Assembly: GCF_037976825.1 (NCBI RefSeq)
Contig: NZ_CP150269.1
Span: 6,568,501 to 6,632,500, forward strand
Direction: 5' to 3'
DNA from: Paenibacillus sp. FSL K6-1330
GTDB lineage: Bacteria > Bacillota > Bacilli > Paenibacillales > Paenibacillaceae
DNA length: 64,000 bases
Below are positions 1 to 64,000 of this stretch, in pieces. The notes beneath the pieces are model-generated. The model was not told where the DNA came from. It was given only the letters and a program-made list of their open reading frames with translations, and searched no databases. Made by a program: the position numbers and the translations under genes. Each line of letters begins with the position of its first letter. The first letter of the stretch is position 1.

Positions 1-1
1 G

Positions 2-469
2 GCTCTAAAATCTGTCATTAAGAGCCACGAGGGCATTTTGCCACCCACCATCATGAGCAACCTGATTGTTGCAGCCTATCCTCTCCAGCATATTACCGAT
101 CTCAAATCTTACATTTACCAGCCCGCTATAACGAAACAGGATATCGCTTCCTTCGCCCGCTGCTGCATAGAAGCAGCCGAAGCCGGTGATGAAGCGGCAA
201 ACCGTATCATCCGGCAGCAGGCAGAAGAACTGGCCGATACAACAAGCGCTCTCATCAGGCGGCAAGCTGAATTCGCAGAGAGTGAACTCGTGCGGATCGG
301 CTCGATCTTCAAACATTCGCAATCGTTTCGGGAAACGTACACTAGCATTCTGCTAACGCGTTATCCCCGCCTCCGGTTCCCCGAAGGAAATCGTGAACGT
401 ACACCCGCCCATGGCGCGGCCCTGTTAGCCTGCAAGCTATTTACAGACGGCGTCTCTGACTTGCTGTAG
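2..469 (+). CDS. BadF/BadG-family sugar kinase, C-terminal part (cut by window start)
   Basis: The reading frame is open from the first bases of the window, so only the last 155 residues are present. They include a GDEAANRII-type helix and the alternating small/charged pattern usual at the C-terminus of BadF/BadG/BcrA/BcrD ATPase-fold kinases, such as N-acetylglucosamine kinase. The gene ends 51 bases before murQ on the same strand. That position suggests it phosphorylates an amino sugar released from the cell wall, feeding or accompanying the MurQ step. The ATP-binding N-terminal half is outside the window, so the substrate cannot be fixed. The ATG at 38 is internal and probably not the true start. 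Confidence 0.7.
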   Translation, partial: ALKSVIKSHEGILPPTIMSNLIVAAYPLQHITDLKSYIYQPAITKQDIASFARCCIEAAEAGDEAANRIIRQQAEELADTTSALIRRQAEFAESELVRIGSIFKHSQSFRETYTSILLTRYPRLRFPEGNRERTPAHGAALLACKLFTDGVSDLL

Positions 470-520
470 CTTTACATCAGTGCCCGTCCATATTCCAAGG
501 CAAAAAAGGAGACCTGTCTC

Positions 521-1432
521 ATGACGAATATTCTAAGTCAATTGACAACCGAACAGCCTCATGAAAATACGCAGAACATTGATCAGTTGAGCTCAGAACA
601 AATTATGATCCTCATCAATAGCGAGGATAGCCTGATCACCGATGCGATCCGCGAGCTTATTCCTCTTATAGCCAGAGCGGCAGATCTCGTAGTAGAGGCT
701 TTCCAGAAGGGCGGCAGATTGTTCTATATAGGTGCCGGAACCAGCGGTCGAATCGGGATTCTGGATGCATCCGAGTGTCCGCCTACCTACGGGACAGACC
801 CTTCTATGGTGCAGGGATTGATCGCCGGTGGTTTCAGAGCCGTGAAGGAAGCTATCGAAGGTGCCGAGGATAGCGAGGAGTTAGGTGAACAGGATATCCA
901 TGAAAACGGGATCAACGAGAAGGATGTTGTCATCGGCATCGCTGCAAGCGGCCGCACGCCCTATGTTCTTGGTGCAATGAGACGCGCCAAGGAGTGTGGA
1001 GCCGTTGTCATCGGACTCTGCAATAACTACGAATCGCCGATGCATCAGTACGCGGATTTTGTGATCGAAGCTGTTGTCGGACCGGAAGTGATCATGGGCT
1101 CCACGCGGATGAAGGCCGGTACTTCGCAAAAGCTGATTCTGAACATGCTGACAACGACCGCCATGATTCGAATCGGCAAAGTGTACAAAAACCTAATGGT
1201 CGACCTCAACCCGTCCAATAACAAGCTTGTGCATCGCGCCAAACGCATCATCACCCTGGCAACGGGAGCATCTGAGGATGCTGTTGAGAAGGCATACCAT
1301 GAATCGGGCGCCCATGTCAAAACCGCCATCGTGATGCTTCTGGCTAATGTCAATGCCGTAGAAGCGTCCAAACTCCTTGACGGTACCAGCGGATTTGTTC
1401 GCAGCGCGATCGATATGAAAACGACGAAGTAG
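521..1432 (+). CDS. murQ: N-acetylmuramic acid 6-phosphate etherase
   Basis: MurQ cleaves the lactyl ether of MurNAc-6-phosphate to GlcNAc-6-phosphate and D-lactate in cytoplasmic cell-wall recycling. The 303-residue length is normal for the family. The SIS-fold signatures are clear: GAGTSGRIGILDASECPPT near residues 72-90 (with the catalytic Glu), AASGRTPYVLGA near 142, and GSTRMKAGTSQK near 190. The start is supported by AAAAGGAG about 10 bases upstream. It follows the kinase fragment and probably shares its transcript. A long inverted repeat 48 bases after the stop closes the unit. Confidence 0.95.
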   Translation: MTNILSQLTTEQPHENTQNIDQLSSEQIMILINSEDSLITDAIRELIPLIARAADLVVEAFQKGGRLFYIGAGTSGRIGILDASECPPTYGTDPSMVQGLIAGGFRAVKEAIEGAEDSEELGEQDIHENGINEKDVVIGIAASGRTPYVLGAMRRAKECGAVVIGLCNNYESPMHQYADFVIEAVVGPEVIMGSTRMKAGTSQKLILNMLTTTAMIRIGKVYKNLMVDLNPSNNKLVHRAKRIITLATGASEDAVEKAYHESGAHVKTAIVMLLANVNAVEASKLLDGTSGFVRSAIDMKTTK

Positions 1433-1479
1433 CATATTTCGTGCTTCTATGGCCTATCATGAACATCGATCGTAAAATG

Positions 1480-1524
1480 AAACGGGATATCCCAAGATCA
1501 TGTTGATCTGGAGATATCCCGTTT
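1480..1524 (+). terminator. Intrinsic terminator after murQ
   Basis: Perfect 12-bp arms (1480-1491 and 1513-1524, AAACGGGATATC and its complement) enclose a loop that can itself pair partly. A T-rich stretch follows on the plus strand, and the minus strand is also T-rich beyond the other arm, so it may also serve the convergent SDR gene. Confidence 0.8.
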
Positions 1525-1679
1525 ATTTGTTCGCCAGCATGGACCTTCATTTACTGTTAGTCGTCACCATACTAATGGGCCGATTGGTCTCGTCGTTCCT
1601 TGTAGTCCGATCATGCCCTTATCGGATCAATCAGATTTAGCCTCACTCATAGAACCGAGCCTTCTTGAAATGCATAAGT

Positions 1680-2546
1680 TCATCGACCCTTGTCCGACTT
1701 CCAACCTACCTGTTGTTCACTCCATGCCCACAGGCGAGCGGCAAGTTTCGGATCCCTTGCCTTCTCGGTGGTCTTGGCCGGTTTGCATTTAACGTAATAT
1801 TCCCCTGTCACATGCTCTACTTCAGGGCTTGAAGCCAAGTAAATCGCTGTCCGCGCACCTTCCTGCGCGGTTAGAAAGAACGGACCAAGCAGCTTATGGA
1901 CCGCTTTGCCAAAGCCTGTATCCCGGTTCACGCCAATGCTGGTACTCACTGCACCGGGATGGAGCGCATTGACCGTTACCTTTGTCGGCTGCAGCCGACG
2001 AGCCAGCTCTTTCGTAAATAAAATATTCGCCAATTTGGACTGCGCATAACCTTTGACCACATTGAATCCTTTACCGAGATTAGGGTCATCCAAGTGGATG
2101 CTGCCCACTTTGTGTGCGCCAGAGGATACGTTCACAACCCTCCCCTGGCGGGCACGCTGAAGAGGCTCCAGGAGCTCGTTCGTCAGTAAAAAATGCCCCA
2201 GATGATTGACCCCCATCATGGCTTCATATCCGTCCTGCGTCAATTCCCGTTTGAGGGTGACCACACCCGCGTTGTTTACCAATACATCGAGCCTATCGTA
2301 TTTGGCCTTAAAGTCGGAAGCAAAAACTCTGATGCTATCAAAAGAGCCCAAATCCAATGTCATCAGCTCAATTTTCGAGCTGCCGCTCTCTTGTAACGCT
2401 TGCCGAAGAGCCGCTTCTCCTCTGGCTTGGCTCCGACAAGCCATGACGACGTGCCCTCCCCCTTTGGCCAGCTCCACGGTTGTCGCCAGGCCCATTCCGG
2501 AGTTCGCTCCTGTCACGATGATGATTTTCCCTGTCATGTCATTCAT
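1680..2546 (-). CDS. SDR-family oxidoreductase, retinol-dehydrogenase-like
   Basis: This is a 288-residue short-chain dehydrogenase with every classical landmark: TGANSGMG cofactor loop near residue 12, NNAG near residue 91, an active-site Ser in VNVSSGAHK, and the YAQSK catalytic Tyr/Lys pair near residue 166. The N-terminal VMACRS segment after beta-2 fits NADP(H) use. Sequence style is that of the RDH/WW-oxidoreductase branch, whose bacterial members mostly have unknown substrates. It is a single gene convergent with murQ. The MNDMTGK start has two close Met codons and I cannot separate them with certainty. Confidence 0.85.
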   Translation of the reverse strand: MNDMTGKIIIVTGANSGMGLATTVELAKGGGHVVMACRSQARGEAALRQALQESGSSKIELMTLDLGSFDSIRVFASDFKAKYDRLDVLVNNAGVVTLKRELTQDGYEAMMGVNHLGHFLLTNELLEPLQRARQGRVVNVSSGAHKVGSIHLDDPNLGKGFNVVKGYAQSKLANILFTKELARRLQPTKVTVNALHPGAVSTSIGVNRDTGFGKAVHKLLGPFFLTAQEGARTAIYLASSPEVEHVTGEYYVKCKPAKTTEKARDPKLAARLWAWSEQQVGWKSDKGR

Positions 2547-2592
2547 CCACAGACCTCCTGCTTCGTATACCTTCTACCATTGTAATAAAAAA

Positions 2593-2695
2593 AACGTCTA
2601 TCGACGTACTTTCTCAGAAGACAGACCGCATTTAGCGGAAGTTTTTCTTGCGAGATAAGGATGGTAAGCCTCTGAAGTTTATACTTTCTTATCTC
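2593..2695. repeat. Multi-hairpin intergenic element
   Basis: Three inverted repeats are packed in about 100 bases: ACGTC/GACGT (2594-2598, 2603-2607), CCGC/GCGG (2626-2629, 2635-2638) and GAGATAAG/CTTATCTC (2652-2659, 2688-2695). The minus strand contains TCGCAAGAAAA followed by an AAAT..CGGTC segment that is also seen, with differences, at 62700-62765. This suggests a dispersed non-coding repeat family. Confidence 0.4.
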
Positions 2696-2696
2696 T

Positions 2697-2740
2697 AAAA
2701 AAAAGTCCCGCCACCAACATCCATTTGGAGACGAGACTTT
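2697..2740 (-). terminator. Terminator of the tagO-like gene
   Basis: AAAGTC/GACTTT arms (2702-2707, 2735-2740) extend inward through pairs that become G-U wobbles only in minus-strand RNA. A run of A on the plus strand (U in the RNA) follows at 2697-2704, 40 bases beyond the stop of the upstream minus-strand gene. Confidence 0.7.
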
Positions 2741-2780
2741 AATAACGCACTGGATAAAGCTTATGGCAGGCTTAAACTCC

Positions 2781-3743
2781 TCAAGCACCGCCATTCATCG
2801 CAAGTATGATGGCAGCCAGACCGAAACAGAGATTCAGCAAGCACAGAAATACTAGCGTCTGCTTCTGATTGAGTCCCGTTGCCAGCAAACGATAATGCGC
2901 CTGGGATGCATCGGCCTGATAGATCGGCTTCGACTGAAGCATTCTGCGGATGACTACAATGATATTATCGAAGATCGGCACGCCCAGTGCGAAGATTGGA
3001 ACGAATAAGGACGCCAGGGTTGCCCCTTTAAACGCACCATCCAGAGCAATAATCCCGAGTATGAACCCAAGGAAAGTGGCTCCGGCATCCCCCATAAACA
3101 CTCTGGCCGGCGGCTTGTTGTACTTTAGATATCCTAGCGCGGCACCTACAAGAATGACAGCGAGGAGCGCGGACTCGCCTCTGCCCAGCGTAATCGCCAC
3201 AACAAACAGCGTACCTCCGGATATGGCGGAGAGTCCTCCGGCAAGACCGTCGATGCCATCCGAGAAATTAATGACTGTCGTTACACCGAATATCCACAGA
3301 ATCGTTAAGATGAGCTGCAGCCATTCCGGCAGGTTAATATACTGACCCGTAAACGGATTGTTGAATCCTTCAAACGCGATGCCATAGCTGTATACAACGA
3401 CGGCTGCGCTGACCTGTACAATGAGCTTCGGCAGCGATGCCAGCTCCTTGCCCTGGGACTTATACCAATCGTCCACGAGGCCAATCCCGAGAATCAAGGC
3501 GCTACCGATAAAGATACCTACCGCTTCCCTTGAAATGACACCGGTAAGTGCAAAATAAGTGATGAAAAATCCGATAAATATGGCGATTCCCGCCGTCAGC
3601 GGTATCGGCTCGCGGTGTATTTTCCGCTCGCTGTCCGGCCTTGGCTTGTCCACAAAATCAAGCTTGATCGCAAGCTTGCGAAATGGCGGAATCAGGACCA
3701 ATACCAGCACCATAGATATGACAAACGCTGCAAAATATAGCAT
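2781..3743 (-). CDS. tagO: Undecaprenyl-phosphate GlcNAc-1-phosphate transferase, TagO/WecA type
   Basis: This polytopic membrane enzyme of the MraY/WecA family transfers a sugar-1-phosphate, usually GlcNAc-1-P, to undecaprenyl phosphate. That is the first step of teichoic acid or other cell-wall glycopolymer synthesis. About ten hydrophobic segments are visible. Family motifs are DKPRPDSERKIH near the N-terminus, GLVDDWY, NFSDGIDGLAGG and RVFMGDAGATFLG, carrying the catalytic and Mg-binding Asp residues, then HYRLLATGL near the C-terminus. I start at the ATG at 3743, preceded by GGGAGG five bases upstream; the longer open frame adds 25 residues without a binding site. It stands alone between two terminators. 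Confidence 0.88.
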   Translation of the reverse strand: MLYFAAFVISMVLVLVLIPPFRKLAIKLDFVDKPRPDSERKIHREPIPLTAGIAIFIGFFITYFALTGVISREAVGIFIGSALILGIGLVDDWYKSQGKELASLPKLIVQVSAAVVVYSYGIAFEGFNNPFTGQYINLPEWLQLILTILWIFGVTTVINFSDGIDGLAGGLSAISGGTLFVVAITLGRGESALLAVILVGAALGYLKYNKPPARVFMGDAGATFLGFILGIIALDGAFKGATLASLFVPIFALGVPIFDNIIVVIRRMLQSKPIYQADASQAHYRLLATGLNQKQTLVFLCLLNLCFGLAAIILAMNGGA

Positions 3744-3826
3744 AGTTTCCTCCCAATAAATGATGAATAATGGAGAACATTGCAATCTAAGTATATGACT
3801 TATATCGAACTCTATCAACCTATTAG

Positions 3827-3871
3827 AAAGAAAAAGACTGCTGCATCAGTAGAATTTCTACTTAGCAGCAG
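3827..3871 (-). terminator. Terminator of the 25-codon peptide gene
   Basis: CTGCTGC/GCAGCAG outer arms (3838-3844, 3865-3871) and AGTAGAA/TTCTACT inner arms form a long hairpin. In minus-strand RNA it is followed by a U-rich run (3827-3835). It begins 20 bases after the stop of the small peptide gene at 3891, implying a short dedicated transcript. Confidence 0.75.
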
Positions 3872-3890
3872 CCCTCCCGGACTTTACAGG

Positions 3891-3968
3891 TTAAGACTCC
3901 TTCTTCACCGCAAGTCCGATGATCATAACGATAAGTGCCAGCAAAGCAATCAACTGATCGATGGTCAT
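3891..3968 (-). CDS. 25-residue hydrophobic peptide, putative holin-like toxin
   Basis: An ATG at 3968 is preceded by a perfect AAGGAGG (3978-3984) with nine-base spacing and opens a 25-codon frame. The product has a short polar start (MTIDQ), one membrane-spanning run of about 16 residues (LIALLALIVMIIGLAV) and a charged KKES tail. This layout is that of the tiny putative holin-like toxins common in Bacillota and of type I toxin peptides such as BsrG or TxpA. An immediate intrinsic terminator gives a transcript of about 150-200 bases. I cannot point to a convincing antisense RNA promoter, so the toxin role is inference; the small gene itself is well supported. Confidence 0.7.
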   Translation of the reverse strand: MTIDQLIALLALIVMIIGLAVKKES

Positions 3969-4097
3969 GGCCAAAAGCCTCCTTCAAGCAGGATGACTCT
4001 TGCCCGGGCTACACATCTCCCTCTCCCGTTAAATGCCTTACGTTTTCCCCACTACCATCTTATGAGGGCTTCCACCCGTTTTATGACGGGGACCGCC

Positions 4098-4139
4098 AAA
4101 AAAACCTGCCCCCGTTTATAAAAAACGGGAGGCAGGTTT
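4098..4139 (-). terminator. Terminator of the deo operon
   Basis: AAACCTGCC/GGCAGGTTT (4102-4110, 4131-4139) plus an inner CCCGTTT/AAACGGG pairing make a near-perfect stem. Minus-strand RNA continues with a run of U (plus-strand A at 4098-4104). It lies 115 bases past pdp. Confidence 0.9.
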
Positions 4140-4253
4140 GCAGCTTAGCTTTGAAAATGAGGCACTAGATGAGCGATTCGCACAAGCAGTGGATGCTCAC
4201 CCTGTTGTCCTCAGTGTTCCGTTTATGACATCGCTTCGGATTAAGGCTTCACC

Positions 4254-5555
4254 TTACTCCGTCACAATGTCATAAATCAATACTGGCGCATCCGCATGAT
4301 CTGCAATCCGAATGCTCTCATACAGCTTCTGCTTCACGTCATCTACGTTCTCGCGGTTAGCATGAATGGTTACAAGGGAATCGCCCTTCTTCACGGCATC
4401 GCCGACCTTCTTGTTCAGCATCAGGCCTACAGCCAAGTCAATCTCGGATTCCTTCGTTGCACGACCGGCTCCAAGCAGCATCGCTGCGGTACCGATCTCA
4501 TCCGCTACCAGCTCCGCGACAACACCGTCCTGCTGTGCAGGAAGCTCAATCAGATACTGCGCCTTCGGCAGTCGGTCGGGGTGATCCACCACGGATGGAT
4601 CTCCGCCCTGGTTCTGGATGAATTCCTTGAATTTCTCCAATGCCTTGCCGTTGCGGATAACCTCTCTTAACATCTCTTCGGCATCTTCAAGCGAATCTGC
4701 CTTTTGAGCAAGGAAAACCATCTGCCGGCCTAGAGCCAGGCACAGCTCCTCCAGATCCTTCGGACCCTCGCCGCGAAGCGCATCGATTGCTTCCTGTACT
4801 TCCAGCGAATTGCCGATCGCAACCCCAAGCGGCTGACTCATATCGGAAATGACGGCCATCGTTTTGCGGCCGACATTGTTGCCAATGCTAACCATGGCGT
4901 GTGCCAATTCCCTGGCATCCTCCACGGTTTTCATGAACGCGCCTGCTCCGGTTTTAACATCCAGTACAATCGCATTCGAGCCTGCAGCAATCTTCTTGCT
5001 CATAATGGAGCTGGCAATCAGCGGAATGGAATTAACGGTAGCCGTCACATCCCGAAGCGCATACAGTTTTTTGTCCGCCGGGGTGAGATTCCCGGTTTGG
5101 CCGATGACGGCGATTTTATGTTGATTCACAAGGTTCACAAATTCATCTTTGCTGATCTCCACATGAAATCCTTCAATGGACTCCAGCTTGTCAATCGTTC
5201 CTCCGGTATGGCCGAGGCCGCGTCCGGACATCTTCGCTACGGGAATATCCAGTGCCGCTACAAGCGGAGCCAGAACGAGTGTCGTGGTGTCGCCTACGCC
5301 CCCGGTGGAGTGTTTATCAACCTTGATTCCCTCAATTGCGGACAGATCAATCGTTTCTCCGGAGTTTACCATTGCCATCGTCAGGTCCGCCCGCTCCCGA
5401 TCGGTCATGTCCTGGAAATAAATCGCCATGTTCATGGCGCTCACCTGATAGTCGGGAATATCTCCCTTGGTATATCCGTCGATGAAGAAATTGATCTCTT
5501 CGGTTGTCAGTTCCTTGCCGTCTCGCTTCTTCGCAATTAAATCAACCATTCTCAT
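4254..5555 (-). CDS. pdp: Pyrimidine-nucleoside phosphorylase
   Basis: It phosphorolyses uridine, thymidine or deoxyuridine to the base and (deoxy)ribose-1-phosphate. At 433 residues it has the normal length of the family. Visible motifs are KHSTGGVGD (phosphate-binding region, near residue 81) and the thymidine/pyrimidine phosphorylase signature [20 protein letters not shown] near residue 108. GAGGAG lies eight bases before the ATG. It is the last gene of the minus-strand deoC-nupC-deoB-deoD-pdp series and is followed by a strong terminator. The 135-base gap to deoD is larger than elsewhere in the operon; no promoter stands out in it. Confidence 0.95.
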
Positions 5556-5690
5556 CGTACATTCTCCTCACTGTTTGCGATGATTGTGTTCCTTCCACGG
5601 GCACTACAAATGCGGATTGTTCTTCCAATCGCTGTTGCCCCGCTTCACTTCTTTCAAAACAATTCCGCCTGCTTCGTAGGGACAGTTTCC

Positions 5691-6398
5691 TTACAACGAA
5701 ATCGCCGTATCCAATGCGACTTCCATCATCTCGTTAAACGTCGTTTGGCGCTCCTCGGATGAAGTCTCTTCCCCTGTCAGCAAGTGGTCACTTACAGTCA
5801 GGATCGTCAGAGCATTTACGCCGAAGCGTGCGGCAATTGTGTAGAGGGCCGTTGTTTCCATCTCTACGCCCAGCACGCCGTGCTGCATCAGCTTCTCAAC
5901 CACTGATTTGTCCTCACGGTAGAACACATCGGACGTGAACACGTTACCGACATGCATCTTAAGGCCTTTCTCCTTGCCGCGCTCATAGGCGCCGAGCAAC
6001 AGCGGGAAGCTGGCGATCGGGGAGAAATCATAACCGTTAAAGTGGTGACGGTTCATGCCGGAATCCGAGCAAGCCGCCTGGGCCAGGATAACGTCGCGCA
6101 CACGAACGTGCTCTTGCATCGCACCGCATGTTCCGACACGGAACAAATTTTTGACGCCATAATCCCGGATGAGTTCATTGACATAAATCCCGATGGAAGG
6201 CACGCCCATGCCCGAACCTTGCACGGAGATGCGTTTTCCTTTGTAGGTTCCCGTAAATCCGAGCATGCCCCGCACTTCGTTGTAGCAGGTCACATCCTCC
6301 AGATACGTCTCGGCAATAAATTTAGCTCGCAACGGGTCGCCTGGCAGCAGAATCGACTCCGCAATATCTCCTGGTTTCGCTCCAATATGTGTACTCAT
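5691..6398 (-). CDS. deoD: Purine-nucleoside phosphorylase, DeoD type
   Basis: This enzyme phosphorolyses (deoxy)inosine, guanosine and adenosine to free base and sugar-1-phosphate. The protein has 235 residues, typical of the hexameric DeoD type. Motifs include [13 protein letters not shown] near the N-terminus, [21 protein letters not shown] for phosphate binding, [10 protein letters not shown] for ribose, and TVSDH with the purine-site Asp. The ATG at 6398 is chosen because GGAGG lies eight bases upstream; a GTG 15 bases earlier sits inside that binding site. Only 23 bases separate it from deoB, consistent with one transcript. Confidence 0.95.
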
Positions 6399-6421
6399 GT
6401 CCCATTCCTCCACGTTTTCGA

Positions 6422-7600
6422 TTATTTCAAATCATTCAAAAAGCTTGTTCCGTGCTCTGGCAGCTTCACGCCAAAGTTGTCGGCAACCGTGGCGCCAAGG
6501 TCAGCAAAGGTCTTGCAAAGCGGAAGTTCCTTCCCCTCCGCAAAACGTGGAGAATAAACAAGCAGCGGTACGTATTCACGCGTATGGTCCGTTCCTTTGT
6601 AAGTCGGATCATTCCCGTGGTCGGCCGTGATGATCAGTAGATCCTTTTCCGTCATTTTCTCAAATACCTCGGGCAGGCGCTGATCGTAATCCTCCAACGC
6701 TTGGCCATATCCTTTTGGATCGCGTCGGTGTCCGTATACCGCATCGAAATCCACGAGGTTCAGGAAGCTTAGTCCCTTGAAGGATTCACCCAGGGTTTGC
6801 ACCATTTTGTCCATGCCGTCCATATTCGATACGGTTCTGACTGCCTTCGTAATGCCTTCGCCATCAAAAATATCGGAGATTTTACCAAGAGCAATGACGT
6901 CTAGACCAGCATCTTTCATTTCATTCATCGTGGTACGTCCGAAAGGCTTCAAGGCATAGTCATGCCGATTCGCCGTACGCTTGAAGCTCCCCACCTCGCC
7001 AATGAACGGACGCGCGATGATCCGGCCGAGCATATAAGGATCTTCCAGCGTGATTTCGCGGCAGAATTCGCAGATTTCGTACAGCTCTTTCAGTGGAACG
7101 ATATCCTCATGCGCAGCGATTTGAAGCACGGAGTCCGCCGAGGTATAGATGATCAAAGCCCCCGTTTTTACGTGCTCTTCGCCAAGCTCTTCGATAATCT
7201 CCGTTCCGCTGGCCGGCTTGTTGCCGATGACCTTGCGTCCGGTCTTCTCTTCAATGCACTGGATCAGCTCATCCGGGAATCCGTCCGGGAACACGCGGAA
7301 TGGCGTATCGATATACAAGCCCATGATCTCCCAGTGACCCGTCATGGTATCTTTGCCATTCGAAGCTTCCTGCATCTTCGTATAGTAAGCCCGAGGTTTG
7401 TCCGCGACAGGGACTCCCTCGATCTCCCGAATGTTGGACAGCCCGAGCGCTGCCATATTCGGCATGTTGAGCCCGCCGCATTCGCGGGCGATATGACCCA
7501 GTGTGTCGGATCCGACATCGTCAAAATCAGCCGCATCCGGTGCTTCACCGATACCTACAGAGTCCAATACGATCAAGTGAATTCGGTCAAAACGTTCCAT
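6422..7600 (-). CDS. deoB: Phosphopentomutase
   Basis: DeoB interconverts (deoxy)ribose-1-phosphate and -5-phosphate, linking the phosphorylases to DeoC. The length of about 392 residues and the alkaline-phosphatase-superfamily metal motifs fit: [13 protein letters not shown] at the N-terminus, [10 protein letters not shown] and HTREYVPL near the C-terminus. The central cap domain typical of phosphopentomutases is present. Two in-frame ATGs (7606 and 7600) follow GGGGGAG; the second has the better eight-base spacing. The gene lies between nupC and deoD in the same direction. Confidence 0.95.
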
Positions 7601-7679
7601 ATCCATTGCTCCCCCTCATATATGAGTTTTTAATCAAACTATCCATAAGGCTCGCTTGTAGTAGTCCTTCAAACCTGGC

Positions 7680-8858
7680 TTACAGGAACAGTCCAGTAAT
7701 CGTGGCCGACAGCACGCTCACCAGCGTTGCGCCGTACAACAGCTTGAGACCGAAACGCGCAACCACGTTCCCCTGCTTCTCGTTCAGGCCTTTAACTGCG
7801 CCGGCAATGATGCCGATCGAGGAGAAGTTCGCAAAGGACACCAGGAATACCGATACGATACCCACGGTGCGTTCGGACATATTCGTGAAGTTGGCCAGAT
7901 CGAGCATCGCAACGAACTCATTCGATACCAGCTTCGTAGCCATGATGCTGCCTGCATCCACTGCTTCTTTCCAAGGCACGCCCATGACAAAAGCAAATGG
8001 AGCAAAAATATATCCTAACAGCTCCTGGAAGGTGATTCCGAAAATAATATCAAAAATGCCGTTGATCATCGCGATTAAAGCAACGAAACCAAGGAGCATC
8101 GCTGCAACGGTAATCGCTACCTTGAAACCGTCCATGATGTACTCGCCCAGCATCTCGAAGAAGGATTGCTTCTCCTCTTCTTGCACCTCCAGGATATCCT
8201 CTTCCTTATCCACCTTGTAAGGATTGACGATGGAAGCAATGATAAATCCGCCAAACAGGTTCAGTACAAGCGCGGTCACCACGTACCGTGGCTCGATCAT
8301 GCTCATGTAAGCACCGACGATCGACATCGATACCGTGGACATCGCGGAAGCACAGAGCGTATACATACGGTGCTTCGGAATTAACGCGATCTGTTTTTTT
8401 ACCGAAATAAACACTTCGGATTGCCCCAGGATCGCTGAAGCTACCGCATTGTAAGACTCCAGCTTACCCATGCCGTTGACTTTACTCAAGACGAGACCGA
8501 TATATCTTACGATAAACGGCAGTACCTTAATATATTGAAGTATACCAATCAAAGCGGAAATAAACACGATTGGCAGCAGGACATTCAAGAAGAACGGACC
8601 ATCACCTTCAATGGCAAAGCCGCCAAATACAAACCCGATTCCGGCTCCGGCGTAGTCAAGCAACGCTTTAAACGTATTCGCTATCCCTTTAACAAGATAC
8701 TCGCCGACATTGGTGTTCAGCAGTATAAATCCAAGGATCAGCTGCAGCCCAATCATGACAGCCAGCGGACGGTAACGGATGTGGCGCTTATCATTGCTGA
8801 CAAGGAACGCAAGACCGAATACGACCAGCAAACCTAGTATGGCGATTAAATATTTCAT
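7680..8858 (-). CDS. nupC: Concentrative nucleoside transporter, NupC family
   Basis: This is an inner-membrane cation-nucleoside symporter supplying the deo pathway. The 392-residue protein has a hydrophobic N-terminal part ([20 protein letters not shown] and following helices). The CNT-family core has [16 protein letters not shown] near residue 148 and [23 protein letters not shown] segments that bind nucleoside. An acidic cytoplasmic loop lies near residue 218 ([13 protein letters not shown]). GGGGGAG precedes the ATG. It is placed between deoC and deoB as in related Bacillota, where dra-nupC-pdp is the classic order. Confidence 0.93.
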
Positions 8859-8936
8859 CGTCGTTGCTCCCCCATAGGTGAATTTTTTGATATTACTCGG
8901 CTACCGAATCATCGACAATCGAAAATGGCCAAGACA

Positions 8937-9602
8937 TTAGTAGGATGAGCTGGATTGGCCGCCCTCCATGATTTTCACGCCGCAGCTCGCACCGATACGC
9001 GTTGCACCCGCTTCAATCATGCGGTCCATGTCTTCCTTGCTGCGTACGCCGCCGGAAGCCTTCACACCGGTGTTCTCGCCAACGGTCTTGCGCATCAGGG
9101 CAACGTCTTCCGGCGTCGCTCCGCCCGTGGAGAACCCTGTTGACGTCTTCACGAAATCGGCTCCCGCTTGCACAGACAGCTTGCTTGCACGCACCTTTTC
9201 TTCCTCCGTCAGAAGGCTTGTCTCAATGATGACTTTAACCAGAGCTTTGCCTTTCGCCGCGTCCACTACAGCCTGAATATCGTTCAGTACAAACTCATCG
9301 TTACGATCTTTAAGCGCTCCAATGTTGATGACCATATCAACCTCTTTGGCCCCGTTAGCGATAGCGTCCTTCGCTTCAAAAGCTTTTACCGCGGATGTCG
9401 CAGCTCCCAGTGGGAAACCGATGACCGTGCATACTTTGACGTTGGTGTCCGCTAGCTGCTCAGCACAGTAGGATACCCAAGTCGGGTTCACACAAACCGA
9501 AGCAAATCCGTACTTTTTGGCCTCATCCGTAATTTTCGTAATCTCGGCTTGGGTTGCATCCGCCTTCAAGAGCGTGTGGTCGATCATTCCTGCTATATTC
9601 AT
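8937..9602 (-). CDS. deoC: Deoxyribose-phosphate aldolase
   Basis: DeoC splits deoxyribose-5-phosphate into glyceraldehyde-3-phosphate and acetaldehyde. The start at 9602 ([13 protein letters not shown]) matches the family N-terminus; AAGGAG lies 12 bases upstream, and the longer open frame would cross the 5' leader and the cre-like site. Class I aldolase features are visible: [23 protein letters not shown], the Schiff-base lysine in [10 protein letters not shown] near residue 150, and VKASGGVR near 180. It is the first gene of the operon, directly behind a DeoR-controlled promoter, so it should be induced by deoxyribonucleosides. Confidence 0.95.
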
Positions 9603-9643
9603 CTGGTTAAAACACTCCTTAATCTGTTTTTTTTGCAATCTTG

Positions 9644-9657
9644 TAAAAGCGCTATCA
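9644..9657. promoter_or_regulatory. cre-like CcpA site in the deoC leader
   Basis: TAAAAGCGCTATCA matches the TGWNANCGNTNWCA consensus at all but position 2. It lies between the deoC promoter and its start codon, where CcpA would block elongation. Catabolite repression of the deo operon is known in B. subtilis. Confidence 0.55.
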
Positions 9658-9683
9658 TAACGCTTAATCATTTAGACGGGACC

Positions 9684-9712
9684 ATCATATCACAGACCTG
9701 AACATATGTAAA
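9684..9712 (-). promoter_or_regulatory. Sigma-A promoter of the deo operon
   Basis: On the minus strand, -35 TTTACA (9707-9712), a 17-base spacer and -10 TATGAT (9684-9689). Transcription would start about 75 bases before deoC. The spacer contains a TGTTCA half-site matching the adjacent DeoR palindrome. Confidence 0.75.
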
Positions 9713-9718
9713 ATGCAT

Positions 9719-9736
9719 ATTGAAAATATGTTCATT
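9719..9736 (-). promoter_or_regulatory. DeoR operator
   Basis: The minus strand reads AATGAACATATTTTCAAT just upstream of the -35 box. It closely resembles the B. subtilis DeoR palindrome (recalled as ATTGAACAAAATTTCAAT). A further half-site (9699-9705) lies within the promoter spacer, repeating the 3' arm as described for B. subtilis. Octameric SorC-type regulators bind such spaced half-sites. Confidence 0.7.
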
Positions 9737-9898
9737 CCCATTTATTGCAATGATATATATCATTGTTCGCTGATCGACAATTCATCATTCAGGAATAATC
9801 TAACAATTCATTCCTTTTACTATGCTCTATACCCGATCAAGGTAAACATAAACAGAAAAGAAGCCCCTCTTCCTGTATAGAGAGCTAATTTCAACGCA

Positions 9899-9965
9899 TT
9901 AAAAAACACCTCATCCAGGCGAGCGCGAAGCTGTATCGGCTTCAAATCTCCCTAAAACGAGGTGT
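9899..9965 (-). terminator. Terminator of deoR
   Basis: ACACCTC/GAGGTGT arms (9906-9912, 9959-9965) with an internal GAAGC/GCTTC hairpin. Minus-strand RNA then runs into a U tract. It separates deoR from the deo operon promoter, so the two are transcribed independently. Confidence 0.7.
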
Positions 9966-9996
9966 CTATTTCATTATCCACATCAAGTTGAGCATT

Positions 9997-10932
9997 TCAT
10001 GATAACAAGGCTTGCGCCGTGAACTGGTCCGTCACCAGAATGTTTGCATATTTACCGACCAGCGCCGCTCGAATGGCATCTACCTTTCGCTGCCCGCCTG
10101 CGACGAGAATGGATTTCTCCTTGTGCCGAAGATCATCCAAATCGATGCCCACCGTACGATTGTTAATATTCTCGCTGCACACCCTGCCCTCCGCATCAAA
10201 AAAACGAGAGCAAATATCGCCCGCACCGATCTTCTGCAGCAGCTTCTGTTCTTCCTTGCTAAGATAGCCGAGCCTAAACAGAAGTGCGTCCTCATGAACA
10301 GTACCGACCGTGAACATGGCGATGTTGGCTTGTTTGCCTAATTGGATAATCCGCTGGATATGCCGGTCTCGCTCCACCATTTCTTTCAGCTCAGTGGTAT
10401 CAAAGATGACGGGCAGCGGCAAATATCTCGCCATCGTGTGGTACGCCTCAGCAAAAAGATTGACAATCTCGGCGGCGTACGTGTTCACATGCGAGTGGCT
10501 GACACCGCCCTTCAACTGCACGACCTCTACGCCCCGAACGGGCTTCTGCTGCAGCTGAAGTGCCACGGCATGCATGGTCGTTCCCCAGGTCACGCCGATA
10601 ATATCAGCATCCTGAACCGTTTCGTGAAGGTAATCGGCTGCCCTTTTGCTGATATGCTTCTGAATTTCGCGGTATTCATTGATGGGGGAATAACTCACCA
10701 GCACCTGTTCCAGTTCGTACTTCTTCTTCACTCCTTCGCCCAAAGCGTCCAGGTCCTCGAGAGGGTCCACAATGCTGATCTGCACATAGCCCTGCTCCTT
10801 GGCGTGCTGAAGCAGCCTGGAGACCGTAGGACGTGAAACGCCGAGTCTTGTCGCGATATCCTGCTGGCTGTAATCCGACATATAGTACAATCTTGCCGCC
10901 TCAATGCTTAGGCGCTGTTTATCCTGATCCAT
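9997..10932 (-). CDS. deoR: Deoxyribonucleoside regulator, SorC family
   Basis: This is a SorC/DeoR-type repressor expected to bind the operator before deoC and to be released by deoxyribose-5-phosphate. The N-terminal helix-turn-helix is clear (YSQQDIATRLGVSRPTVSRL, residues about 22-41). It is followed by the sugar-phosphate-binding domain with GVTWGTTMHAVA near residue 115 and AVGxxxx-like turns. Length (about 311 residues) equals that of B. subtilis DeoR. I use the ATG at 10932; a GTG 12 bases earlier is also open, and neither has a strong binding site. Its place directly upstream of deoC and the matching operator make the assignment firm. Confidence 0.85.
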   Translation of the reverse strand: MDQDKQRLSIEAARLYYMSDYSQQDIATRLGVSRPTVSRLLQHAKEQGYVQISIVDPLEDLDALGEGVKKKYELEQVLVSYSPINEYREIQKHISKRAADYLHETVQDADIIGVTWGTTMHAVALQLQQKPVRGVEVVQLKGGVSHSHVNTYAAEIVNLFAEAYHTMARYLPLPVIFDTTELKEMVERDRHIQRIIQLGKQANIAMFTVGTVHEDALLFRLGYLSKEEQKLLQKIGAGDICSRFFDAEGRVCSENINNRTVGIDLDDLRHKEKSILVAGGQRKVDAIRAALVGKYANILVTDQFTAQALLS

Positions 10933-10974
10933 GATCCAACCCACTTTTATTTATGTCGTAACCGAATTGGGTAC

Positions 10975-11003
10975 ATTATAACGTGATCTGACACAAAATT
11001 CGA
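10975..11003 (-). promoter_or_regulatory. Possible deoR promoter
   Basis: A perfect -10 TATAAT on the minus strand (10975-10980) lies 43 bases before the deoR start. The -35 region 17 bases upstream (TCGAAT) is poor, so the site is tentative. Confidence 0.35.
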
Positions 11004-11039
11004 TAGCGAGTTGGAGCTGGCATATATCTTGAACTAAGG

Positions 11040-11897
11040 TTACCCCAGTCTGATCAAAACCGCAGATTTATCGTCAGACAATTTAAATCGTGGATAGGTA
11101 ATACATTCCGGATCGCTATGTTCCAACGCCACCAGCCAATCGGCATACTCTTTCAGTCCCCGCGACTTAATATTGCGGAACAAAATTTCCTCGGAGGTCC
11201 ATCTGCCCCCATTCACCAATTTTTCAGGATAATAGAGTCCGTCGGTATGGAGCAGCAGCTCCTCAAGCTGAATCCGGTTAATCTTGCCGTACTCAATGAA
11301 ATCCTCCGCGTCCGAGCGTCCATTCAGAACGGAGTAGCCTCTGGCCGTATTCATTTTTTCTTTATTCTTGAGAATGCGGGGCTTCACCAACTCCCATAAT
11401 TGATCCTTCGACTGGACTCCGGCCAGGACGGCCTGTTCCCAGATTAGCTTGGATTCATAATCAATATGCGCCACATGGTCCCGTGTCACCATGCGCACAG
11501 ACCCGTCAGCATAGGCACCCATAATCATGCAGTCGCCTGATTGAGCATATTCGATATAATGGTCAGTAATCCGGATCACTGCAATTCCCGCCGTCCATAA
11601 CTGATCCTTGGAATCGGTCGGTATGTCGTGCGCCTGCATTTCCACTCCCAATATGCGATTGGCCTCACGGGTCAACTGCTCCAGATTACGCTTTTCTTCC
11701 GGTGAAATCTGCTCAAAGTATCGCTTTAACAACTGCGAGGCAATCCGTCCGCCAGTCTCCCCCTCTGAGCCTCGAAACGGCACCAACGAAGTGGCACCGT
11801 CTATAACGCCGTATATCTGCAGCTGATCGTTGATAATAAGCGCATCCTCGTTCCAGATACCGCTCCCCTGTATCGACAAATTTTGCACTTTCATCAT
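11040..11897 (-). CDS. PP2C-like protein phosphatase domain protein
   Basis: A soluble protein of about 285 residues with the PPM/PP2C core order: an N-terminal WNEDALIIN strand, YGVIDGATSLVPF (the metal-binding Asp loop), a GIAVIRI..YAQSGDCMIMG segment corresponding to the GDCR motif, LLHTDGLY, and a C-terminal DDKSAVLIRL containing the late metal-binding Asp. It therefore probably hydrolyses phospho-Ser/Thr, though no partner kinase is seen. The start at 11897 has GGGAGGG ten bases upstream. It follows the second solute-binding protein by 66 bases on the same strand and is likely the last gene of that transport operon, an unusual companion. Confidence 0.75.
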   Translation of the reverse strand: MMKVQNLSIQGSGIWNEDALIINDQLQIYGVIDGATSLVPFRGSEGETGGRIASQLLKRYFEQISPEEKRNLEQLTREANRILGVEMQAHDIPTDSKDQLWTAGIAVIRITDHYIEYAQSGDCMIMGAYADGSVRMVTRDHVAHIDYESKLIWEQAVLAGVQSKDQLWELVKPRILKNKEKMNTARGYSVLNGRSDAEDFIEYGKINRIQLEELLLHTDGLYYPEKLVNGGRWTSEEILFRNIKSRGLKEYADWLVALEHSDPECITYPRFKLSDDKSAVLIRLG

Positions 11898-11963
11898 GTT
11901 TTCATATCCCTCCCACGGAGCTCCCCCGCATATGATCTCGTTCTCCAATCTCTGTATGACAGA

Positions 11964-13220
11964 TCAGGGAAGAAGGGGCAGCAGATCGGCCGCCTTCTGC
12001 TCCAGATCCGGTCTACGCTCTATCTCCAAGGCTTTCAGTGTTTCATCGATTCGGTTCCAACGTCTGTAATCGTCAGACATTGGTGCAATCCCGTCATCAT
12101 TCCCGACCAGCCGTAACAACATGTTATAACGGGTCCCCTCCGCTGTTTGCCGCGCCAGCGAGTCCAGGCTGTCTTGACGGACCGGCATATAGCCTGTCGC
12201 ATCCAGCAAAGTGTCCTGTATATACGGGGAAGCGATGTGGTTAACAAGCTCCTGCGCCAGTTCTCTGTTGCCTCCCCCGGCAAGCACGGCGAAAGCGCTA
12301 AAGCCCGGCGAGACCCCTTGGTCCACTGCTCCCGGCAGAGGAACTACGCCATAATTGAACTTGCCTGCAATATACTTATCCATCCACTGCATATGTTGCG
12401 AGCTTGATACCAGAAGCAGAATCTGTCCGTCCATGAATTCACTCAGAGCCAGTCGGTGCTCCAGAGGAAACATCACACCGGAATCAAACACCAGCCTGTT
12501 CCATGCCCCGAGAAGTTCAAGCAGCCGCTCTCCCCTCTCCTCTTCTGCCGGATGGCCCCACATATTCAAAAAAACAAAGGCCAAATTCTCATCCACAGCC
12601 ATTACCTGCTTCCACTTAATGGACGCATTGCGATGGTTCAGACCTCTCACCCAGCCTGAAATCTCTTCATTTAATTGCTCAAGATCCGCAAATTCCAGTT
12701 CTCTCTGAAAACTTGCGTTTCGAAGCTTGTCTTGATTATAGTAAAGTACCGGAATCGATGCACCGGCAGGCATCGCCCACAGCTTACCTTGAAACGTGAA
12801 CGCATTGCGGGCTGAAGCCGTTAGGTCCGTTGTCTCACCTGGCAGTTTGATGGGCACGAGCGCCCCGTCTTCTGCCCATTCCGCCAGACCGTAGGCATTG
12901 TTCAATTCCGCAATTTGCGGAGCACGTCCTGCAGAGATGGCAGCTGACAATTCCGAATGCAGCGCCTCATACGATTGGAAGGTGCGCACATTCATCTCCA
13001 CTTCATGATAACGAGCCTGCAAGGACTTAAGTATCGGTTCCCATTCACTGCTGTAAATCCAGCATTCCATTCGCTCAATTTCCTTGATTCTCTGCTCCGG
13101 CGGATGCCCGAGCCGCCGGAAATAAGTCGAGTAAACGACCAGACTTCCGGCAATAATCAGTACAAAGACAATCCAGATCAGCCCATTCTTGCTCCAAATC
13201 CGATTTTTCCGCTCCAGCAT
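11964..13220 (-). CDS. Membrane-anchored extracellular solute-binding protein
   Basis: A 418-residue family-1 solute-binding fold: ECWIYSSEWEPILKSLQARY, a SELSAAISAGRAPQIAELNN segment, GKLWAMPAGASIPVLYYNQDKL typical of carbohydrate-binding proteins, and a C-terminal TGYMPVRQDSLDS motif. Instead of a lipobox it carries an N-terminal transmembrane segment (about residues 14-32) without a following Cys, so it should be anchored by that helix. The start has AAAGGAGGGG in front. It lies 77 bases after the permease gene. A second binding protein in one operon may act as a sensor subunit or extend substrate range; the ligand is unknown. Confidence 0.75.
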   Translation of the reverse strand: MLERKNRIWSKNGLIWIVFVLIIAGSLVVYSTYFRRLGHPPEQRIKEIERMECWIYSSEWEPILKSLQARYHEVEMNVRTFQSYEALHSELSAAISAGRAPQIAELNNAYGLAEWAEDGALVPIKLPGETTDLTASARNAFTFQGKLWAMPAGASIPVLYYNQDKLRNASFQRELEFADLEQLNEEISGWVRGLNHRNASIKWKQVMAVDENLAFVFLNMWGHPAEEERGERLLELLGAWNRLVFDSGVMFPLEHRLALSEFMDGQILLLVSSSQHMQWMDKYIAGKFNYGVVPLPGAVDQGVSPGFSAFAVLAGGGNRELAQELVNHIASPYIQDTLLDATGYMPVRQDSLDSLARQTAEGTRYNMLLRLVGNDDGIAPMSDDYRRWNRIDETLKALEIERRPDLEQKAADLLPLLP

Positions 13221-13297
13221 GCACCCCTCCTTTTTTTACATTATAAAAGGAAGCAATATTGAAGGAGAACTACCAAATCGAGCATCGCAAGCATAAG

Positions 13298-14989
13298 TTA
13301 CAAGGACAACCCCTTGCTGCCCGACAACTTGTTCGCAATCAGCAGCGATATAAGCGTAGTCACCGTAAGAATAGAGGCAAGTGCGGCGCCGGTGCCGTAA
13401 TTGGAGGTAAAAACCTCACTGTAGATCGTGACGGATATGGTCGCCGTTGCTCCATAATACAGAACAAGCGTGGAGCTTAATTCATTAATCGTTGTAATCC
13501 AGCTGAGGATGGCTCCGGATATAACGCCTGGCGCCATCAGCCGGCCCGTCGTTTTGAAGAAAGTTTTCATCGGCGGCACGCCAAGGCTGATCGAAGCCTC
13601 TTCCACGCTTCGGTCCAGCTGGTGAAGAACCGCCGTACTCGACCTGATCGTGTACGGGATTTTTCGTATCACGTAGGCAATGACAAGGATGATCCATGTT
13701 CCGGTCAGCACTATCGGCGGCTTGTTAAAGGCAATGATCAGACTTATACCAAGCACGGTGCCCGGCATGATATAGGGAATCATAATGATGCCGTCGATAA
13801 AAGCCGTGAATTTGGACCTTCGCCGCACGAGAATATAAGCGATGAGCATGCCAGCAATAACCATGACGATGATGGACAACACAGAGTAAGAGTACGTATT
13901 CATGATCGCTTTGGGCACACGGAAGAACACTTCTTTATAGCTGTCTAGACTGAATCCGCTATGGAACACCGGTCCCTTTTTCGCAAGGAAGGAGGTCACA
14001 AGCACGGTCAGCTGGGGCATAATGGATATACAGGCTGGAATAAATGCCAGCACGGTCAACAGAACCTTTGGCATCCGCTTCAGCTTCTTCACTGTCGGGG
14101 TTCGCATGCCGGTCATGGAATAATTTTTGCGGGATACAAAATACCGCTGACCAAACAAAACGGCCGTTGAGAAAAAGATCATGACAACACTCAGCGTGCT
14201 GGCCATTGCGGGATTGCCGCCCATCTCACTGATAAATTGCTCGTAGGCCAGAATCGGCAGCACTTTATAGCCCTGCCCAAGCAGCATTGGCGTGCCGAAA
14301 TCGGCAAATGAAGCCATAAATACCATCAGTGCCCCTGCCGACAGCGTAGGAAATATGAGCGGCAGCGTCACGGTTCGCAAACGATTCCATGCTGTCATTC
14401 CCAGACTCTCGGATGCTTCTTCCAACGAAGTATCGATCGTCTTGAGTGCACCGGATACATACAGGAAAATATGAGGGTAGAATTGCAGGGCAAATACGAT
14501 GACAATCCCGTGCCAGCCGTAGATAGAAGGAATATCAATCCCCAACTCCCGGATGAACCTCGTAACAAAGCCGTTATTGCCCATCAATAAAATCCATGAA
14601 TACGCTCCGATAAATGGCGGAGATAGCAGAGACATAATCACCATCATCTGCATCAAGCCTTTGCATTTGATGTCGTATCTTGTTGCGATGTAGGCTAGCG
14701 GGGTGCCGATCAGAATCGCCAGCACGGTTGCCAACGCTGATACAAGAAAGCTGTTCAGCAGAGCCTGATGGTAATACTTGAGCTGAAAGAAATCCAGGTA
14801 GTTCTGCAGGGTTATGCTCCCGTCCTTGCCGATAAAGCTGTTTAACAGCAGGGACACCAGCGGGTAAATAATGAACACCAGCATGAAGATATACACACAT
14901 ACGGTTACAAACGTCCAGAAATCCCATCTTCTGAGCAGCAGACGCTGTCCAACGGTCGGAGACCCGACGGGCTTAAGCTTCGCCTGCAC
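13298..14989 (-). CDS. ABC transporter permease, two fused domains (FbpB/AfuB type)
   Basis: This 563-residue membrane protein has about twelve hydrophobic segments in two homologous halves. Each half has an EAA loop (EEASESLGMTAWNRLRTVTLP near residue 205 and EEASISLGVPPMKTFFKTTG near 480). That fused architecture belongs to the iron(III)/sugar-phosphate permease group. The GTG at 14989 is chosen because GGAGGTGAT precedes it with normal spacing; its first 17 bases overlap the end of the ATPase gene, indicating translational coupling. It forms one importer with the ATPase and the lipoprotein upstream. Confidence 0.88.
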   Translation of the reverse strand: MQAKLKPVGSPTVGQRLLLRRWDFWTFVTVCVYIFMLVFIIYPLVSLLLNSFIGKDGSITLQNYLDFFQLKYYHQALLNSFLVSALATVLAILIGTPLAYIATRYDIKCKGLMQMMVIMSLLSPPFIGAYSWILLMGNNGFVTRFIRELGIDIPSIYGWHGIVIVFALQFYPHIFLYVSGALKTIDTSLEEASESLGMTAWNRLRTVTLPLIFPTLSAGALMVFMASFADFGTPMLLGQGYKVLPILAYEQFISEMGGNPAMASTLSVVMIFFSTAVLFGQRYFVSRKNYSMTGMRTPTVKKLKRMPKVLLTVLAFIPACISIMPQLTVLVTSFLAKKGPVFHSGFSLDSYKEVFFRVPKAIMNTYSYSVLSIIVMVIAGMLIAYILVRRRSKFTAFIDGIIMIPYIMPGTVLGISLIIAFNKPPIVLTGTWIILVIAYVIRKIPYTIRSSTAVLHQLDRSVEEASISLGVPPMKTFFKTTGRLMAPGVISGAILSWITTINELSSTLVLYYGATATISVTIYSEVFTSNYGTGAALASILTVTTLISLLIANKLSGSKGLSL

Positions 14990-16079
14990 GATAGATCACC
15001 TCCAGGCCAACGCTGTCATACATAACGGACCGTTGAAGCTGAAAATCCAGAAACAACCGTTGCTTCTCCTGAAACAGACTTAGGGTTTTGCCCGGATAAT
15101 CATGTACATCGATAAAGGTCCCGTCCTCAAGCTTCATTAAGTAACTCACCTTATCGCCCAAGAAGCTGACAGCTTGAACGATTCCTTCAAAAGCAAAAGT
15201 GGGACTTGGTTCCGCGCTGATCTGCACCCGCTCGGGACGAATTGAAAAAATCACTTTGCCTGAATAAGATTGTTTGATTGGCAGCTGCGTCTCTTTGCCG
15301 AGCAATCGTATTGTTCCGATCCCGTCGTCACCGCCCGATTCAGGCGTGCAGGTTCCTTCCAGAAAGTTGGAAGTACCGATAAAATTGGCCACGAACTGAT
15401 TCCGGGGGTATTGATAGATGTCCCTCGGGGAAGCGATCTGCTGGATGACTCCCTCGCTCAGTACTGCGATCCGGTCCGAAACGGCGAGCGCCTCTTCCTG
15501 GTCATGCGTCACATAAATAGTGGTGATATTAAGCTCCTTTTGCAATTGACGGATATCGGTCCGCATTTTCACCCGGAGCTTGGCATCCAAATTGGACAGC
15601 GGCTCGTCCATTAGCAGCAGTGCGGGACGGATGACAATTGCTCTTGCCAGAGCAATCCGCTGCTGCTGTCCCCCGCTCATGTTACCGGGTATCCTGTCTC
15701 GGAGATCGGCCAGCTCCACCATCTCCAGCGCTTCCATCACCCGGCTCTCGATGTCCCGTTTCGAAATTTTCCGGGCGCGAAGCCCGTAGGCCACATTGTC
15801 AAACACACTCAAATGGGGGAAGATCGCGTAATTCTGAAATACCATCCCGATATTGCGCTCATGGGTAGGCACGTCATTAATGACTCGGCTGCCAAAGTAG
15901 ATATCCCCTTCCTCTTGTTTATAGAAGCCGGCAATCGTTCGGAGAAGAGTGGTTTTCCCACAGCCGCTCGGTCCCAGCAGGGTAAAAAACTCCCCTTCGT
16001 TTATTGAAAAATGCGCATCATTAACCGCCTTGTTCTCTCCAAAGTATTTTGTAACATGATCGAATACCACTTGACTCAT
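14973..16079 (-). CDS. ABC transporter ATP-binding protein (FbpC/AfuC/PotA type)
   Basis: A 368-residue importer ATPase. Walker A is GPSGCGKTT (near residue 36), the Q-loop is VFQNYAIFPHLS, the signature is MSGGQQQR, Walker B is LLLMDEPLSNLD, and the switch His is in YVTHDQEEA. A C-terminal TOBE-like regulatory domain follows (IRPERVQIS onward). The start at 16079 has GGAGG five bases upstream; earlier in-frame codons lack one. The gene lies between the binding protein and the permease in the usual order. Confidence 0.92.
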   Translation of the reverse strand: MSQVVFDHVTKYFGENKAVNDAHFSINEGEFFTLLGPSGCGKTTLLRTIAGFYKQEEGDIYFGSRVINDVPTHERNIGMVFQNYAIFPHLSVFDNVAYGLRARKISKRDIESRVMEALEMVELADLRDRIPGNMSGGQQQRIALARAIVIRPALLLMDEPLSNLDAKLRVKMRTDIRQLQKELNITTIYVTHDQEEALAVSDRIAVLSEGVIQQIASPRDIYQYPRNQFVANFIGTSNFLEGTCTPESGGDDGIGTIRLLGKETQLPIKQSYSGKVIFSIRPERVQISAEPSPTFAFEGIVQAVSFLGDKVSYLMKLEDGTFIDVHDYPGKTLSLFQEKQRLFLDFQLQRSVMYDSVGLEVIYRAGEA

Positions 16080-16145
16080 GAATGCCTCCATATCCGAGAG
16101 GACGACTGCCCACGGATCAGCCAGCCATCCCCCCACCTTTGTGCT

Positions 16146-17210
16146 CTATTCCTTGCCCATCATAATATCGTTGAATCTACTGATAACGGCTTCTTTGTTA
16201 TCTGAAGCCCAGCTAAAGTCGTAATCAACCAGTTCGATGTCCGCAGTCTGAGGCAAGCCTTCCACCGGTTCTACATCATCTCGAACCGAGCGGCGCTTAA
16301 ACTCCTTTTGCACCAGTTCCTGCACATCCTTGCTGACAATAAAATCAATAAACTGCTTCGCTTCATCCGGATTTTTGGTTCCTTTGATGATTGCAGCCCC
16401 ATCAGGTACAGCCGAAGTGCCTTCGCTCGGATAAATAATGCCGATCTGCGAGCCGCCTTCCATGTACCGCAGCGCAGCATCTTCCAGTGTGATGCCGAGA
16501 GCAAACTCACCGTCAGGTACCGCGCGTTGGACCAGACTGGAACCCGACAAAATTTTGCCGTCCATATTGGCCACAAGTTTCTTGACATACTCCCACCCCT
16601 GCTCGTCGTCCTTACCAAAAGCCGTCAGCATGGTCACCAATTGCGTATAGGAGGAGCCCGACTTGCCTGGATCGGCAAATGCAATCTGCCCCTTCCACTT
16701 GGGATCCAGCAGATCCTCCCAAGATGCAGGCAGCTCATCCTCGGATACCAGCTCTTTGTTGTAAGTGATTACCATCGGGAGAGCGTTAAACGGTGTCCAA
16801 TAGTTGGACGGATCCAGATAGCCCGGGAAAATATCACCCTTCTCGTTTGTTTGATACGGCTCGAAATATTCGCTAAATGATGCCAAGGAATCGGCTCCTC
16901 CTGCCCAAAAAATATCCCCGAGCGGATTGCTTGCCTCAGCCTGCACACGCTTCAGCAATTCCCCTGTACCGCCGGAGATCAGATCCACGGATATACCTGT
17001 CCGATCCTGAAACTCTTTGATAATCGGGTTGTTGATTTCGGCTGCATTCGGCGAATAAATGGTCAGCTTTCCCGTACCCGCGCTGGAATTCGAATTGGAA
17101 TTCGAGGAATCGGACTCCCCCTTGCCTTCGGTCGCAGGAGCACCACAAGCTGTAATAACACCTAACAAAATGATCACACTAGCGATTGCGGTAAGCCATC
17201 TTTTCACCAT
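16146..17210 (-). CDS. Lipoprotein solute-binding protein, FbpA/AfuA-like
   Basis: A 354-residue binding lipoprotein. The signal peptide ends in a lipobox (VITACG, Cys near residue 22), followed by a Ser/Asn-rich linker. The fold is the class II type used for iron(III) and, in AfuA and HptA relatives, for sugar phosphates: TIYSPNAAEINNPIIKEF, SGGTGELLKRV, GDIFWAGGADSL, YNKELV, and PKWKGQIAFADP. The canonical paired Tyr ligands of FbpA (YY motif) are not apparent, which argues against simple ferric binding. GGGGGAT precedes the ATG. It is the first gene of the operon. Confidence 0.85.
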   Translation of the reverse strand: MVKRWLTAIASVIILLGVITACGAPATEGKGESDSSNSNSNSSAGTGKLTIYSPNAAEINNPIIKEFQDRTGISVDLISGGTGELLKRVQAEASNPLGDIFWAGGADSLASFSEYFEPYQTNEKGDIFPGYLDPSNYWTPFNALPMVITYNKELVSEDELPASWEDLLDPKWKGQIAFADPGKSGSSYTQLVTMLTAFGKDDEQGWEYVKKLVANMDGKILSGSSLVQRAVPDGEFALGITLEDAALRYMEGGSQIGIIYPSEGTSAVPDGAAIIKGTKNPDEAKQFIDFIVSKDVQELVQKEFKRRSVRDDVEPVEGLPQTADIELVDYDFSWASDNKEAVISRFNDIMMGKE

Positions 17211-17258
17211 TTTTTTGTATCCCCCTTATTTTTGTGTTATTTTCCCTTCCACGAATTT

Positions 17259-17287
17259 ACTATACCTGTCAGGCTTCCACCTCTCAA
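17259..17287 (-). promoter_or_regulatory. Sigma-A promoter of the ABC operon
   Basis: Minus strand -35 TTGAGA (17282-17287), 17-base spacer, -10 TATAGT (17259-17264), 49 bases before the binding-protein start and downstream of the two-component terminator. Confidence 0.7.
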
Positions 17288-17345
17288 CGAGACAAAATTG
17301 CATAAATGTTTAATTTTTTGCTTAATTGCGTGAATGTAAGCGTTT

Positions 17346-17380
17346 AAAAAAGAAGGCCTTTAGCTTTCAAAGGCCTTCTT
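17346..17380 (-). terminator. Terminator of the two-component operon
   Basis: AAGAAGGCCTTT/AAAGGCCTTCTT perfect stem with a short loop; minus-strand RNA continues into a U run. It separates the regulator genes from the transporter operon. Confidence 0.85.
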
Positions 17381-17403
17381 CATCCAATTTTCTTACACAA
17401 ATA

Positions 17404-18639
17404 TTACATTCCATGTGATTCCAGCATTCTTTTACGATATTCCGTCGGCGTTTCTCCAGTATATTTACGAAAAATTTGACTGAAATAACGGGAATCCTGA
17501 TACCCCACGGCAAGCGAAACCTCATAAATTCTCACATTCTCGTCCCCCAGCAATCTCTTTGCCTGCTCTACTCTTAACCGGGTTAAATATTCTATAAAGC
17601 TTACACCAAGCCGTTTGCGGAACAGACGGCTGAAATGCGCCTCGCTCAAGTGAAACCGGGCAGCCAGCTGTTGCAGGCTGATATCTTCGTTAAAATTATG
17701 CTGGATATACGCCTCTACTTGCCGGAACCCTTCGGCAAAATGCACGGCAGCATTATCCAGATGTTCGATGTCACCGTATACGGACACCCCGCTCTGTTTA
17801 CTTGCTGCTCTATGCCTGACAACCTCTAACGCTTCCTGATATGCTCGGTCCAGCTGCTCAAGCCCCCCATATGAGAGACTTACCCCGACATAGACCAGCG
17901 CTTTGCCAAATCCGGTGACGGTTTCCTTCAACATGCCCACTGCCCCTTCGTCATCGGGAATAATGCACGCTCTTTGCAGTTCATCTATCATAATCAAGGG
18001 ACCGTAAATGCGGGCATACAACCGTTCCTTTATATGCAGCCACCGCTCATGCCGCCGCTCCTCGCCTTCTTCCTCCATCTGTACCACGGCAACCCGTATC
18101 TTCTGTAAGCCGGCAGTCTCCTCCAGCCATTCCTTCAGCATCTCCAAGGAGACCGTATCCGTGATTCCGAGCATGCTGTCATGAATCAGCTTCTGAACAA
18201 CGAGTGATTCCCTATCCCTTTTCCAACTCTGCAGCTGCTCCATCACGCTGGCATGCTGCCTCGTCCGGACAAGCTCCTTACATACCTTGTCAATTGCCTT
18301 TACCAACGTATCGGGATCTGTCGGCTTTAACACAAAATCGGAGGCTTTGAGTTTGATCGCCTGCTGGGCATAAACAAAGTCATCAAATCCGGTAAGAAAA
18401 ATCACCTTCAGCTCTGGACAGAACTCCTGGGCGGACCATGCCAACTCAAGACCGTCCATGCCGGGCATTCGAATGTCAGAGATGAGAATATCCGGTTGAA
18501 ACGCCTGAATTTGCTGCACAGCCTGTTCTCCGTCCGCCGCTTCACCGACCAGAACACAATTCAGTGCCTCCCAATTGATCGTCTGCTTCAATCCTTCGCG
18601 GATCATCCATTCATCATCGGCAATCAGAATTTTAAACAT
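17404..18639 (-). CDS. YesN-type response regulator with AraC DNA-binding domain
   Basis: This is a 411-residue response regulator. The receiver domain has the acidic pair at its start (LIADDEWMIREG), the phospho-acceptor Asp in ILISDIRMPGMDG near residue 56, and the Lys in FVLKPTD. A linker follows, then a C-terminal AraC/XylS domain of two helix-turn-helices (ISLQQLAARFHLSEAHFSRLF and the RIYEVSLAVGYQDSRYFSQIF region). Its start overlaps the end of the kinase gene by eight bases. Placement next to the binding-protein operon suggests it activates that promoter in response to the substrate. Confidence 0.93.
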   Translation of the reverse strand: MFKILIADDEWMIREGLKQTINWEALNCVLVGEAADGEQAVQQIQAFQPDILISDIRMPGMDGLELAWSAQEFCPELKVIFLTGFDDFVYAQQAIKLKASDFVLKPTDPDTLVKAIDKVCKELVRTRQHASVMEQLQSWKRDRESLVVQKLIHDSMLGITDTVSLEMLKEWLEETAGLQKIRVAVVQMEEEGEERRHERWLHIKERLYARIYGPLIMIDELQRACIIPDDEGAVGMLKETVTGFGKALVYVGVSLSYGGLEQLDRAYQEALEVVRHRAASKQSGVSVYGDIEHLDNAAVHFAEGFRQVEAYIQHNFNEDISLQQLAARFHLSEAHFSRLFRKRLGVSFIEYLTRLRVEQAKRLLGDENVRIYEVSLAVGYQDSRYFSQIFRKYTGETPTEYRKRMLESHGM

Positions 18640-20431
18640 CGCTTACCGCCTCCCGTATAATCGGTATACTTAGACTGACCTTAGTCCCTTGACCCGGCAA
18701 GCTATCAATATGCAGAACGTAGGCATGTCCAAAATGCAGTTCCAGCCTCCGCAAGAGATTATGAAGTCCGATTCCGGTCGTGCTGGTCTCCTCACCGGAA
18801 ACGTACTCTCCCCGCAGGATGCGCTGCAGTTTATCCGGAGCTATCCCGAGTCCGTTATCCTCCACCACGAACAGCACCCGCTCTCCCGCCAATCGGCCGG
18901 AGATAAGCAGACTACCCTGACCGGCTTTCATCTCGAGTCCATGGTTGATCGCATTCTCCACCAGCGGCTGAATTAGCAATTTGGGGATGCATAAATCCAG
19001 AATGCCTTCTTCGATCTCCACCGAAATCGTAATTTTATCCCGATAACGAATTTCTTGGATTGTCAGATAATTGCGAATTTGCTGCATATCCTCACGAATG
19101 GGGATAACGGTATTTCCTCGCCGGATGCTGAAGCGCAGCAGGCTGCCCAGCGAAACCGCGATGCTGCTGATCACCTCGATCCTGTGAATCCGCGCCATCC
19201 AATTAATGGAATCCAGCGCATTGTACAAAAAATGGGGGGTGAACTGGGCATGAATCGCTTTGATCTCCGCCTCCTGCACCTTTAGCTGCTTCTCGTACAC
19301 CTGGTTAATCAATTCCTTGATCCTCTGAAGCATCCGGTTAAAGCTTCCGCCAAGATGACCAACCTCATCCCGGTACTTCGAATCGAAGGTGACCTCAAGG
19401 TCTCCCTTCTCAACCTGCCTCATTAGTCGACGCAGCTTGTGGAGCGGTCGGGTAATGTAATCGGACAGCAAGAAGGCCGTGCAGTAAGAGATCAACACTC
19501 CGAATATGACAATGAATATCGTGAAATTGCGAATGCTGGCGCTCTCACCGGTTAAAGCGCTTACAGGAACCACATTGATCAATTTAAAACCATGGGTATC
19601 GGATGTATCATAAATCACCATATGTTCAATATCCTGTTCCATTATTCGGAAGAATCCCTTTCTTTCTTGCAGAATGGTGGAAAGGTAAGGTTTCTCGAGG
19701 CGCGTGCCGACCTCCAGTTTGGAGAGATGGCTGGAAATGATATATCCTTTGTCATCCAAAAGATACACTTCTCCCCCGTCATACCGGTAAGCCCTTTCAT
19801 ATTTATCCGCGAGGGCAGGCTCCATAATGTCCACGATGAAATACCCCAGCGGTTTGCCGGTATCAATCTGCTTAAGTAATCGGCCAGAGCTGAGGACCGT
19901 CCCGTAATCCTCGAATTTTTTCAAGGAATAATGGCTATCCCAGACAACATCGCCACCTGCCAGCCTTGCTTTACGAAAAAGCCCCCAATCCGCGTTATAA
20001 CGTAGATAGGAGCTTGGTATAAATTTTCCCGTAAAGTAACGGTCTCCGTTCTCTCCGAGCACATACAGCTGGATATCCCATGATTTAAAACCGAGGAAGC
20101 TGTTCAAAATGGCAGCGACCGTCTGCTGGTCGCGGTATTTCTCTTCCACGCTTCGAGCAGCCGGCTTGGACAGAATATCCTGAATGTCTTTGTTGCTGTA
20201 CAGATACATGGACAGCTGTTCAATATCTTCGACGAAGTAATTAAGGCTGTAGTTGATTTGAGATAGGTTTTCCAGAATGATTTCATTGGCTTTGGTCTGG
20301 ATTTCACTAGAGGCTTTACGAATGGAGAAAATACCTAACACTGCGAGAGGGATGACCGCAATCAGAAGAAACAGCAGCATCAGCTTAGTCTTTAGTTCCA
20401 TGGCATGCAAACGATCCATCCAATAGTTCAT
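18632..20431 (-). CDS. YesM-type sensor histidine kinase
   Basis: This is a membrane sensor kinase of about 600 residues. It has an N-terminal transmembrane helix, an extracellular dCache-like sensing region of about 250 residues, a second helix near residue 300, a HAMP segment (PLHKLRRLMRQVEKGDLEV), and a His_kinase domain with the phospho-acceptor in HAQFTPHFLYNALDS. The ATPase domain carries PLVENAINHG, VVEDNGLGI and GIGLHNLLRRL. Two or three start codons are possible in the first 21 bases; 20431 keeps a GGGTGAG site six bases upstream. It is co-transcribed with the regulator and pairs with it. Confidence 0.92.
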   Translation of the reverse strand: MNYWMDRLHAMELKTKLMLLFLLIAVIPLAVLGIFSIRKASSEIQTKANEIILENLSQINYSLNYFVEDIEQLSMYLYSNKDIQDILSKPAARSVEEKYRDQQTVAAILNSFLGFKSWDIQLYVLGENGDRYFTGKFIPSSYLRYNADWGLFRKARLAGGDVVWDSHYSLKKFEDYGTVLSSGRLLKQIDTGKPLGYFIVDIMEPALADKYERAYRYDGGEVYLLDDKGYIISSHLSKLEVGTRLEKPYLSTILQERKGFFRIMEQDIEHMVIYDTSDTHGFKLINVVPVSALTGESASIRNFTIFIVIFGVLISYCTAFLLSDYITRPLHKLRRLMRQVEKGDLEVTFDSKYRDEVGHLGGSFNRMLQRIKELINQVYEKQLKVQEAEIKAIHAQFTPHFLYNALDSINWMARIHRIEVISSIAVSLGSLLRFSIRRGNTVIPIREDMQQIRNYLTIQEIRYRDKITISVEIEEGILDLCIPKLLIQPLVENAINHGLEMKAGQGSLLISGRLAGERVLFVVEDNGLGIAPDKLQRILRGEYVSGEETSTTGIGLHNLLRRLELHFGHAYVLHIDSLPGQGTKVSLSIPIIREAVSDV

Positions 20432-20466
20432 GACTGGCTCACCCATTTTCACTCGAATTTCAGATT

Positions 20467-20495
20467 AATATAGCATAAAATGTCGGATGCACCAA
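20467..20495 (-). promoter_or_regulatory. Sigma-A promoter of the two-component operon
   Basis: Minus strand -35 TTGGTG (20490-20495), 17-base spacer, -10 TATATT (20467-20472), shortly before the kinase start. Confidence 0.65.
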
Positions 20496-20606
20496 TCCTC
20501 TGGCACCTATATACTGATTTCTCTCAGAGATGATCCCTGATTCTGCAGCTTTACCGTTTACGAATGACATGCCCGTTAAATCGGATAAGCTCTGTGCCTT
20601 CAGCCA

Positions 20607-20679
20607 ATAAAAATACACCCCTAAGAATTTAAATCGGTTAAACCCAAGGTTTAATCCAATCTCCATTCCAAGGGGTGTA
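20607..20679 (-). terminator. Terminator of thuA with structured loop
   Basis: TACACCCCT/AGGGGTGTA arms (20614-20622, 20671-20679) enclose a loop holding a second perfect hairpin (TTAAACC/GGTTTAA). A U-rich run follows in minus-strand RNA. Confidence 0.7.
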
Positions 20680-20719
20680 CTTCAACCCTCATACGGATGT
20701 CGTCTAGCGAGGCAAAACT

Positions 20720-21454
20720 TTAGATGAATGCTTTGTATTCCAGCGGAGATACCCGGCCATAAGAAGCTTTCGCACCTTGGATCGGTGCCGCCCAGGCCAC
20801 GGCATTCGTAATTACCTGCTGAATTTCAGGTTGATGATAGGTCGGAAATGCTTCATGTCCCGGTCTAAAATAGAACAGCTTGCCGCGTCCGCGCTTGTAA
20901 CAGCAGCCACTGCGGAATACCTCGCCACCTTCGAACCAGGAGACAAACACCAGTTCATCCGGTGCCGGGATCTCAAAGCGCTCACCGTACATTTCTTCCT
21001 GCGGAACCTCGATATATTCTCCAAGTCCGCTAACAATCGGATGGCTGGGATCGATGATCCATAACCGCTCCTTCTCACCGTCATCGCGCCATTTCAGTGC
21101 GCCTGTATTCGTGCCGAGAAGGCGCTGGAAGATCTTCGAGCCGTGACCGGAATGCAGCACGATGATCCCCATGCCGTCCAGTACGCGCTGGCGCACTTTT
21201 TCCACGATATCATCCCGCACTTCGCCGTGAGCCACATGCCCCCACCAGATCAGAACATCCGTTGAAGCGAGCACCTCATCCGTCAAGCCGTGTTCCGGAT
21301 CATCCAGTACGGCGGTGCGTACAACGAACTGTGCATCCTTTCCCAGAAAATCAGCAATCGTACGGTGGATGCCTTCAGGGTAAATCTTAGCGATCTGATC
21401 ATTATGTCTCTCGTGCCGGTATTCATTCCATACCGTTACATTGATATTAGCCAA
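20720..21454 (-). CDS. ThuA-like protein
   Basis: A 244-residue ThuA-fold (class I glutamine amidotransferase-like) protein: [10 protein letters not shown] at the N-terminus, [52 protein letters not shown]. Members are tied to trehalose or other sugar metabolism but their reaction is not established. The start is a TTG at 21454, decided by AAAGGAGG nine bases upstream. It is divergent from an AraC-type regulator, which probably controls it, and is closed by a structured terminator. Confidence 0.85.
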
Positions 21455-21604
21455 GGGTAGTGGCCTCCTTTAATATTGAAATAAAGCGACCTCTTATACA
21501 TTCATCCCAAGTATAGGCTGTGTTACAATGAACGGGAATGTGTGAAAGTTACTCTTTTTGTACAAAAACGACTTCGCGTTTTTTTGGGAGAGAGGGTGGA
21601 ATTC

Positions 21605-22492
21605 GTGCTATCGATGAACGCTGACTATGTGCCAAGGATCAAACTGATGGGGTTTGTCTCCTACAAGAACCCCTGGATTCATTTCAAGCGGAACACACAC
21701 GAGTATATTCTGTATTTCGTGAAGAGCGGCGAGCTTCATATGCGGGAGAACGGCGTTTCCCATGTGCTCAAGAAAGGCGACTTACTGGTCCTTGAACCGC
21801 ATCTGGACCACGAGGGAACACAGAAACGTCCCTGTGACTACTACTATATTCATTTTGAACACCCCGATATTCATCAAGCCCCCGAGCGGCCCTTGTCCTT
21901 GCTAGCCAAGCAATGGATCATGGGGGAGAACCAAACGGCAGGCAAAGATGACAGCAGGCAGCTATATTTCCCCAAGACCTGCACGCTAACCCAGAAAAAA
22001 AGCCTTCATCACATGTACCATGCCCTCGGCGAAATGCTGCAGCTATACAGACGGAAGCACTTTAACCGCAGTTTGACCGCGCTCAAATTCATGGAAATGC
22101 TGATCGAGCTGTCCCGTGAGAGCCTGTTCGATGAGCTGGAGAAGAACAGCCCGCACACCAAGTCTTATATGAAGGTGCATGCACTGCTCGACTACATCCA
22201 TGAACATTACGCCGAGAAAATCATCAGCTCGGAGATCGAGCAGCGATTCGAATGCAACTATGATTACATCAATCGAGTGTTCGTCAAGCTTACCGGCCAT
22301 ACGATCATGCGCTATGTGAATCAGGTTCGAATCAATCATGCCAAGGAGTTAATCGAGGCCACCCACCTCAGCTTTGGGGAGATTGGTTATCTGACCGGCC
22401 TGGAGGATCCGTTCTATTTCAGCAAGGTGTTCAAAAAATATGTCGGTATGTCCCCCAATCAATACTATAAGCAGGTCCGCGAGAAGGAATAA
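21605..22492 (+). CDS. AraC-family transcriptional regulator
   Basis: A sugar-type AraC regulator of about 296 residues. The N-terminal cupin-like sensing domain (EYILYFVKSGELHMRENG, KKGDLLVLEPHLDHEG) is followed by a two-helix-turn-helix domain ending in LSFGEIGYLTGLEDPFYFSKVFKKYVGMSPNQYYK. The GTG at 21605 has a GAGGGTGG site upstream; the ATG at 21614 is an alternative, and the open frame from 21542 lacks a binding site. It is divergent from the ThuA gene across a 150-base shared control region. Confidence 0.85.
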   Translation: MLSMNADYVPRIKLMGFVSYKNPWIHFKRNTHEYILYFVKSGELHMRENGVSHVLKKGDLLVLEPHLDHEGTQKRPCDYYYIHFEHPDIHQAPERPLSLLAKQWIMGENQTAGKDDSRQLYFPKTCTLTQKKSLHHMYHALGEMLQLYRRKHFNRSLTALKFMEMLIELSRESLFDELEKNSPHTKSYMKVHALLDYIHEHYAEKIISSEIEQRFECNYDYINRVFVKLTGHTIMRYVNQVRINHAKELIEATHLSFGEIGYLTGLEDPFYFSKVFKKYVGMSPNQYYKQVREKE

Positions 22493-22539
22493 GGTGAAGT
22501 GTACTCGTGGCTAAGCTCACGGTATAACAGTCGCCCTAT

Positions 22540-22807
22540 TGTGGATAGATCCACTGCAAGCGTAACGGCTACCTCCGGTTTTGGGGATAACCGGTCTCCT
22601 CCCACCAGTTAATGGGGAGTTATGCTTGCACTTCTCCACATTTGTTCACAAACGCTGGATAACTACCATGAAATATATGATCGAAATTCGATTTGTGCAG
22701 AATGAACGGGGATAATGTTTATAACTCTGTGTATAACGAAGCCATTCATAATGTTATACACAGTCCTTCCGGTGTGAAGTAAGCGTCCTTAGTTTGCATT
22801 ATCCACA
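22540..22807. other. DnaA-box cluster in a gene-free region
   Basis: Three perfect TTATNCACA boxes lie at 22728-22736 (minus), 22754-22762 (plus) and 22799-22807 (plus). Single-mismatch boxes lie at 22540-22548 (minus), 22582-22590 (minus), 22632-22640 and 22642-22650 (both plus). The two central perfect boxes face each other as an 11-bp inverted repeat (22727-22737, 22753-22763). No gene occupies 22493-22991. Clusters of DnaA boxes away from oriC exist in B. subtilis and affect DnaA availability; no dnaA or dnaN is nearby, so oriC is unlikely. Confidence 0.65.
22556..22629 (+). other. Three-way-junction inverted repeat structure
   Basis: GCAAGCGTAAC (22556-22566) pairs with GTTATGCTTGC (22619-22629) over 11 positions if a G-U wobble is allowed on the plus strand. 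Inside are CCGGTT/AACCGG (22575-22580, 22589-22594) and a CTCC..GGAG hairpin. The wobble favours a plus-strand RNA. It lies 63 bases after the AraC gene and lacks a U tail. Confidence 0.45.
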
Positions 22808-22856
22808 TGCGTTGATTTGGATTTTTTTGCACTTGAATCCTAGGGTCAATGGCATA

Positions 22857-22899
22857 TCAAAAAAGCGAAGACAAGGAAGCCTCCTCCCTGTCTTCGCTT
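22857..22899 (-). terminator. Terminator of the RNase H gene
   Basis: AAGCGAAGACA/TGTCTTCGCTT arms (22863-22873, 22889-22899); minus-strand RNA continues with UUUUUU. Confidence 0.85.
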
Positions 22900-22991
22900 A
22901 TTGTAAGGTGCCGCCCAGACGCGATAAATACGTTGCTATAAAACTACGGCTTTTTATAAAACTTCGGACGTTTCTCTTCTGTAATCCCTCT

Positions 22992-23654
22992 TTATTTGCG
23001 CCCGTAATCGGCCTTAATCTCTCCCCAGCTCTTCGTTTGCCATTTCAGCACCTTGTTCTCATATGTATTGGTTCGAAGCCAGTGCTCGGCCCGGTCCACC
23101 AGATCCCAGATCTCTTGGGTTGACGCGTCGCGCGGAAGCGTGGTGGCCACCTTCTTCTGCTTCAGCCATTTGAGTGCATTCATGGAATCACTGTACACCG
23201 TTTTGGTGCTGCCCATTTTCTTCAGGTAAGCCAGCGCGTGGACGATGGCCAGAAACTCTCCGAGATTGTTCGTTCCCTTCGAAATCGGTCCGCACGAGAA
23301 CAGAATATCTCCCGTCTGCGTATCCACGCCTTTATACTCGACAGGTCCAGGGTTTCCTCGCGTCCCCACATCTACGGAGATGCTGTCATAATCGATCTCG
23401 CCCGGTTCTTCAGCGGCTGATGCGCTGATGCGCTTGTAGCTCTTGGAGCCTGAGCTGCCGGGCTTGCTTCCGGACTGCTGCCCCCAGTAATTTTTATAAC
23501 CTGCCGCATAAGCCTGTTCCGCTTCGCTTCGGGATTCGAACGCCTTGAACTTCGCACCTGTAAACTGATTGACCTGCTGTTGGCATTCGCCCCAGCTTGT
23601 ATAAATTCCGGGCACTTTACCTACCCAGACTACATAATATTTTTGCTTCGCCAT
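22992..23654 (-). CDS. rnhA: Ribonuclease H, viroplasmin-domain type
   Basis: This protein of about 220 residues joins an N-terminal RNA/DNA-hybrid-binding (viroplasmin) domain (KYYVVWVGKVPGIYTSW ending in YAAGYKNYW) by a Ser/Gly linker to an RNase H fold. The catalytic acids are visible: Asp in SVDVGTRGNPGPVEYKG, Glu in NLGEFLAIVHAL, and Asp in VYSDSMNALKWL. It degrades the RNA of RNA-DNA hybrids. The second of two tandem ATGs is preferred because GGAGG then has six-base spacing. Its terminator lies about 90 bases beyond the stop. Confidence 0.9.
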   Translation of the reverse strand: MAKQKYYVVWVGKVPGIYTSWGECQQQVNQFTGAKFKAFESRSEAEQAYAAGYKNYWGQQSGSKPGSSGSKSYKRISASAAEEPGEIDYDSISVDVGTRGNPGPVEYKGVDTQTGDILFSCGPISKGTNNLGEFLAIVHALAYLKKMGSTKTVYSDSMNALKWLKQKKVATTLPRDASTQEIWDLVDRAEHWLRTNTYENKVLKWQTKSWGEIKADYGRK

Positions 23655-23682
23655 CATAAACCTCCATTCCGAACTAACCTCT

Positions 23683-23907
23683 CTAGCGTACTATATCACA
23701 TCCTCCGAAACCAACAAAAAAAGCGCCATCGTCTCCGATCCGCTTTCTGTGCTTAATCTTATTCAATTGTTCCTGTTTCGTCGGCTTCACTCTCACATGC
23801 TGTGACAGCGAACTGTAATCTTCGTTGGTCTTTCTCATCGAGACGGCTGACCATGTTCCGGCACGTTCCGCTTTGCGGAGCGATTTTTGCGTTTTGGTAC
23901 GGGCCAT
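23683..23907 (-). CDS. Small basic hypothetical protein, YqkK-like
   Basis: A 74-residue basic protein starting MARTKTQKSLRKAERAGTW, a style shared by the small YqkK-type proteins of Bacillus relatives, function unknown. AAGGAG lies ten bases before the ATG at 23907. The longer open frame would overlap the divergent WYL regulator's start and lacks a binding site. The C-terminus (DGAFFVGFGGCDIVR) is hydrophobic and Gly-rich. Confidence 0.65.
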   Translation of the reverse strand: MARTKTQKSLRKAERAGTWSAVSMRKTNEDYSSLSQHVRVKPTKQEQLNKIKHRKRIGDDGAFFVGFGGCDIVR

Positions 23908-24043
23908 GAGGCTCACTCTCCTTGTATTATGGGATTTCCTATATTGTACGGCAAAATGGGTGGGAATGGAACAACTGCCGGTCAGGTTCCGGCCACTCCG
24001 CATGAACGAACTATCGCCTGCAGTATATTCATAAAACCTATGA

Positions 24044-24049
24044 TATAAT
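24044..24049 (+). promoter_or_regulatory. -10 element of the WYL regulator gene
   Basis: TATAAT, 52 bases before the start codon, within TATGATATAATACGG; no good -35 box is found 16-18 bases upstream. Confidence 0.35.
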
Positions 24050-24100
24050 ACGGAATCATTGGAGAATAGATCCCAAACAGACAGGAGGAGTTGAACCGAT

Positions 24101-25054
24101 ATGAAACTGGAGCGGCTCATATCCATGATTTACATGCTGCTGAACAACGAGATCCTGTCCGCGTCTGCCCTGGCAGAGAAATATAACGTGTCCCAAAGAA
24201 CCATATACCGCGACATCGATGCGATCTGCGCAGCCGGCATTCCGGTTGTATCGTATCAAGGGGTGAACGGCGGGTATGGCATTATGGAGCAATACAAGAT
24301 GGACAAAAGCTTGCTCGGCTCTTACGATGTCAGCGCCCTGATCACCATCCTGCACAGCATGTCAACGGTGTTTGAGGATGAACGGGCCATGGATACCATT
24401 CAGCGTCTGCAAACCATAGACCGTTCCGGCAATTCCGCATCGCAGGGATTGTCCATGGATATCGGGAGCTGGCGCTCTTACAACGAAAGCCTCCGTCTCC
24501 TTCGCCGCGCCATTACCGACAAGCATGTGATCTCCTTTCAATACATAAGCGCCAAGAATGAACGCATTCGCCGTAAAGTCGAACCTCTGCGACTCATGTA
24601 TAAATTCGGATCCTGGTATTTGTACGGCTTCTGCAGAACCAGAGCCGATTACCGCGAATTCCGGATTTCGAGAATGTCGGAGCTGTCCCCATCCGCCGAG
24701 CCCTTTCAACATCAGCATTCAGAGGAGCACACGCACGGGCCCCATCTTCAAGAGCAGAATCCGTTCCACCGAGGGGAGCAGCACAGCTGGAAACCTTCAT
24801 CCGATGCGATAGAAGTTATCCTTCACGTATCCCCCCGGGCCTTGGCCAAAGCAATGGATCAATTCTATGATGTGCAGCGGGAATTTCATGATGACGGCTC
24901 GCTCCGTCTCACGTTCAAGGTCGAACATCCGGATTCCTGGTGGTTCTGGTCTACCCTGCTGAGCTTTGGCGAGGATATCGAGATCATTGAGCCCGCTGAC
25001 TTAAGGACGCGCATGCAATCCAAATTAGAAAAAATGCTGAAGGTTTACGCATAA
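24101..25054 (+). CDS. HTH-WYL transcriptional regulator (YafY family)
   Basis: A 317-residue regulator with an N-terminal HTH_11 domain (ILSASALAEKYNVSQRTIYRDID, residues about 17-39), the GYGIMEQYKMDK wing, a WYL domain in the middle (VISFQYISAKNERIRRKVEPLRLMYKFGSWYLYGFC) and a C-terminal WCX extension. WYL domains sense ligands, often nucleic-acid-derived. A His/Glu-rich stretch near residue 210 is unusual. The ATG has AGGAGG upstream. The stop codon overlaps the following terminator, so DinB downstream is probably expressed by read-through or separately. Confidence 0.88.
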   Translation: MKLERLISMIYMLLNNEILSASALAEKYNVSQRTIYRDIDAICAAGIPVVSYQGVNGGYGIMEQYKMDKSLLGSYDVSALITILHSMSTVFEDERAMDTIQRLQTIDRSGNSASQGLSMDIGSWRSYNESLRLLRRAITDKHVISFQYISAKNERIRRKVEPLRLMYKFGSWYLYGFCRTRADYREFRISRMSELSPSAEPFQHQHSEEHTHGPHLQEQNPFHRGEQHSWKPSSDAIEVILHVSPRALAKAMDQFYDVQREFHDDGSLRLTFKVEHPDSWWFWSTLLSFGEDIEIIEPADLRTRMQSKLEKMLKVYA

Positions 25055-25086
25055 GTATGACAGTCCGCTGTCATACTTTTTTATTT
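25053..25086 (+). terminator. Terminator between the WYL regulator and dinB
   Basis: AAGTATGACAG/CTGTCATACTT (25053-25063, 25068-25078) with a four-base loop and a T tract. It begins inside the regulator's stop codon. Confidence 0.85.
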
Positions 25087-25134
25087 ACAATGTTCCCAAG
25101 AAAGCAAAACACGAAGCCAAAGGGGACGATCACG

Positions 25135-25656
25135 ATGAACTATCCTGTCAAAATGTATGAGTACCATGTATGGGCCAACCAAGCGATATTCAACCGCCTG
25201 CTGGAACTGCCGGGCGAATTGTACAATCGGAAAATAACGAGCATTTTCCCAACCGTATCCGAAGCGTTGATTCACATCTACACGGCGGATCTCGGATGGA
25301 TGAACATTTTATCCGGAATGGACATGAACCATGCTTTAACGGAGGCCTTCCAGCTCCGAGACGAGCTTGAGTCCATTTCACTGGAGGACCTAAACCTCCG
25401 GTTTATCGAGCTGTCAGAGCGATTCACGGCTTTTCTCAGCCATAATCCTGACCTGGAACGGATCATCCGATTGGATAATCCTTATGCCGGGATCCGGGAT
25501 ACCCGCCTGTCCGAGATTATGCTTCATGTCGTGAACCACGGCACGTACCATCGTGGAAATATTGCCGCCATGATGCGCCAGCTCGGAAGCTCCTCCGCGA
25601 TGACCGACTACGCTTTTTTTTGGTACCAGAGTGAGCAGGAGTTGGTTCTTACCTGA
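25135..25656 (+). CDS. DinB-family protein
   Basis: A 173-residue DinB/YfiT-like four-helix bundle protein. Metal-ligand histidines are in the usual places: EALIHIYTADLGW and MLHVVNHGTYHRGNIAAMM. Such proteins are metal-dependent thiol transferases or of unknown function, some DNA-damage induced. I start at 25135 (MNYPVKMYEYHVWANQ); the longer frame from 25057 would begin inside the terminator hairpin. AAAGGGG lies eight to nine bases upstream. Confidence 0.85.
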   Translation: MNYPVKMYEYHVWANQAIFNRLLELPGELYNRKITSIFPTVSEALIHIYTADLGWMNILSGMDMNHALTEAFQLRDELESISLEDLNLRFIELSERFTAFLSHNPDLERIIRLDNPYAGIRDTRLSEIMLHVVNHGTYHRGNIAAMMRQLGSSSAMTDYAFFWYQSEQELVLT

Positions 25657-25739
25657 ATGACTCGAAGCATAGCGGCAATCGCCCCTCGCCCCTGATCCGG
25701 AAATCCCATATCGGGTATCAGGCCGGCAAATACTGCACC

Positions 25740-25779
25740 CAAAAAGCCTGCTTCAGAATCGGGTTCCAAGGCAGGCTTT
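25740..25779 (-). terminator. Terminator of the ehu-ect operon
   Basis: AAAGCCTGC/GCAGGCTTT arms (25743-25751, 25771-25779); minus-strand RNA continues with UUUU. It lies 16 bases past the UPF0316 gene, the last gene of the operon. A weaker hairpin (CCTGAT/ATCAGG, about 25691-25722) next to it may serve dinB. Confidence 0.8.
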
Positions 25780-25794
25780 CCTATTACATGTGTT

Positions 25795-26331
25795 CTACAA
25801 TTTCAATTTGCGTCCTTCCGTCAATCGTACCCAGAAGCCGCCTTTGAAACTTTTCGGTTCATGGGAGATAATGAACGCCTGCGGCGACATTTTGGATAGT
25901 GACTCCATCAACCGCCGCTCGTTCTTCCGTTTCACGAGCACTTGAAGCACGAGCCGTTTGCCATCCTTGCCGTCCGCTTCCCAGGCGGTCACGCCATATC
26001 CTTTCTCCCGCAGGTTCATCGCCAGGTTCGTCTCAACGGAATTAACGATAACCTGTACCACGATGTATCCGAGTGCCAAATATTCCTCGATCCGACTGCC
26101 GGCATATACGCCAAGGCCGAAGCCCAGGCAATAGGCCGCCATATTAAAAGGATTGTCCAGATTTTGCAGGACGAGATTGAGGCCGAGCAGGTAGACGAAT
26201 ACCTCCAGCATGGCCAGAAGGGAGGCGATCCCCCTTCTGCCTTTGATCATCAGAATCAGCCGCAGCGAAAAGATCGAGACATAGACTACGTTGATGCCGA
26301 TGATGGAACCGATAAGTGTCAGCGAGATCAT
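25795..26331 (-). CDS. UPF0316/DUF2179-type membrane protein
   Basis: A 178-residue protein with three N-terminal membrane helices (about residues 5-25, 36-56, 60-78) and a small cytoplasmic alpha/beta domain (YIVVQVIVNSVETNLAMNLREKGYGVTAW, then VLQVLVKRKNERRLMESL). This is the layout of the UPF0316 (YebE-like) family, function unknown. Its ATG overlaps the ectD stop (ATGA), so it is translationally coupled to ectoine hydroxylation and closes the osmoadaptation operon. That position hints at a role in solute or ion homeostasis, which is inference. Confidence 0.85.
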   Translation of the reverse strand: MISLTLIGSIIGINVVYVSIFSLRLILMIKGRRGIASLLAMLEVFVYLLGLNLVLQNLDNPFNMAAYCLGFGLGVYAGSRIEEYLALGYIVVQVIVNSVETNLAMNLREKGYGVTAWEADGKDGKRLVLQVLVKRKNERRLMESLSKMSPQAFIISHEPKSFKGGFWVRLTEGRKLKL

Positions 26332-27236
26332 TGAGAATCACGAGTGGCGATATACTCCGGTCTTGGCTTCTGGCCCGAATACGGCTGCTTGACCTTGTTC
26401 TCCACGCTGTTATAAACCATGAAAATATTGCTGCGCGGCATCGGCGTAATGTTACTGTTCGAACCGTGCATAATGTTGCAGTCAAAAATCACGATTGAGC
26501 CCGCTTTGCCAACCGGCGTGTCGATACCGCCTTTCTTCACCATGCTTGTCAGGCTGTCATGATCCGGAACACCGTACTCCTGCTTACGCAGGGAATCCTT
26601 GAAGTGATCCTCCGGCGTTTGGCCGATGCAGGCCACGAATTCCTTATGCGACCCCGGCACAACCATAAGCGGTCCGTTATAAGGGTAGTTATCCTCCAGG
26701 GCAATGGAGCAGCTCAACGCTCTCATGCGTGGCATGCCATCCTCGACATGCCACGTTTCGAAATCGGAGTGCCAATAGAACTCCTTGCCCGTAAAGCCCG
26801 GCTTGTAATTAATTCGGGATTGATGGATATACGTCTCGCCTCCCAAGAGGTATTCCATAATCGCCAGGAGTCTCGGATGCTGGGATAGCTTCTTGAACAC
26901 TTCATGGCTCTCATGCACCGCGAATACCGACCGCACTTCATTCCCGCCCGGCTCCCGGATCACTTCATCCTTGTCCGATTCTCTTGCCGTTACCTGCAAA
27001 CTGCGGGCTTCCGCCTGATATTTCGACAGCTCCTCTCGACCAAAAAAGTCTTCCAGGAATAAATATCCGTTGCGCTCATAGAAGTCGGATTGCTCCTGCG
27101 TTAACGCTGCATCCGGACTCCATTCGGAATGAACGACAGGATCCTGTCTCTTTAGGATTCGGGGCTCCGCATGCACTCTTGAAGGATAAACGTCCAGTTC
27201 TTTTTCCTGAAGGGCCGACACATGATTATTACTCAT
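26328..27236 (-). CDS. ectD: Ectoine 5-hydroxylase
   Basis: An Fe(II)/2-oxoglutarate dioxygenase turning ectoine into 5-hydroxyectoine. At 302 residues it has the normal length. The EctD signature FYWHSDFETWHVEDGMPRMR near residue 147 includes the first Fe ligands (His and Asp of HSD); the second His is in IMHGSNSNITPMPRSN, followed by the 2-oxoglutarate-binding Arg. The N-terminus YPSRV is also typical. It lies 14 bases after ectC. Its presence means the strain probably makes hydroxyectoine as well as ectoine. Confidence 0.96.
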   Translation of the reverse strand: MSNNHVSALQEKELDVYPSRVHAEPRILKRQDPVVHSEWSPDAALTQEQSDFYERNGYLFLEDFFGREELSKYQAEARSLQVTARESDKDEVIREPGGNEVRSVFAVHESHEVFKKLSQHPRLLAIMEYLLGGETYIHQSRINYKPGFTGKEFYWHSDFETWHVEDGMPRMRALSCSIALEDNYPYNGPLMVVPGSHKEFVACIGQTPEDHFKDSLRKQEYGVPDHDSLTSMVKKGGIDTPVGKAGSIVIFDCNIMHGSNSNITPMPRSNIFMVYNSVENKVKQPYSGQKPRPEYIATRDSQ

Positions 27237-27250
27237 CGCATATCATCTCC

Positions 27251-27643
27251 TTAATCTGAAATTGGGGCGAGCAGCGGGTAGGTTCCTTCCTCATCGTGAA
27301 CTTCAGCACCGGTAAGCGGCGGATTGAATACGCAGACCATCCGCATCTGCGAACGGGCTCTCAAATAATGCTTCTCATGACCGTCCAGCGCGTACATCAT
27401 CCCTGGGGATATCGGGTAGGTTTCACCCCCGATAACCTCGATCTCCCCCTCCCCTTCGATGCAATACACGGCTTCGACGTGGTTTTTGTACCAGATCAGC
27501 GTCTCCGTTCCGGCCTTGATGAGGGTATCATTGAGAGAGAAACCCATGCCGTCCTTGGTGAGCAGCAGCCTTCTCGAATTCCATGTCTTGGTATCGATAT
27601 CGTCCTTGGTATCCACGATCTCTTCCAAATGTTTAACAATCAT
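27251..27643 (-). CDS. ectC: Ectoine synthase
   Basis: A 130-residue cupin that cyclises N-gamma-acetyl-diaminobutyrate to ectoine. The N-terminus MIVKHLEEIVDTKDDIDTKTW and the core WYKNHVEAVYCIEGEGEIE..PGMMYALDGHEKHYLRA, with the metal-binding Glu, Tyr and His, match the family. Its start overlaps the ectB stop by four bases (ATGA type). Confidence 0.96.
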   Translation of the reverse strand: MIVKHLEEIVDTKDDIDTKTWNSRRLLLTKDGMGFSLNDTLIKAGTETLIWYKNHVEAVYCIEGEGEIEVIGGETYPISPGMMYALDGHEKHYLRARSQMRMVCVFNPPLTGAEVHDEEGTYPLLAPISD

Positions 27644-28932
27644 GACAACCTCTCCTCTGCAGCTAATTGTTTCATACTGTTCTCAAATATCCCCAATCCC
27701 TGTGTCAATGTGTTCATTTCAATCGTCAGCGGCGGCATCAGCTTTGCCACTTCGCTGTGCGGACCCGACGTTTCCATAATCAATCCTTGCTCGAAAGCGA
27801 TCTCGGACAGTCTGCTTGCAAGTTCCGGCTTATCAAAAGCAACCCCCTGAATCATGCCTCTGCCGCGAATATCGCCGACGAGCTTAGGGTAATCCTTCAC
27901 AACGCCTTCCAATGATTGGCGAATCCGATTCTCCCTAATGCCGATATCGAGCTGAAAATCTTTCGTTTTCCAATAATTCAGCGCTTCGGCCGCGGCCACG
28001 AATCCGAGATTATTGCCCCGGAAGGTACCGTTGTGCTCCCCCGGCTCCCATATATCGATCTCCGGCTTGATCAGCGTAATCGCCATCGGCAAGCCAAAGC
28101 CGCCAATCGATTTCGAGAGACATACGATATCCGGCTCAATGTCGGCATCATCAAAACTAAAGAACGGCCCGGTTCTGCCGCAGCCCATCTGGATATCATC
28201 CAAAATAAGCAGCATCCCCTTATCCTTACAGATGCGTGTCAGCTTTTGCAGCCATTCCCGGCTGGCGGCGTTTAATCCGCCTTCCCCCTGCACCGCCTCG
28301 ACGATCACCGCAGCCGGAAGCGGAATGCCGCTTCCCGGATCATCCAGAAGCTTCTCCATATATGCCATCGTATCCACGTCATCGCCAAAGTAACCGTCAT
28401 AAGGCATAAATACCGAATGGCTCAGATCCACGCCTGCGCCTTGGCGTTTGAAGGAATTGCCGGTAACCGCCAGCGATCCCAGCGACATGCCATGAAAGGC
28501 ATTCGTGAAGCATAGAACGGTGCTGCGCCCCGTCACTTTGCGGGCGATTTTGAGCGCTGCCTCTACGGCATTCGTTCCGGTCGGACCGGGAAACATCACT
28601 TTGTGATCCCACCCGCGCGGCTTCAGGATGACTTCCTGAAATCGGGTCAGAAACGTTTCCTTTGCATCCGTAGCCATATCCAGACTATGCGTGACGCCGT
28701 CCCTCAGAATGTAGTCGACCAGTTTCTCGCGAATCTTCTCATTGTTATGTCCGTAATTTAAAGCACCGGCTCCCGCAAAAAAATCAATGTATTCATTGCC
28801 CTGCGTATCCCACAGCTTCGCATTCCGTGCCTTGTCGAAAACGGTCTGAAAGCTCCGGCAATAACTTCTTACTTCCGATTCCAGCTTGTTAAACACAGTA
28901 AGCTTCGGTTTCTCCATGACTTGGTTGTCCAT
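27640..28932 (-). CDS. ectB: Diaminobutyrate-2-oxoglutarate transaminase
   Basis: A PLP-dependent class III aminotransferase making L-2,4-diaminobutyrate from aspartate semialdehyde. About 430 residues. Visible are FFAGAGALNYGHNN, GPTGTNAVEAALKIARK for PLP phosphate binding, LILDDIQMGCGRTG with the cofactor Asp, and the Schiff-base Lys in CLSKSIGGFGLPMAI. The ATG at 28932 has GGAGGG with four-to-five-base spacing; the frame extends upstream into ectA without a site. Confidence 0.96.
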   Translation of the reverse strand: MDNQVMEKPKLTVFNKLESEVRSYCRSFQTVFDKARNAKLWDTQGNEYIDFFAGAGALNYGHNNEKIREKLVDYILRDGVTHSLDMATDAKETFLTRFQEVILKPRGWDHKVMFPGPTGTNAVEAALKIARKVTGRSTVLCFTNAFHGMSLGSLAVTGNSFKRQGAGVDLSHSVFMPYDGYFGDDVDTMAYMEKLLDDPGSGIPLPAAVIVEAVQGEGGLNAASREWLQKLTRICKDKGMLLILDDIQMGCGRTGPFFSFDDADIEPDIVCLSKSIGGFGLPMAITLIKPEIDIWEPGEHNGTFRGNNLGFVAAAEALNYWKTKDFQLDIGIRENRIRQSLEGVVKDYPKLVGDIRGRGMIQGVAFDKPELASRLSEIAFEQGLIMETSGPHSEVAKLMPPLTIEMNTLTQGLGIFENSMKQLAAEERLS

Positions 28933-28948
28933 AGTTCCCTCCATTTGT

Positions 28949-29461
28949 TTAAATGTCATTGAAAAAGGGGCCAATCACGAATAACGGCTCATCTTCATGA
29001 GATGTCCCATCAGGGAACATCTCTGCTCCATAACCTACGGTTACGGTGCTGGGAATGGATTTCTCCTCGGCATAACCGAGAAACAAACGACGGGACGCCA
29101 TGTTGCTCGGCGATACCGTAGCTTCAATATAACGGACACCATGGCATGCCTTCTGATTCATGAGACCTGTCAGCATCGCCTTGGCAATGCCTTGCCTCCG
29201 ATGCGAATTAGCAACGGCCACTTGCCATACGAACAGCGTCTCCGGATTACGAGGAGAACGGAAGGCGGAAATAAAACCGATGATATCTCCTTCATGCTCG
29301 GCGATCATGCAGGTATCATGGAAGTAATCTCCAAGCAGCATGTAACAATAAGGGGAGTTCAGATCAAGCGATCCGGTGTCGCGTATGAGCTCCCACACCC
29401 GGGTGCCATCCCGTGCTTCCGGTCTTCGGTAAACAATTTCGGTTTCGGTATCCACAGCCAT
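28949..29461 (-). CDS. ectA: L-2,4-diaminobutyrate acetyltransferase
   Basis: A GNAT enzyme acetylating the gamma-amino group of diaminobutyrate. The 170-residue protein has YRRPEARDGTRVWELI, LNSPYCYMLLGDYF, the acetyl-CoA loop VANSHRRQGIAKAML, and YIEATVSPSNMASRRLF. The start at 29461 follows GAGGTGAT, a strong anti-SD match, with proper spacing; the upstream GTG falls inside that site. It follows ehuA by 24 bases. Confidence 0.95.
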   Translation of the reverse strand: MAVDTETEIVYRRPEARDGTRVWELIRDTGSLDLNSPYCYMLLGDYFHDTCMIAEHEGDIIGFISAFRSPRNPETLFVWQVAVANSHRRQGIAKAMLTGLMNQKACHGVRYIEATVSPSNMASRRLFLGYAEEKSIPSTVTVGYGAEMFPDGTSHEDEPLFVIGPFFNDI

Positions 29462-29485
29462 TCTATACATCACCTCTTTCCAGAA

Positions 29486-30361
29486 CTAATTTCCGTTGGA
29501 ACGGAATCGCTGCAGGAAGCTCTGCAGTCGCTCGCTCTGGGGATTATCGAATATCTCCTCCGGCGTGCCCTGCTCAACGATCCTTCCATCGGCTCCGAAT
29601 ATGACCCGATCCGCGATTTCCTTCGCAAAATCCATCTCATGCGTAATCAGCATCATGGCCATTTCGCCTTCATCCGCGATTTCCCGAATGACCTCCAGCA
29701 CCTCGCCGACCAGCTCCGGATCAAGAGCCGAGGTGACCTCGTCAAACACCATTACCTTCGGCCGCATGACCAGCGCTCTGGCGATGGCAACCCGCTGCTT
29801 CTGCCCCCCGGACAGATTGGACGGATACATCTTCAGCTTGTCGGCCAAACCGACCTTGCTTAGCATGGAGACGGCCCGCTCCTCCGCCTCTTCCTTGGAT
29901 AAACCCAGCACCTTACGCGGGGCCTCCGTCACATTGCGAAGTACATTCATGTGCGGGAACAGATTAAAATGCTGGAAGATCATGCCGACGTTGCATCGCA
30001 TCCGGTGCAAATGCTTTTCGCTGGCCCGAACCAGCTTCCCTTTCTCTTCCATATGCCAGAGCAGCTCGCCATCAACCTCGATGGTTCCTTCGGTGGGTTC
30101 TTCCAGCGTCATCAGCATCCGGCCCATTGTCGTTTTGCCCGATCCGCTTGGACCGATCACAGCCACCTTTTCTCCAGGCTGCATCTCCAGATCGATGCCT
30201 TTAAGCACCTGGAGATCACCAAACGACTTGGTCACGCCCGTATATTTCACAATCGGCTTGGTACCCGTAGCGGGATTGTTCCCCTGCTGCGGTACCTTCG
30301 AAGCTTCCGCTTGCTCATCGATCACAACGGCATTCAATAGACTCCCTCCTTTATTTTCCAC
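29486..30361 (-). CDS. ehuA: Ectoine/hydroxyectoine ABC transporter ATP-binding protein
   Basis: A 291-residue polar-amino-acid-type ABC ATPase with an unusual N-terminal extension of about 37 residues. Walker A GPSGSGKTT, Q-loop FQHFNLFPHMNV, signature LSGGQKQR, Walker B VMVFDEVTSALD and switch ITHEMDFA are intact. It energises the EhuC/EhuD permease. Its start overlaps ehuD by 11 bases. The ectoine-specific name rests on the neighbouring ectABCD genes and the EhuB-like binding protein. Confidence 0.9.
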   Translation of the reverse strand: MENKGGSLLNAVVIDEQAEASKVPQQGNNPATGTKPIVKYTGVTKSFGDLQVLKGIDLEMQPGEKVAVIGPSGSGKTTMGRMLMTLEEPTEGTIEVDGELLWHMEEKGKLVRASEKHLHRMRCNVGMIFQHFNLFPHMNVLRNVTEAPRKVLGLSKEEAEERAVSMLSKVGLADKLKMYPSNLSGGQKQRVAIARALVMRPKVMVFDEVTSALDPELVGEVLEVIREIADEGEMAMMLITHEMDFAKEIADRVIFGADGRIVEQGTPEEIFDNPQSERLQSFLQRFRSNGN

Positions 30362-31013
30362 GCTGCAGATTCAAACGTTTTTCCAGCCTTTGCACAAGCA
30401 AAGATGCGATATAACTGATGATCAGGAACAGAATCCCGACCAGCGTATACGGCTCAAATGCACGGAACGACTGCGACACGATATTTTTGGCCGTCAGCAT
30501 CATCTCCACCAGCGTGATGGCGCATAGAATCGGCGTTTCTTTAAACATGACAATTAAATAATTGCCCAGTACCGGAATGATTGGCGGCACCGCTTGCGGC
30601 AGGATAATACTTCGCCAGGTTTTAGCTTTCGTGTAATTCAGTGCTGTGGCAGCCTCCCATTGCCCCTTCGGCACTCCCTCGATTCCGGAACGGTACACCT
30701 CGGACAGATAGGTGCTGTAATGCAGCCCGAGACCGATGACCCCGGCATAGAAGGCCGGAATGGAAATTCCCGTTAGGAGCGGCAGACTGTAATACAGGAA
30801 GAAGACCTGAACCAGCAGCGGTGTATTGCGAATAAATTCAATGATTCCTTTGGTTATAAGCGACAACAGCTTAAATCGGCTCCGCGTCGCAAAGGCAAGC
30901 AGCAATCCGATGATTAATGCCACCACGAAAGCGCAGATCGTCACCCATACCGTCATCTTTAACGCACTCAAGAGCTGCGGCAGGATATCCCACACATAGT
31001 TCCAGTCCCACAT
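30351..31013 (-). CDS. ehuD: Ectoine/hydroxyectoine ABC transporter permease
   Basis: A 220-residue permease of the HisM/GlnP type with about five membrane helices and an EAA loop PKGQWEAATALNYTKAKTWRSIILP near residue 143. The ATG at 31013 is preferred because GGGGAGG lies eight bases upstream; longer forms run into ehuC. It probably pairs with EhuC. Confidence 0.9.
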   Translation of the reverse strand: MWDWNYVWDILPQLLSALKMTVWVTICAFVVALIIGLLLAFATRSRFKLLSLITKGIIEFIRNTPLLVQVFFLYYSLPLLTGISIPAFYAGVIGLGLHYSTYLSEVYRSGIEGVPKGQWEAATALNYTKAKTWRSIILPQAVPPIIPVLGNYLIVMFKETPILCAITLVEMMLTAKNIVSQSFRAFEPYTLVGILFLIISYIASLLVQRLEKRLNLQRGK

Positions 31014-31015
31014 GT

Positions 31016-31669
31016 CTATAACCTCCCCGCTGTCCATTTACGCTCCAGCAGTCGAACTGCCAGCGATACGAGCGTAGCAATGACAAAATACATGAGGAGC
31101 AGCAGTACCAGAATCTCGGTCGTCCAGGAGATGTAATTGTTGCGGAGCACCATCGCCTGATACGTCAAATCCGCCATGGTGATGAAATAAACCAATGAGG
31201 TGGATTTGATGAGTTCCACAAGCTGATTCCCGAAAGGGGGAAGCATTCGCAAGGAAGCTTGAGGCAATATCACATTCAACAGCCTTTGCCAAGGCTTCAG
31301 ATTAAGCGCTAAAGCGGCCTCCCACTGTCCTTTCGGAACGGCCAGCACAGCGCTTCGGACGATCTCCGAGCCGTATGCGCCGAAGTTTAGCCCGATCGCA
31401 AGGATGGCCGCCAACATTTTCGGCAGCTCGATGCCGATGAACGGAAGAGCGAAATACAACCAAAACAGCTGCACCAGCAAGGAGGTTCCCCGAAAGACTT
31501 CCACGTACACGGCTGTCAATGTGCGAATGATCCACAGCTTCGACAGTCGGCATAACCCGGCTGCAAAGGACATCACGACCGCAAGGATGGCTGAAAAGAA
31601 AGCTACCACAATCGTGATCTCCGCCCCTTTTAGCAGCGTAGGGAGAAAATCAATCCACGAATTCGGCAT
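31016..31669 (-). CDS. ehuC: Ectoine/hydroxyectoine ABC transporter permease
   Basis: A 217-residue permease, paralogous to the next gene, with about five helices, the membrane segment TLLKGAEITIVVAFFSAIL and the EAA loop PKGQWEAALALNLKPWQRLLNVILP near residue 117. Its start follows the ehuB stop by one base, so translation is coupled. Confidence 0.9.
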   Translation of the reverse strand: MPNSWIDFLPTLLKGAEITIVVAFFSAILAVVMSFAAGLCRLSKLWIIRTLTAVYVEVFRGTSLLVQLFWLYFALPFIGIELPKMLAAILAIGLNFGAYGSEIVRSAVLAVPKGQWEAALALNLKPWQRLLNVILPQASLRMLPPFGNQLVELIKSTSLVYFITMADLTYQAMVLRNNYISWTTEILVLLLLMYFVIATLVSLAVRLLERKWTAGRL

Positions 31670-31670
31670 A

Positions 31671-32558
31671 CTATTCCCCGCAAAGCGCAGCAGCCGTCAT
31701 TTCACCCGGAAGCTCTTCTTCTGTGAATCCGAACTTCTGCAGAATTTCCAGCAGCTCGCCCGATTCCTTCATTTTTTGCAGCTCCGCATTATAAGCCTCC
31801 TGGAACTCGGTATCCGCTTGGCGGAACGCCGTAGCTCCATAACCCCGAACGCTTTCTCCATCGATGACCGGCTGCTCGAAATCAGTTACACGTTCGATGT
31901 TGTCATCACTAGCCGAATCCAGCATCGCCTGCAGAGAGGGTCCCGTCATGGTAATCGCCTGTACCCGGTCTGCCTGAAGGGCGCTAATAGCCGAGGCCTG
32001 GTCGGGGACCTGTATGATCCGGTCTGAAGGAATACCGGACTTCTCCATATAGCCGATTTCAACCGCGCCTGTCATGACGGCGACCTTAGCCTGGTCATGA
32101 TTAGCAATATCCTCATAACTTCCGAGTTCCATCGGATTCCCTTGCTTCACCGCAATGGCTTCCCCGATGCTGTACTCCGGATTGGCAAACAATACGGCGG
32201 AGCAGCGGTCCGGATTAATGAACATGCCTGCGGTGATTAGATCAAACCGCTCGGCCTGCAGTCCGGCAACCAGTGAACCGAATTCCGTCAGCTCTCCCCT
32301 CATTTCCTTGATGCCAAGCCGCTCCAGAATAACCCGAGCAATCTCAACGGCTTCTCCCGTCAGCTCCCCGTTGGCCTCTTTATAGGCATAAGGCTTCTCA
32401 TTCGCAAAACCTACGGTGATATACCCTTGCTCCATGGCGCGATCCAGTGTACTCCCTTTGTCACCGCAAGCCGCAAGCAATACCACCATAGTCACTGATA
32501 ACATCAGCACAAGCACTCTCTTCAAAACCTTCCACAACCTTTCGTTATGACTTTGCAA
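31671..32558 (-). CDS. ehuB: Ectoine/hydroxyectoine-binding lipoprotein
   Basis: A class II binding protein of the polar amino acid family. The signal peptide ends in a lipobox (VVLLAACG, Cys near residue 31 of this form), followed by YITVGFANEKPYAYKEANGELTGEAVEIARVIL, the typical first-lobe motif, and SVRGYGATAFRQADTEFQEAYN near the C-terminus. The start is uncertain: only TTG or GTG codons are available between 32558 and 32510, and none has a well-spaced site. A weak or regulated translation start is possible. It is the first gene after the riboswitch terminator. Confidence 0.88.
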   Translation of the reverse strand: MQSHNERLWKVLKRVLVLMLSVTMVVLLAACGDKGSTLDRAMEQGYITVGFANEKPYAYKEANGELTGEAVEIARVILERLGIKEMRGELTEFGSLVAGLQAERFDLITAGMFINPDRCSAVLFANPEYSIGEAIAVKQGNPMELGSYEDIANHDQAKVAVMTGAVEIGYMEKSGIPSDRIIQVPDQASAISALQADRVQAITMTGPSLQAMLDSASDDNIERVTDFEQPVIDGESVRGYGATAFRQADTEFQEAYNAELQKMKESGELLEILQKFGFTEEELPGEMTAAALCGE

Positions 32559-32590
32559 TCCTTACAAAATGGCATGTTGAAATTACCCTT

Positions 32591-32608
32591 GTTAACGCAT
32601 ATGTTAAC
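32591..32608. promoter_or_regulatory. Palindrome before ehuB
   Basis: GTTAAC arms repeated as an inverted repeat around GCATAT, 33-50 bases upstream of the earliest ehuB start. It could be an operator for a dedicated regulator or part of a second, weaker promoter. No regulator gene lies in this operon. Confidence 0.4.
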
Positions 32609-32814
32609 TTGGATATAAGGACATTCAGACACCTTGCACGGGTCGGGGCTTCAGGGAAGATGATTCATCCATCTCCTTGCACGCTTAAACCCAATGCCAT
32701 CCGACTGATTCAATTGGTTAAACATTTGCAGGCCTTGCCCCTCCTCTTTAGCAGAATACAAAAAGACCACCAAACAGGGGATTTAGACATAGCTCCGCCA
32801 GCAGGGGGTCAAAA

Positions 32815-32851
32815 AATAGAGAAAAGGCCCCTAAGAGAATCAAGGGCCTTT
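32815..32851 (-). terminator. Riboswitch expression-platform terminator
   Basis: AAAGGCCC/GGGCCTTT (32823-32830, 32844-32851) with a 13-base loop. Minus-strand RNA continues UUUUCUCUAUUUUUU. It lies directly after the aptamer and 255 bases before ehuB, so ligand binding can decide read-through. Confidence 0.85.
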
Positions 32852-32884
32852 GTTATGAACATCCATTATGTATGCAAGACCCAT

Positions 32885-33014
32885 CCACTGCTGACGAGGT
32901 TAGCTGACGGACTCGGGTAAGATGGTACCCTACACTCATGATTCCAAGTGACTCGCCCCTGGTGAAACTGGTTCCCCCGCTTTCCGGAAAATGTATGCCG
33001 GAAACTAAGCGTGT
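32885..33014 (-). ncRNA. c-di-AMP riboswitch aptamer (ydaO-yuaA class)
   Basis: The minus strand contains the conserved blocks of the ydaO class in order: CGCTTAG near the 5' end, AGCGGGGGAACC, AGGGGCGAGTC (usual form GGGGUGAAUC, here with two changes), GTAGGGTA..TTACCCGAGTCC, and GTCAGCTAACCTCGTCAGC at the 3' end. Spacing is normal. It starts a few bases after a strong promoter and is followed at once by an intrinsic terminator, the standard c-di-AMP OFF-switch design. The first downstream genes are ehuBCDA-ectABCD. Class identity is recognised from memory of the consensus, not from a covariance search. Confidence 0.88.
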
Positions 33015-33018
33015 GTCC

Positions 33019-33047
33019 ATGATAAAGGGAAGTTTAGGAAAAGTCAA
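33019..33047 (-). promoter_or_regulatory. Sigma-A promoter of the riboswitch/ehu-ect transcript
   Basis: Minus strand -35 TTGACT (33042-33047), 17-base spacer, -10 TATCAT (33019-33024). Transcription would begin near 33012, at the 5' edge of the aptamer. The remaining 33060-33412 holds nothing I recognise apart from a GCTGG/CCAGC hairpin near 33355-33366. Confidence 0.75.
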
Positions 33048-33412
33048 ACCCCTTAAACCGCTTTTTCTGGAAATTCACACGCAGAAATGCCATTCTTCCG
33101 GGGTGTATGACAAGCTAGAAAAATGCCTCATTCAAGCTTGTCCACCTACAACATAGGAATTTTATCCCAGACCAATTTTTCGCTATATAGCAGGCGTTTG
33201 CCATGCCTCCCTTACTCGTTCATGTGATGGATAGTTTATGCCATGAATTAGACCAAAACAGTGGAAAGCTTCTACAACTCCATCTGAACCAAAAAAAATT
33301 TTTGATTATCCATTAAAAACCCATTATGACTCATTTACTTCTAGTTACGGGAGCGCTGGTGCCAGCATCATATATTAACCGCCGATAAGTGTCGGGATTT
33401 TTGGTCCATGGA

Positions 33413-34156
33413 TTATACGGCTGTATATCCGCCATCCACCAGTAAGCTTGTGCCTGTAATGAAGGACGCATCTTCACTGGCAAGGAACAACACGGCTTTG
33501 GCTACTTCTTCCGGCTGTCCCAAGCGGCCCATCGGATGAAGGCCGACCAGGTGCTCGGTGATCGCTTCCGTTCTTCCCTTAATAAGCGGAGTATCGATGT
33601 ATCCCGGGCATACGGCATTGACCCGGATCCCTTTTGGAGCATAATCCGCGCCCATCGACTGGGTTAACAGCTTAACGCCTCCCTTAGCGGAAGCATAAGC
33701 GGTAACACCCGCTTTTCCGACATGGCTATGGATCGAGCCGCAGTTTACGATCGCCCCTCCGGTTCCTTGGGATAACATCTGTTGGATTACATATTTATCA
33801 CACAGGAACACCCCTGTAAGATTAATATCAATCGTCTTTTGCCAGTTGTCCATCGACAACTGATCAGCAGGGGCATCATGAGCAATGCCTGCATTGGCGA
33901 ACAATACATCGACACGGCCAAAATGCTCAACCGTCTGCTTCACCATATTTGCAACTTCCTGTTCTTGGGTCACATCCGTCTTAACGAACAGCGTTTCAAA
34001 GCCTGCGCCTCTTAATTCATCCGAAACAGCCTGTCCCCGGTCCGAATAATCTGCAATAACAACCTTGGCTCCCTCTTCTACAAAAAGCCTTACTGCTGCT
34101 TCGCCGATCCCGCTGGCGCCTCCCGTCACAATGACAACCTTGGATTCAAATTTCAT
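33413..34156 (-). CDS. SDR-family oxidoreductase, glucose-dehydrogenase-like
   Basis: A 247-residue classical SDR: TGGASGIG cofactor loop, an acidic residue after beta-2 (VIADYS) favouring NAD, NAGIA, and the Ser/Tyr/Lys set in NCGSIHSHVGKAGVTAYASAKGG, with PGYIDTPL and a FITGTSLLVDGGYT C-terminus. Substrate unknown. The ATG at 34156 has AGGAG about ten bases upstream; the longer frame has none. It is monocistronic; about 360 bases separate it from the riboswitch promoter. Confidence 0.85.
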   Translation of the reverse strand: MKFESKVVIVTGGASGIGEAAVRLFVEEGAKVVIADYSDRGQAVSDELRGAGFETLFVKTDVTQEQEVANMVKQTVEHFGRVDVLFANAGIAHDAPADQLSMDNWQKTIDINLTGVFLCDKYVIQQMLSQGTGGAIVNCGSIHSHVGKAGVTAYASAKGGVKLLTQSMGADYAPKGIRVNAVCPGYIDTPLIKGRTEAITEHLVGLHPMGRLGQPEEVAKAVLFLASEDASFITGTSLLVDGGYTAV

Positions 34157-34343
34157 TTGTCGACCACTCCTATATTGTGAATTCATCATATCGATTCCAT
34201 ATTCATGTAGAGTTAACATATTCCAGGCATGATATTCCACAAGCCCCTGTTTCTTTCATGAACAACATCCTATCGAATAACGGCATATGGACGCTCACAA
34301 CTTAATATTCGCCGCATCCTAACCTTATCCAGCCTGTCCATTG

Positions 34344-34955
34344 TTATACAGGCCGCTCGATTGTAAACATCTCTCCCAGTGAAGCATAGATATTACCAGC
34401 CATACGGCTCACAGGCTTCAACTTGGCAGCGTCAATCCGGCCTTGCTCGTAAAGTTCCTCCGCAACATGGAAGCGGACTACGCGGGCAATCAGCAGATCG
34501 GCACCAGGCAGCTGATCCGCTGCATTCAAAGTGACGACCTGCTCCAGCACGCATTCCATGCGAATCTTGCTCTCCAGAACGCCGGGAACTTTAACGACCT
34601 CGCTAACGACCGGGGTTAAATGCGCTCTGTCAAGTTCACTCTCATGCGGGGGCAGGTTCGCCGCCGTTTCGTTCACGGCTTCAACATTGTCTTCGTCCAC
34701 GATGTGGATGACAAGCTCACCGCTTTGCATGGCATTTCTCGCTGTATCCTTAGCCGTACCGTTCTTCCGCTGAACGGAAACGGACAGCAGGGGCGGATTG
34801 CTGGACAGAATGGAGAAATAACTGAATGGTGCCGCATTCAGCACACCGTCCTCCGATAATGTCGTAACAAAAGCGATCGGTCGCGGAACAACGCTCCCGA
34901 TGAGCAGCTTGTAAGTGTCCCGTTCGCTTTGGGTATTCGGGTCAATGGATATCAC
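34344..34955 (-). CDS. Flavin reductase-like FMN-binding protein
   Basis: A protein of about 203 residues of the flavin-reductase-like/pyridoxamine-oxidase split-barrel group: KLLIGSVVPRPIAFVTTLSEDGVLNAAPFSYFS and a PPLLSVSVQRKNGTAKDTARN loop for FMN. It probably supplies or oxidises reduced flavin. The start is GTG at 34955, one base after the stop of the dioxygenase gene (TAAAGTG), with AGAGGGG eight bases upstream, so the pair is coupled. Confidence 0.85.
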   Translation of the reverse strand: MISIDPNTQSERDTYKLLIGSVVPRPIAFVTTLSEDGVLNAAPFSYFSILSSNPPLLSVSVQRKNGTAKDTARNAMQSGELVIHIVDEDNVEAVNETAANLPPHESELDRAHLTPVVSEVVKVPGVLESKIRMECVLEQVVTLNAADQLPGADLLIARVVRFHVAEELYEQGRIDAAKLKPVSRMAGNIYASLGEMFTIERPV

Positions 34956-34956
34956 T

Positions 34957-35904
34957 TTAGTTACCCCTCTCTTGTGTTTTGACTTGAATAGGCTCCAGAC
35001 CTTCCTCAATACGGGCTCGCTCCGGTTCAAACCAGGCAGGTAGTTTCAATTGTTCCCCCAGTGAGTCCAGATCTTCATCCACCGTAAATCCGGGTAGATC
35101 GGTTGCGATCTCAAACAAGATCCCCCCTCGTTCCCTGAAATATAACGATTTGAAATAGTTGCGGTTCTTAATATCCGTTGGCAAAAAGCCATGCTGTTTC
35201 ACCCACTCTTGCCATGTAACATGCTCAACATCATCTTGAGCCCGCCATGCGATATGATGGGTCGTTCCGGCCCCCCCGGCGCCCCACGGGATATCCCGCA
35301 TCGGTAAATCAATCACGTTGCCGAAGGGCCCTGCTGACTGAAACCGCGCATAGTTAACGTCCTCTCCCATGAAGGTCAGTCCCATTACCTGCTCCAGCGC
35401 TATCTTCGTTTCCTTCCACTTGCTGCTGAACAGGACCGCACCACCAAACCCCTTAATCGCTGTGTCCGGCGTTACATCGTCTACAGACCAACTGCTCTTC
35501 GGTCCGTCTTCCCGCTCGACCAGCTCCAGAGAAAGTCCATCGCGATCGGAGAACTGAAGATAGTGTTCGTTAAACCGAAAGGCTTTCATGACAGGAACGC
35601 CGAAGCTCCGTAAACGCTGTTCCCAATAAGGCAGGGCACCCGCAGGGACAACAAATGTTGTATACCCAACCTGCCCTCCTCCACGTCTCCCTCTTCGCGA
35701 AGCAGGAGACGGAAAGAAGGTGATAATAGTCCCCGGGTGTCCCTCTTCATCCCCGAAATACAAATGGTACACCTCAGGCGCATCGAAATTCACCGTCTTC
35801 TTCACCAATCTGAGCCCCAGCACACCCGTATAAAAATCAACATTCTTCTGCGGGTCCTGTGCATAAGCGGTAATATGATGAATGCCTGCTGTTTGTAATG
35901 CCAT
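34957..35904 (-). CDS. mhqA: Ring-cleaving dioxygenase, MhqA/MhqO type
   Basis: A 315-residue protein with two vicinal-oxygen-chelate modules. Metal ligands are visible in GIHHITAYAQDPQKNVDFY, SLELVERE, TTHHIAWRAQDDVEHV and GILFEIATD. Relatives in B. subtilis detoxify quinones and catechols under MhqR control. The ATG at 35904 fits GGAGG with eight-base spacing. Upstream there is a TTGACA promoter overlapped by an MhqR-like palindrome, supporting the assignment. Confidence 0.85.
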   Translation of the reverse strand: MALQTAGIHHITAYAQDPQKNVDFYTGVLGLRLVKKTVNFDAPEVYHLYFGDEEGHPGTIITFFPSPASRRGRRGGGQVGYTTFVVPAGALPYWEQRLRSFGVPVMKAFRFNEHYLQFSDRDGLSLELVEREDGPKSSWSVDDVTPDTAIKGFGGAVLFSSKWKETKIALEQVMGLTFMGEDVNYARFQSAGPFGNVIDLPMRDIPWGAGGAGTTHHIAWRAQDDVEHVTWQEWVKQHGFLPTDIKNRNYFKSLYFRERGGILFEIATDLPGFTVDEDLDSLGEQLKLPAWFEPERARIEEGLEPIQVKTQERGN

Positions 35905-35999
35905 ATTCATCGCCTCCTCATTGTTTCCGTGTCCAACCCGATGTTTCCATACATGATTTCTGGTTCATATAATTAAAATATACAATCTTTAAATTTAAT

Positions 36000-36015
36000 A
36001 TCTTTAATTTAAGAT
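36000..36015. promoter_or_regulatory. MhqR-like operator
   Basis: ATCTTTAATTTAAGAT keeps the ATCT-N2-AATT-N2-AGAT frame of the B. subtilis MhqR box (recalled as ATCTCGAATTCGAGAT). It lies across the -10 and start region of the mhqA-like promoter. Confidence 0.5.
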
Positions 36016-36040
36016 TATATATTTTTCATATCATTGTCAA
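36014..36040 (-). promoter_or_regulatory. Promoter of the dioxygenase-flavin reductase operon
   Basis: Perfect -35 TTGACA (36035-36040) and perfect -10 TATAAT (36014-36019) with a short 15-base spacer; a TAATCT alternative gives 17. The sequence is very AT-rich and overlaps the operator. Confidence 0.6.
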
Positions 36041-36063
36041 GCGCGCCTTCAAACCTCGGGCAT

Positions 36064-36105
36064 ATAAAAAGCCGCCAAGAACGCTTCCACGCTCTTAGGC
36101 GGCTT
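36064..36105 (-). terminator. Terminator of the AI-2E-family gene
   Basis: AAGCCGCC/GGCGGCTT arms (36069-36076, 36098-36105) plus inner TCTT/AAGA; U tract follows in minus-strand RNA. Confidence 0.85.
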
Positions 36106-36140
36106 CAGTATGCAGCTACGACCGCATGCCTATCACCCAT

Positions 36141-37220
36141 CTATGCTTTTTGCCACTTTTCCTTAAAGAATAGCTGATAAACTCTCGTTACGATAATCTT
36201 AATGATCATGTAAATCGGTACCACCAGCAGAACCCCTATAATTCCGCCGAGATCCTGTCCCACCAAAACCAGGATAATGATCGTAATGGGATGGATAGCC
36301 AGCTGTTTGCCAAAGATATATGGTCCAATCAGGTTATCCTGAATCTGCTGAGCTGCCAGAATGACAACAAGCGACCAGATCGCCGTTCCAGGGGATTGAA
36401 TGAAGCCGATGATCACGATCGGGATCGAGGATAGAATAGCTCCGATAAATGGTATGAAATTCGCGATAACCGCCACGGTCGTCAGCAGTAATGCATAAGG
36501 AAGACCAATAATCAGGAAGCCGATGTACATCAAAACACCCAGCGCCAGATTGACGAGCACTCGTCCAACGATGAACCCTTTGAGGGCATTGTTGATTTCA
36601 TCCAGTACCGAAGCTCCCACTTCCTTGAAGCGGTTAGGCAAAAAGCTGACAATCATCTCTCCGAACTTCCCGCCTTCCTTCAGCATGTAATACAGCAGGA
36701 TCGGGAACGTAAATAAAACGATGGCAAAGTTCGACACGAACGAGAAGAGGTTCATAATATAATTCGTCAGGAACGTGAAGCCTTGATTCAAATAATCGGT
36801 TAATTGGGTAAGTGGATTAGAATTCTCCGGAAATATCTCCTTAAAGAGCCCGTTATTTTCCCACTCCTGCAGCTGTTCACCTAAGGCAGCAAATAATGCG
36901 GGCGCATTCTCCACAAGAGCAATGATCTGATCCCGCAGAGATGGCCATACCCCAATAATAAAACCTGTAAGTATGCCTGCAAACACGACATATAGGAGCA
37001 GGATGGCCAGTGAGCGATTTAGCTTGCGCTTTTCGAGAAGATCAACCAGCGGCCTGAGCAGGTAATAGAAGAATCCTGACAGCATCAGCGGCACGAGGAT
37101 GATCGAGAAGAACGAAAGTACCGGTCTGAATATAAAATCCACCAGCGATCCCAAATAAATAATAATGAGGACCAGAATCACGGCGAGACATAATTTGAAA
37201 AACTTGTTCATTTTCAGCAA
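36141..37220 (-). CDS. AI-2E family membrane transporter (UPF0118/PerM type)
   Basis: A 359-residue membrane protein with about eight helices. Family traits are the N-terminal pair of helices, the long extracytoplasmic helical part (DQIIALVENAPALFAALGEQLQEWENN), INNALKGFIVGRVLVNLALGV, and the GLPYALLLTTVAVIANFIPFIGAILSSIPIV segment. Members act as exporters of signalling molecules or as ion antiporters; no substrate can be assigned. The start is probably the TTG at 37220, about eight bases after AGAAGGGG; the ATG at 37211 is too far. Confidence 0.85.
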   Translation of the reverse strand: MLKMNKFFKLCLAVILVLIIIYLGSLVDFIFRPVLSFFSIILVPLMLSGFFYYLLRPLVDLLEKRKLNRSLAILLLYVVFAGILTGFIIGVWPSLRDQIIALVENAPALFAALGEQLQEWENNGLFKEIFPENSNPLTQLTDYLNQGFTFLTNYIMNLFSFVSNFAIVLFTFPILLYYMLKEGGKFGEMIVSFLPNRFKEVGASVLDEINNALKGFIVGRVLVNLALGVLMYIGFLIIGLPYALLLTTVAVIANFIPFIGAILSSIPIVIIGFIQSPGTAIWSLVVILAAQQIQDNLIGPYIFGKQLAIHPITIIILVLVGQDLGGIIGVLLVVPIYMIIKIIVTRVYQLFFKEKWQKA

Positions 37221-37437
37221 AAAGCATGCCCCTTCTCCTATTTTTTTCACCATCGTATCATGACAATGTGTGCATATACAAATCGCTTGCGTCTACACTG
37301 GTATAGGATGTCGGATTGTAGCGCCATCGCTTATATAACCATTCCGTTCACTTCATCCTGCCGATATATACTTCTCCTAACGCCTCACGTATAATATGAA
37401 GGATTGCAAGGGCAAGGATATAGTTTAGGAGGATATT

Positions 37438-38892
37438 ATGAACATGCATGTTACATCCATCACTCTTGGTCTGATCATCGTACTGAATATCGTGTTCTCC
37501 ATGTTCGTGGTTTTTAGGGAACGGCGGGATGCCGGCTCCACCTGGGCATGGCTGCTGGTGCTGTCTTTTATCCCGATTTTGGGCTTTGCGCTCTACCTGT
37601 TGTTCGCCCAAAATTTAAGAAGAATCCGTCTCTTTCATTGGGGTGATCTGCAGAAAACAGGCATTGAGAAGGTATTGCTGTCTCAAATGGAAGGGATGAC
37701 TAACGGGGAATACCCGTTCAGCAATCAAGCCGCGGCGGATAGCAGCGATTTAATCCATATGCATATCAATGAGAATCAGGCGATCCTTACGGACGACAAC
37801 ATCGTTGAAATTTTCACGGATGGACGCAAGAAATTTGAACGGTTGTTTCAGGATATTGAGGAAGCCAAAGTCTATATACATATTCAATACTACATCATCC
37901 GTCGGGACGAGCTGGGCAAGAAGCTGATGTCCCTGTTGACCAAAAAAGCAAAGGAAGGCGTGAAAGTCCGGGTTCTGTACGACGAGCTGGGCTCGCGTCA
38001 ATTAACCAAGGGCTTCTTCAAAGCATTTCGCGAAGCCGGCGGAGAAGCCGAGGCCTTCTTCCCGTCCAAGCTGCGCTTCATTAATCTGCGCTTGAATTAC
38101 CGGAATCACCGAAAGCTCGCTATCATTGATGGCGACATCGGATATGTGGGCGGTTTTAACGTTGGGGATGAGTACCTGGGTCTCAACTCCAGGTTCGGCT
38201 ATTGGCGAGACACTCATCTGCGCATTCAAGGTGAAGCTGTTTATGCGATGCAGGTTCGCTTCATTCTCGACTGGAATCAGGCTTCGCACCATCACGATAT
38301 TTCTTATGAATCGAATCTGTTTCCCAAGATCGATTCGCCTGGCAATGTCGGGATTCAGATTGTGACCAGCGGTCCGGATTCCAGATATGAACACATCAAG
38401 AACGGTTATATCAAAATGATTTCGTCCGCCAAGAAATCGATTCATATTCAGACGCCGTATTTTATCCCCGATGCCAGCCTCCTGGATGCGCTCCGCATTG
38501 CGGCGCTGTCCGGCGTTGAGGTTAACCTGATGATTCCCGATAAACCGGACCATCCCTTTGTCTATTGGGCGACCTTATCCTATATCGGGGAAATGCTAAG
38601 AACCGGGGCTAACGTGTATCTCTACAATAATGGCTTCATTCATGCCAAGACCATCATCATTGACGAGAAGATTTCTTCGGTCGGCACGGCGAATATCGAT
38701 GTTCGAAGCTTCAAGCTGAATTTTGAAGTGAATGCGTTCCTGTACGATGAGGATTTATCAAAACAATTGACTCACATCTTTCATCAGGATCTGCAGGTAT
38801 CCAGCCAGCTTACGATGAAGCAGTATCTGGAGCGATCAAGGTGGATCAAGTTTAAGGAATCCATCTCACGCTTGCTGTCGCCTATTCTGTAA
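37438..38892 (+). CDS. cls: Cardiolipin synthase
   Basis: A 484-residue phospholipase-D-superfamily membrane enzyme joining two phosphatidylglycerols to cardiolipin. It has two N-terminal helices (about residues 7-27 and 37-58), HRKLAIIDGDIGYVGG near residue 223 and HAKTIIIDEKISSVGT near residue 402, the two HKD motifs. GGAGG lies five bases before the ATG. A TATAAT at 37391-37396 may be its -10 box. Single gene. Confidence 0.95.
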   Translation: MNMHVTSITLGLIIVLNIVFSMFVVFRERRDAGSTWAWLLVLSFIPILGFALYLLFAQNLRRIRLFHWGDLQKTGIEKVLLSQMEGMTNGEYPFSNQAAADSSDLIHMHINENQAILTDDNIVEIFTDGRKKFERLFQDIEEAKVYIHIQYYIIRRDELGKKLMSLLTKKAKEGVKVRVLYDELGSRQLTKGFFKAFREAGGEAEAFFPSKLRFINLRLNYRNHRKLAIIDGDIGYVGGFNVGDEYLGLNSRFGYWRDTHLRIQGEAVYAMQVRFILDWNQASHHHDISYESNLFPKIDSPGNVGIQIVTSGPDSRYEHIKNGYIKMISSAKKSIHIQTPYFIPDASLLDALRIAALSGVEVNLMIPDKPDHPFVYWATLSYIGEMLRTGANVYLYNNGFIHAKTIIIDEKISSVGTANIDVRSFKLNFEVNAFLYDEDLSKQLTHIFHQDLQVSSQLTMKQYLERSRWIKFKESISRLLSPIL

Positions 38893-39014
38893 AACAAGCC
38901 CTTAGCGCTGCCGCAACATTTAGCAATCCAGAAGAAATGCGGGAGACTCAGACCGTTTATACTAAAGCCAAGGAAAACGAATCCATCATTTTAAAAGTGG
39001 GAAGGATGTTGTAC

Positions 39015-39419
39015 GTGGCTAAACTGACACCGTATATTTTCTCTGAGGATGCAAAAGCGCAGGCTGAGTTTTATACCCAAGCATTAGGCGGGGAGATCTT
39101 GTCCGTGCAAACCCATGGCGAGATTCCTGGAACCAAGGAAGAGCTTAAAGACAAGGTCATGCATCTTAGTCTGGTAGCAGGAGGAATTCCAATCTTTATG
39201 TCGGACTCCATATTCCAAACCCTGGAGCGAGGGAACGGAATTCATCTGAGCCTGTCGTTTGAAAGTGATGCTGAAGCACATGAAGCTTTTGACCGCTTGG
39301 CAGAGGGCGGTAAGGTGCTTGATCCGCTGAAGACTCAATTCTGGGGAGCGCTGTTCGGGTTGCTGGAAGACAAGTTCGGCGTATTGTGGCAGGTAACGAC
39401 TGAAGTCCAAGTCAATTAA
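39015..39419 (+). CDS. PhnB-like VOC domain protein
   Basis: A 134-residue single-domain vicinal-oxygen-chelate protein: LTPYIFSEDAKAQAEFYTQALGGEI, VMHLSLVAGGIPIFMSD, HLSLSFESDAEAHEAFDRLAEGG and KFGVLWQV, the PhnB/glyoxalase-like pattern, function unknown. A GTG at 39015 is preceded by GGGAAGG with nine-base spacing; the ATG at 39006 is too close to the site. A terminator follows immediately. Confidence 0.8.
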   Translation: MAKLTPYIFSEDAKAQAEFYTQALGGEILSVQTHGEIPGTKEELKDKVMHLSLVAGGIPIFMSDSIFQTLERGNGIHLSLSFESDAEAHEAFDRLAEGGKVLDPLKTQFWGALFGLLEDKFGVLWQVTTEVQVN

Positions 39420-39426
39420 TAGTAGA

Positions 39427-39462
39427 AGGCCCTTCAAGTTTCACTTGGAGGGCTTTTTTTTT
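39427..39462 (+). terminator. Terminator after the PhnB-like gene
   Basis: GCCCTTCAAG pairs with CTTGGAGGGC (39429-39438, 39444-39453, one G-U), followed by eight T. Confidence 0.9.
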
Positions 39463-39533
39463 GCGTGATTTATTTGGAGCTCCAACGTTCCACGACTTCC
39501 GCTGCGGCCAATCGGCTTGTGTCCAAAAAGACC

Positions 39534-39962
39534 TCAGTCCTTATTCTCCAATTGATCACTCACCTCGTATAGATGCAGCGATAATTCATCACCTTCGGCA
39601 TGACCTAAAATAGCGCCGTAACGACTGCGCAAATTCATCCAGCACTCGTGAATCACTTTCTCCAAAGCCTTCCCTTTATCGGTTGTATAGATCAATGACA
39701 TCCTTCCTTCCACCCGATTATAAACCAGCCCTTTAACGGCCAGCTTCTCAACCAGTCGGGTTACGGTAGAAGGCTGAAGATGAAGAATTTCGCCTAATTC
39801 CTTCTGCGAGATCCCTTCCTTCTCATATACAGCCATAAGCAAATAAGCATAGGTGGGCGACAATCCGCTTGCGGCAAACTCATCTTCGGCCATCTTGGTG
39901 ATAACCCTGCTAAGACGATTGGTAGTGAAGTAAAGACATTCCTTGATATACGTATTTAACAT
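39534..39962 (-). CDS. MarR-family transcriptional regulator
   Basis: A 142-residue winged-helix regulator: the recognition region ISQKELGEILHLQPSTVTRLVEKLAVKGLV, wing RVEGRMSLIYTTDKGKALE, and a helical dimerisation region at both ends. The ATG at 39962 has AAAGAGGT nine bases upstream. The neighbouring VOC gene at 40153 is oriented the same way. It could act on the MhqR-like site at 36.0 kb, but nothing in the sequence proves this. Confidence 0.88.
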   Translation of the reverse strand: MLNTYIKECLYFTTNRLSRVITKMAEDEFAASGLSPTYAYLLMAVYEKEGISQKELGEILHLQPSTVTRLVEKLAVKGLVYNRVEGRMSLIYTTDKGKALEKVIHECWMNLRSRYGAILGHAEGDELSLHLYEVSDQLENKD

Positions 39963-40023
39963 AACGGCTACCTCTTTCGCTGAGTTCATCCTGTTGAATC
40001 ACCTTTTATTGTTTGCACATACA

Positions 40024-40052
40024 AATATAATGGATTTCCAAATAAAAGTAAA
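40024..40052 (-). promoter_or_regulatory. Sigma-A promoter of marR
   Basis: Minus strand -35 TTTACT (40047-40052), 17-base spacer, -10 TATATT (40024-40029). The -35 box coincides with the U tail of the preceding terminator. Confidence 0.6.
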
Positions 40053-40091
40053 GCGGCAGATTCCCCCCATAACCCTGGGAGACCTCTGCCG
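40047..40091 (-). terminator. Terminator of the VOC gene
   Basis: CGGCAGA/TCTGCCG arms (40054-40060, 40085-40091) with inner CCC/GGG pairing; minus-strand RNA continues UUUACUUUUAUUU. Confidence 0.6.
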
Positions 40092-40152
40092 TCATTTTAT
40101 TAGGTGTATGCTTCTTCATGTTGTGATCCTGCAACTGCTTGCTTTAATGCTT

Positions 40153-40563
40153 CTATTCGACGTGGCTCTGATCCATGTACATGACTTCCCACAGATGACC
40201 ATCCGGATCCTGGAAGCTCCAGCCATACATAAAGCCATGATCTACCGGATCATTGGAAGGCGACCCTCCTGCGGAAAGCGCAGCATTGACGATTTCGTCC
40301 ACCTGCTCCCGGCTTTCGGCGGATAGTGCCAAAATCACTTCCGTTGTGTTCGCGGCATTCGACAGATCTTTCTTGGTGAACGTCTTGAAATAATCCTCGG
40401 TGAGCAGCATGGCAAAGATGTTATCGCCTATGACCAGGCAAGCCGCGTTTTTGTCCGTAAATTGTGCATTAAATTCAAAACCGATTTTTGAGAAAAAGTC
40501 CTTCGTTTTCTCCAAGTTCTTAACAGGTAGGTTCACAAAAATATTGTCGCTTTTCAAAGCCAT
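40153..40563 (-). CDS. VOC-family (glyoxalase-like) protein
   Basis: A 136-residue single VOC domain: NIFVNLPVKNLEKTKDFFSKIGFEFN, CLVIGDNIFAMLLTEDYFKTF, and the C-terminal GWSFQDPDGHLWEVMYMD with a metal-ligand His/Glu. This subgroup often includes uncharacterised antibiotic- or stress-related proteins. AGAGGTGAT precedes the ATG with good spacing. It lies directly upstream of marR on the same strand, but a terminator/promoter pair separates them. Confidence 0.82.
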   Translation of the reverse strand: MALKSDNIFVNLPVKNLEKTKDFFSKIGFEFNAQFTDKNAACLVIGDNIFAMLLTEDYFKTFTKKDLSNAANTTEVILALSAESREQVDEIVNAALSAGGSPSNDPVDHGFMYGWSFQDPDGHLWEVMYMDQSHVE

Positions 40564-40744
40564 TCCGAATCACCTCTTCGATTTGATAGATTCATCTTAG
40601 CATGAGCTGCAGCACGACATTTCTCTTCATTTGCTATGTTCAATCCAAACTACGGGAATCCAGCTGGCGAAGCATATTCAGAATCCAGTTGCTTAACAAA
40701 ACACAGCAGCCATTCAGCCGACTATAGCTAATAATTCCTTATCG

Positions 40745-40794
40745 AAAAAAAAGGATGCCTCCAGGCCGTGTTAAAACTCGCCTGGGAGACATCC
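40745..40794 (-). terminator. Terminator of the chitinase gene
   Basis: GGATGCCTCCAGGC pairs with GCCTGGGAGACATCC (40753-40766, 40780-40794, minor mismatches); U run of eight in minus-strand RNA. Confidence 0.85.
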
Positions 40795-40814
40795 CACTTT
40801 ATTACGAATCCATG

Positions 40815-43800
40815 TTAGTTAGATAAACCCACTGCACGCAGCAATCTCATGACGGTTACCACCGTCTGAGCTTTGGTTACATGAGATTGTGGATCCAGCT
40901 TGGAGGCGGATACGCCTTGCATAATCTTCTGCTCCACGACGAAAGCGACAGACGACTTCGCATAAGACGAAACCTTGGCGTGGTCTTTAAATTTGTTTAA
41001 CAATCCTTGGTTAGCTTCGTTCTTCTTGCCGGCATAATTCAGCACATTACTCAGCATGACGGCCAATTCCTCACGCGTAATTAAGCTGTTTGGATCAAAA
41101 ATATCGCCTGAGCGTCCCTTCACTAACCCTGCCGCTTTCGCTGCTGCAATCTCTCTAGCATGCAGGGATTTCGAATCTACATCCTTGAAGTTGGAATTAC
41201 TGTCGTCAGGCAGAATACCGAGCGCTTTCACTACAATGGATATAATCTCGGCACGGGTAATTTGTTTATTACCGCCGAAAGATCCGTTACTTTCTCCAGT
41301 AACGATCAGCTTGGCAGCAGCCTGAGCAATGTCTTCCCGTGCCCAAGAAGGGATCGCGTCACTAAACCGGATATCTTGCTGAACCAGAGCATAAATACCG
41401 CTGCCAGTTTTCTTGATTTCAACAGTTACCGTGCCATCCGCGTTAACTTTAAACAAGGTTGGAACGGATCGAAGCTCATGGGTACCTGGTGTATAAACCA
41501 CTCCGGTAGCACGTTTTACATTTATCTTTATCGCATCGACGTTCATAAATTCGCTGACATGGGTTTTGCCGAAATGCTTCAGTTCAGTCGTTGTCTTATC
41601 CGCGTTTATTTGCTCAAGCTTGAACGATAGCGGATTGGCTAGTACCTCTCCTCCCTTAAGCAGTGTCTCCATGCTTGCTGCATCGGCAGCCCCCGGAGAA
41701 ACAATCGAGACTTTCACAGGACCGGAAACCGTAATCAGCGAAGCCGGAATCCGATATTCTGTCCCGTTCACGATAATGGAGAGACTGGCCTTGGCTCCTT
41801 TTTTCGCAACGGCTGCGATGATTTCTTGCGGAATCTCAACCTCAGCCTGCTTCGCACCCGCACCCGCATGGATCTGGAAGTTGGAGGAATCCGAAAGGTT
41901 AATGCTGTTAACAGCTGTAGCCGTTGGTATGGTCACCACAGCTTTATCGCCATGAAGCGTGACGTTTGCCTCTAGCTGATCTTTGGCTTTAGGCGGTTGT
42001 GGCGTCGAAGGCGTTGGTGAACCAGAGCCTCCCGATCCTCCTGATCCGCCGGAACCGTCAGATCCACCGGAACCGCTGCTTGAAGTCGTTACGCTAAGCA
42101 GATTCGAAGCGCTGGAGACGCGGTTAATCTCATCTCCCGTTCGATCTACCGCAAGCACATGAATCTTGTAGTTCGTCAGAGAGCTAAGGCCATTCACGGT
42201 ATAACTATTCTCTGTAACCAAGCCGGACAAAGCATGATTCACATATACTTCATATCCCGTTGCACCTGCCACAGCATCCCATTTCACCTGAATAGAGCTT
42301 GACCCGACACTTACCTTTGAGAGATTCGCCGGAGTTGGAAGTGCTGAAGCATTAACTTTGCCGTTGATCGGCAGGTCGTGAATGAGTTGAGTCGTCAGCG
42401 TTTTGTTGCGGTCACCGCTGATATCCCAGCTCATGACGCCTGCAATATCCAACGATTTGACGATGGAAGCCGTATATTTCATGGTGTTTTTATCGTTGTA
42501 GGTGATGAACACTTTATTTTGATCATTGTACAGGTAAGGCACCTTGGCGGATTCGTTCCAATATCTCTTATAGCCGTTCTTGTCGATGTACTTATTCTCG
42601 AGATCGCTAAAGTCGAAAATGCCCTGTTCCCACGATTTCAAAACAGTCCCGCCCTTATTGCAAGTCTGATACTGACCAAGCTGACCACAGCCATCCCAGC
42701 CCTTACCGTAGTAAGGAACGCCTACAATCAACTTATGTGTCGGCACTCCTCCGTTCAAATGACCTAACAAACCGCCAAGCACATGATTTCTTGGAGCGGA
42801 GGACCTCAAGAGAGCTTTATCATAAAATAATGGTGAATTATGATGACCGAACGGGTCATCTTTGCCACTGTAGTCATAAGTCATAATATTAATGAAATCC
42901 AGATACTGGACGGAATTCGCAAAGTCTGCGTTAACGGTAAAGTTATCTCCCTGACCGGAAGCAATCGTCAGCAGATAATATGTTCCATCCTCAGACCCTG
43001 CAGCATCCAATGCCTCGCGTACGGTTTTCATTAATAATGCGAAGTTTTCTTTGTCCTCCGGTGCTCTGGAGTTTTCCTCCGCCCCGCCTTCGACCGGGTA
43101 CTCCCAATCGATATCCAAGCCATCAAACTTGTACTCCCGGAGGAATTTCACAGCAGAATTAGCAAAAGTACGGCGTGTTTCTTCCGTCATGGCTATATTG
43201 GAGAAATTTTTAGACCAGGTCCAGCCACCTACTGAGACTATAAGTTTCAAATGAGGGTTCGTTGCCTTGATGGATTCAAAAGCTGCGAAATTCTGAAAAT
43301 CAAATGTCGGATCTCCAATCACAATTTCTCCGTCATGGACGTATCGATCCTGTGCAGGAATATTAGGATCTTCGCAGGCTCTCGGCCCGCTTCCGTATTT
43401 TTTCCAACAAATATCGGCGAAGGCATAATTAATGTGAGTGATCTGTGATACATCCAAGTCACCAGGATGAAAATTACGCTCTTCGCTACTAGCTGACCAA
43501 GAAGTGTAGTACGTAATATTGTTATAATTGCTGCCAGGAACTACCGACACTGCTTCGCTTTCAGGCGAAGTCCATAGGCCGTTATGGCCCACTACCTTAT
43601 ACGAATAGGTCTTTCCTTCTTCCAGTCCAGCAGCTACATACCGACTCCCGCTACTCGAACCAACCTTTACTCCATCCTGATAAATATCATAGCTTGTGAC
43701 CCCAGGCACCGGTGCCCAGCCCAGTGAAACCGTAGATCGTGTAGCCGTCACTACCTGTAACCCTTGAGGTTGAGCCAGTTCCCCCCACTTAAGGGTAACG

Positions 43801-44555
43801 GCATTACTATTGGCGGATGCTTCCAAAGCTCCATTTACGCTTCTCTGCGCGCCTACTTTAAAAATATAAGTCTCTCCTGCTTCCAAAGGTCCATAAGTAG
43901 CCGTGGTAACGGAGTTTTCCCAAGTGCCGCCTTTCCATGCTCCATTAATATAAATGTCATAAGCTTCGGCTCCAGGACTCGAACCCCAACTCAGCGTAAC
44001 CGTATCTTCCGTTACATCGTCAATTTTAAGTTGGCTTGGAGGAGTCAACGGTGCATCTTTATATTCAGCTTCGTCTTTGGTTGTGGTGAATTCCAATACA
44101 TTGCTTTTGTGTTCTTTTTTCACGTCGCCGTCCCACGTAATATAGATTTTGTAGGTCGTTTCAGGTGTCAATCCGGTCACGGCACGGGTCCAATAATTGC
44201 CCCATGCCAGCCACTTGCCTGAATCCGCGTCCCACACCTGTATATTGTTTTCACCTTCGACGGGTTTGAAATCCCATTGAAATATCGCCATATTATGAGA
44301 GACACTTTCAATACGAAGATTCTGCGGTGCCAGCGGATCCTGGGCTTCATTGGTCTGGGCTTTATACGTTGAGTTCGTTACTGTCGCGGGCTCTAGGCCG
44401 GAGTTAACTGTGGAAATGTCAGTAGAAATGTCTGTAGGAGGAGCACTTTCTGCTGCATAGGATGCAGGCGCATTAAAGAGTGGCGTAAAAATAAGAATAA
44501 GGGCCAAAAAGCATATCACCCATTTCGGGTGCTTTTTCGTTATAAATGATGTCAC
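40815..44555 (-). CDS. Cell-surface GH18 chitinase with FN3 and SLH domains
   Basis: A 1246-residue secreted enzyme hydrolysing chitin. In order: signal peptide (to about residue 35, ending ASYAA), three fibronectin type III domains (about 75-340), a GH18 catalytic domain (about 345-740) with the active-site motif FDGLDIDWEYP (DxxDxDxE intact) and the MTYDYSG strand, a fourth FN3, a Gly/Ser linker, a beta-rich domain of unknown type, and three C-terminal SLH domains (about 1065-1246) that bind pyruvylated wall polymer. The GTG at 44555 follows AGAGGTG by six bases. The SLH repeats mean the enzyme is displayed rather than released. A cre-like site upstream suggests carbon control. Confidence 0.92.
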   Translation of the reverse strand: MTSFITKKHPKWVICFLALILIFTPLFNAPASYAAESAPPTDISTDISTVNSGLEPATVTNSTYKAQTNEAQDPLAPQNLRIESVSHNMAIFQWDFKPVEGENNIQVWDADSGKWLAWGNYWTRAVTGLTPETTYKIYITWDGDVKKEHKSNVLEFTTTKDEAEYKDAPLTPPSQLKIDDVTEDTVTLSWGSSPGAEAYDIYINGAWKGGTWENSVTTATYGPLEAGETYIFKVGAQRSVNGALEASANSNAVTLKWGELAQPQGLQVVTATRSTVSLGWAPVPGVTSYDIYQDGVKVGSSSGSRYVAAGLEEGKTYSYKVVGHNGLWTSPESEAVSVVPGSNYNNITYYTSWSASSEERNFHPGDLDVSQITHINYAFADICWKKYGSGPRACEDPNIPAQDRYVHDGEIVIGDPTFDFQNFAAFESIKATNPHLKLIVSVGGWTWSKNFSNIAMTEETRRTFANSAVKFLREYKFDGLDIDWEYPVEGGAEENSRAPEDKENFALLMKTVREALDAAGSEDGTYYLLTIASGQGDNFTVNADFANSVQYLDFINIMTYDYSGKDDPFGHHNSPLFYDKALLRSSAPRNHVLGGLLGHLNGGVPTHKLIVGVPYYGKGWDGCGQLGQYQTCNKGGTVLKSWEQGIFDFSDLENKYIDKNGYKRYWNESAKVPYLYNDQNKVFITYNDKNTMKYTASIVKSLDIAGVMSWDISGDRNKTLTTQLIHDLPINGKVNASALPTPANLSKVSVGSSSIQVKWDAVAGATGYEVYVNHALSGLVTENSYTVNGLSSLTNYKIHVLAVDRTGDEINRVSSASNLLSVTTSSSGSGGSDGSGGSGGSGGSGSPTPSTPQPPKAKDQLEANVTLHGDKAVVTIPTATAVNSINLSDSSNFQIHAGAGAKQAEVEIPQEIIAAVAKKGAKASLSIIVNGTEYRIPASLITVSGPVKVSIVSPGAADAASMETLLKGGEVLANPLSFKLEQINADKTTTELKHFGKTHVSEFMNVDAIKINVKRATGVVYTPGTHELRSVPTLFKVNADGTVTVEIKKTGSGIYALVQQDIRFSDAIPSWAREDIAQAAAKLIVTGESNGSFGGNKQITRAEIISIVVKALGILPDDSNSNFKDVDSKSLHAREIAAAKAAGLVKGRSGDIFDPNSLITREELAVMLSNVLNYAGKKNEANQGLLNKFKDHAKVSSYAKSSVAFVVEQKIMQGVSASKLDPQSHVTKAQTVVTVMRLLRAVGLSN

Positions 44556-44687
44556 CGTTTTCACCTCTGTTGATAAATTTCGATTGCAAATGATACAGCA
44601 TTTCAATGAATGTCTGTCCCTCGGTGTCATCGAGTGTTTCTTTGATGACTTGCCTATTTTCGCATATCGCTCAAATCCAACTTGTAT

Positions 44688-44701
44688 TGAAAGCGGTTAC
44701 T
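44688..44701. promoter_or_regulatory. cre-like site upstream of the chitinase gene
   Basis: TGAAAGCGGTTACT matches TGWNANCGNTNWCA except the last base, 133 bases before the chitinase start. CcpA control of chitinases is common in this group. The rest of 44556-44979 is AT-rich and shows no gene or clear terminator. Confidence 0.45.
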
Positions 44702-44979
44702 GATTTTCCCAGCTCAACTATGTAGAGTTCAGTCCCCCCTCTCTCTACTCATGATTGAATCACTGTCCGTACACTCTACTACAGCCTCCTTTCTTGAATT
44801 CAAAGGTGTTCAATAAATATTCATATATTTGTATCATGGAACCTACACCATCGATTGAGAAGGGATACATTTCCATAAACGTGGGGTAAATTCTTGTAAT
44901 TTTATATTCTGTTAATAAATTCAACATGAATCCAATCTACCCGTCCTGCAACACCCATAATGCCTTCAAATAAATATTT

Positions 44980-45047
44980 CTATTACGTTGGAATTAATAA
45001 ATTCTGATATACTATTGTTAATTGAGGTACTGTGTTGTACGATGTAT
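44980..45047 (+). repeat. Duplicated promoter/operator, copy 1 (upstream of the serine hydrolase)
   Basis: A 68-base block begins CTATTACGTTG and ends TACTGTGTTGTACGATGTAT (45028-45047). The same ends recur 1.5 kb away before padR with a diverged middle. Both copies hold a -35-like TTGGAA/TTGAAT and a TACTAT -10 element 15-16 bases apart, then the 20-base identical block near the expected start of transcription, as for a PadR-type operator. About 185 bases of leader separate this copy from the hydrolase start. Confidence 0.65.
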
Positions 45048-45232
45048 GTGCGGAAGGCAGGTGTGAAAGACAGAACGAATATGACGTATATATGGAAAAC
45101 AACCAGTTAACAAGGGTATTTCGAGAAAAACAATTCATTTAGGGGGTTAACATATATGTGAAAAAAGAGGAATTTACTGCTTGTTAGGACAGAATCGAAC
45201 CATACAATATTAATAGAGAAGAGGAATGCCTT

Positions 45233-46399
45233 ATGAAAATACGTAATCAAATTACATTTGCAAGTCTGGCCCTTTTAATAACTGGAAGTGCCCTGCTATA
45301 CACATCGCCAACCTCAATTGTAAAAGCAAAGCCCACTCAAAATGTATCTAGTTCACAAACAAGCACTCAACGAGATCATAACTCCGTCAAGCAAGCCATG
45401 CGGGATACACTGCAACTTGGATTCCCGGGGATACTTGCTAAAACTTTTGAGGGTGGAAAAACGTGGGGTTATGCGGCTGGGGTAGCGAATCTGAGCACCA
45501 AGAAACCAATGGAAACAGATTTTCGCTTTCGCATTGGCAGCGTGACGAAGACGTTCACTGCAACGGTTGTACTTCAATTAGCTGGAGAGAACCGCTTGAA
45601 TCTAGACGACTCCATTGAAAAATGGCTGCCTGGTGTCATTCAAGGAAACGGATATAATGGTAAACAGATTACCATCCGGCAGATATTGAACCATACAAGT
45701 GGTATCGCTGAATACTCAAGGTCAAAAGACGTTGATTTTATGGATACAAAAAAATCGTATTCGGCTGAAGAGATAGTGAAGATGGGCATTTCTCTGCCCC
45801 CAGACTTTGCCCCAGGTAAGGGCTGGTCTTATTCAAACACAGGATACGTATTACTGGGTATTCTTATTGAAAAAGTAACTGGAAACAGCTACGCGGAAGA
45901 GATTGAAAATCGGATTATTGAACCGCTTGAATTGTCGGATACATTCCTACCTGGCAATTCAAGCGTTATTCCAGGCACCAAGCATGCTCGGGGATATTCC
46001 CAACCAGACGAAACAAGTGAGATAAAAGACGTTACTTACTATAACCCAAGTGCAGGAAGCTCGGCTGGAGATATGATTTCTACTGCTGATGACTTAAATA
46101 AATTCTTCTCTTCCTTGCTCGGTGGCAAATTACTGAAGGAACAGCAACTAAAACAAATGCTTACTACAGTTCCCACAGGAAGAGCAGGAATCGATGGATA
46201 TGGTCTTGGAATCTTTGAAACTAAGCTTCCAAACGGTGCCTCGATATGGGGACACACAGGTGGCATTTTAGGGTTTTCTACTATTGTTGGAGGTACACTT
46301 GGAGGCAAGCATACGTTGGTCGTCAGTTTGAACAGCTTGGGTAGAGATAACAGTCCTAATCCTTTTAAAAATATTTTACTTGCTGAATTTAACAAGTAG
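45233..46399 (+). CDS. Serine hydrolase, beta-lactamase/PBP4*-like
   Basis: A 388-residue exported protein (signal peptide to about residue 33) of the class C beta-lactamase/D-alanyl-D-alanine peptidase fold. The active-site set is complete: SVTK (Ser near residue 103), YSN near 200 and HTG near 341. NHTSGIAEYS and GILIEKVTGNSY are typical of this wide family, which includes esterases, DD-peptidases and beta-lactamases, so the substrate is open. AGAAGAGG precedes the ATG. Its promoter region is a copy of that of the padR operon next door, so the PadR protein probably represses it. Confidence 0.85.
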   Translation: MKIRNQITFASLALLITGSALLYTSPTSIVKAKPTQNVSSSQTSTQRDHNSVKQAMRDTLQLGFPGILAKTFEGGKTWGYAAGVANLSTKKPMETDFRFRIGSVTKTFTATVVLQLAGENRLNLDDSIEKWLPGVIQGNGYNGKQITIRQILNHTSGIAEYSRSKDVDFMDTKKSYSAEEIVKMGISLPPDFAPGKGWSYSNTGYVLLGILIEKVTGNSYAEEIENRIIEPLELSDTFLPGNSSVIPGTKHARGYSQPDETSEIKDVTYYNPSAGSSAGDMISTADDLNKFFSSLLGGKLLKEQQLKQMLTTVPTGRAGIDGYGLGIFETKLPNGASIWGHTGGILGFSTIVGGTLGGKHTLVVSLNSLGRDNSPNPFKNILLAEFNK

Positions 46400-46507
46400 G
46401 CAAAAAGGAAAAACGTTATTCTTTCTGTAGAACCATGGGAAAGGATGGCGCATGAGATTTGGCTGCTTCATGTATTTGGATCAGTCAACATGTAGCAGCG
46501 GTTCCCT

Positions 46508-46574
46508 CTATTACGTTGAATAAAAAAATCCTGAAGTACTATTGATATTTGATGTACTGTGTTGTACGATGTAT
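46508..46574 (+). repeat. Duplicated promoter/operator, copy 2 (upstream of padR)
   Basis: Counterpart of the block at 44980: starts CTATTACGTTG and ends with the identical 20 bases TACTGTGTTGTACGATGTAT (46555-46574), 19 bases before the padR start. It contains TTGAAT and TACTAT promoter elements. Autoregulation by PadR is the simplest reading. Confidence 0.65.
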
Positions 46575-46593
46575 CCGCAGGAGGTACAATATC

Positions 46594-46926
46594 ATGAATG
46601 TCGAAGATTGGAAATCACAAATCAAGAGAGGAACACTCGAATTTTGTATTCTATTGCTAATAAAGCAGCGACCCTATTATGGGTATGAAATCATAAGTAA
46701 GTTAGAACAGCATCCTATTGTTGCTGCAAAAGAAAATACAATTTATCCTCTGCTTAGAAGATTATTGAAAGAAGAATATGTATCTTCATCTTGGCAAGAA
46801 AGTACAGAGGGTTTGCCACCGAGAAAATATTATTCCATTACAGAAAAAGGGAACGAATACTTAAACGCTATGTCCTTAGAATGGGATAATTTATTAATTG
46901 CTATAGCAGAAATTAAAGGAGTGTGA
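46594..46926 (+). CDS. PadR-family transcriptional regulator
   Basis: A 110-residue PadR-s1 regulator: RGTLEFCILLLIKQRPYYGYEIISKLE at the N-terminus, ENTIYPLLRRLLKEEYVSSSW, and GLPPRKYYSITEKGNEYL (wing). GGAGG lies nine bases before the ATG at 46594; the longer frame runs through the operator. It is followed after four bases by a HAAS-domain membrane protein, the common PadR partner. It is probably autoregulated and controls the serine hydrolase through the duplicated operator. Confidence 0.9.
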   Translation: MNVEDWKSQIKRGTLEFCILLLIKQRPYYGYEIISKLEQHPIVAAKENTIYPLLRRLLKEEYVSSSWQESTEGLPPRKYYSITEKGNEYLNAMSLEWDNLLIAIAEIKGV

Positions 46927-46930
46927 AATT

Positions 46931-47488
46931 TTGGATAAAATTACGAATGACTATCTTGAAAAGATTGAAAAGTATTTGAAATCCATGTCCGATTCCGAGC
47001 GTATGGACATTGTCAAAGAAATCAAAAGTGTAATGCTTGAATTGCAAAATAATGGTCTATCTTCTGCGCAAATCATCGAGCGGCTAGGAAACCCAAAAGA
47101 ATTAGCGAAAGCATACTTAGGTGAAGCCATTTCAAAGAACAGTAAATTTAGTTGGCGTAAATTCGGTGCTATATTTGCATTTTGTAGCAGCTTTGCAGGC
47201 ATCAGCGGTATGTTTCTTCTGCCTCTTCTCAGTACTCTTTCCATTGCTTTAATGATTAGTGGAGTCATTACACCAATAGGCGGAATTATTAAATTTGTTG
47301 GGCATCTTATGGGATATGATATTGCCGGAATAACAATCGAAATGGGAGCATATACACCAAGCCCAATGCTGTTCTTACCCATTTCTATTGTGATTGGTGT
47401 GTTGATGTTTTGGCTCGGGAAAGTATTATGGAAACTTACAATTAAATACATACAGGCCATTAGTCAGAAAAAGAAAACATTGTATTAA
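46931..47488 (+). CDS. HAAS/DUF1700-like membrane protein
   Basis: A 185-residue protein with an N-terminal helical HAAS domain (YLEKIEKYLKSMSDSERMDIVKEIKSVMLE..IIERLGNPKELAKAYLGE) and three or four membrane helices. Such proteins sit next to PadR regulators and are thought to modulate them or respond to envelope stress; no enzymatic role is known. The TTG start at 46931 is supported by AAAGGAG nine bases upstream, overlapping the padR stop region. Confidence 0.8.
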   Translation: MDKITNDYLEKIEKYLKSMSDSERMDIVKEIKSVMLELQNNGLSSAQIIERLGNPKELAKAYLGEAISKNSKFSWRKFGAIFAFCSSFAGISGMFLLPLLSTLSIALMISGVITPIGGIIKFVGHLMGYDIAGITIEMGAYTPSPMLFLPISIVIGVLMFWLGKVLWKLTIKYIQAISQKKKTLY

Positions 47489-47551
47489 TAAAAAAGAACG
47501 GGACCCGGCGTTCATTCATAGACCAACCGCACCCCGTTTTTACTATGATGG

Positions 47552-47580
47552 AAAAAGAGCCCTTCAAGAGCTCTTTTTCT
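47552..47580. terminator. Bidirectional terminator between convergent genes
   Basis: AAAAAGAGC/GCTCTTTTT (47552-47560, 47570-47578), T-rich on both strands. A weaker AACGGG/CCCGTT hairpin lies just before it (47500-47537). Confidence 0.85.
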
Positions 47581-47608
47581 TTTATTTATGCAATGATATC
47601 AAACCGAT

Positions 47609-47977
47609 TCATCGAATCGAACTTAAATGCTCATGCTTTAATTTCCATAAGCCATCGGCATCGCAAACGAACACATTCGTTGCTCTCCCGCTTCCGGCCG
47701 TATATGTCCCCTGATGATAACCCTCAAAGTGATAGGTATAAATACATACCGCCGAATGAGCATCACTCGCTATCCACTCTATATCCTCCGCCCGGTATAC
47801 CTCATCCCGAATAACATTCCAGGCATGTTCGAAATATGCCCGGATCTCATCCAACGTATGACAGCTCCGATCCGAAAACCAATAGACCGCTTCTCCGTCG
47901 AGCAGCCGGGCTACATTGTCAAAATTATGCGTATTCGTAGCCGCTATGTATGCCTCAAGTGCCTTATGATATGACAT
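47609..47977 (-). CDS. SnoaL-like/NTF2-fold protein
   Basis: A 122-residue protein of the NTF2-like superfamily (SnoaL/DUF4440 style): ALEAYIAATNTHNFDNVARLLDGEAVYWFSD, then SAVCIYTYHFEGYHQGTYTAGSGRATNVFVCDADGLWKLKHEHLS. Probably a small-molecule binding or isomerase-like fold; function unknown. It is a single gene. Confidence 0.75.
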   Translation of the reverse strand: MSYHKALEAYIAATNTHNFDNVARLLDGEAVYWFSDRSCHTLDEIRAYFEHAWNVIRDEVYRAEDIEWIASDAHSAVCIYTYHFEGYHQGTYTAGSGRATNVFVCDADGLWKLKHEHLSSIR

Positions 47978-48098
47978 CGCTCCGTCGCTTCCTCCCTCAA
48001 ATAGGCATATAAGTTAATAAACAAAGTATAGTACAATTTTGTTCAATGACGGATCTTTCCTGGTTAACTTTCATATATCTGTGTTTATGTTAATGTCC

Positions 48099-48458
48099 TT
48101 AACATTTTGTTTGAAAATTTGCCTTTCCTTCCAAGACTGCATTCAAGAATTTCTTTGACTTTTTCAATCGCTTCTGGATCTCTTCAATTTCTTTGATTTT
48201 TTGTTCAACCATTTTTGTCTTTGCCTCGTATGATAAATTAAGTTGTTGATTTACTAGCAAACTTAATTCTTCTATAGAAAAGTCTACGGATAAAAGTGCC
48301 TTCACATCATCTAGAAACTCAACAACCTCTTCAGAATAAACACGATAATTATTAACATCTCTTTTAACATAACTGTCTGGAATTAGGTTTTTACGTTCAT
48401 AGAATCTTAATGTTGATATGGGCAGACCCGTTAATTTTGAAACATCGTTTATTTTCAT
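48099..48458 (-). CDS. MerR-family transcriptional regulator
   Basis: A 119-residue MerR regulator: KINDVSKLTGLPISTLRFYERKNLIPDSYVKRDVNNYRVYSEE (helix-turn-helix and wing) followed by a coiled-coil dimerisation helix rich in Lys and Glu. No Cys cluster for metal sensing is seen apart from the C-terminal Cys, so it is more like the redox/aldehyde or drug sensors. It is divergent from a nitroreductase, and the shared promoter has the MerR-type 19-base spacer. Confidence 0.88.
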   Translation of the reverse strand: MKINDVSKLTGLPISTLRFYERKNLIPDSYVKRDVNNYRVYSEEVVEFLDDVKALLSVDFSIEELSLLVNQQLNLSYEAKTKMVEQKIKEIEEIQKRLKKSKKFLNAVLEGKANFQTKC

Positions 48459-48477
48459 AATAGGACCTCTTTATTTC

Positions 48478-48508
48478 TTGCTATAAACCTAGGTTCATAG
48501 TTCATAAT
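48478..48508 (+). promoter_or_regulatory. MerR-type promoter of the nitroreductase gene
   Basis: -35 TTGCTA (48478-48483), an extended 19-base spacer and -10 CATAAT (48503-48508). The near-perfect palindrome ATAAACCTAGGTTCAT (48483-48498) fills the spacer. This is the geometry MerR-family activators require. Confidence 0.7.
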
Positions 48509-48576
48509 ACGAAATATGATAACGAACGACATACACAATGTCAAAAAAATCTAATGTTATCAAGAGGAGAGGTTCT

Positions 48577-49215
48577 ATGTTTAACCATATTCAAAACAAT
48601 GATTTCGCCAATATCGTTATGGGCCGACGTTCTGTCCGTAATTATGATGAGAATTTTAAAATATCGAAGGAAGAGATGAGCGAAATGATTTCGGAAGCCA
48701 GTCTGGCTCCATCCTCTGCAAACATGCAGCCTTGGCGTGTAATTGTGGTCGATACTCCAGAAGGAAAAGAAAAGCTGAGACCTCTTGTGCGTTTCAATAC
48801 ATTACAAAATGATACTTCATCAGCCATGTTATTAATTTTTGGTGACACCCAAAGCTATTTATATGCTGAAGAAATTTACAATACAGCTGTGGAACAAGGA
48901 AAAATGCCAGCTGAAGTACGAGATCGTCAACTCGAAACCATTCTATCCATGTTTCCGACCCTATCAAAAGAAATGAAAGTTGAAATTGCAAAAGTCGATA
49001 GCAGCCTTTTTGCCATGCAGTTCATGTTAGTAGCTCGTGCACATGGGTACGATACGAATCCAATGGCAGGCTTTGAAGTTGATCAGTTAGCAAAAGCATT
49101 TGATTTAGATGAAGAACGCTATGCTCCAGTCATGATGATTTCAATAGGAAAAGCCAAAGAGGATGGGCATGAGTCTGTTCGATTAGGTTCTGACAAGATT
49201 ACATTTTGGAGGTAA
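48577..49215 (+). CDS. Nitroreductase-family protein
   Basis: A 212-residue FMN-dependent nitroreductase: RRSVRNYDENFKISKEEM, SEASLAPSSANMQPWRVIVVD for FMN and NAD(P)H binding, and GYDTNPMAGFEVDQLAKAF with ISIGKA near the C-terminus. It probably reduces quinones or nitro compounds. The ATG at 48577 has AGAGGAGAGG upstream; the frame from 48538 has no site. It is under the MerR-type promoter. Confidence 0.88.
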   Translation: MFNHIQNNDFANIVMGRRSVRNYDENFKISKEEMSEMISEASLAPSSANMQPWRVIVVDTPEGKEKLRPLVRFNTLQNDTSSAMLLIFGDTQSYLYAEEIYNTAVEQGKMPAEVRDRQLETILSMFPTLSKEMKVEIAKVDSSLFAMQFMLVARAHGYDTNPMAGFEVDQLAKAFDLDEERYAPVMMISIGKAKEDGHESVRLGSDKITFWR

Positions 49216-49350
49216 CCATTATCCGTAATCGATTCACCATTCTTTCTTCAAAATCACAAACTCAAACTGCAAGTTTATATAGAAGCTTACTGTTAAAGGA
49301 TCAATAATCGAAAACTCTAAAGCTTGTTAAGCTAACGAAAAACTCAATCA

Positions 49351-49387
49351 AAAAGAAAAAGGGAGCCGGTCATTGTGATCGGCTCCC
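49351..49387 (-). terminator. Terminator between the two nitroreductases
   Basis: GGGAGCCG/CGGCTCCC (49361-49368, 49380-49387); minus-strand RNA continues UUUUUCUUUUU. It mainly serves the minus-strand gene. Confidence 0.85.
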
Positions 49388-49422
49388 TTGGTTTCACATA
49401 AACTAATATTTCATTCCATGAA

Positions 49423-50055
49423 TTATATTTTGTTTTTATAAATGACTTTGTCCACATCGTGTCTAACAGTTTTATGGCCTTGTTTAATTCCTTTTCCAAT
49501 GGCTATCAGCATCACATCTTCATACCTGTCAGAAATCTGTAAGGCCGACTTTAATTGTTCGGAATCATACCCGGACATGGTAATCGTATGAAGACCCGCC
49601 TCGTTCGCCAGTAAAACTAACGACATAGACGCCAGGCTTGCGTCTCTTACTAATTCGAGTTTTAAATCTTCTTTGGATTTATTTAGATAATACTGGATTG
49701 CCGCGTTGGCTAAATAGTCTCTTAAGGATGCGTCAAAATACCCCTTTTGGAATCCATCTTCATGAATATTGATAATATTTTCTTTTTCAAATGCTTGATA
49801 ATCGCCTAGTACAACGATTAGTACGGATGCTTCTATTACCTGTTGCTGATGAAAGGCAATGGGGAGTAACATGTTCTTTAAATCCGGTTTGTCGATAACC
49901 AGGTACCGTGTTGCTTGAATATTGTTTCCGTTGGGCGATTTACTGGCTCCTTCAATCAAAGCCGCCAACGTTTCCGATTCCACTTTATAATGGGGATCAT
50001 AATGCCTGACAGAACGTCTTTGTTCTAATATCTCTCTCACACTCATTGTGCTCAC
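49423..50055 (-). CDS. Nitroreductase-family protein
   Basis: A 210-residue flavin oxidoreductase, distinct from the one at 48.6 kb: EQRRSVRHYDPHYKVESETL, EGASKSPNGNNIQATRYLVID, and GLHTITMSGYDSEQLKSAL with AIGKGIKQGHKTVRHDVDKVI at the end. It is divergent from an HxlR regulator, a common pairing for aldehyde-, quinone- or azo-stress reductases. A TATAAT (minus, 50085-50090) lies 30 bases upstream as probable -10 box. Confidence 0.88.
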   Translation of the reverse strand: MSTMSVREILEQRRSVRHYDPHYKVESETLAALIEGASKSPNGNNIQATRYLVIDKPDLKNMLLPIAFHQQQVIEASVLIVVLGDYQAFEKENIINIHEDGFQKGYFDASLRDYLANAAIQYYLNKSKEDLKLELVRDASLASMSLVLLANEAGLHTITMSGYDSEQLKSALQISDRYEDVMLIAIGKGIKQGHKTVRHDVDKVIYKNKI

Positions 50056-50098
50056 TCCAAATGTTTTATTTGCTCCATATTCCGATTATAATGGACCG

Positions 50099-50147
50099 TA
50101 AAGTGGCAGAAAATAACGCACAATAAAGTGGGTTAGCCACCTTTATG
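50099..50147. promoter_or_regulatory. Repeat-containing control region between nitroreductase and hxlR
   Basis: TAAAGTGG occurs twice in direct orientation (50099-50106 and 50124-50131). The second copy is the left arm of an imperfect palindrome reaching CCACCTTTA (to about 50145). It is a candidate HxlR operator. Confidence 0.4.
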
Positions 50148-50170
50148 TGCCTATTCAGGAGGAATACATA

Positions 50171-50521
50171 ATGAACAGTCTCAATACGGGAATCAATATT
50201 TTTATGAATACGGTAGGAGGAAAGTGGAAATGTTTAATCCTCTTTTTCCTGAGTCAAAAACCAAGGAGAACCAAGGAGTTCTATCAGCTCATGCCGACCA
50301 TAACGCAGAAAGTCTTAACCGATCAATTAAAGCAGCTGGAAAAAGATGAGCTTGTCCGAAGAGAAGTATTTAAAGAAGTACCGCCTAAGGTAGAATACAG
50401 TTTAACTGAGCTGGGCCAATCCTTCGTCCCTGTATTAAATACAATGTGTGAATGGGGCAACACCTATGCAATCGCACAAAACCTCGAAAGAGAAGAACAA
50501 ATCTGTAGCCAGCATAAATAG
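50171..50521 (+). CDS. HxlR-family transcriptional regulator
   Basis: A 116-residue winged-helix regulator: MNTVGGKWKCLILFFLSQKPRRTKEFYQLMPTITQKVLTDQLKQLEKDELVRREVFKEVPPKVEYSLTELGQ, the full HxlR pattern. AGGAGG lies eight bases before the ATG at 50171. A single Cys in GGKWKC is in the place used for redox or electrophile sensing by HypR/YodB relatives. It is divergent from the nitroreductase and probably its activator. Confidence 0.9.
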   Translation: MNSLNTGINIFMNTVGGKWKCLILFFLSQKPRRTKEFYQLMPTITQKVLTDQLKQLEKDELVRREVFKEVPPKVEYSLTELGQSFVPVLNTMCEWGNTYAIAQNLEREEQICSQHK

Positions 50522-50540
50522 GTGGTGCATAAGAGGCGCG

Positions 50541-50577
50541 AAAAAAAAACGAGCAGACGAATGATCGTCTGCTCGTT
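50541..50577 (-). terminator. Terminator of the GTPase/tubulin-like cluster
   Basis: A perfect 13-bp stem (50548-50560, 50565-50577) with a four-base loop. Minus-strand RNA ends in a U run. It lies ten bases after the last gene of the cluster. Confidence 0.92.
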
Positions 50578-50586
50578 ATCTATTTG

Positions 50587-53562
50587 TTAAACTCCTTCAT
50601 TCGTCTCATTCTCCGGAGCCTGCTCTTGCTCTTCCGAAAGCGCGCTTTCGTCGGACAGCTCATAGGAGACGCCATCCACTACGACCTTCTCGACTAGGGA
50701 CACGTCAAGTGGTTGATCCAGCTTCAGGGTGACCTGACTCGCGTAAGTCTGGTTTTCCTGAGTGTCACCAGCACCTTCAGAAGACGGAACGTCTTCGTCC
50801 TTGGCTGTATCAGACGAGCCTTCCCCTTCTGTTGTCCCAGTATTCGGCTCCGCTTGATTCCCGGTTGAATCAGTCTCTGTCCCTGATGGGTCGGTATCCG
50901 CTTCGCCCGTTGTGTCATCGGCGCAAACCCGCGATAATTCAGGGCTGGCGGCCTCAAACAGCGTGCTTGCGTCTTTGCCTACAACCTGTAGCTTATCCAC
51001 ACTGAACTCCCGGCAAGCCGCCGGCTGTTTAAAATGGAAAGTCAGTTCGGTCTTGCCCTCCTGCTCGCCTTCCTCCACCACCGTCGCCGTCAATAACGGC
51101 TTTTCAGGGACGATATTAGAAGAAGCCGGAGGTGCTGTAACCGGGGGCGTGATGACCGGATTCGGATTAGCGTTACCGTCCGCAGGTCCTTTGCTTTTTT
51201 GGATCATCATGAAGGCAGCACCGGCAATAACGATCACCACAAGCAAGGAAGAAGTGATTTTTACGAACCGCGAATGCTGTCGAAACCATCGCACCAACGG
51301 TGAAGCCAATTCGGCCCTGACCTTCGTATACACCGGTTTGAGGATGGGCGCAGGCGAATTGAAATACGTTTTCGCATAATCCTTATTCTTGAAGGCTTCA
51401 CGGTCATAGGATTTGAAATAATGAACGATAGCGGCGGCATAAGCCGGAACAAGTCCCCGCGGTCTAACGAATACCGGCTGCTCGGCAGACCACTTAATAT
51501 ACTGGTATACCACTTCTGGACTCTGACCGTATCTGTGCAAATAATCAAGCAAGCCCCGGTAGTCTACGGCACTGGAACGAATCTCCGTGCAGAAGGCCAA
51601 GGTAATGCTATCAAATCTGGATGGCACCACATGGTTCTGCAGCCACTTTCGCATGATTTGTTGGGTTCGTTCCCGCTCCTCGGCTGACAGATCTGCCAGC
51701 ACCTCCGCTTGAACCTCTTCATGGCTGGACCACTGGTAAAGGGCGAGCATGACTTCCGCCTTGGACCGAATCCGGGAGTCAAAACGCTCTACCCAACCCT
51801 TGAACTCCTTCGGCATTTGCAGAAACCCGATATCCAGCAGCTGTTTCTGACTTAATTGCTCGGGCTCCAACTCACGCAAAAGAAAGAGGTTTGCCGCATA
51901 AATCAAACGGTCTGCAAATGCAGTTCCGCCTTGGTAACGACCCATTCCCTTCTGAGGATGGTGCTCCAGCGAATCCAATTGATCCAGCACGGCGTTGACC
52001 GCTCTCACCGGGTCCGGATCTTGCTTAAGCTTATCGACAAGTTGGGCTTCCGCTAACCTGATATAATTCTCCTGCTCCAGCAGGAGAGGGTGATTCCGAA
52101 CCCACAAGCCGATCAGATCTACCAAATCCGTAGGCGACGCTGCTTGCTGCATGCGCGTTTTCATATATGGATCGAACATCAACGCCGGCAGCCCCGGACT
52201 GGTCAACACCCTGGCATAGAAGGCTCGGCTTAAGGCCGGGCTGCCCTCCAGCAAGTCGTAAATCGCCTCGGTCACATCCTGGCGTTGCTTCGATAAGGCA
52301 TTATTTAATGAGCGGATAAAATATTCCACAATCAGATCCTGATGCTGCCGGGGATTGATGCCGTAATAATCCTTAACGAATCCGGCAGTCGCTGCATCCG
52401 GAACCTGTCCGCCTTTGATAAGCTCGAATTCCTGGGCAAACAGGGCGTGGAACAGCTGATCCAACCGTCCCTTAGAATCCAGGGCGCCTGTCGGCTTCAA
52501 ATAAAGCAGCAAAGCACGCAGCACAGTATGTTTATGCTCATGGTACAAGCCCTCTTGGCCTTCTTCAATCTGGAACAGCATACATAAATCGTCGTAGCTA
52601 TCCAGCAAGATCCCAAGACCCGGCTCCATATCCGCAAGCATCTGCTCGGCGAAGGTAAAAAAGCGCCCTAAGCGATCGGGGTCCAATAGCGTCTCCCATG
52701 CAAAATCAAGATAAGGCTGCTCGGACCATTTCAGATCGACATTAATGACCCTGCCGGCAGCGAGCTCAAACAAATAGTCCTTCTCAATGCTCCGGTCGCC
52801 TAGGCGCAGGCTGCCCTTCTCTACGAACATGAGGTGAAGTCCCTTCTTGCTCTGCGGCTCTTTGGCATAGGTTACGAACCCAAGCATCCGGCGCAGCGCA
52901 TAGGGCAATCGGCCAAACAACACAAAGAGCAGCTGCTCCGCCTTCGCGGACAACTGTTCCACCGGGACATCCAGAACGATATATACCTTTTTCTTCCCTG
53001 CAGCCGCGGATATGCATGCATAGAGCAGCTGCTTGAATATCTTCTCGTCGATCCCAAGCTCCTGCAATAAGGCTGGCGTCTCCTTGGATGAGATAGCGGC
53101 TTGAGAGTCCGCCTGAACCGGAATGGCAGGAAGCTGCGGAAGATCTACCCCTTCTTCGATATCGTAATGATCGGCAAAGGAGGCCTGGAGCCAAGTTTGA
53201 TAAGCGGAATGCTCATCTTCAAGAAAACCGTCGGGAATGACATAATGATGCGTAAAAAAGGCACTGCGAAGCCCCGTAAAGTCCGCAGGCTGAAACACGC
53301 TTCGCCCTAGCACCGTGTCCCCTGTTTCCGTATGGAACAGATGAAGGGCGGCCGGATAAGCCGCCGCTTCCCTCTCGCTGCGTGCTGTCAGCTCGGCTGG
53401 AGCTTCGTATTGGCAAAAGGGATGCAGCACCTTTTTGATAAAGGAAGCCTCCAATCCGGACGAACGAGCCACCGTATCAAAGCCTTCGGCTGAACGGAAT
53501 ATGCCCCGGCGCTCCCGCGTGTACATTTGCTGCTGTATGGTTCGGGATGGGAAATCCGGCAC
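50587..53562 (-). CDS. GAP1-like GTPase-associated membrane protein
   Basis: A 991-residue protein. Its N-terminal region (QQQMYTRERRGIFRSAEGFDTVARSSGL..) and middle helical region look like the GAP1-N2 and GAP1-M domains described from genome mining as partners of specialised GTPases; this is recognition from memory. One membrane helix lies near residues 765-790 (ITSSLLVVIVIAGAAFMMIQ), followed by a Pro-rich stretch, a small beta-rich domain and an acidic Ser/Thr/Gly-rich C-terminus. So most of the protein would be cytoplasmic. The GTG start overlaps the stop of the GTPase gene by one base and has AGGGGAGGG upstream, a tight translational link. Confidence 0.7.
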   Translation of the reverse strand: MPDFPSRTIQQQMYTRERRGIFRSAEGFDTVARSSGLEASFIKKVLHPFCQYEAPAELTARSEREAAAYPAALHLFHTETGDTVLGRSVFQPADFTGLRSAFFTHHYVIPDGFLEDEHSAYQTWLQASFADHYDIEEGVDLPQLPAIPVQADSQAAISSKETPALLQELGIDEKIFKQLLYACISAAAGKKKVYIVLDVPVEQLSAKAEQLLFVLFGRLPYALRRMLGFVTYAKEPQSKKGLHLMFVEKGSLRLGDRSIEKDYLFELAAGRVINVDLKWSEQPYLDFAWETLLDPDRLGRFFTFAEQMLADMEPGLGILLDSYDDLCMLFQIEEGQEGLYHEHKHTVLRALLLYLKPTGALDSKGRLDQLFHALFAQEFELIKGGQVPDAATAGFVKDYYGINPRQHQDLIVEYFIRSLNNALSKQRQDVTEAIYDLLEGSPALSRAFYARVLTSPGLPALMFDPYMKTRMQQAASPTDLVDLIGLWVRNHPLLLEQENYIRLAEAQLVDKLKQDPDPVRAVNAVLDQLDSLEHHPQKGMGRYQGGTAFADRLIYAANLFLLRELEPEQLSQKQLLDIGFLQMPKEFKGWVERFDSRIRSKAEVMLALYQWSSHEEVQAEVLADLSAEERERTQQIMRKWLQNHVVPSRFDSITLAFCTEIRSSAVDYRGLLDYLHRYGQSPEVVYQYIKWSAEQPVFVRPRGLVPAYAAAIVHYFKSYDREAFKNKDYAKTYFNSPAPILKPVYTKVRAELASPLVRWFRQHSRFVKITSSLLVVIVIAGAAFMMIQKSKGPADGNANPNPVITPPVTAPPASSNIVPEKPLLTATVVEEGEQEGKTELTFHFKQPAACREFSVDKLQVVGKDASTLFEAASPELSRVCADDTTGEADTDPSGTETDSTGNQAEPNTGTTEGEGSSDTAKDEDVPSSEGAGDTQENQTYASQVTLKLDQPLDVSLVEKVVVDGVSYELSDESALSEEQEQAPENETNEGV

Positions 53563-54821
53563 TAGTCTTCCCTCCCCTGAATATACTTCAGCTTGTACAG
53601 AAGCCAGATGAACGGCTCATCGACCCGAATCGGGCTGACAACGCTTTGCAGCTTCTGATCGACAGGGTTGCTGCCTAGAGCCGACACGGCAAAATACGCT
53701 GTATTGGAAAAGTATACATCCATCGTTCCCTTGAACGGACGGTCGACCTTCTCGATAAAACGGCGGATCTCGCCGTCAATATTTTCAAATTCGGTCAAAT
53801 TCATAAACTTGCGGTGCACCACATTGTTAAAGATGTTGCTGTTCAGCTTCACGTATTCGCCATCCTCATCCTTAAGCGCATGAAGCATGTCGCTCTTGGT
53901 TAAGACGACGGCTGTCGGAATATCCGTCTTGCCCTTGTCCTCATAAGCGATGAAATCGCCGAACATCGTCAGCACGACATCCCGCGGCTCATCATACTGG
54001 GACACCCATTCACCGGGCTGGTCACCGAATTTCAGGCGAATTTTCTCCCGAATGGAGCGGATTTGGAGCGGATCCACCATAAACAGAATACCCGCGGAAT
54101 TCTTGATATGCTGTCCGTGAAGTCCCAAGTAATCCTCGTCCACCATGCCCTCACCCGCTACGTCAAAAAATACGAGGGTTAACGGCGGCTTGGACTCATC
54201 CTTGAACACGAATTGGAAAATGAAAGGCTCCTGCATCTTCTCCTTCTGCGTGGATGCCAGCAAATCTCCGCGCTCAAATAACGGCTCCTCATAGCCCGTA
54301 CGGAACTTACGGCTGATCTCGGCATTCAGCGGCATGCAAGCTGCATCGAAATGATCCGCCGTCGTATGCTGCAGCGTATGAATTAGCGAAGTCATATAGA
54401 CCGACTTGCCCACTTGCGAAGCACCGATAATCGAGATAATGTTGCTCGGCACCTTTCCTGCGGTCACCGGAAGCTCATTATGGCATTTCGGGCATAACCG
54501 TCTGCGCGTAACGACACCGTAACGGTCATTCAATCCAACCAGCACGTGATCGGAATAAATGTGATGCTCCTCCGGTATGTCGCTCGGCCGGATAATCGCT
54601 TCAATATCATAAACGGAATCCAGCCCAAAGCGTTCCCGGTACCGATTCAGCTCATCATCTTCCCCAAGCGCATAGTCCTCGTCATCCTCTCGATCGTGCG
54701 CAGCCCGGAAGACAACCTCCTTCGGAGCAAACTTACTGAAACAATAAGGGCACACAATATCATAGAACAGCGGCTTTGGCTCCGGCTCCGGTTTTTTCTT
54801 GAATATATCAAAAATGCCCAT
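53562..54821 (-). CDS. Zinc-ribbon GTPase of a conflict-type cluster
   Basis: A 419-residue P-loop GTPase. The N-terminus has split zinc-ribbon pairs CPYC (near residue 24) and CPKC (near 110), separated by an acidic insertion. The G domain follows: Walker A GASQVGKS near residue 133, FFDVAGEGMVDED in place of the DxxG switch, and VVLTKSD as the specificity motif. It resembles the DO-GTPase families proposed to work with GAP1 proteins. A GGGAGG site precedes the ATG. It is probably a molecular switch that regulates the GAP1-like protein or the tubulin-like partners; no activity is proven. Confidence 0.75.
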   Translation of the reverse strand: MGIFDIFKKKPEPEPKPLFYDIVCPYCFSKFAPKEVVFRAAHDREDDEDYALGEDDELNRYRERFGLDSVYDIEAIIRPSDIPEEHHIYSDHVLVGLNDRYGVVTRRRLCPKCHNELPVTAGKVPSNIISIIGASQVGKSVYMTSLIHTLQHTTADHFDAACMPLNAEISRKFRTGYEEPLFERGDLLASTQKEKMQEPFIFQFVFKDESKPPLTLVFFDVAGEGMVDEDYLGLHGQHIKNSAGILFMVDPLQIRSIREKIRLKFGDQPGEWVSQYDEPRDVVLTMFGDFIAYEDKGKTDIPTAVVLTKSDMLHALKDEDGEYVKLNSNIFNNVVHRKFMNLTEFENIDGEIRRFIEKVDRPFKGTMDVYFSNTAYFAVSALGSNPVDQKLQSVVSPIRVDEPFIWLLYKLKYIQGRED

Positions 54822-54893
54822 CCTTTGTACCTCCCTCTGAACCCTATGAATTACACACTGATGCGTTCATCGTGGTTACAGTGTGTTCTCTCT

Positions 54894-55535
54894 CTATCTA
54901 TAAACGAGCTCATACCGTTGTCCATACTTCTTACCATCCGTAAAAAACAGGCGAATATAATCGTTCTTGCCTACCTCAATCGCAGGCAATTCGTTGCGTC
55001 CCGCTGCAAAATCCGTAACGAAAGGGTACAAGATGCCGTCTTCCTTGTTTACCGGATAAGCCCCCTGCTTCTTTACGTAGCATAAAACGTCCTTGGGTAC
55101 CGGCACTTCCGCCGTCACCTGAATTTCAATCGTCTTATAAGGCTGCAGCCAGCGGCTCTTTTCACGAATGGAATATACCAGCATAGCTTTGCCGGTGCTG
55201 AACTGAATGCTGTTCGCTTCATCCGGCTGCCTGATTAAGGCCATCTCTCCATCTTCGGAAGACATGGCGTATACCGTATACGTGATCTGGCCAATTCCGT
55301 CCACCCGGTCCCGATACCCATTGTTCGCCTTGTACTCGTCTCGGGTATACAGGCGCAGGCTGCCAGGCTCTATAGCTCCAGCGGGCGGACCGAATCCATC
55401 ATCCATCGCGCGGTGAATATATACCGCCTGAAGACCTGGCGGCCAGCTCCATCGGAGCGTACAGTAGCCCTCGTCTAATTGATAGCTTAATCCCTGAATG
55501 ACCCATTCTCCGGGCTCCGCATTTTTAAATCGCAT
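54894..55535 (-). CDS. Hypothetical beta-sandwich protein of the GTPase cluster
   Basis: I do not recognise a named family. The 213-residue protein has no signal or membrane segment. Alternating strands with CTLRWSWPPGLQAVYIHRA and GQITYTVYAM recall a fibronectin-type-III-like fold in the N-terminal half; the C-terminal half (KTIEIQVTAEVPVPKDVLCYVKKQGAYP..IRLFFTDGKKYGQRYELVY) looks like a second beta domain. AGGGGGC precedes the ATG. It sits 17 bases after the VWA gene and 72 bases before the GTPase gene, and may act as an adaptor. Confidence 0.6.
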   Translation of the reverse strand: MRFKNAEPGEWVIQGLSYQLDEGYCTLRWSWPPGLQAVYIHRAMDDGFGPPAGAIEPGSLRLYTRDEYKANNGYRDRVDGIGQITYTVYAMSSEDGEMALIRQPDEANSIQFSTGKAMLVYSIREKSRWLQPYKTIEIQVTAEVPVPKDVLCYVKKQGAYPVNKEDGILYPFVTDFAAGRNELPAIEVGKNDYIRLFFTDGKKYGQRYELVYR

Positions 55536-55552
55536 ATCGAACGCCCCCTGCT

Positions 55553-56818
55553 TTAAAATCCTCGGCTTGTTGAATCATTCGGCCGATGCCCTCGTCCCGT
55601 TCGGCCTGGCCGCTGCTCGTTACGAATGATCTTGCTGTTCTCCTTAACCGGAATCACCAACGTGAACAAGGCGATGATCCCTGCGAGGATGAAGCAGGCC
55701 AGCAGACGAACGAAGGCATCCCTGACCTCTCCCCCGGATAGGCCATATTCCAGAACAACGCCTGCGAGCACGCCGGATACCGCGCCGCCGATGCTGAAGC
55801 TACGCGCGAGATGACGGTTATCAAACACAATGCCGAGGGCCAGGCCCGTGGCAGCGCCAATGAGCAGCATCGCAACGACTCTTACAATCTGATAATAAAC
55901 GCTATCTTCCATCGCGCCTGTACGTTTCGTCAACAGGGAACGATCCCCGACGTCGTCATAGATTTTCTGGAAGATAAAAGACAAATCTGCCGCATTCTGC
56001 ACGTCGTAATATTGCCCGCCCGTTTCGGCCGCTATCGTCTGAAGCAGCTGGGCGCCATCCTTGTAGACAAGGCTGAGGCCAATCGTATTCACCGCGATTT
56101 GCTGCTGTTTGTAGTCAGCAAGCACACGCGCATGATCGGTTTCGCTAAAGCCGTCCGACAGCATAATGACCATGGCGCTTCGGCGGGCATCATGGCTCTC
56201 TTGGATATGCGTCATGGTATCCTCCAGCGCGAGACTAATGTCCGTGCCGCCATCATTCGTTTCCAAACTGTCAATCTCAGCGATGATCTCATCCTTGGCT
56301 TCCTGGTTCTTCACACGCGTAAAAGGCTGCAGCAACGTTGTCGCATGATCAAACAGCATCACCGATACACGGTTATCCTCATCCATGCGGTTAATCAGAT
56401 TTTTGGCCGCCGTATATCGGTCCTGATTCGGGTCCGTGTCTTTCATGCTGCCCGAATTGTCAATGACCAACACGATATCCTTCACCGGCTTGGCGCTGCC
56501 CGGGTTCAACTGGTACACCCACTCAAACAGCATGCCAAGCAAGAACAGTGCCACCAACGTGGATGGAATCAGCAGCTTCCATGATGTGCCTGTGTATCGC
56601 TGTCTCCATGAGCTCCCGTTCAAATGAGGGGAGATCAGTTCTGCGATTAAGCAGGCCAATCCGATGCACAAGGCCAAAATTCCGAAATAGATCCCTGTAA
56701 CTACGATGACGGGAAGCCCTGTCCCCCATTGGCGGAGCAAAAATTCCCCAATGGTAAATCCGATTCCCCCACCGACTAGACTAAACAGCAGCAGGAGAGG
56801 GTTTATTTTTCGTTGCAC
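55553..56818 (-). CDS. VWA-domain membrane protein
   Basis: A 421-residue protein with three N-terminal helices, a von Willebrand factor A domain (about residues 110-290) and two or three C-terminal helices. The metal-ion-dependent adhesion site is intact: DNSGSM near residue 119, the Thr of NDGGTDIS and the Asp of IMLSDGFSETD. VWA domains of this kind bind partner proteins through a metal. The GTG start at 56818 has AGAGAGTAGG upstream. It ends 17 bases before the beta-sandwich gene. It would sit in the membrane with the VWA domain on one face. Confidence 0.8.
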   Translation of the reverse strand: MQRKINPLLLLFSLVGGGIGFTIGEFLLRQWGTGLPVIVVTGIYFGILALCIGLACLIAELISPHLNGSSWRQRYTGTSWKLLIPSTLVALFLLGMLFEWVYQLNPGSAKPVKDIVLVIDNSGSMKDTDPNQDRYTAAKNLINRMDEDNRVSVMLFDHATTLLQPFTRVKNQEAKDEIIAEIDSLETNDGGTDISLALEDTMTHIQESHDARRSAMVIMLSDGFSETDHARVLADYKQQQIAVNTIGLSLVYKDGAQLLQTIAAETGGQYYDVQNAADLSFIFQKIYDDVGDRSLLTKRTGAMEDSVYYQIVRVVAMLLIGAATGLALGIVFDNRHLARSFSIGGAVSGVLAGVVLEYGLSGGEVRDAFVRLLACFILAGIIALFTLVIPVKENSKIIRNEQRPGRTGRGHRPNDSTSRGF

Positions 56819-56855
56819 AATACACGCCTACTCTCTGTATCAGAATTTAAGAACG

Positions 56856-59240
56856 CTAGCGCAGCTCAGGAAGTTGCGCCGGTTCCATTCCATGAAATTC
56901 ATAACCGTTTGCCGTATAGGTCTCGTAGTAGGTTCTGCCATTCCGGTAGTACATCAGATCCTCCAAATGGAAACCTCCCATCAGGTTCAGCTTCTCGACT
57001 CCGCTGGAGCGCTTCTCGTGCACGATGCCAAGCTTGTACACCCGTAAAGCTTCATCGGCATGGATCGCATAGCGGACAAATTCGCTGTCGGCATCGCCGA
57101 AGAAATATTTCTCCTCATATCGATGCTCCTGCGTATAGTCAAGCAGCCTGACTAACGTAACGGAGTTCTCCTCCAGCATCCGGTAAAGCACCTTAAACAG
57201 ATCTTCCTTGGCAAGCACCTGCTTATTATTGTAGTCGATGGTTACGTTCGCTCGCCGCAGCAATTCTTCCTCGAAGGTCTGCACGAACGGCTCTGCCGTC
57301 AATAAATCCCTCAGACAGACCCGGATCATGCTCGACAGGATTGGTTCCGTTCCTTCATGCGTAACGATGGAGAGATTGCCGACATACCGTTCTTCAAAGA
57401 ATACTCCCTGGCCGCGCTTACTCTCCAATTCCAGCATCAGCTCTTCTGTCACAAGACCATAATACTCCATCAGGTTCTGGCCGATATAATCGTCTGCGGT
57501 ACGGATGCTCAACTGGGCTGCTTCCAACAATTCCGTTTCAAGCTGGTCCAGCATGTTCGCCTGCTGCTTGTAATGACGGTGAATCCGTTCGAGCTCCACC
57601 TCATAGAGCCTGTACAGCGCAAGCTCCGTTTCCAGTAATAAAAGCTCATACTTGCGTCGATAAACCTCGCCCACGAAATATCGAATGAAATGGCGCACAT
57701 TCTGTTTATCCCTAAAAGGAAGCTTCTTGAACGGCTGACTTTCCACGCTTTCCTCATAATAGCGGTTCAGTCCGTCCTGCTCGGTCTTCAGGAGTCTGCC
57801 GAGATCCCGGATTCGAGAGCGGACCGCTTCAAGCAGTATCCCCTCTCCCGCCTTGTCACTCGTCCACTCCACGATTTGATAACAACCGATTTGCGGATGA
57901 TCCGCCAAAGTGCGACGAAGCGCACTATGAAGCTCTTCAGCGGTGCTCATATCGCTAAGTCTCTTTTGGACCTCCAGCTCGTAATTGCTATGAAAAAATT
58001 GCCTGCAGCCATCCCCGAACAATGCCTCTTCAGCTTCACGAATGTTCATCCGCTTCAGCCCGGCATAACTGACGGGGTGTGACATCATTCCCTTTAGCCC
58101 ATCCAGATGCTCTGCGTCCGGCAGCATCCGGTCCGCTCTTGCCGCTACGGCCTCCGCATCGAGACCAAAGTAGTTCAGGCATTCATGAGCCTCCGGTTCC
58201 GTCCCACTCTTCATGCGAAGCAGCAGTCCGCGGCACAGATGATAGAGGACCGTTAGCGCAATCGGCTCATTGGGCCTCTTCACCCGGGCAAAGCCAGCGG
58301 AGACAAAGCCTTGGCGGCCGGATTCCGTCATGATATTGCTTTTGAAAGACGTATTGTTGTAAATGCCCCGGATTCCGTCATAGGTTGCATCCTTCTGCTT
58401 CCGGTTCTTAAGCAAACCCAGATGGCAGATGATATCATAGATATCCTGCATCCCGGCGTAACCTGATATGCCGCGTTCATTCTTATCGGACAGCACATAG
58501 ACGAGATCAAACAACGGCGAGGCCGGGTGAACGACCGGAATCGTCAGCCCATCCTCCGTGACCTGCAGCGGTGCGGAGAAGCTGTATTCCCGGCTCTGCA
58601 TCAGCTCCAGCTCCCGCAAGAAGGCAACACCCACGGAGCTCGCATAGCCATAAGATTCAATCTGCTCCCTTTCATTAATGAGCGCATACAAATCCATTTG
58701 CACAGACTTGAATGACTGCTGGAAAATCGATTCGGCCAGTAATGAAATTTCCGGTATAAACACATTAAACGGGTCGTCGACCCGTGTAATGACAGACAGA
58801 TGAATCCGGTCAAAGGATGAATAGCTGCGTCCATAGTCTGCGATGTGGTGGCTCAGCTTCCGAATCGCTTTATTCAACCCGGCCAGGTGATGCGGGTCCC
58901 GATAGAATCCCTGGTATAGTTCCTTGCGTACGGACTTGGATGCGCCGTCTGACTCCGGTAAATGAAGATGATAACGGTGAAGGCGACCGGAGGATTCGGA
59001 GCCTTTCGGCTCCCCCCCTCCATCCTGGTCCGTTCCCACATGCAAATAGATGACACTTGCGCTGTTGTCCCATTTGCGATCATGTATCTCCATAATCGGT
59101 TCGATTGCGGACGCCGTCTTATCACCGATGAACAAGTATACCTCCGGGTAGTGGATGCTGCTCTGATCATCCTCCATCAAGGTAAGCTGCTCTTCCGATT
59201 TGGCATAGCCGGCAGCATACTGGCGAAGAATCTCCCTCAT
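56856..59240 (-). CDS. Divergent tubulin-like protein without a GTP loop (putative)
   Basis: A 794-residue cytoplasmic protein not assigned to a named family. It appears paralogous to the tubulin-like protein encoded just upstream. YLFIGDKTASAIEP (near residue 31) corresponds to IIGLGGTGIDALL; IHLSVITRVDDPFNVFIPEIS sits where the partner has FLLTGLSGGTGSG; and VAFLRELELM plus PLFDLVYVLSDKNERG parallel AALKELDYWM plus PPFNLCHLISATNTEG. The GTP-binding glycine loop is thus replaced. The C-terminal 350 residues are strongly helical and charged. Its ATG lies three bases after the partner's stop and lacks a good binding site, pointing to translational coupling and a paired complex. Confidence 0.55.
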   Translation of the reverse strand: MREILRQYAAGYAKSEEQLTLMEDDQSSIHYPEVYLFIGDKTASAIEPIMEIHDRKWDNSASVIYLHVGTDQDGGGEPKGSESSGRLHRYHLHLPESDGASKSVRKELYQGFYRDPHHLAGLNKAIRKLSHHIADYGRSYSSFDRIHLSVITRVDDPFNVFIPEISLLAESIFQQSFKSVQMDLYALINEREQIESYGYASSVGVAFLRELELMQSREYSFSAPLQVTEDGLTIPVVHPASPLFDLVYVLSDKNERGISGYAGMQDIYDIICHLGLLKNRKQKDATYDGIRGIYNNTSFKSNIMTESGRQGFVSAGFARVKRPNEPIALTVLYHLCRGLLLRMKSGTEPEAHECLNYFGLDAEAVAARADRMLPDAEHLDGLKGMMSHPVSYAGLKRMNIREAEEALFGDGCRQFFHSNYELEVQKRLSDMSTAEELHSALRRTLADHPQIGCYQIVEWTSDKAGEGILLEAVRSRIRDLGRLLKTEQDGLNRYYEESVESQPFKKLPFRDKQNVRHFIRYFVGEVYRRKYELLLLETELALYRLYEVELERIHRHYKQQANMLDQLETELLEAAQLSIRTADDYIGQNLMEYYGLVTEELMLELESKRGQGVFFEERYVGNLSIVTHEGTEPILSSMIRVCLRDLLTAEPFVQTFEEELLRRANVTIDYNNKQVLAKEDLFKVLYRMLEENSVTLVRLLDYTQEHRYEEKYFFGDADSEFVRYAIHADEALRVYKLGIVHEKRSSGVEKLNLMGGFHLEDLMYYRNGRTYYETYTANGYEFHGMEPAQLPELR

Positions 59241-59243
59241 CGT

Positions 59244-62200
59244 CTATTTCAACCTTCTTCGGATGTCATTTAATTTCGAAGAAACCTGTCTGTAGAACTG
59301 ATAACGCTCTTCGCCGTCCGCAAGCTCCACCTTCTCGTATTCAAGCCGGTCGCGCGTTTCCAGGAACCGCTCAGCCAATTCTTCCAGCTTGGTAAGCAGC
59401 GGCGTAATGTCCTCGGAAGCGGTCAGCTCCTGATCGCGGCGGGAGGATTTGCGCAGCAGCGTGCTCCGGCTTTTCTCGTCCAGCTGACGGAAGTGCTTGT
59501 AGACTTCATACTCCACGTCATTCACGCTTTTCAGCAGATTGGCAAACGGCTCCCAAGAGTCCTCTTCCGGATCGCGATCATAAACGAAGAGCGCCCCCTT
59601 CTTCGTGATGGTTCCGGTATACAACGCCTCAATAAATTGATCAAGCCATTTCTCCTCATTCTGATTATCGCTGATCAGGAGCTCGAACTCCGTGACTTTG
59701 GCCGCGATGGCGGCATATTTCTTCAGCTCTTCCCGCACGCTGCGGATCATTTCAGGCGAACGAATCAGATTTTCCTTGGCCATCTCCTCGTTGATGCTGT
59801 TGAAAATATCCTTGGAGCCCGCCGGCTCCAGCCCCTCGTTCAGTAGACGCTTCAGCTCGGTCCATGCCCGCTTGACTTCGCCAAGGTTAGGCTTGGGACT
59901 ATCCAGCTGCAAGTCATAAGCACGAAGCAGCTCGTTCAGATCAAATGGCTTCGTAAACACGACCGCATAGCGGCTGCTCGTGTTCTGGTCAACATCCTTC
60001 TGGATGACGATCTTAAACTCAAGCGCCTGGTTAAATTCAGCACGTACCCGGGCGTTATAATCCTGAACCCGCGGATTGACGTAGGTATCCCCCCAGGATT
60101 TCTCGGGAATCGGCGATGGCAGGTACGTCCAATTGTTACGATCCGTCTGCACTAAGTGACGTCCAACGCCTTCCTTGTCCATGATCGTGCGTTCGTAGCT
60201 CTCCTCATAAACCTTAAGCGGCGTATAAACGAACAACGGCACGCCGTTCTTTGTATTCAGCCAGAAGATCCGGTTCTTCACTTCGCTCTCCTTCACGGTG
60301 AAGTGAGACTTCCCGACCGAATTATTCTGATAATTGCGAATCCCTTTCAGAATGCTTGGTGCCTGTACAGGCACGGACACAAAGCCCCACGAAGGGAAGT
60401 ACAAATTGCCTGCGCTGTTGCTCAGATGGAAGACCGGCACGGCTTCATCGTCCAGCTTGCTGGCGATGTTGCGCTCGACAAATTTTTCGATGGAATCCTC
60501 CTGCCCGAATTTCATGACGAGGAAATCTTCCATCGAGCGGGTAATCAAATCGCCGAATTTATCGGTAAGAAACTCCGAAATGGATCGGACGATATCGATC
60601 TCCTGCTCACGCGTCCAACGATTGGCATGGCTCAGCAGCTCCTGCGCGAAATCGCGGATGAGATCGTCCACATCCTTCTGATCCATGATTTTGTTGATGA
60701 CGTCGGAAATATCGGGCACGCTGACCAGGTTCCAGTAATACGTCTTATTCCCTTTATGATCCTGCTGTTCTTCCCCGTTCACGAGAATGTCGCCGTTCTT
60801 GGCGAAGATCGAATTCAGGGCATTCAGAATTTCCGTATATACGCTGTAAATCCGGTTGTTCTCCTGGTTCAGCAGATCGTATAAATCCTCATAGAACTCA
60901 ATCATCTGCTCGGTGCGTTCCACATCCGCTTCCAGCCAATATTCGTTGATTTTGGCTTCGATATAGATGTTTTTCTTCTTGTCCTTCGAGACAAAAGCGC
61001 TCTTCGCATCACCCAGACGATCGATCGCCTGTTCTCTGGCCGACTCGATGTCACGAGGAATGCGGGTCAGATTCTCGCGCAGCGCTTCGATGTAGGACAG
61101 AAGCATTTTCAGCAGGCTGAAGCCCTTCTCCGTATAGATCAACCGGGACACATAGAACGGTCCTTGCTGTGGATGCAGGAACATGCGGCGGATTTGATCG
61201 CTGAACTGAGCCACGATCTCGCCCGGCAGCTGCTTCTTCGCTTTGATATACTCCTCGCGGGCTCTCGCCAGGAAATTCTGCTCCAGCTCCGTGTCCATAT
61301 TGATAACCTGGTTCTTCACGACGTTCGCATAGCTGAGCCGTTCGCTATTCTGGTATCCGGGTAGCGGCTCCGGTACGCGAGACTCGAAGTTCTTCGTCAT
61401 CGAGTCCAGGTCGATGCCGAGCTTGCTTGCGAATTTCTCGACGTCCTCCTGGCTTGGCGCCTTCTCAAACATGGTTTGCATTTTGCCGAAAACGCGGTAC
61501 GCCAGATATGTGGTCATCTCTTCAATGGGTAGAACAGCTGAAGATGCGCCGATGATGTTGTAGTCGTAATTGGCAGGATACGCCTTGTTCATCTGCGCGA
61601 TATTGGTACGGATGTTGCTGATATAGTCATGGATCGCAAACTCTTCGCCGGACTGTTTTTCCTCGCTCGCCATGAAGTTCGTGATATTCTCAGCGGTGAC
61701 ATTCATGCAGTAATCATAGGCGTTCTCCAGCAGTTTGCCTTCCGTATTCGTAGCGGAAATCAGATGACAGAGATTAAACGGAGGCAGCGGAGAGTTCACG
61801 GTCAGAATGTTGCCGTACTGCTGCTTGAACCGCTCGCCTCTGGCATCCACGTTCATCCAGTAGTCGAGCTCTTTGAGCGCGGCGTAACCGTTCTTCTTGA
61901 TGTATTCGCGCGTATGTTCGCTCAAGCTTTTGTTCGCCAGATTGATATCCGGCGTAAACAGATAGCCAAGCGTGTTCACGCGGTCGATCCCGGCAGAGCC
62001 GTGGTCGCGTTCAATAATGCCGCGAACGATATAGGCAATGTCCAAGAAGCAGCCGCTGCCTGTACCGCCCGACAGCCCCGTCAGCAGGAAGACCATCAGC
62101 TTTTTGTTCGTGCCGACCGACAGCGTTTTGATCTTCTTGTCGATCGCCTGCACCACTTGCGTAATTTTCGTAAACAATAGCAGGCGGCCCGCTTGGCGCA

Positions 62201-62633
62201 CACCCGCTGCTCCGTTCATGCCATCGGTAATACTCAGCTCGGGCGACAGCCAATCTGTAATGTACGGCTCCAAGATGCTGCGGTTCTGGAGAAGCCCTCC
62301 GATCTCGGCATTGGAGAGAAGCACGAATTCATTGATCGGATCAAGCCCGATGCCTTTATAACGTTTATTCTTATCCTGCTCGTTGGTCTCAAACGCCAGA
62401 AACTCCACATTATCCGGCTTGTCCATTCTCTTCTTGGACAACGGATCCTCTGGCAGCTTGAAACGGCGGTTAATCTGATATTTCAAGCGCAGCAGCGCAT
62501 CGATTCCCGTCCCTCCAAGTCCGATAATAAGGATCGGATTGTCGATCGTATCCACCCGTATTTTCTCGCTGACAATCCCGCCTCCGAGTGAAACGTCAAG
62601 CTGTTGTATATGTTCTCTAACTACCGGTTTCAT
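59244..62633 (-). CDS. Tubulin/FtsZ-like GTPase domain protein
   Basis: A 1129-residue protein with an N-terminal tubulin-like nucleotide-binding domain: ILIIGLGGTGIDALLRLKYQ near residue 33 and the tubulin/FtsZ signature GLSGGTGSG near residue 188, followed by KELDYWMNVDARG and PPFNLCHLISATNTEG. This matches the Pfam tubulin-like group rather than FtsZ or TubZ. The remaining 750 residues are helical, with coiled-coil character near 500-640 and near the C-terminus. AGGAGGGG precedes the ATG. It may polymerise or act as a GTP-dependent scaffold; nothing here shows which. Confidence 0.8.
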   Translation of the reverse strand: MKPVVREHIQQLDVSLGGGIVSEKIRVDTIDNPILIIGLGGTGIDALLRLKYQINRRFKLPEDPLSKKRMDKPDNVEFLAFETNEQDKNKRYKGIGLDPINEFVLLSNAEIGGLLQNRSILEPYITDWLSPELSITDGMNGAAGVRQAGRLLLFTKITQVVQAIDKKIKTLSVGTNKKLMVFLLTGLSGGTGSGCFLDIAYIVRGIIERDHGSAGIDRVNTLGYLFTPDINLANKSLSEHTREYIKKNGYAALKELDYWMNVDARGERFKQQYGNILTVNSPLPPFNLCHLISATNTEGKLLENAYDYCMNVTAENITNFMASEEKQSGEEFAIHDYISNIRTNIAQMNKAYPANYDYNIIGASSAVLPIEEMTTYLAYRVFGKMQTMFEKAPSQEDVEKFASKLGIDLDSMTKNFESRVPEPLPGYQNSERLSYANVVKNQVINMDTELEQNFLARAREEYIKAKKQLPGEIVAQFSDQIRRMFLHPQQGPFYVSRLIYTEKGFSLLKMLLSYIEALRENLTRIPRDIESAREQAIDRLGDAKSAFVSKDKKKNIYIEAKINEYWLEADVERTEQMIEFYEDLYDLLNQENNRIYSVYTEILNALNSIFAKNGDILVNGEEQQDHKGNKTYYWNLVSVPDISDVINKIMDQKDVDDLIRDFAQELLSHANRWTREQEIDIVRSISEFLTDKFGDLITRSMEDFLVMKFGQEDSIEKFVERNIASKLDDEAVPVFHLSNSAGNLYFPSWGFVSVPVQAPSILKGIRNYQNNSVGKSHFTVKESEVKNRIFWLNTKNGVPLFVYTPLKVYEESYERTIMDKEGVGRHLVQTDRNNWTYLPSPIPEKSWGDTYVNPRVQDYNARVRAEFNQALEFKIVIQKDVDQNTSSRYAVVFTKPFDLNELLRAYDLQLDSPKPNLGEVKRAWTELKRLLNEGLEPAGSKDIFNSINEEMAKENLIRSPEMIRSVREELKKYAAIAAKVTEFELLISDNQNEEKWLDQFIEALYTGTITKKGALFVYDRDPEEDSWEPFANLLKSVNDVEYEVYKHFRQLDEKSRSTLLRKSSRRDQELTASEDITPLLTKLEELAERFLETRDRLEYEKVELADGEERYQFYRQVSSKLNDIRRRLK

Positions 62634-62655
62634 AAATTCCCCTCCTGATAGGTCA

Positions 62656-62845
62656 TGGCTTTAAGAGGTTGTTCAAAAAGTCCGCTTTTGATAAGAAAAC
62701 CAATCGAGGTCAATTCAAGGACGAGCGACCGCGATTTAAAGGTAGGTTTTCTTGCGATACAGAATTTCATCAGCGTAGCAAGATAACTTATAAATTCTAT
62801 ATCCAACACGAAGTGAATCAGGAAGCAGCCCTTTTTGAACACGCA
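62656..62845. repeat. Intergenic spacer with dispersed-repeat character
   Basis: The 214-base gap in the cluster has TTGTTCAAAAAGTCC near 62672 and an inverted copy-like AAAAAGGGC..TTCAAAAAGG partner near 62830 (GTTCAAAAAG occurs on both strands at the two ends). The centre contains TCGCAAGAAAA with AAAT..CGGTC also seen at 2.6 kb. It is probably a small non-coding repeat inserted between two operon genes. Confidence 0.4.
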
Positions 62846-62847
62846 CT

Positions 62848-64000
62848 TTAAGCCAAATATTCAAATAATATCGTTTTGTCCGCCTGCTGCAGGGAAACTC
62901 TCAGCCGGTCTCCGTTCTTCAGCTCGGTCCCATTCGTTGCATCCAGAGCGCGTCCGGACTTTTCGATTACAGCTGAAGAATTGTTCTTAAGTATAATGCG
63001 GTCGTTCTTGCCTGGCATGAACAGGATTTTCTCGGTCTCCTTCAGTTCCGGAGCAAGCTGCAGAAGCTGATGCAGATTGAACTTCCCTTTGAACGAAGCC
63101 AGCTTCTTGTATTGCGGAAAGGTCTTCTCGCCGGTGTTCTCATCCCTGATCTCGATCACGATCTGACCGACAAACCCTTTATTCGCTTTCTTAATTGCGC
63201 CGAGTATGAAATATGCAGCCGCTCCAACAATGAGCAGCGCCGCGATGCCAATGATTACGGGCCATATTGGAAAAGGTTTCGTTTCCTCGCCCGCGGTCAT
63301 CTCCTTCCCGCCGCTTCCGGAGCCGGAGGCTGCCGCCTTCGCACTAATCTTCACAGGCGCGCTTTCGCGGTAAAAGCTCTGCTCCTCCGCCCGTACCCTC
63401 AGCTCGTAGTCGTGCTTCTGCGGAATCTTGTAACTCCCTTCAAAGCTGCCGCCTTTGTTCTCAAGGTCGACCTCCGACTCGTCCCCGGTGTCCAAGTCCT
63501 TAACCAACAGCTTGGCCGTCATATTGCCGTACTGTTCCTGGTCCTGCAGCTTTTGTCCATTGCTGACAAGGTACGCGTTAATGTCAATCGTATCCCCTGC
63601 CTTTACCTTAGAAGATGGGGGAGGATCCATGGTCAGCTCCAGATCGTAGTTGAATACGAGGTTAATGTCGATTTTGTCTTTAGATACGCCTTTTACGTGC
63701 AGCTTCCAATCGCCTTGCTGCGGCTTCAGCAGCTTGAGCAGCGAATAGGAATTGGAAGTGGATCGCAGTACATTGGCCGAAGGAATCGTTTGCTCAGCTC
63801 CGGCGGGATCGACAAGCTTCACGTCGACGGGGCTGGAGGACATAATGGAAATATTCGCCTCCAGCACGTTCGCATTCGGCACATGAACCGTAACTTCCTG
63901 ATAGGTTCCGTTGCCGGTAATCGATTGTACCGGAACGATCTTAAGCTGCTGGTGGCTGGCAAAAATCTCGCTTAATATTTGCGGAAGGTCATCCGCCGAA
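62848..64000 (-). CDS. VWA-family membrane protein, C-terminal part (cut by window end)
   Basis: The frame is open to the window edge, so the N-terminus is missing. The visible part starts in SADDLPQILSEIFASHQQLKIVPVQ, the usual end of a VWA domain in VWA proteins with following beta domains. Then come two beta-sandwich segments (NANVLEANISIMSSSPVDVKLVDP; DTIDINAYLVSNG), a Ser/Gly linker, one membrane helix (PIWPVIIGIAALLIVGAAAYFIL) and a cytoplasmic C-terminal domain of about 110 residues. The latter (GRALDATNGTELKNGDRLRV) looks FHA/ubiquitin-like. It is the first visible gene of the cluster and may be its sensor. Confidence 0.7.
   Translation of the reverse strand, partial: SADDLPQILSEIFASHQQLKIVPVQSITGNGTYQEVTVHVPNANVLEANISIMSSSPVDVKLVDPAGAEQTIPSANVLRSTSNSYSLLKLLKPQQGDWKLHVKGVSKDKIDINLVFNYDLELTMDPPPSSKVKAGDTIDINAYLVSNGQKLQDQEQYGNMTAKLLVKDLDTGDESEVDLENKGGSFEGSYKIPQKHDYELRVRAEEQSFYRESAPVKISAKAAASGSGSGGKEMTAGEETKPFPIWPVIIGIAALLIVGAAAYFILGAIKKANKGFVGQIVIEIRDENTGEKTFPQYKKLASFKGKFNLHQLLQLAPELKETEKILFMPGKNDRIILKNNSSAVIEKSGRALDATNGTELKNGDRLRVSLQQADKTILFEYLA

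Follow-up and report, generated by a model that had tools for sequence, protein, structure and literature searches.

Locus and gene content

The window is a 64 kb stretch (64,000 nucleotides) of the genome of Paenibacillus sp. FSL K6-1330. It carries genes for ectoine import and synthesis and one further gene, listed here with the family models that identify them.

31671..32525, minus strand: ehuB, ectoine-binding lipoprotein (TIGR02995)
31016..31669, minus strand: ehuC, permease (TIGR03004)
30351..31037, minus strand: ehuD, permease (TIGR03003)
29486..30361, minus strand: ehuA, ATPase (TIGR03005)
28949..29473, minus strand: ectA (TIGR02406)
27640..28974, minus strand: ectB (TIGR02407)
27251..27643, minus strand: ectC (PF06339 and NF009806, both passed)
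26328..27236, minus strand: ectD (TIGR02408)
25795..26331, minus strand: DUF5698/DUF2179 (UPF0316-type) protein (NF003194, PF18955, PF10035)

As the first-pass annotation had described, the nine genes lie in one direction and closely packed, neighbours overlapping or standing no more than 14 bp apart, and the family models were passed. The DUF5698/DUF2179 gene overlaps ectD by 4 bp; a sequence search for a solved relative of its product returned none. The order ehuB-C-D-A-ectA-B-C-D on a single strand with short gaps is that of the Paenibacillus ehu-ect operon. The start of ehuB is probably the TTG at 32525, favoured over 32558 because the ribosome-binding-site-like sequence GAAAGGTTGTGGAAGG precedes it. 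All nine genes would be co-transcribed from one promoter.

Promoter and aptamer

The region upstream of ehuB contains the following elements.

33019..33047, minus strand: sigma-A-type promoter TTGACT-17-TATCAT, 10/12 matches
32876..33021, minus strand: c-di-AMP (ydaO/yuaA) riboswitch aptamer, RF00379, 70.1 bits
32878..32897, minus strand: aptamer 3' strand and tail (UCGUCAGCAG...GGGUC), able to pair with the 5' half of HP2 (by complementarity)
32823..32851, minus strand: HP1, terminator-like hairpin of 12 pairs
32765..32810, minus strand: HP2, proposed ligand-controlled terminator, GACC...GGUC followed by UUUUU (by folding and conservation)

The first-pass annotation had placed a ydaO-class aptamer with its own promoter at 32885-33014. 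The Rfam model search confirms the aptamer with a match at 33021-32876 that encloses this span, covers the full model (1-134) and scores 70.1 bits against a cut-off of 38 (E 3.2e-14). It is the sole Rfam match above cut-off within the window. Helix P1 is formed by CACGCU (33013-33008) and AGCaGUG (32892-32886); all six of its pairs, and all six standard pairs of the inner helix, are present in 17 of 17 leaders. On its match to RF00379, the aptamer would be expected to bind c-di-AMP. The promoter holds as well: by reading of the alignment, a TTGAC box and a -10-like box occupy the same location in the 17 aligned leaders. Between 25600 and 33100, the only further promoter-like site on the minus strand (33019-32990) overlaps the promoter at 33047-33019.

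The host genome encodes three diadenylate cyclase domains and contains seven other c-di-AMP riboswitches, whose targets include a TrkH-type transporter, a KimA-like permease and cell-wall proteins.

Hairpin HP2 and proposed mechanism

HP2, which was absent from the first-pass annotation, contains in its 5' half a 17-base block (32804-32788) that is nearly invariant in 16 leaders and complementary to the aptamer 3' strand; the loops and the 3' arm of HP2 vary, unlike the block. Of 200 shuffles for each leader, 0-16 equalled the energy of pairing between the aptamer strand and HP2. A 10-base helix between the two lies within the best duplex in 17/17 leaders (9 pairs in G332). In eight leaders, its length was matched in 81-354 of 1000 shuffles and its score in 9-76 of 1000. 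Covariation supporting this pairing was not found, because the pairing strands hardly vary. The tail GGGUC is placed on the HP1 arm instead of HP2 in the best duplex of 7/17 leaders. When a longer aptamer segment was used, 12 of 16 leaders had a best duplex that joined GCUGGCGG of HP2 to the upstream repeat CCGUCAGC and also used HP1 strands.

By folding, strand exchange between the aptamer and HP2 gave switching in 14/17 leaders under one closed-state model and in 3/8 under another. With the aptamer open, the probability of HP2 was 0.00-0.08 in 14 of the 17 leaders, the exceptions being G162 (0.34), G044 (0.77) and G431 (0.98); when P1 and the inner helix were constrained to form, it was 0.67-1.00 in all 17. 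The alternative model blocked the aptamer 3' strand only; under it HP2 rose in three of eight leaders and stayed at 0.00-0.02 in four, including the window's own, while in G431 it was near 0.9 with or without the block.

The high conservation of the 17-base block and its lack of an Rfam match led to its consideration as a separate new RNA family. This reading is not preferred because of the block's complementarity to the aptamer strand and because 14 inspected occurrences lie behind c-di-AMP aptamers; 29 of the 52 listed places were inspected, and the other 15 of these lie outside such leaders.

The aptamer, the promoter, the gene identities, the conservation of HP1 and HP2 and the complementarity are supported by computation, as is the predicted switching under one closed-state model. 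It is considered likely that the whole ehuBCDA-ectABCD(-UPF0316) operon is controlled from one promoter by a transcription-terminating c-di-AMP OFF riboswitch that acts via HP2. At low c-di-AMP the aptamer would be open, and its 3' strand UCGUCAGCAG with the tail GGGUC would pair with two stretches of HP2's 5' half, CUGCUGGCGG and GACCC. With that half occupied, HP2 would not form and RNA polymerase would continue into ehuB. Binding of c-di-AMP would close P1 and sequester the aptamer 3' strand; HP2 would then fold ahead of its U-run and transcription would end about 240 nt before ehuB, termination at HP2 being a prediction from folding. HP1, between the aptamer and HP2, is predicted not to switch. 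High c-di-AMP would stop both import and synthesis of ectoine, an OFF direction suggested by the riboswitch class and by the Dehalobacter case (PMC9337991).

Hairpin HP1 and alternative explanations

The first-pass annotation had assigned the aptamer an immediate intrinsic terminator. The hairpin itself stands (32851-32823, 12 pairs), and its core GGCCC/GGGCC is kept in 16/16 aligned leaders, although terminator patterns of this type are frequent by chance (1 found against 1.2 expected). As the aptamer's terminator it is predicted to be unresponsive: folding gives HP1 a probability of 0.96-1.00 in every aptamer state, open or closed, in 17/17 leaders, also in transcripts ending directly behind it. 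HP1 may serve as a fixed but leaky attenuator or act as a spacer, joining the two pairing strands. Were it an efficient terminator, it would shut the operon irrespective of ligand, which would count against a switch at HP2.

Control of the operon by the riboswitch through HP1, with HP2 as a backup terminator, is regarded as unlikely. Here the tail GGGUCUU would pair, without ligand, with AAGGCCC of HP1. These form seven pairs in the window, and by reading G431 shows a paired change (GGGUCUA/UAGGCCC). The placement of the tail on HP1 in seven leaders and the conserved core agree with this route, as does a U-tract score above that of HP2 in 4 of 17 leaders. Against it stands, besides the constant formation of HP1, the position of the tail outside P1, because of which the ligand does not directly sequester it. 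By reading, the tail pairing also shrinks to just 5-6 bp in G044, G144 and G174, and the conserved HP2 block is left unexplained. On the modelling, HP2 is the better candidate for the ligand-controlled terminator.

It is less probable still that HP1 and HP2 are separate checkpoints in a two-input control, with c-di-AMP acting at HP2 and either some second signal or an antitermination protein at HP1. Such an arrangement would account for the conservation of HP1 despite no predicted switching, and there is a precedent tested in vitro, a tandem Na+/c-di-AMP logic gate located ahead of an osmolyte gene (PMC9337991); but an Rfam search of the leaders gave no second element, and the HP1 loop is variable, unlike a binding site. 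That the riboswitch attenuates a short RNA only, ehuB relying mainly on a promoter downstream of HP2 and close to the inverted repeat 32612-32587, is very improbable: such a repeat lies about 60-90 nt 5' of ehuB in 13/17 leaders, with paired changes between some and weak folding in two, but the interval from HP2 to ehuB is without a minus-strand promoter-like site at 9/12 matches and the upstream promoter is kept in 17 leaders.

Control through HP2 remains the preferred reading. The earlier proposal of a c-di-AMP riboswitch heading a combined import and synthesis operon is supported, the arrangement being kept by relatives, but the hairpin then noted is predicted to be unresponsive to the aptamer.

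Occurrence in other Bacilli

Aptamers were counted with covariance model R1 and Rfam; a regular-expression search missed 11 of 12 class-level riboswitches. In Bacilli, 25 of 116 ect loci have a c-di-AMP riboswitch immediately before ehuB or ectA; these 25 span six families and four groups on a tree. It lies directly 5' of ehuB in the same operon in 12 relatives, and in G431 the riboswitch, HP1 and HP2 stand ahead of a lone ectD. The DUF5698/DUF2179 gene was found in 6 of 13 riboswitch operons, the window's included, and is not universal; in three of the other seven, the sequence covered extended just 440-790 bases 3' of ectD.

Because the pairing of riboswitch and ectoine genes recurs in other Bacilli, c-di-AMP probably controls ectoine directly. 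Extension of the distal-terminator model to the leaders of other families is not proposed: several of the 12 class-level leaders have long terminators complementary to the aptamer strand, but folding gave no switching for them. A wider proposal can be offered tentatively: direct c-di-AMP control of ectoine import and synthesis might be general in Bacilli, with riboswitches placed before ehu or ect genes about four separate times, and in Paenibacillus the serial hairpins HP1 and HP2 might work as a gate with two stages, HP1 setting or sensing something besides c-di-AMP.

Relation to known systems and significance

The c-di-AMP (ydaO/yuaA) riboswitch class was reportedly described by Nelson et al. 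in 2013, and its usual targets are said to be K+ importers such as kimA and ktr. The window's aptamer scores well above the cut-off of the class model, RF00379. It differs in its target, a combined ectoine import and synthesis operon rather than a K+ importer, and in a proposed terminator that sits behind an additional hairpin. Reviews describe action of c-di-AMP on K+ transporters, betaine and carnitine import and cell-wall hydrolases.

Richter et al. (2019, PMC6915088) had already described, for Paenibacillus lautus, an ehuBCDA-ectABCD operon with gene order identical to the window's, an order that they reported for 37 of 41 ect clusters of Paenibacillus. The words riboswitch and c-di-AMP do not occur in the main text of that paper. 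Relative to that published operon, only the riboswitch in front is new. The titles and abstract openings surveyed gave no link between ect genes and a c-di-AMP riboswitch; an earlier listing among ydaO targets is possible.

In Dehalobacter sp. CF, a tandem Na+/c-di-AMP riboswitch before lysine-2,3-aminomutase was tested in vitro, and for its c-di-AMP OFF switch the authors propose pairing between the aptamer P1 strand and the terminator's left arm (White et al. 2022, PMC9337991). Both systems have a c-di-AMP element ahead of osmolyte biosynthesis genes, with OFF control predicted for the window, the same proposed P1-strand exchange and two terminators in series. The Dehalobacter system has a Na+ aptamer, and none was found in the window's leader, where both hairpins follow a single aptamer and the genes served are a nine-gene operon for a different osmolyte.

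The leader offers a compact, testable handle on how Gram-positive bacteria induce ectoine, and lineages can be compared across the 25 riboswitch-ect loci. If c-di-AMP also sets the production and recovery of ectoine via RNA, ionic and organic osmolytes would be balanced by a single messenger in these bacteria.

Operon and leader

The genome containing the window comprises 7.43 Mb in a single contig. The c-di-AMP aptamer claimed in the first-pass annotation was confirmed by an Rfam search. The leader (the RNA from the promoter to ehuB) and the operon are arranged as follows.

Features of the leader and operon (window positions)
33047-33019, minus strand: promoter, leading into the aptamer
33021-32876, minus strand: c-di-AMP aptamer, RF00379 match of 70.1 bits
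32851-32823, minus strand: hairpin HP1, 3' of the aptamer
32810-32765, minus strand: hairpin HP2, 3' of HP1
3' of HP2, minus strand: ehuB-C-D-A-ectA-B-C-D, then a DUF5698/DUF2179 gene (25795-26331)

Intergenic gaps from ehuB to the DUF5698/DUF2179 gene are at most 14 bp. No further minus-strand promoter-like site was found in 7.5 kb, except one overlapping the promoter at 33047-33019, which makes a single transcript of the whole operon likely. Paenibacillus sp. EZ-K15 was closest by EhuB (98% identical) among the named loci fetched, a collection that may omit the window's own genome or very near ones. An inverted repeat, CCAAGTTAAC...GTTAACAAGG, lies 5' of ehuB at 32612-32587 (minus strand) and occurs in 13 of 17 leaders; its arms co-vary between some leaders (CCAAG/CTTGG and CCTAG/CTAGG), and folding was weak in two. 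It is a candidate RNA hairpin or operator.

Predicted switching by HP2

HP1 is the terminator-like hairpin of the first-pass annotation. HP2, missed there, is the proposed ligand-controlled terminator: c-di-AMP binding would close P1, the closing helix of the aptamer, and free HP2 to fold and stop transcription before ehuB. Leaders from 17 loci were compared, 16 of them distinct, as P. glucanolyticus is apparently the same genome as G351. Within the 5' half of HP2, CTGCTGGCGGAGCTATG is invariant across the 16 aligned leaders, save single changes in genomes G332, G357 and G431, and is complementary over 10 bases (9 in G332) to UCGUCAGCAG of the aptamer; GACCC, just 5' of it, is complementary to the aptamer tail GGGUC. 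With the aptamer open (the ligand-free model), folding predicted HP2 at 0.00-0.08 in 14 of the 17 leaders, the exceptions being G162 (0.34), G044 (0.77) and G431 (0.98). With P1 and the inner helix enforced, HP2 was predicted at 0.67-1.00 in all 17, and HP1 at 0.96-1.00 in every aptamer state. The combined pairing energy was rarer among shuffles (0-16/200 per leader, 17 leaders; 0-41/500 with a longer aptamer segment, 16 leaders) than a helix of equal length, which was not rare by chance (81-354/1000, 8 leaders).

Other results weigh against HP2 switching. Blocking just the aptamer 3' strand raised predicted HP2 in 3/8 leaders, and left it at 0.00 in that of the window. The best duplex in 7/17 leaders placed the tail on an HP1 arm, not on the GACCC of HP2. 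With a longer aptamer segment, HP2 paired with the upstream repeat CCGUCAGC in the best duplex of 12/16 leaders, a different register in which its 5' half would still be tied to the aptamer. The aptamer and HP2 strands hardly vary, and a covariation test is therefore impossible for that pairing.

Distribution of the riboswitch

Among 392 genomes sampled from the order, EctC was present in 71, at 72 loci, the upstream regions of which were all searched with R1, a covariance model built in this analysis. The riboswitch lay immediately 5' of ehuB in 13 loci; its absence is weaker for L141, L164, L168 and L184, because fewer than 750 bases lie 5' of ehuB. The 13 operons formed one clade with support of 0.999 in a tree of 68 operons (EhuB, EhuC, EhuD, EctB). 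G431, not one of the 71 genomes, has the riboswitch, HP1 and HP2 ahead of a lone ectD. In the 12 kb examined of G314 (locus L127), ectB, ectC, an ectD remnant and a UPF0316-type gene are still present, and ehuBCDA, ectA and the riboswitch are absent; this decayed locus adjoins a gene reading as collagen-like.

EctC was found in 47 of 398 genomes sampled from the class. From these, 44 loci not covered at the order level were retrieved (two G525 fragments excluded), and R1 detected the riboswitch ahead of ehuB or ectA in 12, spread over five further families. All 12 passed the Rfam cut-off (39.9-97.6 bits).

Riboswitch position in the class-level loci
Before ehuB: L186, L188, L189, L190, L197, L205, L224
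Before ectA: L187, L192
Between ehu and ect: L191, L193, L194

Order and class combined, 25 of 116 loci carry the riboswitch. Its presence required 6 state changes on the midpoint-rooted EctB+EctC tree, where none of 200 label shuffles needed fewer than 18. Carriers fell into four groups.

Carrier groups on the EctB+EctC tree
Group 1: 13 Paenibacillaceae operons, with G314 the sole loss among them
Group 2: a clade of 11 loci, 10 with the riboswitch
Groups 3 and 4: single loci, L205 and L224, each amid loci without it

This pattern fits four gains and two losses, where a gain may include transfer between lineages.

Distant members of the order also have the DUF5698/DUF2179 gene a short way 3' of ectD, hinting at an ectoine-linked role. 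Its protein is 74% identical in L128 and L129; a search by sequence found no solved relative. In L169 (1628-378, minus strand), ectC and ectD apparently form a single reading frame of 416 aa; EctC in G217, G275 and G287 likewise has long open frames.

Previous reports

The operon itself is already known: Richter et al. 2019 (PMC6915088) report it in P. lautus and, of 41 ect clusters in the genus Paenibacillus, give 37 as having it. Neither riboswitch nor c-di-AMP is mentioned in the main text of that paper, or in a 2018 review (PMC5924519) and a 2026 Planctomycetota ectoine paper (PMC13342039). A literature search of titles and abstract openings found no link between c-di-AMP/ydaO riboswitches and ectoine genes, nor any published account of the riboswitch before this operon.

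Physiological context

By the class rule and the Dehalobacter precedent (PMC9337991), high c-di-AMP would turn the operon OFF. Further c-di-AMP riboswitches lie near, not directly before, ehu-ect operons.

Nearby riboswitches
L130: 116-253
L172: 10069-10213, ahead of a DUF1611 gene
L174: 1-97 (cut)
L177: 1276-1414
L169: 6979-7123, plus strand, divergent from the operon, ahead of a radical SAM gene

The last gene presumably encodes a lysine 2,3-aminomutase-like enzyme, which would serve another osmolyte. The window's genome encodes three diadenylate cyclase domains and eight c-di-AMP riboswitches. Among the genes behind the other seven are those for a TrkH-type transporter, a G5/3D-domain protein, two apparent NlpC/P60 hydrolases, and a permease (AA_permease_2 by Pfam) which we take to be KimA-like. 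If the proposed control is true, ectoine import and production would be regulated alongside K+ import and wall remodelling.
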